Shown here: in pieces, positions 1-64,000 of the stretch
Position numbering within the stretch: position 1 is the first letter of the stretch
How the letters are laid out: every line of letters begins with the position of its first letter
DNA from: Amanita rubescens
Lineage: Eukaryota > Basidiomycota > Agaricomycetes > Agaricales > Amanitaceae
Direction of reading: 5' to 3'
NCBI GenBank assembly: GCA_015039365.1
Contig: WION01000100.1
Coordinates: 1-64,000, forward strand
DNA length: 64,000 nt
The notes under the pieces: generated by a model
Database searches by the model: none
The model's input: the letters and a program-made list of their open reading frames with translations, nothing else
Told to the model about the DNA's origin: nothing
Position numbers and translations under genes: made by a program

Positions 1-27
1 TACAATGAACTCAACCGGAGTTGAAAG

Positions 28-136
28 TGCCCCACAAGAGTTCAAATGCGCTATTGTTCCTCGTTCCCCGCGAGCTGCAGACTTGATTCGTTCGGCGGCC
101 TTAGCTGTTCAGGAGAGTATGAGTGTTGGGGTATAA
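28..136 (+). CDS. Cytochrome P450, last exon only (5' part outside the window)
   Basis: This is the C-terminal exon of a P450 whose body lies left of the window. The sequence before position 28 ends in TTGAAAG, the same 3' splice site used before the last exon of the complete paralogues at 1970-4095 and 5414-7528. The exon encodes FKCAIVPRSPRAADLIRSAA and a short basic tail ending at TAA (134-136). This is the C-terminal beta-sheet segment that follows the haem loop in the family. It shows that the plus-strand P450 array continues to the left. Confidence 0.85.
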
Positions 137-769
137 AATTGGCCTTGATAGGTGATCGCTTTACTTTTGATCTTCCCGGGTGAGGTAGGACATCTGCTGG
201 TGGGAGCGAGAGACAAGTAGGGCTCTCAGTGTTAATTCGTTCAGTTTTCCCCTGCTCCCCGTGAACATAGTGCTATCCACAATACAAATCCATGCTTTAT
301 ATAGTGTCGTTTTGGATCGGCACGCCGGTCCGTGTGTGACGCGTGACGTACATACCCCGAAAAGGAGGTTGAAATCTACCCCCGCTTCACAGATGTCGCT
401 CTAGATCTGGAACCCCATGCGAGAATTCCATTTCATTATTATACACAGCACCATGTCCCTACCGGTGTCTTTGATCACCTGCAGTTTGTTTCAAACGCAA
501 GGGAGCGACGCATAAAAACAACCCCGGGGTCCCGTCTCCAGACAATGCAGAACTTGGCGACACCCATTCTCAACGTACGCGGGACTCCCATGTTGACGCG
601 CGTCGCTCATGAGCCACCCCCTTTCCACTTATGGAGTAGAATTACGGGCGGTGTCAGACAACTACAGTGTTCAGCGACGCTGATAGAGATGCTACTTCAG
701 GGTGAGGACATCTGTCGTTATATTCCATGCGCCTGTTAATATAAGTCTTTTAGGCAAGCCTTCGTCTAC

Positions 770-1096
770 ATGGAATTCGAGGACTCGATCGGAATCTTGG
801 TTTCGAATGGGGAAAGCACTAAAGGCGTTGACGTCTATTCCCAGAAGCTCATTCCACGATACCCGTGCGTGGCAGAGGCCAAATTGATCAAGCAGATCAC
901 TGAAAAGTGCCAGCAAATTAGCAAGGCACCACGGCTACTCAAAATGTCTTTGCAGTCACTATTCGGCTGGTCTGCAGAAGAACTTGCGGTCCAGGACGCT
1001 ATCCATTCAAGCGCCAAAGACGAAATGATATGGATGTCCATACAACATTGGCGGTTCCACGTCATGTCTGTTTGGAATGGATTACGACGGTCATAA
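770..1096 (+). CDS. Unrecognised 108-aa open frame, possibly an exon or remnant
   Basis: The frame begins at ATG 770, runs 108 codons and ends at TAA. The product is fairly hydrophilic, with a helical-looking middle (KLIKQITEKCQQISKAP) and a W-rich end (MIWMSIQHWRFHVMSVWNG). The frame just upstream (QAFVYMEFED) can be read through a potential 3' splice site near 750, so it could be a downstream exon of a small gene. I recognise no family. It could also be chance, because the opposite strand is open over much of the same interval. Confidence 0.2.
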   Translation: MEFEDSIGILVSNGESTKGVDVYSQKLIPRYPCVAEAKLIKQITEKCQQISKAPRLLKMSLQSLFGWSAEELAVQDAIHSSAKDEMIWMSIQHWRFHVMSVWNGLRRS

Positions 1097-1909
1097 GGTG
1101 AGCACCGTATTTAAGGATCTCCGCAAGAAATTCATAAATGCAATAAGCTCGCATTCTCACGATGTGCCGATGTAAATGCATAATTTGATGGATGCTGGAA
1201 TAGAACAGGCGACCACGAGGGTGTTTCTGCATCCTCATGATAACCCTCCACGTTTGAACGTAATGACGTCATTAACACAGCCCAAACGGGTTCAACATTA
1301 AAATACGCACATGAACCTTTCGCGTGTTAGGCTTACCTACTTTGGAACGACAGGCAAGGGGCTATGGAAGTATGTTGAACCAACTTTCTTCTAGTCTGTC
1401 GGAGCGTTTTACGTTACCCTTCGTAGAGTCGGTTTTGTAACTCAGTCTGCCAAATTAACCATAAACCCCGGAGAGGACCTCTGCCGGCCATCATTCCTCT
1501 CACTCTCATGAGAATCGAGAGGTAATTAAGCTCGGAAGTGTCACGGAACGTATTCCGCAGCCAACCTCGTGGTCCCCGTCAGGCAAGAATGGTAACAAAT
1601 GAGCATACCCATCATACGCAGGGGAATTGCTGAGGACCAGATGCCGAAGAAATAATCGGCATCGTCAACGATTCCAGGATCAATTGGGCGCTGCATGGTC
1701 CAAGGCACAAGTGGATTGAGGGGATACACTGCCGCAGACCACATTTACGCGGCACGTCAAACAATAAGAAAATGACAATAGGGTGGTACCCCCGAAATCC
1801 CCTAAAAGGGAGCGAGCAACGCTCTCGATCCAGCTTCAAATATACCAAAAGCTAGCACTTACCAAGCGCCGAGAACTGATTCGGTCGGAACCATTTTGAA
1901 TGCTGGTGA

Positions 1910-1916
1910 TATATAA
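1910..1916 (+). promoter_or_regulatory. TATA box of P450 gene 1
   Basis: TATATAA lies 54 nt upstream of the ATG at 1970. Similar boxes lie 55-75 nt before the ATG of the other P450 genes here. Confidence 0.55.
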
Positions 1917-1969
1917 CACATCGTGGGCATTGAGCGCGTTAGTCAAACTCAAGACATCATCCGCAGAGC

Positions 1970-4095
1970 ATGTTGACTTTGCTCTTACCTGTTCTCGCTG
2001 GGCTAGCTGTCGTCCTTACGTTGGTATGGCGCAGGAAACTGCCTGCTCCTTATCCTCCAGGACCACCGCCAAAACCATTCATTGGCAATGCAGCTGAAAT
2101 CCTTTCAGAGATGAAATGGGTCAAGTATTTGGAATGGTCAAAGCGTCTCAATAGTAAGTTCCTTCTCGAAAACGTCTGAAAAGTCTTTTGAAAAATTTAG
2201 GTGATATTATCCATATGTCATGCATGAATAATCATATCGTTGTTCTTCACAAGTTGGAAGATATAACAGAGCTCATGGAAAAACGCTCAGCTATATACTC
2301 AAGCCGTCCGTGGATCCCGGCCGCTGAAATGTAAGGCTGTCATTCGCATGGTACCCAGGTCTGACGGTCGTATTCTATCCTGGTCAGGTTAGGTATTGAT
2401 TACGTCACCGGACTGATTCCCTACGGCGAAAAATTTCGGAGGCACAGAACGATATATCACGAATGCCTCAGAAAGGAGCTCATGCCACTTTACCAGACCA
2501 CACATACGGAAATAGTTCATTCTGCCGTTGATCGACTTCTCAGCGATCCTGGAGGCTTCAGATCTCACTGTAAATGGTGTGCTTTAAGGTATACTCCAGT
2601 TAGCGGGTGCTCACTCTCGTTCTACAGGCTAGGCATCGCCGTCATCATGTCCACGACATTTGGATATAACATCACGCTCAGAGAGGCAGATGATCGATAT
2701 GCTACTTTGGCGGCACAAGTGTTAACTGTGATTTCTCTGTTGTTACAGCCAGGAGGAACGCTCGTCAACATGATTCCGTTCCTCAGATTTGTCCTTCCGT
2801 GGATTCCTGGAGCATCAACTCAGAGATTGGCGGCCAACGCAAAGGAGGCATCCATAGCTTATAAAACCGAGACTTATGAGAACGTGAAATCGAATTTGGT
2901 AAATGTCTCGTTTCACATACTTTCAGACAGCTGAAAATTGCTTGAAGCTCGCGGGGACTTCCAATGATTGCATCCTGACGCGATTGCTGAGACACCATCT
3001 GAAAGATGACGGTATTACATTTGAAGGCGAAGACGACCTCAAAGAAACAATAGCGAATATTTACCTTGGTGCGCCTTATCCCCTTAGTGCTGTGCTTTTC
3101 TAAGTCGGGGTCCGGGGATCAGCCGGTGCAGAAACGGTATACAGAACGATTTTTTTTTAATTCCCAAATTTAACCAACGAACAGATCCAAGTATTACAAT
3201 TAGTTTTCTTTATGGCCATGGCTCTCTATCCTTCCGTACAAAAGCGAATTCAGTACGAAATCGATAGTGTCGTTGGGAGAGATCGATTACCTGCATTTGA
3301 GGATAGGGCCTCACTCCCATACGTTGAGGCTGTCTTGCGAGAAACCTTAAGGTGGAGGCCCGCCGTTCCCCTCGCCGTTCCCCATGTATCGGTCAAAGAT
3401 GATGTATATAAGGGCTTCTACATTCCCAAAGGTTCGCTAATATCACAACATACAAATGTCGTTATTCAGATGCTTTATTCTCCAGGTACACTTGTTTTTG
3501 CGAACGCGTGGTACGTCTTCCCAAATTCATGCACCACATTGCTCGCAGTGAACGCATTTTTTTAGGGCGATCAGCCAGGATGAGGAGAGATATTCAAATC
3601 CCGACTCGTTTGATCCTGAACGTTTCTTTAATCCGGATCGTACCCTGAACGACGATAGGGTTGAGTACGCTTTCGGCTATGGACGCAGGTGTGCATCACT
3701 TCCCGCATATATTCCATTCGTTCACTGTTTGCAGGATCTGTCCTGGAAGATTTATGGCCAGAGATGTCGTAAGTAAGCTGCCGTGTCAGACGGCATGTCC
3801 CCCCTGAAGCCGTTTGACAGCTGTGGATAATGATGGCTTCGGTACTGTCAACTATGAACATCTCCAAAGCGAAGGATGAGACCGGAGTCGAGATCGAGAT
3901 TGATCCAAATGCAATCAGTTCCGGGCTCTCAAGGTAAGTAATAAAGCTACCTTGGGTACGTTAGGTTCATTGAAGCGGGATCTTGAAAGCGCCCCACTGC
4001 CCTTCAAATGCGCCATTGTTCATCGGTCCCCTCGATCCGCAGAACTGATTCGTACAGCCGCTAAGGCTGTGAAAGAAAGGATGAGCGCGGAGTAG
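1970..4095 (+). CDS. Cytochrome P450 monooxygenase, 12 exons, 518 aa
   Basis: This is a haem-thiolate monooxygenase that would be anchored in the ER membrane. Substrate unknown. Exons I infer: 1970-2153, 2201-2330, 2388-2576, 2628-2898, 2948-3068, 3123-3136, 3185-3431, 3486-3510, 3566-3688, 3735-3768, 3821-3933, 3990-4095. They sum to 1557 nt with no internal stop. Residues 1-22 form a hydrophobic signal anchor followed by the PYPPGPPPKPFIGN hinge. The I-helix signature AGAET is split by a 14-nt microexon. ETLR (ExxR), PERFFNP and the haem loop FGYGRRICPGRFMARDV are all present. The pattern resembles basidiomycete P450s often annotated as O-methylsterigmatocystin oxidoreductase-like. The paralogue at 5414 shares every intron position. 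Gene function beyond P450 is not assignable. Confidence 0.92.
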
Positions 4096-5413
4096 CGAAT
4101 TGGTTGATTAAGGTGATCAGTTTTCTTGAAAGTCTTGGTTGATAAGAAAATATTTCATCTGTTAGTTTCCTTGTTTTTCGGACCTGCCCCGATCATCATG
4201 TACGTACCGCTGCCCATGATACTTATTTATAGTCCATTGCCGTTTTATGCATGTCGCACGGTTGACGTTGATCAATTGATCGGTAACTGAACAATTGTAA
4301 TGCCTTTGGGCCTGCCGGTTAATAGCACTTATTCGCAACTATCGCATTGTGAATTCATGTTCTTTTCCTTGTCGAAGGTCAAATTACCGAGTCAGTGGCA
4401 CCCGTCGGCGCCCGACGCAAGCTAAAAACCAGATATATTATAACTGGGGAAGAGTGGAGGCTCATCATCATGATGGCCGTCACGGCAGGTTCGGTTTCCT
4501 TATTTAGATGCCACGTGCCGTGGCAGCTAACCATCACAGCGCGCAATTCGGCTTCATGATCTGTCTTTCGGGTGGGCAAGGTGACATCTACTAGCATGTC
4601 AGCTAGGCGGTACATTCCACCCCGCAAGAACGTTTTACGTTGGATCTGCGATCTCGTAATATCCGGAAGGCTCAGCGAGGCTCCATCATTCTAGAAGCAA
4701 GTCCGTCGAACGATCTCGTTCCTTTGGCTCCATCCGTGTGGATGAACTTAGGATGATTGAACGCTTTAATTGCTGGAACAGTGAAGGCTGAACAAGTGAA
4801 TTCATGGCTAAACTCGTGAAGGGCCTCCAATATACCCTACATCACCTTCGATTGCAGCCACCGCCTTAGATACACGACGCTCCAGTTGGCCGTCCTCAAG
4901 GCCGCTTTGATGTTTTGGATTATGTTGGGGTACTTAGACATAGCTTGTACGTGTCAAAAATGCTAATACAAACCACACTTAGTGATCTTCGTTTAGGTAA
5001 TGGATGAAGCCACGCGCTTTTCTTCCTTTCACGGTCACATCCTGCCGCTTACACGAATCTTCCTCGTGTCACTGGGGCTCACCTAATTTCTAACAACAAA
5101 AATAACGAGGCGTGGACTGGGCATTCTTTGTGCCAGAGCGTTCTATCCTTCCAGCGTCGGTCTTTATGCTCGATACATTAACTTGATCATGGAAATTTTG
5201 CAGAGATAAGTCTGCTCATCTACTTCCACTCCGTGTTTGTCCTCGTGATTTCTGCCTGGAGGAATGTCGTAACGCCAGCATACCCATTGATCAAAGATAT
5301 TACATGTCAGGGATTTTCTGTTTGAAACAGGTGACACTATATAATGATGTCTTCACTGCATCCACGCGGCTTTCAAGAGCACTTTAGCCCACTCAAGGAA
5401 GCTTCCGCAGAAT
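4096..5413. other. Intergenic between two P450 genes
   Basis: About 1.3 kb with no supported gene. It should contain the terminator of the upstream P450 and the promoter of the next one. A TATATAA box lies at 5338-5344. Nothing else recognisable was seen on either strand. Confidence 0.6.
5338..5344 (+). promoter_or_regulatory. TATA box of P450 gene 2
   Basis: TATATAA lies about 75 nt before the ATG at 5414. Confidence 0.5.
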
Positions 5414-7528
5414 ATGTCAAACATTCTTTTTCTTTTTCTTGTAGCAATGGCCGTCGCTCTAGCTCAGGTATTTCGCAAGAAACCGCATCCGCCATATCCT
5501 CCGGGGCCACCAACGAAGCCATTCATCGGCAATGCGTTTGATATTTCTTCGGAGATGCAGTGGATCAAATACTTGGAATGGTCGAAGCGTCTCAATAGTA
5601 CGTTGCATTTCTGAAATGGTCTGGAAGTGTCTTGAAAGCTTAATAGGCGACATCATCCACGTCTCGGCTATGAATAAGCATATCGTCGTTCTTCACAAGA
5701 TGGAAGATATAACCGAGCTTATGGAGAGACGTTCAGCTATATACTCGAGCCGTCCGTGGATTCCGGCTGCTGAGATGTAACGTGCATACTTAGATCGATG
5801 TTAGCCACGTTTGACCCTCGTTTCAGGCTAGGCATCGATAATATCACCGCTTTAATTCCTTACGGGGATGAATTACGAAGGCACAGAAAGATATTGCACG
5901 AAAGTCTTAGAAAGGAAGTCATGCCACTTTATCATAGCAAGCATACGGAAAAAGTTCATCTTATGATCAATCGGCTTCTGATAAAACCCGAAGACTTCGC
6001 AAGCCATTGCAAGTGGTGCGTTTTTTCAAGTACGGTATAACTAACAGCTTCTCAATCCATCTTCAGGTTAGCTGTCGCTGTCACCATGTCTACGACATTT
6101 GGATACGATATTTCAGCTGGAAAAGCGAACGATCGATATGTTACATTAGCCGAACACGTCTTGACCGTTATCCCAGAACTTTTGCAACCAGGGCGAAACA
6201 TTATCAATGTATTTCCGTTCCTGAGGTTCATCCCTCCTTGGATACCCGGAGCGTCGACGCAGAAATCGGTGGTTAAGGTGAAGAAATTGTGGATGGCTTA
6301 CAAGACGGAACCTTATGAGTACGTGAAATCGAATCTGGTAAGTATCCACGTTACACATACTCGCCGGAACTGAGTATTGCCGGAGCTCGCAGGGACGTCG
6401 AAGGACTGCATGTTAACACGACTATTGAGGTCCCGTCTAAGGGATGATGGTGCGACGGTTGAAGATGAAGATGACCTTAAAGACACGATGGCAACCATGT
6501 ATCTTGGTGCGTAGCGCCATTTTAGCCTCGTTTCCTTCATTAAACCAATAATTAGCTGGCGCAGAATCGGTATGCAGGGAGAATCTAGTAATTCACTGTT
6601 TGCCCCCATTAAATCAACGAGCAGACGCAATCGGCGCAGCTTATTTTCTTCATGGCCATGGCGCTCTATCCTTCTGTACAAAAACGAGTCCGAGATGAGA
6701 TCGACAGAGTCGTTGGGAGACATAGACTGCCCACTTTCGACGACAGGCCCTCCCTGCCTCACGTTGACGCTGTGTTGAGAGAAACCCTACGGTGGAGGCT
6801 CGTTGCGCCCCTTGCTATTCCCCATATGGCAATCAAAGATGACATATACAAAGGGTTCTACATTCCGAAAGGTAAGCGAACATCAGAAATTCGAGGAACT
6901 GTTACCCATATGCATATGCACCCCTCTCCAGGCACGCTTGTTTTACCGAATGCATGGTGAGTTTTTACAAATTTATGACATATCGCGTGTTGTGAACACA
7001 TTTCCCAGGGCGATAAGCCAGGACGAAACAATATATTCGAATCATGACACGTTTAATCCTAACCGGTTCTTTAACCCAGACGGCACCCTAAATGACGATA
7101 AGATTGAGTACGCTTTCGGATATGGACGAAGGCATGTACCGTTTATCACCTGGTGTATTCTAGCCGCTCACAGATCTCACAGATTATGCCCCGGAAGACA
7201 TATGGCCAGAGATGTCGTATGTCTTAATGTCACCTGAAAACGCGGCCTGTTGACGTCGTTGATTAGCTATGGTTGATGATGGCGTCGGTGTTAGCAACCT
7301 TCAACATATTCAAAGAAAAGGACGAGAACGGAGTTGATATCGATATTGATCAAAATGCGTTTACCTCTGGACTCTCCAGGTACGTTATACATTATTGCAA
7401 GCTTAATTACGGCTTATGAAAGTTCCCCACGACCGTTTAAATGCGCCGTTGTTCCTCGATCTCCTCGAGCTGCAAAATTAATTCGCACAGTGGCTACGGC
7501 CGCAAAAGAAAGCATGAACAGGGGATAA
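5414..7528 (+). CDS. Cytochrome P450 monooxygenase, 12 exons, paralogue of gene 1
   Basis: Exon 1 is 5414-5597 and the last exon is 7423-7528; intron positions match the 1970-4095 paralogue. The hydrophobic anchor (MSNILFLFLVAMAVALAQVF) is followed by PYPPGPPTKPFIGN. The I-helix motif is AGAES instead of AGAET. ETLR, a PNRFFNP segment and the haem loop FGYGRRLCPGRHMARDV are intact. Two points need care. The intron inside the haem loop appears to use a GC donor at 7132-7133, because only that choice restores the RR-LCPG reading. The intron after KSNL must use the AG just before CTCGCAGGG near 6386, as in all paralogues. With these, the gene is open throughout, so I regard it as functional. Confidence 0.88.
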
Positions 7529-7679
7529 TGGCGGCCATTCGACCTATTACACTGATGTAATCATATTCCGGAGGATTGATAGGACAGAACAAGTGTACTT
7601 TTTGTTATCCGATATCATAGTCAGACGCAAAAGCTGACATCTGTAAAACTGAATATATAATGTTACTTGCTAACTATTC

Positions 7680-7740
7680 CTGCAATATCTTGGGGCCGCA
7701 AAACTAATTCCTACAGCGGTTATGGCTAAGCATGAACAAC
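7680..7740 (+). pseudogene. Stray P450 C-terminal exon remnant
   Basis: After the real stop of the upstream P450, a second copy of the C-terminal coding motif appears (reading AAKLIPTAVMAKHEQ). The same remnant recurs at about 10245-10290, in both cases just before the 3' end of a small secreted-protein gene. It marks a segmental duplication boundary. Confidence 0.55.
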
Positions 7741-7956
7741 TATGGACGGAGATACTCTCTTCTGGATTCCGTCATGCAAAAACCTGAAGGGTTTGTGATT
7801 GCGCGCTTAATCGTATACGGGTCGTTTGGCGGCGGTCCAGCAGTATCATTTGTGCCTTTCGACCGAATCCATGCCGGAAACGGCCCATTTGACATAACCT
7901 TGCATTTCACTACACAATACAACCGGCAAGAATTACTCGACAAACAAGTACTATTC

Positions 7957-8618
7957 TCAAGTTTTACGACTGGATTGTGCAGAAGCCCGTTTTTTCACCC
8001 ACAGGTCCGGCTGAATTTTTAGATTGACAGCCACCGAACTGCCAAATTTAGCTGGTATGGATACAGGACGTGACTCGGAGCCCTCGCCCGCGTAGACGAT
8101 CGACTCTGTGGTTAATAAACCACCATGAAACGTAGTAGACTCAAATCCTTGACACATGCCATCACGGGTGAATTTACCTGCCACCTATAAAGTGACCATG
8201 ACATGTAAGACGTCGGATTTTCGAACAGCGGGAAATTACTGACGATGTGGAGCACATTCAGGTCTCTTTCCCGGTACCAATCCTGATTTTTAAATAGGAC
8301 CTCCGCGGCCGCTTTCTGGCGCATTGGCCAAATGCCCAGGACAGTCCCATGTATGACTTTCATATAAAACGTAATGGGTTTTATACTACTTTTATAAGAA
8401 ATTGTCCTCCAGATACCATCAAGGTCCAGTTTTTCCGGCTTTTCAAGTTGAGTGTTACCGTCATGGTGATCAGTGGTATCTTGACCATGCTGTCCGGAAG
8501 GAGCCTGCCCCTCAGACTCGCCATTGCCTCGAGAAATATCGGACGTCATCGGGGAAACGGGACTCGCGACGACAGAAATGCTGAGCATAAAGAAAAGTAG
8601 CGCTGGCAGGAGTAACAT
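7957..8618 (-). CDS. Small secreted protein of unknown function, copy 1 (2 exons, about 200 aa)
   Basis: Exon 1 is 8618-8244 and exon 2 is 8184-7957, joined in phase 0 across a 59-nt intron (GTCAGT...TATAG). I chose ATG 8618 because its paralogue at 10368-11037 starts at the equivalent place and because GTGAGT...TTAG just upstream looks like a 5'-UTR intron. The longer frame from 8717 is less likely. The N-terminus MLLLPALLFFMLSISVVASP is a signal peptide with an Ala-Ser-Pro cleavage region. It is followed by a polar Gly/Ser/His-rich stretch and a conserved block (TFYMKVIHGTVLGIWPM). I recognise no catalytic motif. Extracellular location is an inference. Confidence 0.6.
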
Positions 8619-8719
8619 AACTAATAATATCCGACGTGGGTTATAGGTCGATCGAGCACCAGAGTCAATATTGGTGCTACTCACTGACAACAAGCGTGCT
8701 GCGTGCGTGGAGATCAAGA

Positions 8720-9560
8720 GGCGGATCTAGCGCAGTTGAGTATAGAGACCAGCTCTAAGATGCGCGTGAGAGGGAGAAACCAGCTGAGGGTCAGAGACTT
8801 GGGATTCGGCATAGCTTTATAGAACGTGAACACGTACGGTCAACTCGGATCAGATGGTTCAAATCACTGACCATGAAGCCCCCAAGAGTTGATTCAACTT
8901 GAATCAGCATCACACCACAGCCTCCATCGACCATCTGGTTTGCTCACTCGATGCCCGCTTGAGGATCAGCAAAGGCTTTTGGCCGCCTTGGCATTGATGG
9001 GGAGTCGGGACACTCTGAGCCTAGTTACAATTGGCACCATACATTTATGACACCAAGCGCGAGCGGGGGGGAGGTGCGGGGATCAAAAGGCGAATCCGAC
9101 CAGCTCAAAGGTACGCGAGAGGGAGACTCGGGCCTTGCACAGCGTGTGAGTTGATGACCACACGTTCAAATAGTTTTCAGCTTGTAAATTCAACTCTATC
9201 CCGGACGCAGGGTCTTATAAGACGTGTGTTCTTCGCTGCTGATTGGTTCGAGACTGGGGTGATCCAAAATTATGTGCTGGAAGAGGCTGGAAGCCTGTGG
9301 ATGTTGCTATGCCGGCAGACGTGTCCGAACAGGCTGAATAAGGACTAAGTTTTAGCTTCATGAATCCCGTTTGGTGTTACCGTCATGGATTCCGATCGAT
9401 GCACTCGCCAAAGCCTCAAAGCCTCAAGCTTCAAGTTCCAGTCCTTTATGCTTTACACGTGTGAAGAATATTGGAACTGGAAGTCGTTTTATTACCAATT
9501 CGGACGCAATGTCAAGAACGTTCACCCTCGCCCACCAAGGCGTCTTTCACAAAATATGTG
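8720..9560. other. Duplicated promoter region, no gene supported
   Basis: The upstream region of secreted-protein copy 1 (around 8740-8790, with GACCAGCTCTAA and GAGAAACCAGCTGAGG) is repeated upstream of copy 2 (around 11110-11175). A more degraded third version occurs near 9075-9130. Open frames here (for example 9031-9348) show no recognisable protein. Confidence 0.45.
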
Positions 9561-9564
9561 AAGG

Positions 9565-10290
9565 GCCGCGCTTCTTGTTGGTTTCGCTATTGCTATTGCA
9601 TTGTTTTCGAGGCCGCTTGATATACCCTCTGAAATGCGATGGGTGAAACACTTGGATGGAGTGGTCGAAGTGTCTCGGCAGTGCGTTTTATTCTTGAAAA
9701 ATGCCAAAAATCTGACAATATCATGAACACTTTAGATAACGTCATTCAAATGTCGGTGATGAACAAGCACATTGTCGTCCTCCATAACATGGAAGATATC
9801 ATTGAGCTCTTGGAGAAGCACTCAGCTATATACTCTAACCGCCCATGGATTCCCGTCGCAGAGCTGTAAGGTGGTCGTTCGCAGTAATGATAAACATACC
9901 TGACATCGTTTCGAGGCTAGGCATTGCTATTGACAATATCACTCCTCTAATAGTAATACCTCACGGTAATGAAAAGAGCTATATTCCAAGAATGTTTCAA
10001 AAAGGATCAAATCCCACTTTACGAAAGGACGCACATGGAGAAAGTTCGTATTGCTCTATCGTTATCTAATAGCTATGATTGATGACGGTGCAGGTGTCAG
10101 GCACTATCTTCCCCCAACATATTCAAAGCAGAGCAGGAGAATGGGATCGAACACTCCGGACCAGTTCTAATCATGCATTGCGCTCACTGGTACATTCAGG
10201 TTAAAAAACTACGACTTTGACTGTTCCTTAAATACACGGCTCCCTGCAATACCTTGGAAACTAATTCCTACAGCGGTTATGACTAAGTAT
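9565..10290 (+). pseudogene. Cytochrome P450 pseudogene with exons 4-10 deleted
   Basis: Pieces of the local P450 family are colinear here but broken. Exon 1 keeps a hydrophobic anchor and an EMRWVKHL segment but has lost the PPGPP hinge. Exon 2 (9736-9865) is nearly perfect and encodes HIVVLHNMEDIIELLEKHSA. Exon 3 starts at 9916 and decays with indels. At about 10066 it jumps directly to the family's exon-11 sequence (the stretch homologous to 7267-7345), followed by a C-terminal remnant at 10245-10290. The I-helix, ExxR and haem-loop exons are missing, so no enzyme can be made. Confidence 0.8.
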
Positions 10291-10367
10291 GAGCAACGGA
10301 GGTACTCTCTTCTGGATCCCGTCATGCAAAAATCTGAAGGGTTCGTAATTACACACTTAATCATATA

Positions 10368-11037
10368 TTATTCCCAAGGTCTCCGTTGAGGAGCGGGTTC
10401 TGCGGGAGTATCCGGTTTTTTCTCCGACCACAGGGGTACGTGAATTCCTACATTGACATCCTCCTCCGCCGAGCCTCCTGATCTAATTTTAGCTTTTAGG
10501 GATACAGGATGCCCGTCCGCATCGACGATCGACTCTGTGCGTAATGAACCACGAGGAAACGTATTCGTTTCAAATCCTTGAACCATTTCTTCGGGTAATG
10601 TAGGTGCAATCTAAAAAAATGTAAGACATCAGGTTTTCGAACAGCGGTAAATCACTGACGAGCCTGCGGAGTGAACCCAGCGTCGTTTCCCGGGACCAAT
10701 TCTTATTTGTAAATAGATCCTCCGCGACCTCCTTCTTGTACGGCATTGGCCAAAGACCCACGATAGCCCCCTTAACGATTTTCAAATAATATGTCTTTCG
10801 TTTCATACTATTGTATTCGTGATGATATGCCGTCCAGAGACCATCTTCCTGTTTTTCATGTTGAGCGTTACCGCCGTGGTGGTGACTGGTATCATGCAGA
10901 CTATGCTGTCCGGAAGGAGTCTGCCCCTCAGACTCGCCATTGGTTCGGGGAGAAATATCGGATATCATCGGGGAAATGGGAATCGCGACGACAGAAATGC
11001 CGAGCATAAGGAAAAGTAGCGCTTGCAAAAATAACAT
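10368..11037 (-). CDS. Small secreted protein of unknown function, copy 2 (2 exons, about 206 aa)
   Basis: This is the paralogue of the gene at 7957-8618. Exon 1 is 11037-10660 and exon 2 is 10610-10368, joined in phase 0 over a 49-nt intron (GTCAGT...TTTAG). It starts MLFLQALLFLMLGISVVAIP, a signal peptide. A His-rich segment (HDTSHHHGGNAQH) follows, then the conserved block TYYLKIVKGAIVGLWPM shared with copy 1. The second exon is more divergent between copies than the first, with a different acidic/Pro-rich C-terminus. Both copies follow P450 3' remnants in the same arrangement. Function unknown. Confidence 0.6.
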
Positions 11038-11455
11038 AACAGGCTGATTCTAAAAGAGAGTCGACATCGGTACTACTTACTGGCAACGAGTGTGTGTGGA
11101 GATTGGCAGGAGCGCAGTTGAGTGTAGAGACCAGCTCTAATCGGATGCGCGTGGGAGGGGAGAAACCAGCTGAGGAGAAGAGAGGGATGCGACACCGCTT
11201 TCTACTAAAAGTACGGGTGCAGAACGGATCTCGCCTGTCCGTGGAGCCCGCAGGGGTTGATTCTTGAAATCAGCATCACACCCCATCCGCGGTTACTATC
11301 ACTACTGCACTTAGACTGATGCGTGATCAGAAAAGCAGTAGCCTCGGTCTTGGCCACCTTCGCATTGACGATGACTCTCTGAGCCTTAAGTATTAGGTCA
11401 GTAGTACCGAGCGTGTCGGATTATGTAGCTTATATATGGTTCGACTCTGGCATTA
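11038..11455. other. Promoter region of secreted-protein copy 2; convergent spacer to GDA1
   Basis: It holds the duplicated promoter-like block near 11110-11175 and a likely 5'-UTR intron 3' splice site just before ATG 11037. No further gene was seen. Confidence 0.4.
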
Positions 11456-13257
11456 TTACGCTCTACAAGTCAACTCACTCCCTCCGACCATCTCAATCGT
11501 CGCACCCAAACACCAACCCAACTCTGTTCCTCTAATCTTTTTACCCAACTTGATCTCCCGGTCGTCTTCAAACTCGTATCCCAACCTGAGTAGGGTATAC
11601 ATGAACGTCAGGTCGAGACACCACTCTGGCCGGTCTTCTAGCTCCGACATCACAGCTGGCTTTGTTCCCCATCGCTCAAGCCACCATGGACGGCCTTCGC
11701 ACACGTCTCGTGCGGTGCGAGCGACGGTGGATACGGTGAGGGGCTCGGGGGTGGAAGGTTCAAGTAGCGGGTGCAGACGGTCGTAAAAGTAGGATAGGAG
11801 AAGGACTTTACCGGATGGGAAGGATGTGAGGAGGGATGGTTGGTATACACCGTCAAACGAACACGGTTTTAGTTCGCATATGCTGTCAAAAAAAATCTTA
11901 GTACCATGAAATTTGATAACGTAGAAGAGGAGACTTACGCATCCTTGGCGAGCACCAACTGCATCAACCTGTTACACCCGTCGAACGAGCCAACATCCTC
12001 CCCACCCATCGTCACATTCCTCTTCTCATCTTCAATCAGCACCCTCTTCCTCGTCCCCTTGGCCAAACACGGATTACCAACAACCTCACCAACCTCCTTC
12101 CCATTAGTCCTCACCGAGCTAATAAAATCCACCAACCGATGAACATGCACCCTCGCGCGCATCAATCCATAGTCGAGATACGAATGCTGGTAGAGCACAT
12201 GATTCCTCCCGGCAAACTTGAGATCATACTTGTGCTCTCCTTCTTCCATCCTTTCCTCCTCCTTTTCAAACACGGGCTCAAACACGATTTGCGTCGACGC
12301 CCCACCTAGATCCAACACGGCATACGTCGATTTCTCCCCCTCCTGTCTTCTATCCTCAACGGAATCCTTATCCTTCCCGCTACTAGCTCCCTCTTTGATC
12401 GTCCCCATCAAATAATTCGCCGTAATCCACGCATACACCCCTTCATCCTTCCCATCCATAATCACCACACCACCACTCTCAACCAACTGAAACGGATACA
12501 CCTCCCCAATCCTCTTCCCCACCGCCTCCAAAATCTCCGCACTCTGCGTCCCCGGTAAAAGCCTCAACCCAGCCGTAGCTTTAACAGCCACAGGCGTACA
12601 CTTCCTCATCTCCTCCGGTACAACGCGCATAGCTTCCTCAAGTAAAACGTCCAAACTACGAGCTGCGTCCCCTGGAAGTCCAGCGTAGTTCGATAGACCT
12701 GGTTTAGTCATTTTGAATACTTCGTATTCAAACGTGGGTGTGGAACGGCAGTTGTTGAATTTGTAAATGTGGATGCGGGATCCGGTTGAGCCTGCGTCGA
12801 TCATGAGGGCGTATTGGACTAGAGGAAGGGAGGAAGAGTTTAGATGGGGAGTTGTGCAGTAGGTCGTTCGGGAAGGGTGAGGGTCCGAGTCGTACGTCGT
12901 TGGGTGGGACGAAGTTGACGTTGAAGTCGACGCTGAGGAAGCGGCAAAGTCGTCGTCAACATCGACGTAGTAGTGCGTGTTGGAAGTGCCGCCGGGCACG
13001 GTTGTTACTACTTCTTTCGTCGTCGTAGTACCTGGAGACACGTCAGACTCCTCATCCGAACCGTACCCATACCGCTCTTTCACCCTCGGTCCAAAAACCC
13101 ATACGAGCCCAATAAAAACGACAGCGCCGACGGCCAACTTCTTCCATGTAAACCTTGTGGAAGGACTTCCGCGTTTACCAATACCGTTGTCGTGTGGACC
13201 GCCGTACCCGCCTTCGACAAGTTCGTAGGCTCCTCCTCCATTACGATTCCGAGGCAT
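11456..13257 (-). CDS. GDA1: Golgi guanosine-diphosphatase / apyrase (GDA1-CD39 family), 581 aa
   Basis: The enzyme hydrolyses GDP to GMP in the Golgi lumen, which supports GDP-mannose/GMP antiport during glycosylation. Exon 1 is 13257-11939 and exon 2 is 11882-11456, joined through a GC|C alanine codon across a 56-nt intron. I place the start at MPRNRN; the open frame extends 59 codons further upstream, but the YELVEGGYGG start is typical. A single membrane anchor (KLAVGAVVFIGLVWVFGP, about residues 37-54) makes it a type II protein, followed by an acidic, Ser/Thr-rich stem. Apyrase-conserved regions are visible: DAGSTGSRIHIYKF (ACR1), KATAGLRLLPG (ACR2), KDEGVYAWITANYL (ACR3) and VLDLGGASTQIVFEP (ACR4). 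Cysteine-bearing segments CELKPCSFDGVYQPSL occur in exon 2. The length is normal for fungal Gda1p. Confidence 0.93.
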
Positions 13258-13716
13258 GTTCTTCGTTGATATCCGATTCCGTAGTTGCGCGTTGGAGGTA
13301 TCTAGAGCTGTGGACAGCTCCTTTTTCTGTGTGTTTAAAAGAGGGGATGATGGAAAGGAGCGATGTGGCTGTTCCGGCCCGCTTGTTGAATTTTCTGAAT
13401 TTTCTCTTTCAATTTGTGAAGGAAGAAACCGCATTCAGCACGAGCCAGAGTCTCTTCAATCGCAAGTACAGGCGTGTCAGCCACGTTGCTACGGGTTTAC
13501 TATCACACGGCTCACAGGTTTTTGCAAATATACTGGTTATTGTTATTCGCTTCATCATATTATATCTACGGTACTCTGAGATGGGTAAGTAAACGAATTC
13601 AAGAGCGCGAAAGATATTGTTGTAAATACAAGCAACGGACGATAGTACAAGTTGTAGATGCATAGGGGGTACTTGAGACATTGGGTAAAATAACGAAAGA
13701 AAGAAGAAAAAAGTCC

Positions 13717-15397
13717 TTAGTCGTTGAACGTTGGCGGGCGAATTCCGTGATTCTGAAGCAACTTCGACAGCACATCACACCGTGTCTGCCAGGTTGTCAC
13801 TTCGTTCGTCAGCTTCTCTACCTTGGCTTCGAGCTCCTGCTGATGCATGAGCTTGCGCTTTCGGCTCTTGCGCGCAGCCAAAGTGTTCTGCCGCCGCTTG
13901 AATTCTATCTGTTCCCGCTCTGTCGCATTTGGTGGTAGAGGCTCTAAAAGCTCGTCTTCTTCATCGTCGCCCATCTCCGCTCGTTGCCGCTTCCTCAAGA
14001 ACACAGCCGGGACCGCCTTCCTCGACGTCGCCGAGGGGATCGTGTAATGTCTTGGCTGCGTGGGCGCGTCGAGAGGAATGAGCTTTTCCGGGTTAATATT
14101 CTTGCGAGTCCCGGTGGCTGTGGCGCGTCGACGACTCACAGGAGCAGTCGTCGGTCGACGACGATGATTGGCTAGGCGATGGGTCGCGAGTGGGAGCAGT
14201 GATGGAGAGCGAAGGGCGAGTAGCGGGAGAACAGTATACCCAGGCAGGGTTTATGACTTCGGTTTCAGGGATGGGTGGCATCTCGTACATATCTTCAGGA
14301 AGTTCGGGCAACTCCGCCGTCTTCGTTTTAATAGAGGAAGGGGCCGACGTGAAGCGTTCATCGGCAGCGAAGAGGGGCAGATCCGACTCAAGAGCCGGGC
14401 TATTAAATAGCTCATCACCCAAATTGTCCAAAAGAGGTGTGCTGAGGAAATCGGAATACGGAGTTTCATTGGGCGATGACTCAAAGTCCTGCGCAGGCGT
14501 GTGCAACACGGGTGACGTCAGGAACTCTTGGAACTGTGGCGATGCCAAAAGCGGTGCTAATAACGGTGCCGAGTCAATGACGTGTCCTGACGAATCAAAC
14601 ACAGCATGCTCACACGTAATGGAAAGCATCCAGTCTTCCAGTTCCGGATGCTGCAGGTGCGAGGATGGGAGATAATCTGCTGGCGTTGGAATGGAATCAA
14701 CTGCCATGGTATTATCGGTTGGTTTTTGGTTGATCATGTTTATATAGTTAGCGCGCAAAGATTCAAAATCGAATGCAGGCGATGGGGGTTCCTGCTGCTT
14801 CTGCTGAGCTTTATGTGACGGTTGCGGAGGTGGTGGGAGCAAAGTAGGGATTCCATAGTGGAGGGCGAGTTCTTCACCGGTTTCAAAGACCTGGTTGGAC
14901 GTCCGAAGACGGTTGTCGTTCTGTTTTAAGCCATGATGGTTATGAGAATAAAGACTCGAAACGTCTGTTTCAAGAAGCCGTGACGGATGAACCGAGTAGC
15001 GAGGTGTTGGAGACGGTAATGCGACCGAGGTATTTACAAAGCCTGAGACATCTTGACCGAATAAGTTATGGGTAATGTCGTTCGATGCGGCGGGAATGGC
15101 TGAGTGAAACGAGGGGTCGGTGAAAAGCGTCGACGGTTCAGGCACGATTCGTAGCCTGGAAGTTCTGGAATCATAGCTCTCTGTCAGTCTCGATTCGTCG
15201 ATGAACTGGTCGCGATGCTCGTCATGCATCGGAGAGGATGGGTCATCAATGCCCCACTGAGCCTCGTAACCTGGCTTGCGAGACATAACTGCGATGCCAG
15301 AAAGACGATCTTCTGGCACAGCTGCGGGCGACGTGCCTTCAGCAGCTTTATAAGAACCAGGAATGGAATCGATCGTTACAGCCGACGACGATGCCAT
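13717..15397 (-). CDS. cpc1: bZIP transcription factor, GCN4/CPC1-like (two overlapping frames)
   Basis: A predicted nuclear DNA-binding regulator, by family the amino-acid starvation (general control) activator. The N-terminal 434-codon frame (15397-14093) is Pro/Ser-rich and acidic, with activation-like segments such as LEDWMLSIT. The C-terminal frame (about 14139-13717) encodes TGTRKN, LIPLDAPTQPRHYTIPSATS, then the basic region KRRQNTLAARKSRKRKLMHQ and a leucine zipper with heptad L/V positions to the C-terminus. The frames overlap at 14093-14139, so an intron or frameshift must join them. The only phase-compatible GT-AG pair I found there (GTGAGT...CACAG) would be 22 nt, which is very short. 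The junction is therefore unresolved, while the family call is firm. Confidence 0.82.
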
Positions 15398-17670
15398 TGC
15401 AAATTTTTCAACAGGGAAGAGGGGTGTGTGCCAGGCAACAAGATGGCGAAAGCGAAGAAAGGGCAGAAACTACAACTCACGCTCGACAAAGGGTTAATAA
15501 GCCAGTCAAAATAAAAAGGACTGGCTTTGGGAAGGGGTGGTAGTTGGGGGAAGAAGAGGGTAGCGGCGGGTATGACTCGGGAACGCCTTTATAAGCAACA
15601 CATACAGCTTTTTTTTAAAACTCCGCCCGCCGCCCCTCCGCGTCCGCGCTTTTCTTCGTAAGCACTGCCGTGTCTGCCCACGCCCCCGCAGCCCTCACCA
15701 AGGCTGTGTTAATCTAGCCTTATCGTGCTGTACAAATCCCTTTTCAGGCTTTTTACAATGGATTTTTACTCAGCAAAAAAATCATTTCTCAAAGTCGAGT
15801 CATGTTCCAATGCCATATTTGGCAAGTGCTGTGTTCAGGTGATTTCCGTCGTTCCCGACAATCAAGGAACCGCGTCTGACTCAGTATGACTCGGCGACAC
15901 TTTCACATACAGTTCTCTACATAGCTGTCCAGCGCCTTGTGCAATGAGGCCTTTGAAGATCCAAATATACCCATGGCCTCCATATTCCGCGGACAAAAAG
16001 CGGCCTAGATTGGGGAACGTGGTGGAATAAATCTTTTGCCAAGGGCCAAGGGCTTGAACGTGTGCTTCATGGGCGCTCCACCGGCGCGACACTGTCGTTG
16101 CCGTAACAAATCATTTGGTCAGCAGACGCGGAATGTGCAACCCACCGAGAGATTATGCACAGCAGCTTGCGTCGCCTATTGACAACCATCTCAGGTTTCG
16201 TAATGATTTGTGAGCACTTTTCCGTTGCGGAGCTCCACCTGCCTAGCAATGGGTGACGCGTACGTATTCGCGTATCTCCGGCCCAGGCACGCGTCCCACA
16301 CAGCCCGACCACAGCAACACGCATTCCCAACGTGTTGATGCGCCAGGCCTTGATGCGCTCCACTAGGGATGACATCATGCAACCAATCTCGACTTGAATG
16401 GTACACTTGACACTTGTTCCAGTTCCATGGGCACCAGGTACGTGACTGCTCTATAGTCCAAGGGTTACGCGTCGACAAGCTGGTGGCAGGTGTCAGATAT
16501 CCGGGCTGCGGGCATATGGGCATCGGCATTCATCGTTGTAACCGCTATTCAATCGTGTTCTAGCCTCGTCGAAGAAAACTGAAGAAGAACCCCCATTGTT
16601 CCGTAAACGAGAAGATATCGGAATCCTATTGTTCAATCCACGGTTTTCTGGAATAACCGGTTTGCCAGCCGTTCCGGACCGTGGGGATCAACTTCCAGAA
16701 CCAATGTTAGAACTTGCCCAATCATTGTATTCGAAGACGTCGACGTTTTGTCCTTCTAAGAGCTTTAGCCTTTGGGTACATGGGCTTGCGCATTGTTCCG
16801 TAAGGCATCCAATTTCATATGCTGGAACGAGGCGCTTGACGTGCGAATCAGATGCGCCACCCAGATATAGGAAACACATTCCTTGTGATCATCGATAACA
16901 CCAAAGTGCGGGCAGATTGAACCGTTTGGGGCGACCGGATCCCGTCTAGACAGAGCAGAGGACACCAGAATTCAAACAGCGGAGCAGTCAAAACCCTTCA
17001 GCGGAGCCCTCTCCTCCACTATATATACCTCGCGCCTCTCCGGCTCCGGCTCCATTCCACCGGACACGAGGTGAGTCAAATCAGCGCGCCGAGATGCCGC
17101 GCAAGTGAATCATCAAGTCGGCCTTCCTTTTCTGGACGTGTGTCGGGTCATACATCATGTCACGCGTCACACCTGACTTGTTGAGCGGGAGCCCCAGGGT
17201 TGTCGGCACCTGATATCCCCACATCTGTACGCACGACGAGGTCAGTGGCGAACATTCGTTCCAGTTGCCACGGTACGTAACGTCGGGTCAACCACAATCC
17301 GCGTAACCCCTAGGACGCTCTCGACTCCGATTCTGGGCAGCTCGTTCCCGGGACGCGTCATCAAGTTTATAAGCCAACCCAGTTGGCCGGGTGCAGTAGT
17401 ATGCCAATGGAGCCGCAGTGCTTAGAGGTATTCGGAACCGGGATATAGGGTGTCGATTGACTTATTTAGTATCATCGTGATGCGCGATTATGCAACGTGA
17501 TTCGACCTATGGTTGGAATGGTTCTGCCGGTGCTATGCAGCCACGCGCGTTTTCAGCCGTTGACTCGTTTGCGCCGTGTGTAATCCGTTACAACGAGTTG
17601 ACTCGTTTGTGGGCGTTTACATCATTGTTTTAGGTTCCCGCTCTTCCTTTTCATCCCCTTTTGTTTGAAT
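15398..17670. other. Long intergenic region upstream of the bZIP gene
   Basis: About 2.3 kb. GCN4-type genes have long leaders with regulatory upstream ORFs, and short minus-strand frames here (for example 16529-16191 and 16378-16067) could belong to such a leader, but I cannot support any individually. A TATATATA-like box lies near 17020-17027 on the plus strand, without a clear gene directly downstream. Confidence 0.4.
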
Positions 17671-17956
17671 ATGCCAGGACAAAAATCTTTTTCGGAAAAC
17701 TTCTACGAGGACTTTGTTCTAAAGACGGACGAAGATGTGCGGTCGGCTAGCGCACGGTTTGTAACTATTCGAATTCGGCGCATTTGATGATACCGAGATT
17801 TTTTGTCTGCAGACCCTAGTGACAAGAGACCGACGATGTACAAGAGAGTTGATCTTGCTAGAGTGGTCCTGGATCTACTCTTTTGATCTCTGTCTACACA
17901 TCGGTTCCAGCATCGGGCGAGTCCCCATTCAAAAGTTCTTTCAGTTTCACGTGTGA
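17671..17956 (+). CDS. Possible 77-aa two-exon protein, unknown
   Basis: ATG 17671 opens exon 1 (17671-17760), followed by a 52-nt candidate intron (GTAACT...CTGCAG), and exon 2 (17813-17956) ends at TGA. Both joins are phase 0 and multiples of three. The product starts MPGQKSFSENFYEDFVLKTD and ends with a more hydrophobic, Trp-containing part. I recognise no family. It abuts the left edge of the AT-rich island and could be a truncated 5' end of a longer gene. Confidence 0.25.
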
Positions 17957-18548
17957 TGTATTACTCACTTATCCATGAAGGCTAGTACAAAGGCAATAGG
18001 TTAATGATGCGAGGCGATTGGATGGTATTTGCGGTAGCACTCAGATAACCAGCCCTGTGTTAACATTGTCACTTAGTAAGAGATTGTTGGCATCAATTTT
18101 TGCAAAATTTCAACCCTCACAATAGAAAATAAACCTCTAGTACTAAATTTTGATAGTATGTCTGCCTTTCTGATTAAGCATGTCTCAAGCTGCAACTCAT
18201 CCTTCTGCTGTCCCTGTCACAACCCTATTTCTCATTTGACATGAAAAATCTGCATTAAAAAATAAATCTGTCCTATAGACAAGCACATATGTATCATTAC
18301 ATCAGAAAATAAATTTCAGGTAGAAATGGAAACATTTGAAATACATGCATGAGAAAGGGAAGGCATATGAGAAGTAGTCTAGCTCAATGGTATGGTCAAA
18401 AAGTGACCTAGGGATGATGCTGTGTGTTTCACCCTGGCATAAATGTTCATAGGTGGTGCCACATCCATAAATGAAATACATACCATCAATGTTGGTCACC
18501 TGCTTATAGAGGAATGCAACCAAATCTTGATGGCCAGAAGGCATAGAG
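17957..18548. other. Left part of the AT-rich island, possible 3' end of the G-domain gene
   Basis: Base composition shifts visibly to AT-rich at about 17960-18060. A minus-strand open frame (18616-18302) overlaps the presumed 3' exon of the gene at 18549-22675 in another frame and may be an alternative terminal exon. Nothing else is supported. Confidence 0.35.
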
Positions 18549-21500
18549 TTACGAGTAATTTTGGCTTTCAGCTTCTGAAAATAGCCATTTCTCTTGCATT
18601 GGTGCAAGGCTTCCATGACTGATGACAGGAATGGTTTCTTGATCCAAAATGATAGTTTGGCAATGAGAACAATTGCTTAAAAGTTTAAACACAAATAGAG
18701 TAAATGAAGTGCAGTGATTTACATACAAACTAAATTTTGACAGCCAGTGGGCTAATTTCAATTGCCTCAGTTTCTTATTACAAAAGAAAGATACCCCATA
18801 CAGTTACTTTATTAAGCATTTGTTCATCATCTCCAAATACATAGTAAAGTTCATGCTGATTATGAGAGAGTGTAAAACCTTTGATTTAACACTGGACCTA
18901 CACGCTAACATGACTGATATGATACAATTGATACCTCATGAATTAACATTACTCACCTAGAAATCAGGGAAAGTCACAGAGGTAAGAGAAGTGTTCCTAT
19001 AAGGTGGGATTGGATAGGCTGAAATTGAAACTTACAATCTATGAATGAAATGATGTCATACAAGAGCATAAAAGGAATGATGTTATGCATATACTCACTT
19101 TCTGATAAACAAAGGACATAATAATATGTCAAAGAATCATGGCTTGAGACAAGAATTTTCACTCACTTGCTATTAGTCATGAGAAGCAATGTGATGAGAT
19201 TGTCCTCCACAAAAGTATGCAACATCTCACTTGCTGTTGGTTGTGATGAGGCTGACTTCACAAAACCTACAGTATTGTCACTCACAAGCTATCGGTCATG
19301 AGAAAATATACAATGAGACTGCTTTCACAAAATCATGTGCATTGTCACACACTTTCTGGTAGTTGTAGAAGAAGTTGTGATGAGATTGAGTTTCACAGGG
19401 CCAGATGTGAATTATTGCTTACAAGCTATTGGTCATAGGAAAAGATGTGATGAGACTGCTTTTCACAAAAATATGTAATGCCACTCACATACTAGTGGAC
19501 ATAGAAAAAACATGTGATGAGACTGCCTTTCACAAAATGTGCAATGTCACTTACTCCCTGTTGGTCATAATGAAAGATGTAATGAGATTGCCTGCATAAA
19601 AATGTGCAATATCACTCACATCCTGTCCAGCATGTGAAAGGATGAGATGAGAGACCGCCATTCACAATAATGTGTGTGACTCACTTGCTATTGGTTGTAA
19701 AGAAGTGATGAGACTGTCACAGAAAATTGTGCAGTGCCACTTACAAACTGGTAATCAGGAAAAAAGATGTGATGATGCTGTGTTCACAAAGTGTGCAGTG
19801 TCACTCACACCCTGTTGATCATGTTTATGAGACTGCCTCTCACAAAATTGTGCAATGTCACTCACAATCTATTGGTCATAACAAAAGATATGATGAGATT
19901 ACCTTGCATGAAAATGTGCAATATTACTTACATCCTGTCCAGTATAGGAAATGCTGTGATGAGAGACTACCTTTCACAAGATGTGCAATGTCACTCACAT
20001 ACTGTTGGCCATAGGAAAAGATGTGATGACTGCCTTTCACACAGTGTACATTGTCACTCACATGCTGTTGGCCATAGGAAAGGATGTGATAAGACTGCCA
20101 TTCACACAGTGTGTATTGTCACTTACAAGCTGTTGGTCATAAAAAAAGAAGACGCAATGAGACTGTCTTTCACAAAGGTGTACATTGACACTCACTCCCT
20201 GTTGGTCATAGGAAAAGATGTAATGAGACTGTTGTTCACAAGAACATGCAATTTCACTCACTCCCTGTTGGTCATACTGCAAAATACGTGATGAGACTAA
20301 TCTTTCATGAGAACATGCAATGTCACTCACTCCCTGTTGGTCATAGTAGGAAAGGATGCACTGAGATTGCCTTTCACAAAAATGTACATTGCCACTCACA
20401 AGCTAATTTCAAAATAGTTACATCATGATACCTTGTTTCAGCAGAAATAAAGGCAATTCCCTTACTGCCACCTGTTATTAATGAATTCACAATAAGTCAC
20501 TCTTTCAGATAAAAGCTTGTTACCAACTTTCTGTTGTTGGTTGAATCACATTTGACAAACCACACAAGTGTCATGGTTGCTCACTTTCTTTTTGCAAATT
20601 TGATGTGGCATGATATGTGAATGTAAGATAAAAAAAGTGTTGTGTCACTCACTTCCTGTTGATTAGAAAATGGGAATGATGAGACTGCTTACAAAGACAC
20701 ATATGTACATATGTACTCACTTCCTGTTGGTTGCATGATGTAACATGAAACAATCCACTAGAAACTGAGCATTGCCACTCACTTCCTATTAATCATGACA
20801 CAAGAATGCTAATAATCAAAGGAAACATCACTCACAAACTATTCTCATAAGAGAAACACCAGATGTATGCTAGTTAAATGTCACATACTAACTGTTATTT
20901 ACATATACATAACATCAGATCCTGCCACCAAAGATATGATAAAAACTCACTGGTATTTCATCCAATTGTTTGCCAGACATCTGAAACATAATTTATCTTC
21001 CACAGTAAAGCATTGAAGTGTTACTTACCTCCTGTTGCATTTTGTGAACTATTTATCATTTTGTATAAAAGCTACCCACCACTCTCTCCTTCTGCTGGCA
21101 GTTAATTTTTATGCTCATATGGATATGTTGGAAGAAGATGCTGACCCAGAAATGTGGAAATTTAGCAAAAACTGTAGTAACATCACTCCACATGAAATAG
21201 TTTTTATTCATGACATGTCTGAACAAGGCTAATGTTAGAAAGAGATATGTGAATGTGAACCTCAGTGCTCACTGAATTGCAGACATAATGCAGAGATCAA
21301 GGTTATTCATCTGTGTTGTCACAAATAGTTGATGCATGCTAGCATCATCAATTATATCAGCAGTGCACTGAGTCAACTCAGGACAATTCTTCTCTGGTAA
21401 ATGCATGTCTACATATTGAGCAACATTATGTCTGTTTTGATGAAACAATGTTCATCATTCTCACCTTCCAATCGGAGATATGCCTTTGGGGGATATTTGG

Positions 21501-22675
21501 TATCCAAAACTTTAGGAAGATAAAGTGTCTGAAAAGCACTTTCAGCATTTTCCCTAGCCCTCTCCCACCTATATTTATCTTCTGAATCAGCCAAGTTGGC
21601 AAATTCCTTGATCATTTGAGCATCAAATTTGGTAAAGATAACAACCAAAGGAACTGTAATGAGGAACAATTTGCTAGTCAGTACCTTTGGTGCTTGATAT
21701 ATTATTTTTTTAAAGTGACAGCCAATCATAATGTGTGTGTGTGTGATAATATACTTGGTCAATTGACCCACCTCTGCCTGTCCCCTTGTTAAAGAATTCA
21801 AATTCTGTAGGTAAAATAGGACGAGAGCTGTCCATGGGTATGCAGTACCTTCATGGGGCTTGGTCAGCCAGTTCTGCAAAGGGCCAAAACAAAATACCAA
21901 ATTGCATGCAACTGATTTTTCAGCTCAGTTTCTGTAGATCTTGTTTCAATAAACTTCCAAACAATCTCTAGTTCCTTAGCAGAACCAGATTCAAATCCCT
22001 CAGAGTCATGAAAAATGAAGTTACTCTCAGGGTATGTAATTTGATGTTCAATATCATGTGAGCCTCTCTGTTAACAAGAAGAACAGGAATGACTCAAACA
22101 TTCATATATTATCATTTGACTCACCTCAATAGATGGGACCAAATGGGTAGTCCCAGCAGCCAATAGTTCTTTACCTATGGGGAACTGAATACTTAGAGGA
22201 AGAACCAAGTCCAGCTAATTTACCATTCTTGTCACTTATGATGGACTTTATTCCTTTTGAAACTTTCTCAAGGAAATGAGTTTCAGCAAGTATTTCACCT
22301 ACAAGGAATTGAATATTTAGAGGAAGCACAAAACTCAGCTAACTTACCATTCTTGTCATATATGATAGGCTTTGTTCCCTTTAATACACCACAGACCTTC
22401 TCAAGGATAGTTGTCTTTCCAGAATTGGCCCTCCCAATGACCAGGATGCGAAAGTGTGGGCATAGGTATCGTTCCCTGAGCATTTTAACATGTGCTTCAT
22501 CTATATCTGCAGCAATTGGCAAATAGAGACAATGCCAAGACATGAATATTGAATTACCTGGCAGTGCACTAGCAGTATTTCCCATCACTGACAATTTTTG
22601 CTTTGATGCTGGTGTGCAAGAGGGACAATGGGCGAATGGTCCTGGACTCTTGGTCAGAAAATCAGAGTATGGCAA
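18549..22675 (-). CDS. P-loop GTPase-like G-domain protein with an extreme microexon array
   Basis: This belongs to a G-domain family expanded in Agaricomycetes, probably GTP-binding; cellular role unknown. Exons I resolve: 22675-22558, 22506-22348, 22298-22224, 22174-22125, 22067-21898, 21848-21772, 21653-21465, 21393-21273, 21218-21146, 21094-21080, then 32 tiny exons down to 19036, then larger exons from about 18770. All joins to 19036 keep frame. Motifs: GRANSGKT (G1/Walker A), FIFHDSEGFESG (DxxG, G3), FTKFD (TKxD, G4), and family landmarks HAIWYCIPMDSSRP and FPHFW. The segment KLAHWLSKF lies after the array. Between 19035 and 18770 the splicing is unclear; one site there is an AG directly abutting GTGAGT (18957). 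The 3' end (stop at 18549) is provisional. The start could instead be the internal MGNTASALP. Confidence 0.7.
19036..21031 (-). repeat. Tandem array of 31 introns separated by single-codon exons
   Basis: On the minus strand every unit reads GT(G/A)AGT...(A/C)AG followed by exactly 3 nt and then the next GT. Exons (plus coordinates): 19036-38, 19099-101, 19167-69, 19231-33, 19286-88, 19353-55, 19423-25, 19489-91, 19555-57, 19620-22, 19685-87, 19745-47, 19809-11, 19866-68, 19932-34, 19999-20001, 20062-64, 20127-29, 20196-98, 20262-64, 20331-33, 20400-02, 20466-71 (6 nt), 20528-30, 20585-87, 20653-55, 20721-23, 20783-85, 20836-38, 20889-91, 20951-80 (30 nt), 21029-31. Intron lengths are 48-67 nt. 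Many introns are similar to each other (TGACATTGCACATTTTGTGAAAG-like cores, TATGAC before the AG), so they arose by tandem duplication. No exon is a stop codon, and all are in the phase set by the upstream exons. Confidence 0.8.
22125..22347 (-). repeat. Tandem duplication of an intron-exon unit in the G-domain gene
   Basis: Two successive units share sequence. Each has an exon ending GACAAGAATG, a donor followed by TTAGCTG and CTTCCTCTAA(A/G)TATTCA, and a downstream exon beginning GT(G/A)AA. The exon 22298-22224 is an extra copy relative to the family pattern, in which the exon leading into RGSHDIEHQ follows the Walker A exon directly. Both copies keep frame. Confidence 0.6.
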
Positions 22676-23226
22676 TTTATATGGCTCAACCTACTGTGTG
22701 CGTCAGCCTGAGGCTCGAGATCGTAGGGATTGGTTTGGCACAGCCTATGTCACGCCGTGTGACAGCAATTTAGGCAGGCAGATGGATGGCCACTGACTGG
22801 GACAAAGGGTTTGGTTGATTGAAAAGTTGAGAGCAAGCAAGGCGGTGTGAGTGCACGACCTGGAATCGAATGGTGGACTCAAGAGCTGTGAAAGGAATGA
22901 AAAGCGCGCGGCATGTTCATGAGGTAACTGATCCCCGGAATAGCATTTCTCCATTAGGCCACCATCCGGACTTTGCGTCTCACACCGGAGGTTCTGGGCC
23001 CTCCCGATCAGGACTCTGGAATACACCGCTCCAGTCATCACCACGAGGAGCCATGCTAGACGAAGGATTAGCGGAAATCAATGCCATTCGAAACTGTGCA
23101 TAAGTAGAAATGAAGAAGAACAAAATGCGAAAGATGTCTGTGATATATAATAATCTCTTAGCAATACAATCCACCTTCCAGGTCAACCCGAGAAAGCCAC
23201 TACCATCCACGACTACTACCAACTGT
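22676..23226. other. Right edge of the AT-rich island and spacer to P450 gene B
   Basis: Composition returns to the local average near 22750. Short frames on both strands (22870-23103, 22745-23044) resemble nothing known. The spacer lies between the 5' end of the G-domain gene and the 3' end of the P450. Confidence 0.4.
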
Positions 23227-25350
23227 TTATGCGACGCTTGCGTTTTTCTTCGCAACTAGAGCAGCCGCACGAACGAGTTTCGCAGCTTGAGGCGACCGAG
23301 GAACAATAGCGCATTTGAACGGTTCGGGTTGGCTTTCGAAATCCCGATTAAAACTCACGGTAATTCGAAAAATATAAAACCATGATTTACCTGGAGAGTC
23401 CTGTGCTAAACGCATCTGGATCGATATCAATCTCAACTCCGTTCTCGTCCTTTGCTTTCGAAATTCTGAAGACTGATAGCACCGAAGCGACCATCAACCA
23501 CATCTGTGAACGAGATCAGAGGGACTGTGTCTCTGATTGTAATGACTTACAATATCTCTAGCCATATATTTTCCAGGACAGAACCTATTGAATGGTGAGC
23601 GACGAAAAGTAGAACATATCCGGTAAATGATAACACATACCTGCGTCCATATCCGAAAGCATATTCAACCTTATCGTCCGTCAGGGTGCCATCCAGGTTA
23701 AGAAATCGTTCTGGACAGAAAGAGTTGGCATTTGGATATAACGTTTCGTCCTGGCTGACTGCCCTGATAACATGTTTGAAGCGAACAAGAAAATACATCA
23801 AGGTCGGAAACCTACCACCCATTCGCCAAAACAATTGTACCTGAAGAAGAATAACATGCATGAGTAATGGTAGCTCGCAAAGTACAACATCATACCTTTC
23901 GGAATGTAGTAACCTTTGTATACGTCATCTTTAACTGCGGTGTGGGGCATAGCAAGAGGTCCAACGGGTCTCCACCGAAAGGTTTCCCTTACTACAGCCT
24001 CAACGATAGGCAGTAAAGGCCTATCCTCATATGTAGGTAATCGGTCTAATCCCACAGCTCTGTCGATCTCATCCTGAACTCGTTTTTGTACCGAAGGGTA
24101 AAGGGCCATGGCCATAAAGAACACGAGTTTCGTGGACTGAATCTGCTCATGGTTAGTTGGCGAGAGTAATACTCATTGCTGCGCACCGTTTCTATGCTAG
24201 CTGATGTTCGGCTTAGCAATGCAGAACGTGAGATCCAAGATAGCGCGTACCGAGATACACTTGTGCCATCGTATCCCTAAGGCTTTCTTCATCTTCGAAT
24301 GTCGCGCCGTCATCTTTCAGACGACGACTCAGTAACCTTGTCAATACACAATCTTTTGCGGTCCCTGAGAGCTTCGAATAACTTTCAGCCTTATACAGAC
24401 GCGCGCAAGCTGATGACTTACAAATCTCGATTTAACCCATTCGAATGGTTCAGTCTTGTACGCTATCGCGGCTTCCCTTGCGTTTGCTGCGTATCTCTGT
24501 GTAAACGCTCCAGGGAACCAAGGAGGTATATGTCTAAGGAATGGAATCGCATTGATAATTGTCCCTGATGGATGACAAAGTGCAACGGCTGCGGCCAAAA
24601 TCCGTTCCGCCGAAGTAATATATTTATGGTGTAAATCTCCGGCGGGAATATCGTACCCAAATGTCGTCGACATGGTAACGGCGACGCTTAGCCTAAAAAA
24701 TGGAATAAGCAGCCGTCAATCGAAGTAAGTACAACTAGAAATGCACCATCTGCATTGGTCTCTAAAATCGTTTGGATTGTCAAGCAACTGATCAATCATG
24801 AGACGAACTTGATCCGTATGCGTTCCTTCGTAAAGTGGCATTTGTTCCTTTCTGAGACCTTCGTGAAGGAAATTCCTATGTTTTCGCCATTCGGCACCAT
24901 AAGGGATTACAATGGTGATAGTGTCGATGCCAAGTCTTGAAAGTGGAAGTCAGAATTGGACGTCATCGTCGAAGACCTCCTTACAGTTCAGTGGCTGGGA
25001 TATAGGGACGGTTGCTGTATATGGCCGAGCGCTTTTCCATGAGCTCGTTTATATCTTCCATCTTGTGTAGAACGACGATGTGCTTGCCGAACGCCGACAT
25101 GTGGATGATGTCGCCTGCCAAAATTTGATGTCGTCAAATACTTCCGGTTGCAGGAGGGAAACGTACTATTGAGACGCTTCGACCATTCCAAGTACTTGAT
25201 CCATGGCATCTCAGTGGGAATCTCGAGCACATTACCGATGATGGGTTTTGGTGGAGGTCCCGGAGGATAAGGGAGATGTGGTTTCTTGTGCCAGATGAGT
25301 ACAAGAATGGTAGCGAGGCCAAAGAGAAGACATAAAAGTGGGGCTAGCAT
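23227..25350 (-). CDS. Cytochrome P450 monooxygenase, minus-strand subgroup, gene B
   Basis: A membrane-anchored haem monooxygenase, first of three tandem minus-strand paralogues. It starts at ATG 25350 with MLAPLLCLLFGLATILVLIW and PYPPGPPPKPIIGN, and ends at TAA 23229-23227. All introns can be placed at the same positions as in the plus-strand P450s, and the reading frame is open throughout. The I-helix signature is ASIET, with Ser replacing the Gly seen in the plus-strand genes. The ExxR helix reads ETFR, the PERF region CPERFLNLDG, and the haem loop FGYGRRFCPGKYMARDI. The C-terminal exon encodes FKCAIVPRSPQAAKLVRAAA. It looks functional. Substrate unknown. Confidence 0.9.
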
Positions 25351-25404
25351 GTCCCGCGAACGACGGTTTGGAGCAAGGCAGCGTTACGGCCCGGTATGTA
25401 AAGG

Positions 25405-25410
25405 TATATA
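25405..25410 (-). promoter_or_regulatory. TATA box of P450 gene B
   Basis: TATATA on the minus strand, about 55-60 nt upstream of ATG 25350. Gene D has an equivalent box at 32003-32008 and gene C a weaker AATATAAA at 28728-28721. Confidence 0.45.
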
Positions 25411-25510
25411 TTTGCTATCTGTCAGGGAGTTATGGCATATCAATTTGTACATTCTGAGCGTTCGTGATCGGATGTAACGGCGTACAGAGACCACGGATCC
25501 CAATGCGGGA

Positions 25511-25520
25511 CGACGTAATG
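25511..25520 (-). promoter_or_regulatory. Shared P450 upstream element CATTACGTCG
   Basis: The 10-mer CATTACGTCG lies about 161-170 nt before the ATG. It recurs at 32108-32099 (162-171 nt before gene D), and CATTACGTCG-like ATTACGTCGC at 28800-28791 (about 140 nt before gene C). The ACGT core is the kind bound by bZIP factors. Part of the similarity reflects shared ancestry of the promoters. Confidence 0.4.
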
Positions 25521-26519
25521 CCAGGTGATGAATATAATGACTTGATGGTACGAACCAATAGGAATCCAGCGGGCAAGCATATCTGAAGACTGAGGCATAG
25601 TATGCCCGCCGCAATCCGAGTAATGGTACAGCTTTTCATTGTCGAGCACGATGACGAATTTCACCGCATGGATGATGTGATTATTGTAATGAACGATGAA
25701 TGACTTCATGCTATGTATTGCCAGGGCTCAGGAGGATGCGGGACGGAGGCAGGCTTTGGCGGTTGTGACGCCAGTGTGACGCCCGCCCTGTCGCCGACTT
25801 CTCGTGCCTTGTTGCCACGCTCTCTCGACAGGACTCCAGTACTGCGTTTGGGCTTCTATCTTTGGTTCTGGAAATTGGACTCACGGCTGGGGATCCGGCT
25901 ATTGCAGAAAACTTCATGTTTGGAATAAAAAATAAGTTTCCAATATCTTTAATTCTTCATGAAGGCTGGAACGAGGAAATTACGTATATCCACACATCGT
26001 ATCACCTCGGCGAGCTGAGAGTGCGAGGACGAGGCAGAGACTTTTTCAGTTTAACATTCGTGAAGTTTTCACTGCCCCTCATCTCGTCGTTTTTCTATCT
26101 CAATTGCCTAGCATTAGAATCCCTAAGTATACCTCGCAAATGGCGCGTCGCTAGCCTTCTTTCGTTGACCTTCATCTTGACGAGCTTGTCGAGTGACTTG
26201 TTGAGAGCGATGATGTGGACTCATTAGCATCATCAACAGTGAAAATCAGCAAAGCCAGATGGAGAACGGGAGCTGGAGGTTCAAGAGTACGTTCAGCCTC
26301 TGCCGCAATCCGTTACCGGGCACCATCTCGGAGGGGAGCCCCTTTCAACTGAGACGTGAGCACCGATGCTGTTCGCTACCTTTGCATGTGCATTCAATAT
26401 ATATGTTCTGACCGGTACCAATTAATAGTTTGCATGAGTGGAAATGAAGGGAGAACGATGTCTGTATACAATAATTCTCCGTACTGATAGCCAAAGTTGC
26501 CATAATTATCGTCAACTGT

Positions 26520-28653
26520 TTATGTTGTGCTTGTGTTATTCCTCACAGCTGCACGAACGACTTTGGCAGCTTGAGGAGATCGAGGGGCAATAGTGCATTT
26601 GAATGGCCTTGGGGCGCTTTTAAGATCCCGGTTAACTTCAGCATAGCTATCCGAAAATGTATGACCGTGACATACCTTGAGAGTCCGGTGCTGAATGCAT
26701 CCGGATCAATATCAATCTCCCTTCCGTTTTCGTCCTTTGCTTTCGAAATGTTGAAGACCGATAGCACTGAAGCAATCATGAACCACATCTATTGAACAAT
26801 ATCAGAGAGACTATATCTTTGAATGTGCGAGACTTACGACATCTCTAGCCATAAACTTTCCGGGACAGAACCTGTTAAGTAGCGAATGACGGATAGTAGA
26901 ACATGTCCGGGAAAGATGCACACCTGCGTCCATAGCCAAAAGTATATTCAACCGTGTCGTCGACCAGATCGCCGTCCGGGTTAAGAAATCGTTCAGGATA
27001 GAACGAGTTGGCTTTCTCATATACCGTTTCGTCCTGGCTGATTGCCCTGAGAACGTGTTGGAAATGAACCAGATGATCCACAAAAAGCTTGGAAACCTAC
27101 CACACGTTCGCCATAACCAGCGTGCCTGAAGAATAAACGAGTAGTAATGGTAACTTGGACGTGACGAAGTCAGCTTACCTTTTGGAATGTAATAGCCTTT
27201 GTATACGTCATCCTTAACTGTGGTATGTGGAACAGCAAGAGGTGCAACGGGTCTCCAGCGTAAGGTCTCCCTCACTACAGCCTCGACAATAGGCAACGAG
27301 GCCCTATCCTCGTACGAGGGTAGTCGATCCGTTCCCACAACTCTGTCAATCTCATCCTGAACTCGTTTTTGTACCGAAGGGTAAAGCGCCATGGCCATAA
27401 AGAACACTAGTTGTGTGGCTTGAATCTGCTCAAGGTTAGTTGGCGAGAGTAATAAGATACAATGCCCATTGCTGCATACCGTTTCTGTGCTAGCTGATCT
27501 TCGCGTTCAGCAACTTTGCAAGAAATGAAATTTGAGGAAAAGCTTACCGAGATAAACTTGTGCCATCGTATCCTTAAGGCTGACTTCATCTTCGAACGTC
27601 ACACCATCATCCTTGAGACGATGGCTCATCAACCTCGTCAATACGCAATCTTTAGCATTCCCTGCGAGCTGAGAACAACTTTCAGCTTACTCCAAACGCG
27701 CGAAGCGAGGTGAGTAAGTACAAATCTCGATTTGACCCGTTCGAACGGCTCAGTCTTGTATGCCATCGTGACTTCCCTTACGTTCGCTGCGTACCTCTGT
27801 GTAAACGCTCCGGGAAACCAAGGGGGTATATGCCTGAGGATTGGAATCGCATTGATAATTGTCCCTGACGGGTGACAAAGTGCAGTTACTGCGGCCAAAA
27901 TCCGTTCCGCCGTAGTAATATATTTATGATGTATATCTCCGGCGGGAATATCGTACCCAAACGTCGTTGACATGGTAACGGCAACGCTTAGCCTATAAGG
28001 TGAAATAAGCAGCTGTCAATCGAAATATATCTAGAAAACGGACCATTTGCATTGTTCTCTGAAATCGTTTGGATTGTCAAGCAGCTGATCGATCATGAGA
28101 TGGACTTTTTCTGTATGTGTTCCCTCGTAAAGTGGCATTTGTTCCTTTCTGAGACCTTCGTGGAAGAAGTTCCTGTGCTTTCGCCATTCATTGCCGTAAG
28201 GAATTAAACCGGTGATATTGTCAACGCCGAGCCTTGAAAATGCGTGTCAGAATTGGACGTCATTGTCAAAGGCCTCCTCACAGTTCAGTAGCTGGGATAT
28301 AGGGACGGTTGCTGTATATAGCTGAGCGCTTCTCTAAGAGCTCGTTTATATCTTCCATCTTGTGTAGAACGACGATGTGCCTGCCCAACGCTGACATGTG
28401 AATGATGTCGCCTAAAATATGGTATCGTTCAGATATTCGGTAGTCTCTGATACCAAGAGTAAAACATACTATTAAGACGCTTCGACCATTCCAAGTACTT
28501 GACCCATGGCAGGTCAATGGGAATATCAAGCGCATTACGGATGAATGGTTTTGGCCGCGGTCCAGGAGGATAAGGAAGACGTGATTTCTTGCGCGAGATG
28601 AGTGCAAGAACAGCGGCGAGGCCGAAAAGAAGACATAGCACTAAAGTTAGCAT
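26520..28653 (-). CDS. Cytochrome P450 monooxygenase, gene C
   Basis: The second minus-strand paralogue, from ATG 28653 (MLTLVLCLLFGLAAVLALIS, then PYPPGPRPKPFIRN) to TAA 26522-26520. Exon-intron structure follows genes B and D, and every junction I checked is in frame. The hinge differs from its siblings (PPGPRPKPFIRN, Arg for Gly). The I-helix motif is ASTET, the ExxR helix ETLR, the PERF region PERFLNPDG, and the haem loop FGYGRRFCPGKFMARDV. The C-terminus (RNNTSTT) is shorter and less basic than in its siblings. Probably functional; substrate unknown. Confidence 0.9.
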
Positions 28654-28790
28654 ACCCTAGGGATGGCAGCTTGGAGAGGGAGTGGCACAGTGTCGACAGC
28701 TGGTGATACGGGGGCATTGTTTTATATTCGTCGCTACCTTAGTTATGGCATACTGTAATAGAGTCCAGGGATCTGGACACAGCTGCAAGG

Positions 28791-28800
28791 GCGACGTAAT
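28791..28800 (-). promoter_or_regulatory. Shared P450 upstream element, gene C copy
   Basis: ATTACGTCGC on the minus strand about 140 nt before ATG 28653, matching the elements of genes B and D. Confidence 0.35.
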
Positions 28801-28969
28801 GCCGGCGGTTGATGATCGATTTGATGATCGATTTGATGGAGGAATTCAACAACTACCTCCCGGATTAGCAGTTATATGCGTACCCGGGGATATGTGGAAG
28901 ACGGAAGGAATAAGAGCTTGAGCCTGCAACTTGGAACTGGGCGCGTCCCTGTGCCTTACACAAAACGAA

Positions 28970-29620
28970 CATCAATAGTCATGGGAACATTACCTGTGTA
29001 TTTACGGGAGTAGCCGTTGCACATGAGGACACCTTGAATCTTGCCAGAAAATCCTAGTTGAGATGCGCCGCATAATACCCTCTTCAGTCAAGCTCAGCTA
29101 CGTCTGGTGATTATTGTTTCAACTGTTCTAGGTCACATATATAAAGTATACATACATGACGACCATCCTCATCTGTCTGTCCAGCGAGCCTCTCATCAGG
29201 CCTTGAAGCTAATCCTACGTTTTAAGACGCAGTGTCAAGTGTTCGTCTTTGCATGCTACTAAACAGATGGCATTAAGTATAACGGTCGTATAGCTCACTG
29301 ATTAAAACGTTGGTTCGCTGCGAGGCGCTTGTGGGAGGCCGCGTAACTTATGAGCGTTGGCAGGTCCAAATAAGTAATAATGTTCCCACAATTGTCTCGT
29401 CAACCGATCAACACGCGATCGTGCTGGTCTTGGTACGTCCATTATGCCTCTTTCTAATAAGAATGGGTGAACCTCGCGCAGCCGCCGCCCGCGACCTTGT
29501 TCTCCGTTGCAACATTGCAACACCTTTCCTGGCGCCCATGCCACCGTCCCTCATTTGCCGTTGCTACCTCAGCCACTGTTGCATACCTACCCTGAGCTCG
29601 TGATCTCCGAATCGTCGGGG
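28970..29620 (+). repeat. 650-bp dispersed repeat, copy I (inverted copy at 39720-40390)
   Basis: About 650 bp matches 39720-40390 in inverse orientation with small indels. Shared blocks include CAGAAAATCCTAGTTGAGATG, CATCTGTCTGTCCAGCGAG, ACGTTTTAAGACGCAGTGT and TTGGCAGGTCCAAATAAG. At 29291 the sequence TAGCTCACTGATTAAAACG resembles the A box of a tRNA gene and is followed by TTGGTTCG, but no full tRNA fold is evident. A much more diverged relative lies downstream of P450 gene D (about 32240-32700). It has no coding capacity and is probably a non-autonomous mobile element. Confidence 0.6.
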
Positions 29621-29816
29621 CAGATTATGGGCCTCATGGCAATTTCATTCAATGGGTACATTCTAATGAAAGTCATTCGGAGGTTTGCATGGGTAGAAGT
29701 GGAAGAACGAAGTATAGTAGATGTCTGTTTACAATAATTTGCCTAATAATACAATCCGCCCTCCGGATTTACCAGACAAAATTGAGTGAATGTTCATTTT
29801 CATCCATCGCCAACTG

Positions 29817-31937
29817 TTACGCTTGCCTTTTCTTCGCGGTCACGGCACCCGCACGAACGAGTCTCGCAGCTTGAGGCGATCGAGGGGCAATCGCGCATTT
29901 GAACGGTTTAGGGGGACTTCAAGATCACGGTTAAACTTCACGATAATCGAAACTTTGCAATGTGACGTACCTTGAAAGTCCACTGTTAAACGCATCAGGA
30001 TCGATATCAATCTCAACTCCATTCTCGTCCTTGGCTTTCGAAACGTTGAAGACGGATAGCACTGAAGCAACCATCAACCACATCTATGGAACGTTATCAG
30101 AAGAATCTACGACTTTGCGTGTGGCGACTACTTACGACATCTCTAGCCATATATTTTCCGGGGCAAAACCTGATGCGTAGTGAGCGGTGAGGGATGTAAC
30201 TGGTACAAAATACATACCTGCGTCCGTAGCCAAAAGCATGCTCAACCTTGTCGTCTGTCAGGGTACCGTCCGGGTTAAGAAATCGTTCTGGACAGAACGA
30301 GTTGGCATTCGTGTATAACGATTCGTCCTGGCTGACTGCCCTGAAAAACGTGTTCGAAACGAAGGAAATGATCCACAACGTCCGGAAACCTACCACGCGT
30401 TCCCCATAACAAGCGTGCCTGAAGAATAACGCACATGAGTATTAGTGACTTGAACGTTACGACGTTAGCTTACCTTTTGGAATGTAGTAGCCCTTGTATA
30501 TATCATCCTTAGCTGCCGTATGGGGAATGGCAAGAGGCCCAACGGGTCTCCACCGTAAGGCTTCCCTCACTAAAGCCTCGACAATAGGCAATGAAGCCCT
30601 ATCCTCGTAGGAAGGCAGTCGTTCCCTTCCAACGACTCTGTCAATCTCATCCTGAGCCCGTTTCTGTACAGCAGGGTAAAGTGCCATTGCCATCAGGAAA
30701 ACTAATTGGGTTGCTTGAATCTGTTCTTTTGTTAGTTGGTAAGTAAATAGCGGATTCTTGGCTCCACATACGGTTTCTATACTAGCTAATCTTCGGGTTT
30801 AGCAACAGCAGGACATGAAATCTGATAATAGCGCGTACCGAGATAAACTTGTGCCATCGTATCCCTAAGACTGACCTCATCTTCGAATGTCAAGCCGTCA
30901 TGCTTCAGCCGACGACTCAACAACCTCGCCAATACACAATCTTTTGCGGTCCCTGCAAGCTGCGAACATCTTTCAGCTTCTTGAATACACGAGTAACGTA
31001 AATAATCACAAATCTTGATTTAACCCATTCAAACGGCTCAGTTTTGTATGCCATCGCAACTTGCTTTGCGTTTGCCGCGTATCTCTGTGTAAACGCTCCG
31101 GGAAACCAAGTGGGTATATGTCTGAGGAACGGAATTGCATTGATAATGGTCCCTGATGGATGACAAAGTACAGAGACGGCGCCCAAAATCTCTTCCGCCG
31201 AAGTGATATATTTATGGTGTATATCTCCAGCAGGGATGTCGTACCCGAACGTGGTCGACATGGTAACAGCGACGCTCAGCCTAAATAATGGAATGAGCAG
31301 CCGTCAATTGAAGTAAAGCTAGAAACGCACCATTTGCAATGGTCTCTAAACTCGGTTGGATTATCGAGGAGTTGATCAATCATGAGACGGATCTGGTTCG
31401 TATGCGTTCCCTCGTAATGCGGCAGCTGTTCCTTTCTGAGACCTTCATGGAGAATATTCCTGTGCTTTCGCCATTCGCTGCCGTAAGGAATTAGACCGGT
31501 GATATTGTCGACGCCGAGCCTTGAAAGTGCAAGTCAGAACTGGACGTCATTATCGAAAGCCTCCTTACATTTCAGTAGCTGGGATCCAGGGACGGTTGCT
31601 GTATATAGCCGAGCGCTTCTCCATGAGCTCATTTATATCTTCCAACTTGTTCAAAACGACGATGTGCTTGCCCAATGCTGTCATGTGGATGATGTCGCCT
31701 AAAACACGATAGTCAGATATTTGAGAGTCACTTGTTGCAGGAGGGAAACATACTATTAAGACGCTTCGACCATTCCAAGTACTTCACCCATGGCATATCA
31801 GTGGGAATATCGAGCGCATTACCGATGAATGGTTTTGGTGGCGGTCCAGGAGGGTAGGGGAGACGTGATTTTTTGCGCGAGACGAGCACAAAAATGACGA
31901 CGAGGCCAAAAAGAAGGCATAATAGCGAAGTCAGCAT
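29817..31937 (-). CDS. Cytochrome P450 monooxygenase, gene D
   Basis: The third minus-strand paralogue, from ATG 31937 (MLTSLLCLLFGLVVIFVLVS, then PYPPGPPPKPFIGN) to TAA 29819-29817. All introns correspond to those of genes B and C. The I-helix motif is ASIET, the ExxR helix EALR (the other paralogues have ETLR or ETFR), the PERF region CPERFLNPDGTL, and the haem loop FGYGRRFCPGKYMARDV. The C-terminal exon reads FKCAIAPRSPQAARLVRAGA with a basic tail (TAKKRQA). I found no break, so it is probably a working enzyme. Confidence 0.9.
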
Positions 31938-33057
31938 GTCTTGCGGACGGCAGCTTGGAGGGGGAGTAGTGGCGTCGATGGCCCGTGATGCAAGGGCATT
32001 GTTATATATTCGTCACAGTTTCAGTGATGGGATATCGTTTTATTGTCCTTGCTGAGCGCGATCGGATGCAGCAGGGATCACGGATTCTAATGCAGGGACG
32101 ACGTAATGAATGACACTATGGTTCGAAACAATAAGGATTCAGCGTAGTCCCAAATTTGGAAAGCGGTGAGCATGCGTACCTGAGGCATACATGATCCCGT
32201 AAGCTGGAAGGAATACTATGAAAAGCGCGAGCCGGGCATGTCCCAAGTGCCCTGCCCCAAACAAACGTCAATACTCCTGGAAACATGAACGCACTTCCAG
32301 TAGCTATCGCACATGAGGACGTGTGTGCCAATGGGATTTGGGTAGCACTGAGTATTGGAAAAGCGGGAGCCGGGAACAGGCTATCATTTTCGAGTTGCAC
32401 TGTGGTAGTTTTATTGTTATTTCTATTGTTCTCGGTCATATGTAAGTATACTTAGTAACTTACCTCGTGGGTCCAGTATACCCCCATCCGCTTGCCCCAC
32501 GAGTACACCAGACCAAGCGAATCCCACGTTGTCGGACGCCGCCAAATGTTGGTTACAGACCTCTAGTCGGGAAATTAAGTAGGTTGTATTAAGTGTACAG
32601 ACCGTTATGTAACTTCACAGGTTGAAACATCGGTTCGCTCGGAAGTAGGCAACATGTTGCATGTAGCCGGGATAGGTCAGAATTCTGACTTGGACAAAGT
32701 TCTCGTGTCCGAATGAGCAGTCACGTTCCCACGCGTGTCACGCGTGCCAACTCGGAACAACCTACAACAACCACCAATAACTTTAAACTGATCTCACCTA
32801 CGATCGGCAGTGGGATGAGTCGAGATCTGTCGAGATACTTGATAGCTTCGTTCCTGGCAGATGTGTTCAACTGGGCAGGGCAGAGATATCCGAGCGGAGT
32901 GTGAAGGGGGGGCGATTCTTAATGGGGCGACCACGCCGCTGCCCTACCGAGCCCGAGAACCGGCCCCTTGAACATTTGAGTCGCTAGAGGCTTTGCCATG
33001 CGCTCATGCTAACAAATGGTATATATTGAGCAAAAGAATACGGCAGTTTGACGATGT
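31938..33057. other. Promoter of P450 gene D plus diverged repeat
   Basis: It contains a TATATA box (32003-32008) and the CATTACGTCG element (32108-32099). A diverged relative of the 650-bp repeat follows (about 32240-32700), including AAACATCGGTTCGCTCGGA near 32626. No gene supported. Confidence 0.45.
32099..32108 (-). promoter_or_regulatory. Shared P450 upstream element, gene D copy
   Basis: CATTACGTCG on the minus strand 162-171 nt before ATG 31937, at the same distance as in gene B. Confidence 0.4.
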
Positions 33058-34325
33058 TCATGGTACGTGTATAACTTGTTCACAGCTCTTTGTTAATTTG
33101 GCATCCCGAACCATCATCTCGAAATCCTCCCAACACCCGACAGGAGAAGACTCTCCGCTTGGGCCAAACTTTCTAAATAGTTCATCGAAGAACCTTCCCG
33201 CACCACTCATATGCAAGATCTCTGCAATGGCAGCATGTATCGCAATAAATTTGGTGTCAGGGAGGTCAATATCGGGAGCCTTGCGTTTACGGGAGCTAGA
33301 TTTCTCAAATTCCGCACTGCGATCTCGGAATACAACGATCCGGTTCATTTGATTTGGATATAAGCCGGACGCAGCTCCGAATGACTTGACAATATATTTG
33401 TTTGGAGTCTGTCATTAAGGACTTTAGCATTAGGAATTTAGGAGCGAGAATTTTCATTCACGGTACCTCTGTAGGCTTCAAACACCACTTGAAAATATCC
33501 CAACCATGATGCACTTGCGGTGCTAACAAAATAGCATTTGAAGGTGCATCAATGATGTCCTTTAGATTGTTTACGACCTGCTCCGACAGACTAGCATAGT
33601 TCCGCAGTATATCGAAAGAAGACGTTGCAGATATATACTGTTGAGTGAACTCAGAATGGTACAAATGGGGAATGCTCTCATATAAGACGCACAGATGAAT
33701 TATCACGGCCAGAGCCAAATACTGCAGTCGCTCGGCGTAGAATATGACATGCCTCCAAACGAAAGCGCGGATCGGGATGATCCAAGTGCTTGTAAAGTGG
33801 ATGTTCAATCTCTCTCAATTCTGTCACAACACACTGGTAGCCGTCTCGTTTCAGTATCTGCAAGTGGTACCCACAATCCATGAATGTAACATTGGAACAA
33901 TAGATAGAATTCACCTCATCTCTGAGACCATCTCTTCGATGACGAGTGCCTGACGTTGTGTCCATGAACGTGGAAGTGTCATCAATAGTAGGTGTTGCTA
34001 TATCCGATGGAGTACGATTCGGTTGTTGAGAGTGGTTACCGCACCTGACTATTTACGCGCTGATCAGAGCCGATCGAGCCGATGATTAATTACTCACAAA
34101 CAAAAAGGAGGTGGGTTACCCATGTCAGGGCGAGGCCATGAAGCGCCTGGAGTGTCTCTGGGCTGTTCCATCGTTTCTCGTGAACACATGCGCAAATTGC
34201 TGTAGCGGTGTATCGTTTGCCATTTTCCCCGCCACAGCTTTCAGCGTGCGCAAGCATCGCCTCAAGTTGAGAAAGAAAACTTACAGAAGGGAGTCAACTG
34301 TCATCATATCGTTTGGCTCTTCCAT
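33058..34325 (-). CDS. HNH-endonuclease-like protein (six exons)
   Basis: A fungal protein with an HNH-type nuclease fold; role unknown. Exons: 34325-34285, 34237-34098, 34048-33915, 33857-33693, 33638-33467, 33408-33058, all joined in frame over 43-58 nt introns. An N-terminal helical domain contains GKRYTATAICACVHEK and LTWVTHLLF. The HNH-like core has KRDGYQCVVT, EACHILRRATA, then DAPSNAILL and HHGWDIFKWCLKPTE. A basic Lys/Arg segment (SSSRKRKAPD) follows, then a C-terminal domain. The family has the order CVVTG...AHI...N...H, which fits a zinc or metal-binding nuclease, but the second Cys pair typical of many HNH enzymes is not evident. The protein appears intact. Confidence 0.75.
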
Positions 34326-34979
34326 CTCAGCGAATGTCCGTACGCAAGACTGCCTCGTGGTAGCCGTGTCAGAATCACTACCGCGTTAAGGTATACTAGT
34401 ATCGTACCTGCTTGCTGTCCGAAATGTGACTGAGTTTCCTTTTTAGCCGGAATCCGTGGTCGCTATTTCGTGAGGCGGGTGATCAGGGTTGTAAGGAATT
34501 GTAGGAACCCGTGAGTGGCATAAATTTGAACGTTGAAAAGCGTCAACGCTAAAGTTCGGTCATTGCCGAGTTGAGTTTGATCTGCTTCTCACTGCCAAGC
34601 GTCTCTCCCGAATCATGTTTGTTGTTGAGCGGAGTAAGATTTTATCACAGCTCCAGAACGGCACGCTAAGTAAATAATTTTAAGTATCACATTGTTATCC
34701 ACAAATGTCTAGTTCTCTTCGAACTAGTAACATGATCCCCTGCCCCTCTAAAAAGTTTTAACAGCAAGATACAGCTCCTTATATACATATTCTTCCCAAC
34801 TGGGTGATCTCTCAACATCGCTAAACATTTTTCTGGTGCCTACGCCTGCGTTTTCCTTCACAGCCATTGCTGCCGTACTAACGGTTTACAGCATTTCGGT
34901 CACTGACATATCGACATTCACATCGTCCAAATATCGTACATTGAATTATGTAGTTGAATTTTTCATACATATCGTAGTA
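34326..34979. other. Spacer between HNH-like gene and GST gene
   Basis: Both neighbours are on the minus strand, so this holds the promoter of the HNH-like gene and the 3' flank of the GST gene. No open frame of interest. Confidence 0.5.
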
Positions 34980-36206
34980 TCAAGGAAGCGCCCTTCCAGA
35001 ATTGATAGCATCCGCAACTTGGCTTGTGTTCGGCCTATTGTACGCGTACCTACCAAGAAAAAAAAATTGAATCACGTAGCGCTGACAGCAACATTAACCA
35101 CGTACCTCTCGTAACTATCGAGATACAATTGTTCAGTGCTGCACGTCGCCTTGAAGGCAGGGTGGTCGAACAATCGTTGCACCCACGCAGAAAACTTGTT
35201 GCCCTTGGGAAGTTCAAACCCGCGGTAATGCTTGAGTGTGTTCGTCGCTCTGAATATCCCTATAATATAAATGCGAAATGAAATTGCCCCATTCACTGAA
35301 CAGCGAGAGATGACACGTACAAGGCGCCACTAAGACATCTGCGAGACCCAATTCACCCCCAGCGTACAAGCCCAAATGCTTTTTCAATTTCGGATCATTC
35401 CCGAGCTCAGCGGTCGCTCGTTCAAACAACCCTACGAGGGTCTCGATGGCTTGGTGGAATTCGCGACCCCCCGCGACCTGTTTTTCGGGATCCTGAGCCT
35501 GGAGGTAGCGGTAGAATGATGGAACAAGTGTTCGACCGATATGGTCACTTTGAAGACGGATGAGAGCACGTGCATCTGTGATTATACGGTCAGTCGAGGA
35601 GATTATGATAGGGCGTTGTGTACATACACGGTTCGCTGGCAGGGGGCAGCAAGGTATGCTCCTTGCCGCTTTGTGTAGCGAGACTATACACGGAAGGATG
35701 ATTATCAGGATATTGCATACAGAAAAACGCAGAACCTACTCTTCGAGAAACTCGACGATGATAGTGCTCTCGTTGAGAGCTCGGGGTGGGCTGTACTCGT
35801 TCAACTTTAGAGCCGGTACGAGACCCTTGGGCGAGATCTCGAGGAGTTCCTGGGGTTTGGGAGACTGATAGGGATTGATTTCGTCTGCCAGCTACGTATC
35901 AGACCTTGCCAATCAGATCGAATAACGTCCCGAAACTTACAGTACTGCAGAGATCAATCAATCCAATCGCATACCGGCAGCACAGGTCATCATATATGTA
36001 CTCACCTTGTACGGGATTCCAAGATACTCAAATGCGACCCAAGCCCTCTGCACGAATGGGCAAAAGCAGCTTCCGAAGAGCGTGAAAGGAGCATCCGCGG
36101 TATGAGCTTCGGCCGTGACTGCCGCATCGCCAGTGCATTTTGTGTGGTATAGCTTTCCTGAATCTCCGTTAGCAGACATGGCGAGGACGGGGTTGGAAGA
36201 AGGCAA
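34980..36206 (-). CDS. Omega-class-like glutathione S-transferase
   Basis: A cytosolic glutathione-dependent transferase or thiol reductase. The thioredoxin-like domain carries GSCFCPFVQRAWVAFEYLG, with the cysteine pair of omega-type GSTs instead of a catalytic Tyr or Ser. The exon continues LADEINPYQSPKPQELLEI, then SPKGLVPALKLNEYSPP and ALNESTIIVEFLEE, the glutathione-binding E-S motif. The helical domain includes RALIRLQSDHI and LGLADVLVAP. The C-terminus (NRPNTSQVADAINSGRALP) matches the usual end. Start: ATG 36206, or the internal ATG at 36179 (MSANGDSGKLYH), which resembles homologues better. Introns include an approximately 106-nt one after GIPYK. A detoxification role near P450s is plausible but not shown. 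Confidence 0.85.
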
Positions 36207-36698
36207 GGCGTACCGTGGCTTGGCTTATATATTCCGAATCGGACCTCGGCTAGCGAGTTTGGCGTGTGCGTATCATCGTCGTGTGAGCGCGTGTGATCGC
36301 TTTGTCAGCCACTTCCTACTAGCACAGCCACCATCACATTCGCCCCTTAAGGCCTTATTTTCCGTCGAGCGACGAGAAAAGCAGTGGTTAGAGGAATGTT
36401 AATGATCATTGTCAGGTTTCACGCAACACACATAACTATTGGCACCCTGTTATTCCCGAAAAAAAACCTGCTGCTTGCCCAATTCCTATTTCTGTTGAGA
36501 GAACGATGAGCTGCCACAGTCCAAAGGTAACTCGAGTTTACAATTCCCTCTCTTTGAAAAATGATCAGCTCCACGAACTCAACGGCGTAATGAAATGCTG
36601 GGAAACATCATTGAGATCTGAGATGCTTGCAGAAAAGGAGCAGCACTGTGATGACATCACATTGACCAAACGCGTCACGATTTATCTTTCTTTCAACC
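36207..36698. other. Divergent promoter region between GST and the unknown gene at 36699
   Basis: About 490 bp between divergently transcribed genes, so it may contain shared regulatory sequence. No motif is assigned. Confidence 0.45.
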
Positions 36699-37710
36699 TT
36701 GATGGATTCAGCACACCACCACCGCCTGGGACCCTCTCTTTCGCTGCAGGACGGAGCTCTTCCATTTACCACTGGCGAGTGCGTTTTTGTCCCGATTCCT
36801 GGTCGCATTGAGGTAGACCCTGAATATGATGACGAAGGGACCGCCGTTGGAACCGATCTCCCGCCCACTTCAAGGGGACAAAGCCCTCAGCACTTAGCAT
36901 TCATTCGTCAAAAGTACCATCTGCAGGATGGTAGTTACGTGCTTGACGTCTACCCTTTAGTTTCCTTCTCCAGGAGCGGCGGAGCTGTTCGCGGCTTCCA
37001 TCAACTGACCGACGCCGGCAAAGCGACACTCCTCCCACTCCCACCTTTGTCATCGCGTCACCCCTCGCCTAACGCTTTTGGTGCACCGCTTAATCCACTT
37101 GATTTCGGGGGCTGGTCAGACCATAGAGATGCATTTCTTCATGTCATTTCTAGGCAGCTCACTATGCCCAGGTCCAGGCCGGTCAGTCTTTTGTTTGATC
37201 AATGACAGGTTTTTTGATTGCTATTGGATTCAGTTTAAACGAATGGAGCCTCCCCTCATAATGCCTGGCTGGGTGTTGTACCGTATCGATCGTTACCGGG
37301 AAACCTTGCGCTGGAGCACACAGATCACAAATGCCCACAATCGGAGCGGAGATGAACAAGGAAGCTCCAACCCTCCTGGAGACGGGGGAGGACCGGCGGC
37401 CTCCGGAGTATCGTCGGTAACCACCTCCACTATCGCTGATGGAGAGGGAGAGGAGGTAGCTGAGGCGGGGGTAGAGCAATTCTCCGCCAAGTACGGTCTC
37501 CTGGTTCTCGAAGGTGTCGATGAGGACGCGGAGGGCCCCGATGCTACCATGCTAGACGAACTCATATTGTTGGCGCACGACGATCCAGTATGGAAGGAAG
37601 AGCTTAGAAGATACTTGCAAGAAGAGGAGAAGCAGAAAAAACAGATACAGAAGGAGCGTGCGGTGAGATTGGCTCACTGGCGGGAAGACGTGGCTGTTCA
37701 GCCCTGTTGA
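36699..37710 (+). CDS. Hypothetical acidic protein, 319 aa, two exons
   Basis: Exon 1 is 36699-37181 and exon 2 is 37234-37710, joined in phase 0 over a 52-nt intron (GTCAGT...TTCAG). The N-terminal half is Pro/Gly-rich (LPFTTGECVFVPIPGRIEVD, then EYDDEGTAVG). The middle has MPGWVLYRIDRYRETLRW. The C-terminal part is acidic and then strongly charged (WKEELRRYLQEEEKQKKQIQ), likely a coiled coil. Start may be the second ATG (36702). I recognise no family, enzyme motif or membrane segment. The antisense strand is also partly open, but the two-exon model on this strand is coherent. Confidence 0.5.
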
Positions 37711-38015
37711 CATTGACACGTTATTCCACTTCAGAAACTTGTACAGTATGACTCGACGATACAAATAGATACATACAATTTGTAATAGTAAAAGCACTTT
37801 CTTTCTCCTCACCTCGTAAACACCCATTTGATTCAAGAGACAGTCCCACCTGGAGCAGAGCAATGGGATGATTGTATCTTATCCTGTTTCGGAGCAGTCA
37901 TTCGCAGCTCATGAGATATATTGCATATAAACAGATTTTATTTTAAGGGGGTAAGCCATGCAGATTCACCTTGAAGCATGCTGAGAATGATGTAGACGAA
38001 ACTTTGCTTGGACAC

Positions 38016-39513
38016 TCACCAGCCTCTGGTATGGAAGTCGATTAACATATCCCTAGCAACTTCATGCATTGTCTTATACTTCAATCCTAAGATTCTCTTC
38101 TCCTTACTCGTGTCATAGGTTAAATTGTGAGGTGCCATTCTCCCGGCACCTGGATTACCCACTGGGAGAGTCTTACCAGGAGCCGCAGGAGGAGAAAGCG
38201 AGTTTGCAACGTCGACTTATGAACAGATCACGTCAGTCTCCATCGTTAAGTGAATACCATATTACGCACTCCAATCCTGCCAGTGGAACGCACCTGCATA
38301 CGGGCGCTTGAGCATGAATGTGTGAAAAACGTGGTTATGATACTTACCAGCGTTGACAATAATTCGTTCTCCGGAAGCTTCTGGCACAGACTGCGATTTG
38401 ATTAATGCAGCTACCAAATCCCTGACATCGACATAAGATCCTCCGCCAGTGGCCAATTGTTCATTGGATTGACCAGCACTGTTGGGAGTAGCAACAGCGT
38501 CGTACCAGCCCTGAACTGAAGTGTTGAGCTCCGAAGGGGATGAACATGGGTGTAGGATAGGCTATTTGACGCTCGCATCAGAAAACACTTTAACTACGAA
38601 CAGACCGTGACTTGCCCCAAAGACCTGTGAGAATTATGACACGTTGTAAGCGATTCACGGTTTGAAACAGCGGTACGCATAAACATACAAAAGGCGGGTT
38701 GATTACGACGAGATCCCAGTTCACGTTTTTCTCGTTCTCGTGGTAGAAAGCCCAGGCAGCTACACGGCCTCCATCGTCAACTTGTCAAGCCCCGCAGACT
38801 GAGGTCTCACCCTTTTCAGCGAGTGTCTTGGAAGCTCGATATTTATGTCCAGGTGTAGCATTCCGTCCCAGCTTCTCACACGCCTCGATCGCTGAAGTGT
38901 TCCAATCATTCTCGTTGAGAACGATCGGTTCATTTCCGGCATCCCGCATGATACAAGCGGTCGAGGCAAGGACAATGATACGCTGGATTTCCGGCCTGAA
39001 AAGCATGTTCATACGTATCAGGGACCGTGACTACAAATCATTAAGGATAAGAAGCGTACGCATGATTCGCGGCGCTCTTGAGTATTCCAACTGTCCCATT
39101 CACGGCAGGTTCAATCATTTCTTGAGCAACTGCGTAAATCAACGAAAAAACAATGGCTGGCTTTGCTCACCCTTCGGATCGTCAGCATTCCAATGGAAGG
39201 GAGAAGCGGTATGCTGAATGGCATCGACGCCCTTTACAGCTTCATCAAATGCTCCTTCCTATGACCAAATTATTTCCACAAAGCGAGCACATACAAGCGT
39301 TAAACGCACTTTGGTTATGTCTTCAACAACAACAAGCTCAAACTTATCACCATATGACTTAAACATATCTTCGAGGAAGGCACCCTTTTCCTTCGAGCGA
39401 ACGGTACCACGAACAGAATACCCTTGTTCTAGGAGAATACGGACCAGCCAGACGGCGATGAAGCCATTCGCGCCGGAGACAAGTATCTTGGATCCTGGTG
39501 CTATGACGGTCAT
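38016..39513 (-). CDS. NAD(P)-dependent extended-SDR reductase (dihydroflavonol-4-reductase/ketoreductase-like)
   Basis: A cytosolic NADPH-dependent carbonyl reductase; substrate unknown. It starts at ATG 39513. The Rossmann motif is ILVSGANGFIAVWLVRILLE, with NADPH-binding RGTVRSKEK. IQHTASPFHW, AVNGTVGILKSA, RIIVLASTACIM and the catalytic YRASK (YxxxK) follow in order. The segment NPPF-VFG-PILHPCSSP is built from three exons. The middle exon is only 9 nt (38624-38616, V-F-G), and its downstream intron starts with GC (donor GGG|GCAAGT), which alone gives the conserved reading. The C-terminal part includes GGGSYVDVRDLVAAL and ends RDMLIDFHTRGW at TGA 38018-38016. It appears intact. Confidence 0.85.
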
Positions 39514-39719
39514 GATGAAGGTTGATGATCAAGCCACGGCTACCTACACGGTAAGTGGTGGAACCGACGAGGAGTCGGCCGGCATCTTGATCTGTTCGGC
39601 CGATCGCGTCAGATGGTCGACAACGTGACAAGCTACGATCCCGGAGCGCTCAAGTTTAGTCAACCACTTCTCGCCGACTCGGACTCGTCAATATCATCGA
39701 GGTGGGCCTACAAGTCGGT

Positions 39720-40390
39720 CTTTTCTGGCGATTCGGATTCAACCTGGCGTATCGTTGGTAAGTGTCAGAGTAGGTATACTATGTTGCAACAGTGGCTGAG
39801 ATGTGCCAGCATGGGCGCCAGGAAAGGTTGCAACGGAGAGCAAGATCGCGGGGGCGTGAGGGTGCTCAATTCGTACCACCCGTGAGTCTGTTAGGCACAT
39901 TGGTCCAGGCTTTGATCTTATTTTTAGAAAGAGTGGACAGCTACTGAGGTCTCCAAAACCGTACCAAGACCAGCATGGTTGACGAGGATGATTCTCACGT
40001 TATTACTTATTTGGACCTGCCAACGCTCACACAAGCGACCTGCCTCCGAGCGAACCAACGTTTTAATCAGTGAGCTATATGACCGTTACGCTTAATACCA
40101 TCTGTTTAATAGCATGCCAAGACGAACACTTCACACTGCGTCTTAAAACGTGGGATCAGCTTGGCCCGATGAGCTCGCTGGACAGACAGATGGGGATGGT
40201 CATCATGTATGTGTGCCTTATATGTGTGAACATGTGAGCTAGAACAATTGAAACAACAATCAGTACTCCGGCTGAGCTTGACTGAAGAGGGTAGTATGCG
40301 CATCTCAACTAGGATTTTCTGGCAAGATTCAGTACTACGACCAACGGCTACTCCCGTAAATACATGTTATAGCAGGTAATGTTCCCATTT
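39720..40390 (-). repeat. 650-bp dispersed repeat, inverted copy III
   Basis: Inverse-orientation copy of 28970-29620, with the same tRNA-A-box-like stretch (TAGCTCACTGATTAAAACG on the minus strand, around 40077-40059) and better preserved 3' part (TCGGAGGCAGGTCGCTTGTG). Located next to the reductase gene promoter. Non-coding. Confidence 0.6.
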
Positions 40391-40416
40391 GCTCCGCGAA
40401 GTTGGACAAAACGTGC

Positions 40417-40714
40417 TGATCCACAGTGATCACCGATGATCACTGCAGATCTTGACTGTCCACGAAATGATCATCGTGAACAATCGTTATAAGCAGTGAT
40501 CACTAATGAATCACGAATGATCATTAATGTTTCATGGTTATCCAGAGTGAATGGCTGTGAGCAGTTGTTGTTGTGATCGTGAATAAAAAATTTCAATATT
40601 CCAATTTCTTCGTGAAAACTCATTAACCACTGTGAGCTATGGTGGACAACTGTCAAGACTGTGCGAAGTGCATTTGTGATCAGTTGTTGGTCCATCGTGA
40701 TCACCCGTGAATCA
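40417..40714. repeat. Possible MITE (imperfect terminal inverted repeats)
   Basis: The left end TGATCCACAGTGATCACC and the reverse complement of the right end TGATTCACGGGTGATCAC match at most positions. The 298-bp interior is AT-rich and full of short TGATCA/TGAATCA repeats, with no coding capacity. I could not define a target-site duplication. Confidence 0.35.
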
Positions 40715-40749
40715 CAACTCACCCACACAAGCTCATGATGAATCATGGC

Positions 40750-42900
40750 GCTGGAAAAGAATACTAGAATTGTGAATTAGAATGGTATTTAACCCACTTT
40801 CTGAGTTGCCTTATAGACTCTATCTATCTAGTACGTGCCAATGCATCCGAACATTATTTCCTAGAAGCGACATAAAAAATTCCACTTCCTTGCCACTTGT
40901 TGGTTCGGTACTAATTTACTGTATTGCTTATAGGGAAATATCTACAAGGCACCAAATATTACGCCCACGGCCGCTTGGCAGTGGAACTCAATTATTATAT
41001 AGTGAGAACATCTGCGAGTGCATCAATTCTGAATTGGGGTAGCTCCCATTGTTGGATGAAGAGAAATATAATAAAGCGCACACTGAGTGAGATGGGCAAA
41101 TGCAATCATGACTGTGTGTTACAGCCTTGTCAAGAAGAGCGTTTTGCTCGGAGTCGTTGAAGATTGGCAGCTGAAACCGGTAAAAAGAACGATGGGTGAG
41201 AATACTGTTGAGGGATGTAGTTTTGTGCTGTGGAGTGCATACGAGATTGAATTGGGGTGGCTTCAAATGCTGGATATGTGATTCTGGGGCCTTGAAGGAT
41301 AACTGGCATGGTAACGTGACGATGAAAAGCTGGTCCCTGGAGGGAAGAAGGTTATAGGGAGGGCAACGGATTTACCGAATCAACAAGCAAGAGGTTCGCT
41401 ACAATCTTTCCTCTTGTAGAGAACGTCGGCCCAGCGCATCGGTTCTCGTGCCACAGTGGGCATGATTGGAAGGGCCGTAAAGGGAGGAACAAAGGGTTTA
41501 ATGTTGAACACAAGTGTCGCCGCCTAGATGTAACTGGTGAGGAAACCGGGGGACCAAGCTTCGATGAACACACAGGGCGATGGGAAAGAACAGGTGAGGC
41601 CGAAGAATGACGGGGAATCAGGCCAGTCGGAGCAGGACGCAGGAGCAGAAAAGGTGAAGGAGGAGACGAATGCGATGGCATAGGAGAATATGATGAACGA
41701 ACATTAGCTATCAATATACCAAAATGTAATGTGGAATGTATCATACCGTCGTATCATGTACCAATAACATGCTTATTCTCCTTCCCGCCCGCATTTTGCG
41801 TCTCTCCATTTTTTTTTGCAGACACTCGTAGTCATCCGGCATATCAAGCTATCAAGCACCATATTTAGAATACGTGGTACCTACATTGTACATTATCGGC
41901 CAAATGTTAATGAACGAAAGAGACCGCCTACATGTAAGATTGTCACTGCCACAAAAGCGATCCGTCGGCGCGATCAATTAACCCCACAATCCTTCTGTAC
42001 TTAGCCGGTGAAAAGAGTGCAGTGGACATATAAGATTCGGGGATAACGGCAAATAAGCAGAGGATAGTTGAATAATAAAGCGAACGGTTGACAGCTTGGG
42101 GCGCCAGATGCTACCACAAGGATAACGGCAAAAAGTAGAGGGTTGTAGACATGTAATCTTATCTTATCGTTACTTTGTAATTGTTTCCCACATTTTGCAG
42201 GTTTTGTGAATTTACCTTGTGGGATGACCTTGCTGCGCAAGGTAACTATTCTTAGAACAAGCGTGGTATGTTATTCGTTGGATTAAGAAACATACTAGCA
42301 AAATAGATTTTGTTGAGAGCATTCCCTGCTCACTGCGTCAGAAAGGTGTACTCGGAGCTTACCTTTATTCAGAATAATTTCCAAGGTGGGCCCGCCGTAA
42401 GACTAAATGGGATAGGCCGGGCACGCCTCCCAACCAATTATCTACCTGACTTCATCCATTTGCCAATCGTTGATAGCGCCCATAACCATGCCAGCTACAC
42501 AGCCGAGTAGATTTTGTCGAGAGTGCCCCTGTTGGCTGTGTCAGAAAGCTGTATTCGGAGCTAACAAGGCTGTGACTATGAATTACACCATCTACTTCTA
42601 GTGCTACATATCCTCCCACGACGGCGGGTGGGCAAACTTCGCGGGAAGCACTTTGTTGTTATATGGGGTTGTTGTGGCCTGTATGATCACAGTTGGCGAT
42701 TTGATGGGCGGTTTTTCCCTTTTGTGCGTTCATCAGTGTCACGTAGTGTGTAGTTCGCCTACCTTAGTTTGGACATTTCATAGTCATTGGAGCGTAAGTT
42801 GTCGTTTGCGGATCATGAGTAAAGAGCTTGCGCGGAAGATGACGAAGTCTCGAACCCCGTGGCAGGTGTCCTGACTGATCTTTTCCTCAGCAAACCACTA
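40750..42900. other. Gene-poor region
   Basis: No credible gene. Minus-strand frame 41744-41352 is Pro/Ser-rich by composition only. Two related segments of about 56 bp, 42305-42360 and 42509-42563, both starting AGATTTTGT(T/C)GAGAG, form a spaced direct repeat. Around 42020-42130, GGATAACGGCAAA occurs twice. Confidence 0.45.
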
Positions 42901-42911
42901 AGACGTTAATA

Positions 42912-43270
42912 TGGACGTTCAGGTAACAGCGTATACCTCTGCATGTAAAAACTCGCTCAATGCTGCTCCATAGCCCGGCAAAAGAACACGTACTGGCACG
43001 AGGAATGAAATTGGTCGAAAGAGAAGGAGGCTTGAGGTATGGAACACGCTCAGCATGAAAATGCACGCTGATCCTGGACTCTGAAGACTCGGGTTTCCAA
43101 TTTTCTTGACATCGAGGCAGGAGAAGGTAGCTCTGAAGGGCAGGGTTCCGACAATGAATGTAAGTTCTACTATGTCAGAATTTCTGTCCAACGAGGATTC
43201 TAAAGTGTGCCCCAGACTTCATTGATGGCAATATTGACGCCATAGGAGACGGAGGTTTCGAAGGTGATGA
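42912..43270 (+). pseudogene. 5' part of an SPT5-like gene, cut off by a retroelement
   Basis: Just left of the LTR the plus strand encodes an acidic stretch (SEGQGSDNE, then an intron, then DFIDGNIDAIGDGGFEGD). This continues seamlessly, once the element and one target copy are removed, into EEEDEDPSE at 51414 onward. It is the acidic N-terminus of an SPT5-like protein. I could not identify the start codon with confidence; ATG 42912 followed by a donor (CAG|GTAACA) is one candidate. Confidence 0.55.
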
Positions 43271-43721
43271 TGTTACGAACTCGTTAATCTCAACCTAAGT
43301 TGCAGCGGCAACTCTAGTCACGATTACAAGTCTTAAGTCAAACGTTAAGATTATAAGTTCAATACTAAGTCAAGACATTGACTTAGGATCTGAGGACGAT
43401 TGTGGTAGATGAGTTAAGAGTACGGTTATATTGCCAGACGACAATAAACAGCTAAGTCGAACTTAGGGTTCGACTCTAGAATACAGACGGTACTTATACT
43501 AGCAAGTACAATGAGACGTACTAATTAGTGAATAATGGTAAGTACAGAAGTAGGTATAAGGACGGCGTCATATGTGGAACAAGGGATGGTATAAGTAAGG
43601 AAGCGAGCTTGTCCGTATGAATCGAGCATAAGGGGGATGACGAGTAAGGTATGCATAAGAAAATAAACATGTCCGACGTATCATGTAAGCATAATGCGGG
43701 AGTCCGTACCGTGTTGTAACA
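43271..43721 (-). repeat. 3' LTR of the chromovirus
   Basis: 451 bp, TGTTAC...GTAACA, essentially identical to the LTR at 50958-51408. Confidence 0.95.
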
Positions 43722-43726
43722 CTAGC

Positions 43727-43736
43727 TCTCCCCTAC
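43727..43736 (-). promoter_or_regulatory. Polypurine tract (plus-strand primer) of the chromovirus
   Basis: On the minus strand GTAGGGGAGAG lies just upstream of the 3' LTR, the expected place and composition for plus-strand DNA priming. Confidence 0.6.
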
Positions 43737-43762
43737 GTTGTTGACCGCAACAACAAAACGTT

Positions 43763-45040
43763 TCAAGTGTTCATGTTGTGCATGGCGTCGTCGTCGTGCT
43801 GATAGCCGTAGTCGCCGTAAAGATCGCAGGCGTCGTCGTCGGCTCCGTCGCACTGTCGTCCGTTGACGCATGCCTGACACTGTGACGCGTGGTGTGCCTT
43901 CTTTTTTCCCTTCTTCTTCGGCTGATGAGGGCGGCGGCTAGTGGAAGCGGGGGTATTGGCGGCATCTGTGGTAACTCGAGAACGTCCTTTCTTCTTAGTG
44001 GAAGGACCGGGCGTCGGATCGCGTCGGCGCGTGGGAGCGCGTGGAGATAGAGTAGACACAGGAGGAATTGTAGTAGCGAGATGGTGATCCTCAGAGGCAT
44101 GTTTGCCTCGGCAATGGATGCAGCGGTTGTAGCGGTGGGGGCGTTGGTTGGCGGCATTGGTCATACTGCGGGTCGTAGGTCGTCGAGCAGGCGGAGTGTC
44201 GTGTCGTCGAGTAGTGGGGACAGGAATATTCCAGACTCCGTGGCGAATAACGGTGGTGGTTGGGGGTGATGCGGATCGAGGAGGAGGAGGAGCCTTCTTA
44301 TCTCGTTTCGGTTCTTCCTCAATGAGATCGCCTGTTGTACGGATTCGGCGATGAAGATCGAGATCGCTGATCGCATTATTGATCTGCGCAATGTGGTCGC
44401 TAGTGAGTTGATGCAAGGGAACTCCATCTGCGAATTCGGCTGTAGTCCATTCTGTGTCTCCTTGGATACTGGACAATAGGTCTCGGATCTTTCCGGTGAG
44501 GCACCAGATTTCTCGCGATTTACGATCTGTCTCCATAATGCATCTAGTTGCTCGGTGTCGGTCGGGTGTAGCTTCGGTAGCGCGAAACCAATGGTTGACA
44601 GCGATGCGGTTATTCTGATCGTGGGGCTGTATTTTTAGTCCAAACCTTTGATCGTCAATGCTTTCTATAGCAAGGATGATATAGCGCTCGACGTCAGCTG
44701 TGAGAAGTCGTCGTAATAGATCTATCGCCAGTTGATCTAGATTTCCTCCTTTCGGATGAACGTCTTCCCAGTATAGCGACGTAACGTTTACAAACGTTTC
44801 AATTAAATCGGCACAATGATAATTGTACTGATCTCGGGCTTGGCCGGCAAGGGTGGTGGCGGTTCGGAAGTCCATGAGAAGTCGCCAGACTCGAGCTATC
44901 CTTTCTTGGTCAAAGATGTCGACCTGTAGTCTAGCGGCGTTACAGATCAGAGTGACGCGGTCTCTAACCTTGGTGTAAGTAGTAATTCCGTGATAACTGA
45001 GATAGAGATCGGGGGTGGTTCGTATGATGGAGCCAGCCAT
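43763..45040 (-). CDS. Chromovirus accessory ORF, downstream part (425 codons)
   Basis: It lies between pol and the 3' LTR, the position of env or accessory genes. The N-terminal two thirds are helical and polar (ICNAARLQVDIFDQERIARV). The C-terminal third is Pro/Arg/Thr-rich and strongly basic. It contains Cys/His clusters: CIHCRGKHASEDHH and, near the end, CQACVNGRQCDGADDDAC. It ends in an Asp/Tyr-rich tail. This looks like a nucleic-acid-binding protein and is unlike a membrane envelope protein, having no signal peptide or transmembrane segment. It overlaps the 178-codon frame upstream by 94 nt in a different frame, so the two may form one protein by frameshift or splicing. Not part of the canonical chromovirus gene set. 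Confidence 0.65.
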   Translation of the reverse strand: MAGSIIRTTPDLYLSYHGITTYTKVRDRVTLICNAARLQVDIFDQERIARVWRLLMDFRTATTLAGQARDQYNYHCADLIETFVNVTSLYWEDVHPKGGNLDQLAIDLLRRLLTADVERYIILAIESIDDQRFGLKIQPHDQNNRIAVNHWFRATEATPDRHRATRCIMETDRKSREIWCLTGKIRDLLSSIQGDTEWTTAEFADGVPLHQLTSDHIAQINNAISDLDLHRRIRTTGDLIEEEPKRDKKAPPPPRSASPPTTTVIRHGVWNIPVPTTRRHDTPPARRPTTRSMTNAANQRPHRYNRCIHCRGKHASEDHHLATTIPPVSTLSPRAPTRRRDPTPGPSTKKKGRSRVTTDAANTPASTSRRPHQPKKKGKKKAHHASQCQACVNGRQCDGADDDACDLYGDYGYQHDDDAMHNMNT

Positions 45041-45483
45041 ATCGCGGTTAGTCCCATCTGTACTGTGACTCTGGTCGTTGCCTCGAATAGATTCGTTATT
45101 AGGTTGAGTCGAAGCGTGACCGGCAGATATCGTCTCTCTATGTAGGGTAACGCTAATGTCTTCAGCGTTTCTAGGTGGGATCGGTCGGCTATTGCGATCT
45201 TCCGTAATTCGTCCAGGTACAACCAGAGTTTCTGATGTTCCGTGATGGGTTTCCTGGGTTTCGGTGGGAGTGATCGGGATCGTTTGAGACGAGGTTTGAT
45301 CGGAAGATCTGTAGGGAACATCAACGAAGTCGTTCGGGTCAGTGTCTTCTTCGTCGGTGTCGGCGGTATGAAGAACGAGTCGAGGTCAGTGGGGTTCAGT
45401 GGTGAGTCGGGTGTCGGTGTTTTCTCCAGCATAGAATTCAGACCAGGGGAAGTGCTGAACGGCGTCGGTGGTGTCGTTTCCAT
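44947..45483 (-). CDS. Chromovirus accessory ORF, upstream part (178 codons)
   Basis: It starts 33 nt after the pol stop codon. The N-terminus is rich in Pro, Thr and Ser (METTPPTPFSTSPGL) and then basic (KPRLKRSRSLPPKPRKP). It is followed by a helical part (HQKLWLYLDELRKIAIADRS). Its frame closes at 44947, inside the start of the next frame (ATG 45040). No known domain. The uninterrupted length of both frames next to nearly identical LTRs suggests they are under use. Confidence 0.6.
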   Translation of the reverse strand: METTPPTPFSTSPGLNSMLEKTPTPDSPLNPTDLDSFFIPPTPTKKTLTRTTSLMFPTDLPIKPRLKRSRSLPPKPRKPITEHQKLWLYLDELRKIAIADRSHLETLKTLALPYIERRYLPVTLRLNLITNLFEATTRVTVQMGLTAIWLAPSYEPPPISISVITELLLTPRLETASL

Positions 45484-45515
45484 TTTGCATAATAACTTGG
45501 TATGTGAATGACATT

Positions 45516-48500
45516 TCAGAGTTTCCTTCGTCTTTTATATTCTAGAAGGAGGTCTTCCATATGCGTCAAGTTATTTTCTGGTTCCCATGTGTTTTCGCTG
45601 GTGTCATAGCCTTTCCACTTTACTAGGAATTGTAATTTCCCTCTGAACTTGCGATGTGCAAGCAGTGCTTCTACTTCGTATTCTTTTTCTCCTTCGATCA
45701 GATCGGGAGGGGGCCTTGTTTCTGTTATTCCGTGAAAGGAAGTTTCTTTGAACGGCGTTAGTAAGGCGGCGTGGAATACGTTATGAATTTTCCATTGTCT
45801 TGGTAGCGTGAGACGATATGTCACTGGTCCTAAGACTTCTTTAATGGAAAAGGGACCTTCTCGTTTAGGTGCGAGCTTTCTGCTCTGATAAGGAATCTTC
45901 AGGTTCCTAGATTCTAACCATACTTTGTCATTGACTTTGAACGGTTTAGTCTTTCTCGTTGTTCTTTCCATCATCTTAGCTCGTGCTAGATCATGTGCGG
46001 CGAGTGCTTCTTCTCGTGCGCGGAACAGAGAGTTGATGCGGTTATCGGCGGTTGGTGTATTTGTCTTATTTGAGACAAGGGGAAGTGCAACCGGGGATGT
46101 TCCATACATCAATTGGAAGGGCGATTGTTTCAATGCTTCATGAGTGCGTGAATTATGCGCGAATTGTGCTATTGGTATCATCTTGTTCCAAGTATCTGGT
46201 TCATAGGCACAGAATATTCGGAGATAAGCTTCTAATTCGGCGTTATATCGCTCCGTTTGTCCATCAGTTTGTGGATGGAAGGCGGTACTCATTTTATGTT
46301 TGATCTTTAATGAGTCCATTATGCCGTTGAAGACATGTGATGCGAACTGTGGTCCTCGATCGGAGATCATGATGTCGGGTAAACCGAAGTTTTTGAATAC
46401 ATTCCGAATGTAGAGGTCGGCGGTTTCGTCGGCGGTGATAGTTTTATTACAAGGCATGAGAATTACTCCCTTTGTAAGTCCTTGATCGACCACGATAAAG
46501 ATAGAATCAAAGCCGTCACTTATGGGTAAGTCGGTTATGAAATCCATGGTTATTTGTTGAAAGGGTCGGTGTGCGTGAGACTTGATTGGCATCAGGGGTG
46601 CGGCGGTAGGGTGAGTATTTGCTTTCATTTGTTGACATGCCGTGCATCCGTCAATAAACTGTTTAACCATTTTAGACATTAATGGCCACCAGTAATATTC
46701 CTTTAATAAGGCTAGTGTTTTGAAGAAACCGGGGTGTCCGCTTGTTGGTGATTCATGAAAATCTCTAATAATATCTCGGCGAAGATCGGTGTTAGGAGGG
46801 ATAAAAGATTTCCCTTTGTATAGGATTAATTCGTCGTCGAGGGTCCAATCAGAAAGAGCTGTTCGTAAAGGCGGTGTTCCTTTTTCTTTTAGGCATTTCT
46901 TGATTGATTGAGCGAATTCATCTTTGACAGTTATTTCTATTACTCTGTCACGGAGATCTTCGGCGATCGTGCGAACAAAGAGTTCTTTTGGGAGCATTGT
47001 TATTAACTCTTCTGGTTCATCTTTTGTCATATGATCGGGTCGGCGGGATAAAGCGTCCGCTATTATTAGTTTTGCTCCGGGGACGTGCGTTAATTTAATA
47101 TTAAATCGAGACAAGTCGTTCCACCATCGTGCTTGGCGGTTTGTAAGACGTTGTGGTTCTCGATAGTAGAGTAGGTTCTTGTGGTCGCAATGAATAATGA
47201 CAGGGTGTTCTGCTCCTTCAAGCAGGTATCTCCATTCGTTGTAAAGAGCGTAGTAAATGGCGAATAACTCTCGGTCGTAGATTTGCCATCGTGTTTCAGT
47301 CGGTGTTAAAGCGTGGGATAGGTATCCGCATGGGTGTAAGTCGCCATTGTCATCCTTCTGCATGAGAACTGCCCCGATAGCGCGGTCTGATGCGTCCGTT
47401 TGTAGAATGAAAGGTTTGTTAACATCGGGCATCATTAAGACAGGCGCGGATGTGAAGCGTTCTTTTAATAGATCAAATGCGACTTGGCATTCTGCGGTCC
47501 ATGTCCATAATTTGTTTTTCTTTGTTAGGTCGTGTAGGGGTCGTGCAAGGTGAGCGAATCCGAAAATAAACCTTCGATAGTAATTTCCGAATCCTAAAAA
47601 GGATCTAACTTGTTTAACGGTAGAAGGGGTTGGCCAGTCCCTGATTCCGGCAAGTTTGATCGGGTCCATTTTTATTGTATTTTTGGATATGACGGTGCCT
47701 AGAAAATCAACTTCTTTGGCAGCGAATTTACACTTTTCAAGCTTGAGGTAAAGATCGTGTTTCTGTAATCGTTCAAGTACTTGTTTTGTTCGAATCTCGA
47801 GTTCTTCTTTAGTGCGCGCGTGTATTAGCATGTCATCCATGTAGATGACGAGCCATCCTTTTTCTGTAAAATCCCTGAAATAATCGTCCATCATAGCTTG
47901 GAACGTTGCTGGTGAATTTCGTAATCCAAAGAACATGACATTAGGTTCAAATAAACCTCGGTTGGTGATAAAGGCGGCTTTCCATCTGTCAGATTCTTTG
48001 ATTTGAACGTTATTATATCCCCAACGGATGTCCAATTTCGTAAAGTATTCCGAATCTTTGAGTTTAATCATAAGATCGGAGATAAGGGGTAATGGATATG
48101 CGTTTGGTTTAGTGTATTCGTTCAAATATCGATAGTCTTGGCAGGGTCGTAGTTTTTGTGCTTCTTTCTTCTCTACGAAGAAGAAAGGTGATGCCTGCGG
48201 TGATTTCGATGGTCTGATGTAGCCTTTTTCAACATGTTCTTTGATCCATTCATCCAGTGTGTTCTGCTGTTTCGGAGATAAGGGATAGATTTTTCCTCTT
48301 TTTGGTATGAAATCATCGCGAAGTTCTATCTGGTGATCCCAAGATCGGCTTTCCGGGAATCGTTCACTTGCTTTTTTCTCGAATACATCTTCCCATGCCG
48401 AGTATTCAGGAGGGAGCGTATAAACCTCCTCTGTTTGATGGTATTTGTGTTCCATTTGTTGAGCTGGTGTATATCGTGCGATAGTCACTTGGTCGTATTC

Positions 48501-49127
48501 GTCCTCTGACCAGCTTCCTATATCCTCAAATGTATGTGTTTTCCATCTGTGATCTGTCGTCTGTGATCCTTTGTGTGACATCAAATATCCGATGACGAGA
48601 TCTTCTTCCCATTCAGGCATAGCTATTCTGTCAATCTGTTGGCAGATGCTCCGAAGTGATGCCTTGATTTTGTCCTGTTCAGAGTCTCGGAACTCTAGAG
48701 TCTTTTCTCTCCAATTTACGTCAGGGTTATGCTTCTCTAACCAAGGAAGCCCCAGTATAACCGTTTGTTTTCCTATTGCTGATACGTAAAACCATTCAGT
48801 CATGCGTTTTCCGTTCATTTCGAAGGTGATTAGACATTGTTCATCAATTTCTCCTTCTTTGTTTATGGTGCCATCGACGTTATAAACTCTAATTGGTCGT
48901 AGAGTTTTTCGTTTTCTCCATTTATGTGCTATCCTTTTGTCGATGAACATCCCTTCGGCTCCGCAGTCGACAAGGGCAACGAGGTTTTCAGTGTCGTTTT
49001 CAGTTTCAACTTTGATAGGGACAGATAATCTTCGTTTTGAAATAGATTGTACTGTTACATGGGATATATCGAGAGTTGAATCTGGTGTATCTGAGACTTC
49101 ATCCACTGTCATGAGTCCCACTGTCAA
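45516..49127 (-). CDS. pol: Chromovirus pol: protease, reverse transcriptase, RNase H, integrase, chromodomain
   Basis: About 1200 codons, uninterrupted. Order: aspartic protease with LVDCGAEGMFID; RT with RPCQDYRYLNEYT, KLDIRWGYNNVQI and the catalytic YMDDML; RNase H with LQTDASDRAIGAVL; integrase zinc domain (H..H..CTAC); integrase core with MDFITDLP, SDRGPQFAS and DGQTERYNAELE. The C-terminal chromodomain reads EYEVEALLAHRKFRGKLQFL then VKWKGYDTSENTWEP, which by family knowledge can tether integration to histone marks. The frame is -1 relative to gag, and the two meet at a run of five T around 49130-49126. The first true ATG is at 49112, so expression could be by frameshift or reinitiation. 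Confidence 0.95.
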   Translation of the reverse strand: MTVGLMTVDEVSDTPDSTLDISHVTVQSISKRRLSVPIKVETENDTENLVALVDCGAEGMFIDKRIAHKWRKRKTLRPIRVYNVDGTINKEGEIDEQCLITFEMNGKRMTEWFYVSAIGKQTVILGLPWLEKHNPDVNWREKTLEFRDSEQDKIKASLRSICQQIDRIAMPEWEEDLVIGYLMSHKGSQTTDHRWKTHTFEDIGSWSEDEYDQVTIARYTPAQQMEHKYHQTEEVYTLPPEYSAWEDVFEKKASERFPESRSWDHQIELRDDFIPKRGKIYPLSPKQQNTLDEWIKEHVEKGYIRPSKSPQASPFFFVEKKEAQKLRPCQDYRYLNEYTKPNAYPLPLISDLMIKLKDSEYFTKLDIRWGYNNVQIKESDRWKAAFITNRGLFEPNVMFFGLRNSPATFQAMMDDYFRDFTEKGWLVIYMDDMLIHARTKEELEIRTKQVLERLQKHDLYLKLEKCKFAAKEVDFLGTVISKNTIKMDPIKLAGIRDWPTPSTVKQVRSFLGFGNYYRRFIFGFAHLARPLHDLTKKNKLWTWTAECQVAFDLLKERFTSAPVLMMPDVNKPFILQTDASDRAIGAVLMQKDDNGDLHPCGYLSHALTPTETRWQIYDRELFAIYYALYNEWRYLLEGAEHPVIIHCDHKNLLYYREPQRLTNRQARWWNDLSRFNIKLTHVPGAKLIIADALSRRPDHMTKDEPEELITMLPKELFVRTIAEDLRDRVIEITVKDEFAQSIKKCLKEKGTPPLRTALSDWTLDDELILYKGKSFIPPNTDLRRDIIRDFHESPTSGHPGFFKTLALLKEYYWWPLMSKMVKQFIDGCTACQQMKANTHPTAAPLMPIKSHAHRPFQQITMDFITDLPISDGFDSIFIVVDQGLTKGVILMPCNKTITADETADLYIRNVFKNFGLPDIMISDRGPQFASHVFNGIMDSLKIKHKMSTAFHPQTDGQTERYNAELEAYLRIFCAYEPDTWNKMIPIAQFAHNSRTHEALKQSPFQLMYGTSPVALPLVSNKTNTPTADNRINSLFRAREEALAAHDLARAKMMERTTRKTKPFKVNDKVWLESRNLKIPYQSRKLAPKREGPFSIKEVLGPVTYRLTLPRQWKIHNVFHAALLTPFKETSFHGITETRPPPDLIEGEKEYEVEALLAHRKFRGKLQFLVKWKGYDTSENTWEPENNLTHMEDLLLEYKRRRKL

Positions 49128-50182
49128 AAATCCTCGTTATCATCGGCAAGAGATAGTAATAGATCATTCTTTTCGTCGGTTGACATCCCTTTCATCAGCG
49201 CTCGGATGTTCTTGGTGTAATTTGGTTTAGACTCTCGGACTTCTTCTTCTTCCCAATTTCCGTCACCATCATTTGATGTGGCTCGAATGTGACGTTTGGG
49301 CGTGAATCCTCTTTTCCTTCCTCCTTTAAATCGGCCTTTCCCTTTGTTTCTTTTCTTCTTTGGGCATTGCCCTGACATGTGTCCTTTGATTCCGCAGATA
49401 AAACATAAACCGTCTTTGATGTAGCGTTCTCTTTCTTCTTTGGACATAGATCTGATCATAAGTTCTAGTTCTGGGTCTTCTTCTTGTTCTAGAAATTTAT
49501 GATCGATCTGCATAGCCCATGATTCGTCGTTATGAGAGGATGATGAATGACCATTTCCAGATCGAGGGGAATAAGCGTATGAACGGGTTCGGATGTTGTC
49601 GAGTTTGATAGCAATGTCGTACCAATCTTGTAATGTTTTTGGGTTCATGAGCATTGCTTTTTCGAACTCGGGTGCTGTAAGTCCTTTTCCGAACATATGG
49701 AATGCTGCTTCTCCTTCGATTCCTGCTTTCGTGATTTGTTCCTTGAACTGATTGACGTAATTAGGTAAGGTCATCTGTTTCTTTCCTTTCATGGACGATC
49801 TGTTCTGTAGATTGAGAATTTTCGTGTATGCATTTCCGCTTGGATCAACTTCTCCCCAATCTGTCAAGAATGACAGTTTGAATGCTTCCCAGTCATCGAA
49901 TAAAGCGGGTCTTGTGACGCCTCCTTCAACGGTAGCGCGTGATTTTCGTAACTCCGCTAATTTATTCTTTTTCCACTGTCTAGCTCCATCTGAGATCTTG
50001 TTCAGGGCAGCAAGGATCTTTAAACGGTCTGTATTCATCCGTTCAGGATTCATGTCAAAGAAGATTTCGATATCTTCTATGAACGTATTGGCATCCTTTC
50101 GCTTCCCTTTAAATTCAGGAAGATCTCCGATGAGACTAGGGGTTCGTGGATTGGGTATAGGGTCTGTGCTTCCTCCAGACAT
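49124..50182 (-). CDS. gag: Chromovirus gag (capsid-nucleocapsid), 352 aa
   Basis: The capsid-like domain begins SLIGDLPEFKGKRKDANTFI and includes FDDWEAFKLSFLTDWGEVDP. Near the C-terminus is a CCHC zinc knuckle (CFICGIKGHMSGQC) flanked by Lys/Arg-rich stretches, typical of nucleocapsid RNA binding. It starts at ATG 50182, but the same frame is open for another 228 codons upstream without any in-frame ATG. It ends at TGA 49126-49124, overlapping the pol frame. Confidence 0.92.
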   Translation of the reverse strand: MSGGSTDPIPNPRTPSLIGDLPEFKGKRKDANTFIEDIEIFFDMNPERMNTDRLKILAALNKISDGARQWKKNKLAELRKSRATVEGGVTRPALFDDWEAFKLSFLTDWGEVDPSGNAYTKILNLQNRSSMKGKKQMTLPNYVNQFKEQITKAGIEGEAAFHMFGKGLTAPEFEKAMLMNPKTLQDWYDIAIKLDNIRTRSYAYSPRSGNGHSSSSHNDESWAMQIDHKFLEQEEDPELELMIRSMSKEERERYIKDGLCFICGIKGHMSGQCPKKKRNKGKGRFKGGRKRGFTPKRHIRATSNDGDGNWEEEEVRESKPNYTKNIRALMKGMSTDEKNDLLLSLADDNEDF

Positions 50183-50866
50183 TCTTGGTGATGGTGGGGG
50201 TGATGGATCTCTGCGTGGTGGAGTTGGATCGGGTTTAGGTTCGTCTACTTCGATTCTGTCAGAGTCAAACGGGTCTTCTTCGTCCTTTTCTTCTTTAGGG
50301 TTCGAAGGACCTGGTTCGGGATTGGTCGGTTGTTGGGCAGGTGTTGGTGTCGTTCCAACTGAAAGGTCACTGAGAAAATCAAGAGATAGATCGGGTTTTT
50401 GATCTGTTTCTTCTTCTTTCTCGGATTCACTATCGTTTAGGCCAAAATTTGCTTTCTTTTTGCCTTTTGTAGTTGTCTGTATGGAAAGGAGAGTTTTCGG
50501 TCTTAAGTTTTCCGGTAGAGCATCAACAGTCCCTTTTATCCAAGTAGGGGTGTTGAAGTATTCGTTAGGGACAAATTCTTGTGTCTCGGATGCTATCCAA
50601 CGTTCTGTGAGGTGATCGAATCTGATGTGTTGTTCCTGAAGATATAGATCTGCGAAGTAATAGTATGATTCGTTCGGAGGTCTGGTTTCTTTTTGTGGTA
50701 TCCAGAATTCTTGTTCTTTAACTGGATTCCCTCCTGTATCTTCCCAGATTCGTTTTGCACCGTTTAGTCTGACGTAGTATCCGTCAAGAACGTAGTTCCC
50801 TTTACGATCTCGTGTAGCTCTATTTGGTGGAGCTCTCCAATCCGTTTTGACAACGTAACCAGTAAC
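50183..50866 (-). CDS. AUG-less in-frame extension upstream of gag
   Basis: 228 codons upstream of gag are open in the gag frame down from the stop at 50869-50867. They read as protein: KTDWRAPPNRATRDRKGNYV, then an aromatic-rich part (PPNESYYYFADLYLQEQHI), then an acidic Pro-rich linker into MSGGS. There is no in-frame ATG. The preceding 80 nt are protein-like in a different frame (FDELPENQPVGYW). It may be translated from a non-AUG codon, after a frameshift, or via splicing. It could also be a decayed former start. Confidence 0.45.
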
Positions 50867-50942
50867 CTACGGGCTGGTTTTCCGGAAGTTCGTCGAAGTG
50901 TGTGTTATCAAGTGCCAATGAATCGATGTTCAGGCTTATTGA

Positions 50943-50955
50943 TAAGTTCGACTTA
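50943..50955 (-). promoter_or_regulatory. Putative self-primer binding site of the chromovirus
   Basis: Two nt after the 5' LTR the minus strand reads TAAGTCGAACTTA. This is perfectly complementary over 13 nt to TAAGTTCGACTTA within the LTR (51152-51140), which lies about 30 nt after the TATAAGTA box, at the expected 5' end of the transcript. No tRNA-type TGG primer site is present. This is the arrangement known from Tf1/sushi-type self-priming elements. Confidence 0.7.
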
Positions 50956-50957
50956 AT

Positions 50958-51408
50958 TGTTACGAACTCGTTAATCTCAACCTAAGTTGCAGCGGCAACT
51001 CTAGTCACGATTACAAGTCTTAAGTCAAACGTTAAGATTATAAGTTCAATACTAAGTCAAGACGTTGACTTAGGATCTGAGGACGATTGTGGTAGATGAG
51101 TTAAGAGTACGGTTATATTGCCAGACGACAATAAACAGCTAAGTCGAACTTAGGGTTCGACTCTAGAATACAGACGGTACTTATACTAGCAAGTACAATG
51201 AGACGTACTAATTAGTGAATAATGGTAAGTACAGAAGTAGGTATAAGGACGGCGTCATATGTGGAACAAGGGATGGTATAAGTAAGGAAGCGAGCTTGTC
51301 CGTATGAATCGAGCATAAGGGGGATGACGAGTAAGGTATGCATAAGAAAATAAACATGTCCGACGTATCATGTAAGCATAATGCGGGAGTCCGTACCGTG
51401 TTGTAACA
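50958..51408 (-). repeat. 5' LTR of the chromovirus (promoter)
   Basis: 451 bp. On the minus strand a TATAAGTA box (51185-51178) precedes the presumed transcription start/self-primer by about 30 nt. Confidence 0.95.
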
Positions 51409-54400
51409 GATGAAGAGGAAGACGAGGACCCATCTGAATGTAAGAGCGCCGTATGCGTCAAGCGGTTGGCAGTAGCTCACAGTATCCTCACAGCCATGCT
51501 GTCTGTCAATAGACAAAAAAATTACTCCAGGGACGAGCACAACGACGAGGACCAAAACCAATCTGAATGTAGGATCGCAGTATGCGCTGAGTATGGTTCA
51601 GTAGCTCACAGTACGTCCACAGCTGTTCAGTCTGTCAAGAGGCAAGGTTACTCCAGGGACGATCGTCTTTCTGCCGTGATCAATCGTTACGAAGCCCGAG
51701 CCGCTGCTGCAGACGATGCCATTGAATCGGATATCGAGAACGAGGGAGAGATTGAAGAGATCGCTTTGCTGGCTGAGCGCGCTTTGCGAATGCCAAACGA
51801 GCATGATCCAGGCATTTGGAGGGTTCGTGTACTGGTATGTCTATGCTCAAATAGCTTGAAATTTTCTACTGAGCCCCCTCAATGTCGCAGGACGGTGCCG
51901 CAGAGGAAAGCTTCTTCCTTCTCCAGGATCGTTTAAAAGCTCGACCCCGATGGGCCTTTTCAACCTTTTTGCCACCTGGAAGCAGACAGTGGATCTATGT
52001 TGAATCGGCTTCTCGGGACTATGTAAAGAACCTGTGCAAGAATTTATCCACGTTCCCTCATCCTCTCCAAATATTTTTTGTACCTGTCGAGGAGCATTTA
52101 GAATCCCTCAACGGGAGTCGCATGATGCCGTCTATAAACCCTGGATCGTGGGTCAGACTAAAGAGGAGGTCGGAATTGGAGGGGTTGGTTCCGAACCTTG
52201 ACGAGAGGTTGATCAAATACGCAAATGATCTGGGATATGTGGCCAAGCGGATAAGCGAATCTCAAGTCGCCATACATCTTGTCCCGCGCCTCTTGGTCCC
52301 GATCGAGAGCAACATTGCTAGAGATGGGGATAGGGAGAAACGTCGAAAAAAAAAACGGTGCCCTCGACTTTTACATCCCAGAGCACTGGGAAATCCAGAA
52401 GATGCCACAGTAGCCCATCTGCTAGATCCAAACGTGTGGTGGGATCCGAAGACTCCCCACCAGCTGGCGTGGGTCAAGCCTGGCGCATATCCAGAATTAG
52501 CCCATCCGATGGATCAAACCGTGTGGTGGGATCCAAAGACTCCCCGTGAGCTGGTGCGGGGCGAACCTGGCACGTATCGACTGGCAAAACGTTACGGCAA
52601 AAGAACAATTGATAGCAGCGATAGCTTTCTGCCACCGTTTGCGTACTTTTCAGTACCAATTGGAGCATTGCATTCTACCGGCGTCGTACCCAAGCACAGC
52701 GAACTAAGGCTATTCGGGGAAGGGTTGGCGATTGGAGCGAAGGGCTTACACTTTCCGGCATCCGAAGCAGAGTTAATACGATGGTCATTCGAAAATCATA
52801 TAGCTTCGCCTTTGGAAGTTGGTCACAAAGTGGAGATCAAACTGGATGCAGGAATGGCACGAGGAGTGATCGTGGACCTTTGGTTCGAAGATGCGGTTGT
52901 GCGGCTAAACGATAGTGTAGAAGCAATGGAAGTGGATGCAAGACGCGTCAGAAGGTTCTACGAGGTGGGCGACAAGGTCAAGGCCGTGGTGCCAACCAAC
53001 CTTGACTGTGAAGGGTGGGTGGTGGACGTTTCGGATGAAAAACTTGCAGTATTCGATCGCAATCAAAAAGAGCATGTCCGTGAATGCCCCTTCTCTCTTG
53101 GTCTAACAGGAATTAACATTGAAAACAGCTTGACGTGAAAAGCTGGCAACTTATTCCGCACGACAGTGTTGAACATGGATTCGCTCGTCGCATTCAAGTC
53201 GGCGACGCAGTTCAAGTAATTTACCCCAAGTCGCCAAACTATCATGAACACGGTCTGGTATGCAGCATCGCCGATTTCGGCGTTGAGGTCATCGGACACA
53301 AGCCTCCCAATACGAAGGTAATTATGTTGTTGTGAGCGCTTAACAAACGAATGACTGTATCAGTTCTGGGAACCGCATTGGTTTCTAAATGTAGTTTCAA
53401 CAACTGAAGGCGGCGTTGAGCAGAAGGATTGCTCTCTGGCTTTCCACGACCGTTACAAGGAACTGATCAACACGTGGGTAGTTGTTACAGGGAATCACGC
53501 ATACAAGGGGTTATTCGGCAGGATTCGAGACCATTTGGGCCAACAGATGCTGTCTATTGAACCGACCTCGGGGGCTCTCCCTGTGGCTGTCCACGTTGAT
53601 TTCCTGCTCAATGGGTAAGCGATACGTTGTGTAATGTACATTCACGAGTGAATTCCTTTGGCAACAGAGAAGAAGGCGGTCCGGATCTACGCCGATATCA
53701 CGTCGGGCTTCATCAAACACCAGCAACCATGGGGCATCGATTACCTCCCCGTTTGCATAGGGAACTCGCAAAACCAGCAAGACCAACAACGCCTGGGGCT
53801 GATGAACCTGTGACGCCAGAGGGCGGTCCTGAGGTAGATCAACGAGATCGCGTGGCGTCGTCTCCTGGGGCAAGTGGACCGGAGGACCCGCCAATAACAC
53901 CAGCAACGGCTTCTCAACCAGCGGCTGTCATTGATCCTCCTCGGCTTGAAAGGGTTGAGCCCATGATTTCTCATGAAAACCAAGGTAAGCGGTTATGGTC
54001 AAGCTTATAAGTAAACACTCACGTCATCCCCAAAGCCCTTCCTGCTAACTGGCTGATGAAACACGGATTGGTGGCGAAGCGCATTTGGGCCTACGTGCGT
54101 AACAGCAAAACCAACCCATTCGAACAAGGCGGAGGGTATGCGAGGGGCTTCTACGAAGGGGAAAGAGTGCTGATATTGTCCGGCGAGATGGAGGGCGGGA
54201 TTGAGGTCAACGCGAAGGAGCGGACGATAATAATTCCATCATACTTCCTGTTCCCCCAGATGCCGACATCGAGGGGACAGGACGTTGTAGTAATCAGCGG
54301 TGACAATGCCGGAGAACTATACCTCACCCGCAAGCCCAACCGTGACGGTACTTTTCCGCTGGGACGTCGCGGTCACAAAGGGTCACCGGTATGCACCATA

Positions 54401-54436
54401 GAGCCGAGCAGATTGGCGAGATGCGATCCGAAGTAG
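51409..54436 (+). pseudogene. SPT5-like protein gene, major 3' part (disrupted by the chromovirus)
   Basis: Homologous in layout to transcription elongation factor SPT5. An acidic N-terminus is followed by an NGN-like region (PGIWRVRVL-DGAAEESFFLL, RQWIYVESASRDYVKNL, LQIFFVPVEEHLESL) and KOW-like segments (NPGSWVRLKRRSELEGLVP and VGHKVEIKLDAGMARGVIVD and VGDAVQVIYPKSPNYHEHG). Introns include those with donors at 51837, 53074, 53318, 53616 and 53982, all in frame, and it ends at TAG 54436. Two local duplications occur: an exon/intron unit repeated at about 51409-51530 and 51531-51660, and a protein repeat D(P/Q)xVWWDPKTP(H/R)xL at about 52425-52570. Such SPT5-like paralogues are numerous in Agaricomycetes and differ from the essential SPT5. 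With 8.1 kb inserted in its first exons it should be inactive unless the fragment has its own promoter. Confidence 0.75.
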
Positions 54437-54655
54437 TATACCATTCTACCCCGCTATGTCCTATTTGTATCTATTTGTCGCTCTGATCAACGGACTTTGC
54501 GCCTCGGAACAGAGTCAGGACTCAGGAAAAGGAATGTCTGAAACAAGCTGCTGCAGTGTCAACAGAGAGATAGGAACTGGAGCTGTCGGTAAGAGTGATT
54601 TCCTTACGTTTGAATGTAGCTGACAGTTGCACGGGCGGCAGAGGGTTTTCAAAAG

Positions 54656-56263
54656 GTGGAAATGAAGTTCACTTACATGGAGAGGGACACATGCTACAAT
54701 CTCTTTGTTGGACCCCATGCTCCAGCCGAGTCGATTGGTTCCGTTGGAGATATTGCCGTTCAAACCCCGTTCCAGGAAGTTGTGATGGAAATAGCAAAGA
54801 CGAAATATGCTCATGCCGTAATACGGGATAATCATGACGCCCATGCGATATATTACAAGACTTGCACAGAGTGGCGCTCTATCGACGAAGATTGTAGAGA
54901 TGGGAAACGTCGATGCCCTCGCCGAAACAAGCCGTATACCATTCACCCACAGTTAAGAGCGCTATTCGTGCTGGAGGAGTACGTATTTCGATGGAGGAGG
55001 GCCACGTCATACTCCGATCCCAAATCAAGCACTTCGAATAATCGACAAATTGGGGGCACATCTTCGAGTAACAAGCGCACCCTGGCGGGAGTCACAGCGA
55101 CGTATAGTGATCATGAAAAGGTCGGAGGCGAAAAGCGTTTACGAATGGAGACGGTACCACTTTCGCTCCCTACCATCGTCGATAACATGCATTACCTCCC
55201 TACCATTTCGCATGAAGGGAATGGTTGGATACTACAGGAATACCTCCTTTGGAACGCCCCTCCTATATCTAATGTTCATCAAACGTACGACCGTGGGTAT
55301 GATATCCTTGCAAAATTAGTTCAATTGCCGGATGTCCCGCATGGCCCTGCTATGAAATATGTGCGCCTGCTTGATCATGGGCCTGTCACTCCCAAACCGG
55401 AACTTGTGCACGTAATATACGATCTCGTCCAGAGAAAAAAGACCCATATAAGCAAGGTTAATTTTGGGCTTGGAAGTGCCGCAGACCACCTTTCCATCGA
55501 GGAGGTTATGTCTTCCTTGTGTCAGGCAGGAGACCCCGGGTACCTAGGTCCTCTCCTTGGAGCCTTGACTATACCGGCGACAAAAGCAGGTCTTGGAAAA
55601 TTTTCCTTGACCGCAGGGCCGTTTGAAGGGAGCGCAGATCACGTTTACGAGTGTCAGAAGGACAAGCAACCTGCATGGTTAAGCTCTATCAACCCAAGGG
55701 GGTCCATTACCGACCCTCATATTGACTACTGTGGGTGCTCCCAAATTGTACAGCATATTTCTGGACGAAAGTTATGGCTTTTCTGGCCGCCTACGACGCA
55801 TAATCTTCAGCTCTTTTGCAACAAATACGTTTCCGGCACAAGCTTGACCTTCTCGATGATGACCGCCATCGAGGAGTTTGAAAACCTCGAGCTTCTTCTA
55901 GTTGAAGATAGCAAGAGGTTCATTATTCCATCAGGGACGATTCACGCAGTCATAACCTTCACCACAAGCTGTCATACTGGGTTCAAGATATGGGGTTTCG
56001 ACGATTTTGGCACGGCAAAAGACCTCCTCAATATATATCTTGGAGTGTGGCAAAATCGATCCCACCTTGACAACACCCAAGCTGATCACTACAACGGCAT
56101 CTTTCGAGATCTGGAACAGATAGAATTCCAGAAGTGGGGTGAGTTGTGCAAAAAAAACGTTGGAGATGAACGTTCAGAGAAGGTTCTGGGCTGGATTGAG
56201 GAATTCAAAGTGAAGTTGAGCACAAGGTATTTGTTATTACGAATTCCCTACCTCACAAACTGA
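54656..56263 (+). CDS. JmjC-like cupin (2-oxoglutarate oxygenase-like) protein, 535 aa
   Basis: A single long exon. The first 100 residues (MEMKFTYMERDTCYNLFVGP onward) resemble the N-terminal region of fungal JmjC-like proteins. The cupin core is residues about 340-460. PHIDYCGCSQIVQHISGRKL carries the HxD pair (H355, D357), and PSGTIHAVITF the distal His (H430), so the Fe(II) triad is complete. Lys372 (GRKLW) is in a typical 2-oxoglutarate-binding position. The last codons may be spliced: GTATTT at 56227 to AACAG at about 56273 would replace the hydrophobic tail with YKT and a stop. Substrate (histone or other) unknown. It lies tandem to the SPT5-like gene. Confidence 0.72.
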   Translation: MEMKFTYMERDTCYNLFVGPHAPAESIGSVGDIAVQTPFQEVVMEIAKTKYAHAVIRDNHDAHAIYYKTCTEWRSIDEDCRDGKRRCPRRNKPYTIHPQLRALFVLEEYVFRWRRATSYSDPKSSTSNNRQIGGTSSSNKRTLAGVTATYSDHEKVGGEKRLRMETVPLSLPTIVDNMHYLPTISHEGNGWILQEYLLWNAPPISNVHQTYDRGYDILAKLVQLPDVPHGPAMKYVRLLDHGPVTPKPELVHVIYDLVQRKKTHISKVNFGLGSAADHLSIEEVMSSLCQAGDPGYLGPLLGALTIPATKAGLGKFSLTAGPFEGSADHVYECQKDKQPAWLSSINPRGSITDPHIDYCGCSQIVQHISGRKLWLFWPPTTHNLQLFCNKYVSGTSLTFSMMTAIEEFENLELLLVEDSKRFIIPSGTIHAVITFTTSCHTGFKIWGFDDFGTAKDLLNIYLGVWQNRSHLDNTQADHYNGIFRDLEQIEFQKWGELCKKNVGDERSEKVLGWIEEFKVKLSTRYLLLRIPYLTN

Positions 56264-57000
56264 ATTGAAAACAGATACAAGACCTAGGAGGAGGCGGTGG
56301 GTGCGCACATAGTATATAGTCTACGTATATGGTCTACTCGTACAATACCCGCTAGCACCTCACTCGTTTGCTTCCGCTACGTCTAAGCTCTCCCATTTGT
56401 ATCCTTACCTAATATCCGTTGTAATTAGTAGAGGGAATCAGTCTAGCGGGTGCTACAAGAGCCGTTATTGCTCAGATTACAAGAATTCGTCGCTAGCCGC
56501 TCCTTGCGTCCCCCGCGTCCCCCCTCTTCCCCTTGGCCTCCCCCTGCTTCCCATGGTTTCCGGTTGAGAGAACCTGTCGGCGAAGGGTGACAAATAACGT
56601 TTGTATCGTTTGCGATGACTGTGTCCTTTGGGTCCTGCTTCCCTTTTTTCCCTTTTGGAATGTGTTCAGCTACTGCGGGTGGGGCGTTCTCCTTGTTGCC
56701 TGTTGATTCCCGTTCATGCGGCAATTCTTCGGGTGGAGCCGGCATGTCCGTAGTGAATGGAACAGCCATGGGGCGTGGCTTGGGCTTAAGCTTGACGCCC
56801 AGACCCGTTGAAGAGCCCGGTGTTTCAGCTACTGTTGCAGGCGGTTTTGTAGGCTCAGCTGATATCCCCGAACGTGTAGCGGAGGTGACGAAGGTGCAGT
56901 TGAGGTACCATGTAGTCATTAAACGGTAAGCCTGCTGTCGACTCGTCGGATGTTGGGGGTCCATACTCCAGGAGTAGCGATGGACGGGGGTGCAGGAAAC
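56264..57000. other. Intergenic; one basic/Pro-rich minus-strand frame of unclear status
   Basis: Minus-strand frame 56964-56443 encodes a low-complexity product (PPATVAETPGSSTGLGVKLK; GGGQGEEGGRGGRKE) with no domain. The plus strand is open over the same place. I do not support a gene. Confidence 0.35.
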
Positions 57001-57110
57001 CCGCCGGGTATGCGGGTAAGGGTCCTGCGGGTACGGGTCTGGGTATAGCTGTGCCTACCCGCAATGTACCCGTTACCCGTAGCCTAGCAAACCCGTACCC
57101 GCCACTGCGT
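57001..57110. repeat. GGGTA-rich inverted repeat (hairpin)
   Basis: The left arm carries GGGTATGCGGGTAAGGG and GGGTACGGGTCTGGGTA. The right arm, after about 10 nt, carries the complement-like TACCCGCAATGTACCCG and AACCCGTACCCG. It would form an imperfect stem-loop. It borders the copia relic. Confidence 0.5.
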
Positions 57111-57149
57111 GATTGGACCATAAGAAGGCCTGTATCCTCGTTCATCAAC

Positions 57150-57887
57150 CGAGTGGGTGCCCTGTCGAGTCTCAGGATGTTCATTTCAACGAGGGCGAAC
57201 TGGTAGAACCTAACTGAGTCACAATTGAAGCAGAAGTTAGCAAAAACGAAGCTGAAACAGCAGAATCTGACCCAGACCCATCTGTTGACTTTCAAGACCC
57301 TCTGGAAATGACAAGCAATGAGGACGACGACGGAGACGATCCTAATGGACCGCCTGAACGTCCTGAAGGCGTAGGTAACGCTGGCCATGATGCCAGCTCA
57401 TCTTCTAGGAGAGAAAACGCTTCAAAGCGTTCTAGCCGATCCGCAATCGAATTTCACGCTACGCGGGCGTCAGCATCGGATTCAGCGACCTCGATAACCC
57501 CGGAAACAGCTGCGACCTACCATAAAACATCCACCACTCCCCCTGCAGACTCTTATCCGGCTGCACCTACCCAATCCGATGAGCCTCGTCGTTCGGCGAG
57601 ACATCGAGGGGTGCCAGTCCGCGACGACGACGATAGGTACTTTGTGACGTCCTATGGGAGCCGCGCTGGTCAAAACACGTCTGAGAGGACTGGTATGGCA
57701 GGAGGAGGAGGAGGTAGCGAGGTCGAGCACAGCTAATGTGACACAAGTCACAAACGTGACGGACGAGAATGTCACGGAGGATCGAAACGAGTGGATAAGG
57801 GCCTGTGAGGCTGAACTTGAGGCGTTGAAAAGGTTTGAAGCGTTTAAGGAGGTACCACGGCCACCTGATCCATGGTATACATGCTAA
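57150..57887 (+). pseudogene. Ty1/copia polyprotein relic (integrase-RT linker)
   Basis: The frame reads SQDVHFNEGELVEPN, a TGA, then continues TIEAEVSKNEAETAESDP and, past ATG 57308, an acidic linker with DEPRRSARHRGVPV. A frame change then gives the RT entry segment EWIRACEAELEALKRFEAFK-EVPRPP, where the sequence ends. These are the standard copia steps between the integrase C-terminus and RT. It has at least one stop, one frameshift and truncation of the RT. Confidence 0.7.
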
Positions 57888-58660
57888 ACATTACGGTACG
57901 CTCTAAAACCCGTACCCTTGGGGCATGGGTGAGTGGCCATGGATTGCGTAGCAGGGGTGGTAGCTGTGGTTTTGACAGGGTGGATGGGATGGCTTGCGTA
58001 CATAACGGCGCTGTTGTCTGCGTGTTTGGATCCAGGAATCTGTAGGAACTGACTCGGGATAGCAAGTAGTAAAGATCGATCTAGAAAAGCGGAACCGATG
58101 CAGTACCAGGGCCTGGTATAGCGGCTGAATGGTTGACAAGCTCGGTGCCACGGCGTTGATCAATCCGAGCCCTGTTAGCTAAAGCAGCCGGTACAATGGG
58201 GTATGGCAGCTGGTGCATGCATGATTTGCCTAGCCCTGTTTCATTTATTGTAGTAAAATGTGTGAAAGGAGTTAGATGGACGTACGGAGGGTTCATGCTA
58301 GTAGCCGCTTGTATGCCAGTGGGGTGCTGACTCTGCTGAGGGAAGATTTGCCGTCTTTGGAAGACTGGCCTGGGTGTGGTTCGTCGCTGTTGCAACAGAT
58401 GTTGAAGGAGCATGTGCACCCTGACTGGGGATCTATTATCATGGGGATATCATTGTTGTTGACGTCTTTATTTTGATTCAGCGTTACACGAAGGGGAGAA
58501 AATAACGAGGGAGAAGCTAAGAGCGCAGACGCTGGGCGCGTTGAATGACCATGCGGCGGCCGCTTACGACGGATTTGGAAGCTGGCGTCGGATATCGTCC
58601 AGTTGCGTCATTGACTTAGTCACGTCACTAAGTAGACTTAGTCACGCACTAAGTATCACT
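57888..58660. other. Gene-free stretch with a small tandem motif
   Basis: No credible gene. At about 58608-58660, (G)ACTTAGTCACG recurs with short spacers (GACTTAGTCACGTCACTAAGTA then GACTTAGTCACGCACTAAGTA), forming small inverted repeats. Confidence 0.45.
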
Positions 58661-58664
58661 CGTT

Positions 58665-58840
58665 AGAACCTGAATGATAAAGACATTGTCCCATCCTTTC
58701 TCCTCGGGGAAATCATCGGAGGGTCCTCCCCACGTGATACCGGAGTTGTTGACGAGGACATGAAGTTTATTCTCTCGCGTTTTGAATTCGCGGGATGAGA
58801 GCATCGCATCCTGCTTTCGACCATTCACATCGGAAGGAAC
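58665..58840 (-). pseudogene. Fragment of a classical short-chain dehydrogenase/reductase
   Basis: The minus strand reads KLHVLVNNSGITWGGPSDDF, then PEEKGWDNVFIIQVLT. This is the NNAG region and following helix of fungal SDRs annotated as 3-oxoacyl-ACP reductases. The Rossmann start, catalytic Tyr-Lys and C-terminus are absent nearby, so only one exon-sized fragment survives. Confidence 0.6.
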
Positions 58841-58859
58841 CGGTCAACGGGGAACCAGA

Positions 58860-59350
58860 GTGTCCAGTCACTGGTTAAGAAATTCGAAGAGATGTTACTC
58901 ACGCTGACATTGGCGACAATATATTGAACCAGAATCGTTGCACTTCGGTTAATGTAATTCTTGAATCAAGTTGCCAATTGTCTGTCCCAAACGATTTCAG
59001 CATTCATGGCGAGTTGACATTTTTCCAATTTCAGGAATATTAAAACAGAATGTTTTGATGGCACATGCACACTGGATTGGCAACAGCATACTGTACAAGT
59101 GTCAAGAGGGGACATAAACTAAGGGCATATTACGTTCGTAAATCTACTAGACGTTATAGCCGACATCATCAACCACCCCTATGATGCCTGGCCATAACCC
59201 ATCCCAATTGCTGCTTCACTGGTTTGGCCTCCTCCCTTGACCATCAACATCCAGTGTTTTTATGGCGTGGGCATCAACAGGTTCATCAGAACACAGTTCT
59301 AATCCTGTTGTAACTTTGATACACCGGCAGCTGTGAGATGAGGGACAGGG
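58860..59350. other. Gene-free stretch
   Basis: No supported gene or repeat between the SDR fragment and the oxygenase fragment. Confidence 0.45.
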
Positions 59351-59905
59351 CTATGCTGTAAGATCTGGCAGCTTAGAAAACATGTGAATAGCTCTGCCCC
59401 ATCTTTCCCCTTTCTCAGCCTTCATCTGAGTCGCGTTGGCCCCTCTCTCCCAATCCTCATTTGACATAAACCCGTTCTCTACCCATCTGGAGAGGCCCCC
59501 AGCTGCGTACTGAACAATGGAGTATCTGGTTTCATGGGGCCCTATGCTTGCATTTGAATGAATGATCAACGCCGACGGTATAAGGATGGTTGAGCCTGCA
59601 GGAAAATCGACAACCAGCCCAAGGTTCCATAGAACCAGTTGGCCCCCTTCCTTGGCATCAAAGTTCCCAAGGGGGGTGATGGTGCACCATGATTGGGCAA
59701 GGTTCATTGTATCGGTATGGGGGTACGATACGGTTTGCTCACCCAGGTTGAAGGATCTACAGGGGTACACCCCAACATTGCGGTCGTATGGACGCCTGAG
59801 GCCTGGGTTTTTTCTCTTGAGCTCCTCAACCGTGCGGTTAACATGGTCATGGTTCCTTTTGCTGTAGGCCTTGAAGCCATCTGATGCAGGGTTAGCTCAG
59901 GCAGG
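59351..59905 (-). pseudogene. Fragment of a fungal 2OG-Fe(II) dioxygenase (TET/JBP-like clade)
   Basis: The minus-strand frame carries VGVYPCRSFNLGEQTVSYPH, TDTMNLAQSWCTITPLGNFD, GGQLVLWNLGLVVDFPAGST and ILIPSALIIHSN, then RYSIVQYAAGGLSRWVENGF. The HxD pair (HTD) and distal His (HSN) of the double-stranded beta-helix are both kept. The family is abundant in Agaricomycetes and often linked with transposons. Upstream of about 59905 the frame closes with a stop and no N-terminal domain is found, so this looks 5'-truncated. The catalytic core itself is uninterrupted. Confidence 0.6.
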
Positions 59906-60114
59906 GCCAACAAAGGGGCAGCAGCTGCCTACCGCTAGCATAGTTGCATATCCGTTGAATTGGGCCCTCTGCCAAAAGCCTTTCTAGGGCGGCCTCTGTC
60001 CGTTGCGAATGCCGTAGATGCCGTGGCTCCTGTTGAAACTAGGGGTAACAAGTCCCTAGCGAGCAGTGCAGTCTAGTACATGGAATGTACTACTTACCGA
60101 GTGTGGTGTGGAGT

Positions 60115-60735
60115 TGTTAAGAGCTTACTGGAGCTGGGGCTCAACAGTAGACAGTAGAGAGGATAATAGGATAAGGATTGACGCTACTAGAGTACAGTTT
60201 ATATACTACTAAACTACAAATAAGTACAAAGAGTCTTATCAGTATGAGTCAAAGGTATTTGACTCATAAGGCGTCATTCCACAGCAATGCACAGCTATTG
60301 TACAGCAATGCATAGCTTTGCGCAGCACTTGACTCATCAATTATATTGACTGACTCATCACATTATCAATCTTCAATGTGATAGGTCGATAACCATAACG
60401 TATATATGTCTTCTATTCTCATGTCAACATATATTCACATCATCAATAGTTCCACTATTATGATTGGATGATCTTATGAGAATATCGCTAGGATATTCTC
60501 ATGTCAGAATATGTTCTCATCATCAATCATCCACTATTATGATTGGTAGATGAGTATGAGAATATGTCGAATATATTCTCATGTCAATATATTATCTCAC
60601 ACTCAATCATCCACTATTATGATTGGTTGAGAGACGAGTAAGTAACTGAGCGTTATTACATTAGTTAGTGTAAACTAATGATATTACTTATATTTACTAT
60701 ATACTGTATGTATATTGTATATTATAAGTTTAACA
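60115..60735 (-). repeat. LTR of a Ty1/copia element (3' LTR, minus orientation)
   Basis: 621 bp starting TGTTAA and ending TTAACA (6-bp terminal inverted repeat). Its right end is followed by a minus-strand purine tract and the pol stop codon. The other LTR is outside the window, so a target duplication cannot be tested; the left flank is GGAGT. It contains three tandem units of about 75-80 bp (60415-60640). Confidence 0.75.
60415..60640. repeat. Three tandem hairpin-bearing units inside the copia LTR
   Basis: Each unit contains ATTCTCATGTCA, then TTC(T/A)CATCATCAAT, then CCACTATTATGATTGG, then a GATGAG(T)ATGAGAATAT arm that can pair with the next ATATTCTCAT. Confidence 0.6.
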
Positions 60736-60746
60736 CTCCCCTTCGC
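60736..60746 (-). promoter_or_regulatory. Polypurine tract of the copia element
   Basis: On the minus strand GCGAAGGGGAG directly precedes the LTR start TGTTAA. Confidence 0.55.
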
Positions 60747-60750
60747 TAAG

Positions 60751-63700
60751 TTATTTATTAGCTTTCAAAAGGGTAGTCAATTTATCATTTTCTCTTTCAT
60801 AGTATTTAAAGATTTCTTCAAGATATCCTCGCACTTCAAGATCTTGAATTCTTTCAAATATTTTACTATGTTGTCCTGGGGACTTATTAAGGGTTTTACT
60901 TTTAATATAATTAGCAAAAGTTTGTGATGCCTTAATATGATTAGTTAATGATATTTGACTATCATCAAGGATTAATCCCATCTTCATTCGGAATATTACA
61001 AATTTTGAATATGGTAAATTTTTGGTCATTATATCCGCAACTTGTTCATTGGTAGGAATGTATGTGAGTTTAATTTTCTCACTTTCAACACATTCTCTAA
61101 TGTAGTGGAATCTTATATCAATATGTTTTGAACGATGTTCTTGTGCAGGATTACTAGCTAAGAACATTGCACCTTGATTGTCACAACATAAGAAAATAGT
61201 TTTAATTGGAAAATCAAGTTCACTCATAAGTGACTCAATCCAAACTATTTGTCTTGATGTATCAGACATTGACATATATTCTGCTTCAGTTGAAGACAGT
61301 GCCACTACTTTTTGTTTTCGCGAAACCCATGATATAGCTCCTCCTGCGAGTTTTACTATATATCCAGTGACAGATTTTCTTGTAATCTTGTCAGCACCCC
61401 AGTCAGCATCAGTAAAGGCTACAAAGCCTTCTTTATTTAAACCATTATAAACTATTTTAGTTTGTACAGTGGTATTAACATAGCGTACTATGTATAATGC
61501 TTTCTGTATGTGTTCTTCATTTGGATTTGCACAAAACTGAGACATTAATATTACTTGATAAGTAATATCAGGTCTTGTTCCTAATGCAAGATATAACAAC
61601 GATCCTATTATTTGTTGAAAATAAGATCGCATTTCTGCTGTACATTCTTTTGTAGCAGCAGTTGGAATATATCCTGTTGGTAAAGGTGTACGAGTTGGTT
61701 TACAATTTTCTAAACCAAATCTTGTTACAACCTTCTTAGCGTATGCATGTTGATCAATAATAAGAGTACCCATGTTCTTATTATAATTGATTTGCATACC
61801 TAAGTATTCTTTAACTTTTCCAAGATCATGACATTCCCATTTCTTCATAAAAGCATTTTTAACTTTATGAATTTCTGGTGTATTGTCACCCATGAAAAGC
61901 ATGTCATCGACATATACTATACACACTATTATAGTGTCGTCTTCTCTTCTGACGTATACGCCAGAATCAGATAAACAGCGTATAAATCCTAAATCCTCTA
62001 AGGATTTATTAGCTTGTTTATTCCAGGCATATGAGGCTTGTTTAAGTCCATATATTGCCTTTTTAAGTTGGTAAACTTTTTGTTCTTGGCCTTTGACTAC
62101 ATAACCTTCTGGTTGTTGCATATAGATATCCGCTTCGAGATCTCCGTACAAAAAGGCTGTTTTAACATCTAGTGCTTCAATATCCCATTTTTCTAGCACA
62201 GATATTGCTAACAAAAGGCGAATCGTTTCATATCTTGCCACTGGCGAAAACGTTTCATCATAGTCAAGTCCAGGTCTTTGAGAAAATCCTTTAGCGACAA
62301 GTCGAGCCTTCTTTCGACCGTCAGATTTAATATCATATACCCATCTACATTTAATAGGTGTACGATTATGAGGTAATTCTGCAAGCTCCCAGATTTTTCT
62401 ATCATTCAATGATTTCATTTCATCATTCATTGCTGTCTCCCATTGTTCATAAGATTTGGGATCAGCAATTTTGACTTTTTGAATATCTTTGTATTGATAT
62501 TCTCTGATATTATCTCTTGAAATATCAATGGCAGGAATTGCTTGTGCGAGTAAGTAATTCAGAAAACCATTACCTTGCTCTTTAATGAGACATGACATTT
62601 CATTAATTTGAGCATTGTGTAATGTTGAATAAAGTATTTTAACTTTATCAATATGTTGTCGTATTCTAGATCTGAGAGAATATCTGATTGTAACATCAAG
62701 TCTTGGATCAGATTTATCTTTTTCTTTAAGATCTTGAATCAATTCTCGAACAACATCTTGTTCTTCTGTAATTTCTTTTTCAATTTCTAATGGTGTTTTA
62801 TTACCATAAGCATTGTCTTTCTGTATAACCAGTTTTCTAGATCTTTCAGATCTTCGAGTAGGTTCTACAGGTTTTTTAGCAGTTCCTTTGCCTTTTCCTT
62901 TAGTAGGTTTATCTTTAAGACTTTGTACAGGTAGATCTAATTCAACGCCTGTAGGTTGATCTAATTCAGCACCTTTGTCTTTTGAAGATGTATCTTTCTT
63001 TTCAAAGAAAGATTCTAATTTATCATCCCATTTAGTGTCATCATCATCATCATCTGATGAATCAGAACTAGGATGATTTTCAAAGTTGAAATCAAAGAAA
63101 TCATCATCTGAATGCTGCTGTTCAGATGAAATATCTCCTTCATTATCTGGTTTACCATCAGAGATATTTTTATCTGAGTTTTCAGAATTATCCTGCTCAA
63201 TAGGCCTGATAGGGTCCAAGTTTTTTGTATAATTTTCATCTTGAGGTTTGGCTCTTGGAAATTTGGTTTCATCAAATTCAGCTTGGGTGGATACTCGAAG
63301 TTGATTTGTATTTGTCATGAAGCGGTATGCTTTTGCATTCGGTTCGTATCCAATAAAGGTCATTATTTCAGACCTTGGTGTTAATTTATTTTCGCGCGAT
63401 TCATGTGGGATAAATACCCAGGCTTTAGATCCGAATATCTTAAAGTAAGAAACATCAGGTTTCTTTCCAGTAAGATTTTCAACAGGGGTCTTCCATTTGG
63501 TTCATCTAAGTGGAGTACGATTATAAACATGTACGGCAGTTTCGATCGCAAAGTTCCACCAAGATTGAGGGCATGAAGCATGTAATCTCAATGCTTCACT
63601 TTTTTCCCAAAGTGTTCTATTCATGCGTTCAACCTTTCCATTTTGTTGATGTATATATGGAGTAGATTTTTCATGAATAATTCCTACATCAGTTAAGTAA

Positions 63701-64000
63701 TCTTGTATATTGGTGGACATAAATTCGCCCCCTCGATCGGAACGAACTATTTTTATGTTGTATCCATATTGGTTGTATATTTGTTTGTGCCAGCCTTCAA
63801 ATACTACAGCGACGTTAGACTTTTTCTGTAATGGTTTTACCCATACATGAGATGTACAATCATCAAATATTACAAGTAAATATTTTTGTTTATGATAAGA
63901 TTGTATTGGAAAAGTCATCAAGTCACAGTGTATACGTTCAAAGGGTTGGGTAGCACGTTTTTCTGAAAGAGGAAAACTTTGTGAAACAGCTTTTCCTTTT
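60751..64000 (-). CDS. pol: Ty1/copia pol (integrase-RT-RNase H), interrupted by one TGA, runs off the window
   Basis: Read from 64000 down. The integrase core has RIHCDLMTFP, VRSDRGGEFMS and HQQNGKVERMNRTLWE (D, D, E). An in-frame TGA at 63504-63502 follows RTPLR, and the frame then continues TKWKTPVENLTGKKPDVSYF. After an acidic linker come RT blocks (CRWVYDIKSDGRKKARLVAK, LDVKTAFLYGDLEADIYMQQ, catalytic YVDDML) and RNase H (FTDADWGAD, SSTEAEYM, CDNQGAM, RSKHIDIRFHYIRE). The stop is at 60751. By comparison with the family, the TGA replaces an Arg codon (probably CGA), a single C-to-T change. Gag and the 5' LTR lie beyond the window. Confidence 0.92.

Follow-up and report, generated by a model that had tools for sequence, protein, structure and literature searches.

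Can a segment of a protein be spelled out one codon per exon? The question is raised by a locus on the minus strand of a 64,000-nt stretch of DNA from Amanita rubescens (contig WION01000100.1, positions 1 to 64,000; hereafter the window), where the original prediction placed a run of tiny exons, most of them a single codon long, in a G-domain gene. We consider it quite probable that the locus belongs to a large P-loop (GTPase-like) gene family and works as a gene, with one hypervariable stretch of its protein predicted to be encoded as one codon per exon.

The window array and its flanking exons

The window was parsed for splice chains with splice-site weights learned from array junctions; exons of 1–40 nt were allowed, with no reward for exon length, frame or absence of stops (the training junctions were picked with 3-nt spacing, the weights themselves being blind to exon length). 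Between positions 21091 and 19036 of the minus strand the parser found 33 exons and 32 introns of 48–67 nt: one exon of 12 nt, one of 30 nt, one of 6 nt and 30 of exactly 3 nt, all multiples of three. The 3-, 6- and 30-nt exons and the intron lengths of the original prediction were reproduced exactly, and no stop was present among the tiny exons, again as claimed, in the chain of a parser blind to stops. Tandem Repeats Finder (TRF) reports a tandem repeat at 19426–20401, with periods of 63–66 and 134 bp and matches of 66–77%.

The chain (all features on the minus strand) opens with a 12-nt exon, KERV, at 21080..21091; a 15-nt exon had been proposed here after FPHFW, but 12 nt is more likely, as family copies carry a 12-nt exon reading VDRE, VDRN or VDRK. 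It is followed by the 3-nt exon GAG (21029..21031) and by the 30-nt exon MSGKQLDEIP (20951..20980, phase 0), which is MANKQLSEAQ-like in the family alignment. Next come seven leading 3-nt exons within 20528..20891, namely TTA (20891-20889), TTT (20838-20836), GAA (20785-20783), GAA (20723-20721), GAA (20655-20653), AAA (20587-20585) and AAA (20530-20528); they read L F E E E K K, as against W F E Q G K K in the consensus of 21 family copies. The variable part (19167..20471) begins with the 6-nt exon GTGGCA (20471-20466). Its ten following 3-nt exons are CTT GGA GGA GGA CTT CAT TAT GAT ATT GGT, starting at 20402, 20333, 20264, 20198, 20129, 20064, 20001, 19934, 19868 and 19811, and its last ten are TTT CAA GAT GGA TAT CTT AAA CTT CAA CAA, starting at 19747, 19687, 19622, 19557, 19491, 19425, 19355, 19288, 19233 and 19169. 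Two trailing exons (19036..19101), AAA (19101-19099) and ATT (19038-19036), are common to several, not all, family copies.

Beyond the window the parser was run on a sister copy (contig C268), near-identical to the window array, and on six other loci. In the sister copy it found 30 three-nt exons with a chain score of 358; 30 dinucleotide shuffles of the same DNA gave 0.33 three-nt exons on average (maximum 2) and a best score of 43. The reverse complement produced an 8-exon chain and the reversed sequence a 37-exon chain with exons mostly of 16–17 nt, both with no peak at 3 nt. Similarly, shuffles of five of these seven loci had at most four three-nt exons each, and reverse complements of the parsed loci gave short chains. 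Reversed loci gave chains of up to 63 exons with no 3-nt peak (in C207, 27 of 63 exons had 16 nt); chains on reversed DNA are long because the repeat period survives reversal.

Upstream of the array, a possible first coding exon, MGNTASALP.., may lie at 22558..22585, judging from the sequence; a pattern search among the copies with a matching P-loop pattern found no other with the same MGN start. The exon at 22348..22506 carries the P-loop motif GRANSGKT, and the remaining exons of the domain (21146..22298), with boundaries set by hand in the family frame, are located at 22298-22224, 22174-22125, 22067-21898, 21848-21772, 21653-21465, 21408-21273 and 21218-21146, the last one ending in FPHFW. 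Among 11 sequences picked by the P-loop pattern, the motif G-x4-GKT reads GRANAGKT in nine and GRALAGKT in one. The window gene shares this motif with P-loop GTPases; its Pfam matches stay below the curated cut-offs, those to GTPase families included (MMR_HSR1, 17.2 bits versus a cut-off of 21.9), and the best PDB sequence match is GTPase Der (E-value 0.0011). We found no Pfam domain above cut-off in the joined 309-aa and 88-aa parts, the C-terminal part included (nSTAND_NTPase5 had an E-value of 0.11), and no NLR-type domain above cut-off in the parts scanned.

Downstream, an alignment of 17 copies, the sister copy of the window array included (ten copies had no anchor and another four were passed over), places a 48-nt exon, HELYYVFGDDEQMLNK, at 18808..18855, with phase 0 in and out; its family version is HELFSMFGDKQRNFAVK. 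The next exon, of 25 nt (18727..18751, phase 0 in and phase 1 out), encodes PTGCQNLV plus one base, with the frame judged by eye from synonymous changes among copies. The exon IVLIAKLSFWIKKPFL... at 18484..18675, delimited from the sequence and from family copies and probably not the last one, starts at 18675 by finishing the split codon and reads IVLIAKLSFW in the alignment. In the family the two exons following the 48-nt exon are PTDCQVLV-like and then AIIIIAKLSFW-like, in frames derived from synonymous changes in the 17 copies. The continuation KLAHWLSKF, earlier proposed to follow the array, was read in the wrong frame.

The phase 0 of the original prediction did hold: the array is entered after the 30-nt exon in phase 0 and left in phase 0 into the 48-nt exon, and the bordering exons are common to the family. 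In non-redundant data from arrays with slots that are multiples of three, stops occurred in 1 of 576 codons in frame 0, in 2 of 559 in frame 1 and in 37 of 559 in frame 2; since openness fails to separate frames 0 and 1, it is the phase of the flanking exons that picks frame 0. Contiguous coding through the array was considered and rejected, as none of the six frames stays open through a perfect repeat of one unit, the longest open run being 59 codons; in the window array itself open runs reach 171 codons antisense and 114 sense.

The pN/pS ratio was 0.29 over 26 codons of the C-terminal exon (153 pairs) and 0.22 over 30 codons of the P-loop exon (11 sequences), both figures being somewhat lowered by the selection of copies by motif. 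These values suggest that parts of two ordinary flanking exons are under purifying selection, and the genes look functional. In such a gene each intron of 48–67 nt would be removed singly, by intron definition, and each 3-nt exon would join the growing mRNA and add one residue; with phase 0 on both sides, inclusion or skipping of any of these exons would keep the frame. The resulting stretch would open with the conserved W F E Q G K K, vary in its middle and close with K I, an end shared by some of the copies.

A family of arrays across the genome

We searched the assembly (75.7 Mb in 786 contigs) and observed at least 254 exon-level matches to the P-loop domain family at E-value 0.001 or below, duplicates included, and at least 169 matches to array DNA; the array matches listed were merged by eye into about 34 loci. 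The analysed set has 31 arrays (two of them joined from overlapping stretches, several being near-duplicates) and six further members. With exons of 1–60 nt allowed, 1,461 of 1,659 parsed exons across the 31 arrays had 3 nt, near-duplicates included, with 22 to 79 three-nt exons per locus; the parsed chains surely contain noise exons, above all in C495 and C134, where a long insertion interrupts the arrays. The six further members have 7 (C72), 6 (C1), 29 (C535), 41 (C10), 46 (C73) and 72 (C207) three-nt exons. Non-redundant counts omit the near-duplicates C228m, C769, C667, C120, C134, C495 and C599, and additionally C749 for triplet counts, or C749 and C13 for adjacency and codon usage.

The junction CCAACAG-NNN-GTGAGTGACATTG has 1,084 exact matches genome-wide (519 forward and 565 reverse, near-duplicate contigs included), and its backward control has none. 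With four Ns the same junction was found 6 times, and with two Ns 13 times, 10 of those on contig C749 (only these two alternative lengths were searched). Of the slots in the 1,084 junctions 143 start with T; a single stop, TGA in C537, was present, with no TAA and no TAG.

Also, no stop was observed in 643 triplets of the 14 arrays classed as older, where the frequency of stop trinucleotides in the introns of five such arrays would predict 23.6 if splice constraints are ignored. Non-stop TNA triplets are rare as well (TTA once and TCA twice among 1,461), which we attribute to the overlapping GTNAGT donor; the lack of TAA and TGA may partly be an effect of splicing. Stop depletion apart from the splice overlap was not significant in non-redundant data (Fisher p 0.15). 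Since TNA triplets overlap the donor, we do not rest the case on stops.

Conservation of the leading seven micro-exons was determined in the 5′ alignment of 21 copies (after omission of eight arrays and of two others with no anchor): TGG was present in 18 copies, TTT in 21, GAA in 20, CAA in 16, GGA in 20, AAA in 19 and AAA in 20. The restriction to the first seven was chosen after seeing the data; all 14 early micro-exons together are barely more conserved than intron bodies (diversity 0.147 versus 0.180, p 0.07), which places the conservation in the first few. No consistent helical periodicity was detected in the array peptides of 14 arrays (the fraction of shuffles ranged from 0.053 to 0.987).

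Variable codons, introns and the alternatives

In young arrays units follow every 65 bp, and mean intron diversity is 0.004–0.040 per site (single sites up to 0.28), as against mostly 0.45–0.71 at the triplet positions, with lower values at some positions in C13 (0.10, 0.22) and C604 (0.22); the count was limited to units at a spacing of exactly 65 bp, and 13 of 14 loci, some overlapping, had sufficient data. That splice sites are kept while triplets diverge, as had been noticed in the window, is thus seen in other arrays too. Codons that stay diverse amid homogenised surroundings usually owe this to diversifying selection.

Arrays with similar flanks (a usable 5′ region was available in 23 of 31 arrays, and pairs with <6% divergence are reported) differ in how many slots they share. 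The 5′ flanks of C254 and C257 differ at 3 of 784 positions (99.6% identity), and their slots agree in 9 of 31 cases, the level of shuffled slots; other close pairs exceed shuffled sharing, e.g. C604 and C82, with 0.62 versus 0.38. The likeness of C257 and C228p to the C254 group stops ∼370–400 nt beyond a point in the C-terminal exon. In the near-identical trio C254, C769 and C228m 30 of 36 slots are shared in order, and the changes are of whole codons, e.g. CGA to ATC and GAA to CGA. In four older pairs slots changed as fast as introns or faster, and mostly non-synonymously (5.2% versus 3.3%, 2.7 versus 0.7, 4.3 versus 1.0 and 2.2 versus 1.8, with 3–12 changed slot bases per pair, a few of them possibly misaligned); hence we see no purifying selection on the variable codons.

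One replacement bears the mark of its origin. At a slot that reads CAA in C311, with GTGAGTGACATTG after it, C134 carries CTT and then the intron start GTGAGTAATATTG, with the rest of the intron unchanged, and the same CTT-GTGAGTAATATTG junction is present in another unit of the C134 array. This swap clearly fits a short conversion tract spanning the slot, the one case in which conversion could be demonstrated; these two arrays differ by another CAA to CTT change without this intron marker, and for a GTT to CAA change between C190 and C229 no donor could be seen. Block shuffling between loci was rejected as the main source, as no words of six or more slots were shared among 22 arrays; words of four slots were shared 22 times versus 13.6 in shuffles (maximum 23, a borderline value) and words of five slots 3 times versus 1.4. 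One array, C146, has an internal repeat longer than in any of its shuffles. Identical neighbours made up 127 of 818 adjacent slots, above all of 2,000 shuffles (mean 95, maximum 125). These counts indicate that duplication or conversion of single units does contribute, with most neighbours still different, and that slot order is largely array-specific.

Taken with the splicing proposed above, unit-to-unit exchange would homogenise the introns of young arrays, the codons staying diverse, and exchange tracts that span a slot would swap its codon and leave the frame untouched. The outcome would be a short hypervariable peptide, different among family copies, with its diversity most likely maintained by selection, as in recognition proteins.

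The diversity part of this explanation, not its splicing part, has one alternative that we regard as unlikely and still worth weighing: a mutational process directed at the AG-NNN-GT junction may vary the codons, whether or not they are translated, selection for diversity being weak or absent. It would account for slot strings that are wholly different between flanks with a divergence of 0.4%, for multi-nucleotide changes of slots in place, and for C749, where many slots have 1, 2 or 4 nt and introns mostly stay at 62 nt. Odd-length slots (1, 2 or 4 nt), a few each, are also present in C13, C254, C599 and C537, and frame-keeping 6-nt slots in C190, C229, C124 and others. However, the arrays with odd-length slots have near-identical introns, and a consensus drawn from mixed reads could produce such slots there; we treat them as either decay or assembly noise. 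Against such a process we also note that in the four older pairs the slots changed at 1.2 to 4.3 times the rate of introns (3–12 changed bases each), and that gene conversion explains one swap.

The next two alternatives concern whether the triplets are retained at all, and the two arrays with the most diverged introns provide the strongest evidence. In C10 and C73 the similarity of intron interiors is 0.731 and 0.735, as compared with 0.711 and 0.726 for shuffled partners, and 3-nt exons still make up 41 of 56 and 46 of 52 parsed exons, respectively. Internal splice sites and their 3-nt spacing have outlived the surrounding sequence. Individual splicing accounts for this persistence; excision of the whole array in a single step does not.

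It is therefore improbable that the array is a neutral minisatellite inside one large intron, removed whole, with the junctions as relics of a founding unit. Young arrays are indeed 65-bp tandem repeats, and skipping of the whole array likewise keeps phase 0; yet C10 and C73 retain AG-3nt-GT junctions with repeat similarity nearly gone, triplets are far more variable than adjoining sequence, and the common junction has 3 nt in 1,084 cases versus 19 cases of length 2 or 4. The uniform drift and structural decay of the unit that a neutral repeat predicts were not observed, and we rejected this reading, in agreement with the original prediction.

Stepwise use of the internal sites to excise one long intron, with the triplets lost, has a similarly small probability. 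Recursive splicing of this kind would hold internal splice sites under selection, and adjoining acceptors and donors do resemble recursive sites. Still, the recursive sites described in PMC13149111 are of the zero-nucleotide type (AG|GU) and lie mostly in very long introns, while here 3 nt separate AG and GT and the array is about 2 kb long; also, the near-exclusive 3-nt length, the conserved leading triplets and the hypervariable slots would not be predicted.

Slightly less credible again is an introner-like origin, with near-identical introns inserted between the codons of an ordinary exon. Introners are further marked by insertion, with a target-site signature, in unrelated genes. Near-identical 62-nt introns do recur at many loci, within family arrays as far as examined, but placement exactly every three nucleotides would be unexpected; codon usage, counted in slots only, is narrow (CGA in 120 of 138 Arg, CTT in 107 of 133 Leu and GGA in 118 of 124 Gly codons), and an intronless copy or retrocopy of the family was looked for and not found. 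An assembly artefact is very unlikely: the genome has near-duplicate contigs and one rRNA contig of arthropod-like appearance, but the window array is near-identical on three contigs, another array is present on C79, C667 and C239 (C79 and C667 differ by one unit), and arrays with unlike introns cannot be products of collapse.

We return to the one-codon-per-exon reading of the array. Those parts of the original proposal that can be tested on DNA stood and were strengthened by the other family copies; splicing and translation themselves we infer. We see an even chance for a further step, in which recombination would use the introns as a scaffold to be discarded and so diversify a recognition-like family codon by codon, with some 20 to almost 80 exons of 3 nt in each gene and possibly with combinatorial skipping. 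If translation fails, the array reduces to an unexplained intronic repeat. If RNA confirms the reading, dozens of serial 3-nt exons would be accurately spliced, against assumptions on minimal exon size in series, and intron definition would become directly testable. It would also mean a new route of protein diversification, in which the constant scaffold is intronic and discarded, and would reveal coding regions that are likely to be overlooked by standard annotation and read mapping. The arrays are, in addition, a natural experiment on the length of gene conversion tracts, each codon lying between presumably neutral sequences.

Comparison with known systems

In the open-access literature, a scope that leaves most subscription papers and all preprints outside, we found no gene reported to have 3-nt exons following one another in long runs. 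Nor did we find a known system in which a protein segment is written with a single codon in each exon, or in which introns form the constant scaffold of a hypervariable region, and for this reason we consider the array, if read as spliced exons, new in kind. Exons of 1 nt are spliced, according to RNA reads, in Fusarium CYP621A and in plant APC11 and VPS55 (PMC12940212, PMC8831610), which suggests, as far as these accounts go, that such splicing is feasible; these are conserved single tiny exons, neither in long runs nor hypervariable.

In schistosome micro-exon genes (MEGs) the coding sequence consists largely of consecutive short exons, mostly multiples of three, and this architecture was proposed to generate protein variation (PMC5825161, PMC10526429). 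Both MEGs and the window array have tandem in-frame micro-exons (33 predicted here). The exon sizes given for MEGs are 6–36 bp (PMC5825161) and 6–81 or 3–81 bp (PMC10526429); by these figures, 30 of the 33 exons of the window array, at 3 nt, fall outside the first two ranges and at the edge of the third. Introns of MEGs are described as 100 to almost 5,000 bp long, with variation arising by alternative splicing (PMC5825161, PMC10526429), in contrast to the introns of 48–67 nt in the window and to the variation in its family, which is genomic, between copies, in a P-loop gene. MEG products are described as secreted or membrane-anchored. In a stricter view the array could be an extreme, independent form of micro-exon gene.

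In Podospora het-d and het-e, WD40 repeats were described to evolve in concert within and between family members, and four residues in each repeat to be subject to diversifying selection (PMC1805685). The arrays studied here are similar to these het genes in having repeats homogenised within and between loci together with hypervariable codons. The Podospora scaffold, however, is a translated WD40 repeat, whereas the scaffold of the window family would be an intron, removed to leave the variable codons; the translated WD40, ANK or TPR repeats and STAND domain that define fungal NLRs (NACHT-WD40) were not found in the parts of the gene that were scanned. Bacterial TALE proteins have near-identical repeat DNA with a hypervariable pair of codons per unit, a likeness to the arrays, but the TALE repeat is translated. 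By architecture, schistosome MEGs are the nearest of these systems; by evolutionary pattern, the Podospora het genes are.

Codon composition and length of the array slots

Among the predicted 3-nt exons (slots), codon composition was counted over array slots alone, in the arrays other than seven near-duplicates and those of contigs C749 and C13. In this set 1109 of the 1201 slots carry A or T at the third base, and a single codon predominates for each of Arg (CGA), Leu (CTT) and Gly (GGA).

In the array of stretch L035 (G000:C749:1500-6600; G000 is the assembly holding the window) many slots are 1, 2 or 4 nt long and one is possibly of zero length; the introns, despite this variability, are mostly still 62 nt. 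The length noise is specific to the slots, and either consensus mixing or targeted mutation would account for it.

Outside the window, its own contig carries a second region of array junctions, scattered across ∼8.5 kb (G000:C3:127056-135582).

The 5.8S rRNA match

The sole match to 5.8S rRNA within the assembly is stretch L051 (G000:C566:8299-8481). As its sequence, with AT-rich spacers, has what we take, as an impression, to be an arthropod-like look, it suggests contamination of the assembly, e.g. by an insect carrying or farming a fungus.

Other features of the window

By domain content, a minus-strand ORF (11935-13434) encodes a GDA1/CD39 nucleoside phosphatase domain. A tandem repeat with 2.7 copies of an 80 bp unit lies at 60414-60630. 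Two further minus-strand ORFs (45516-49127 and 60751-63363) were identified, also by domain content, as encoding reverse transcriptases, one combining RVT_1, integrase and chromodomain (Ty3-like) and the other having RVT_2 (Ty1-like).
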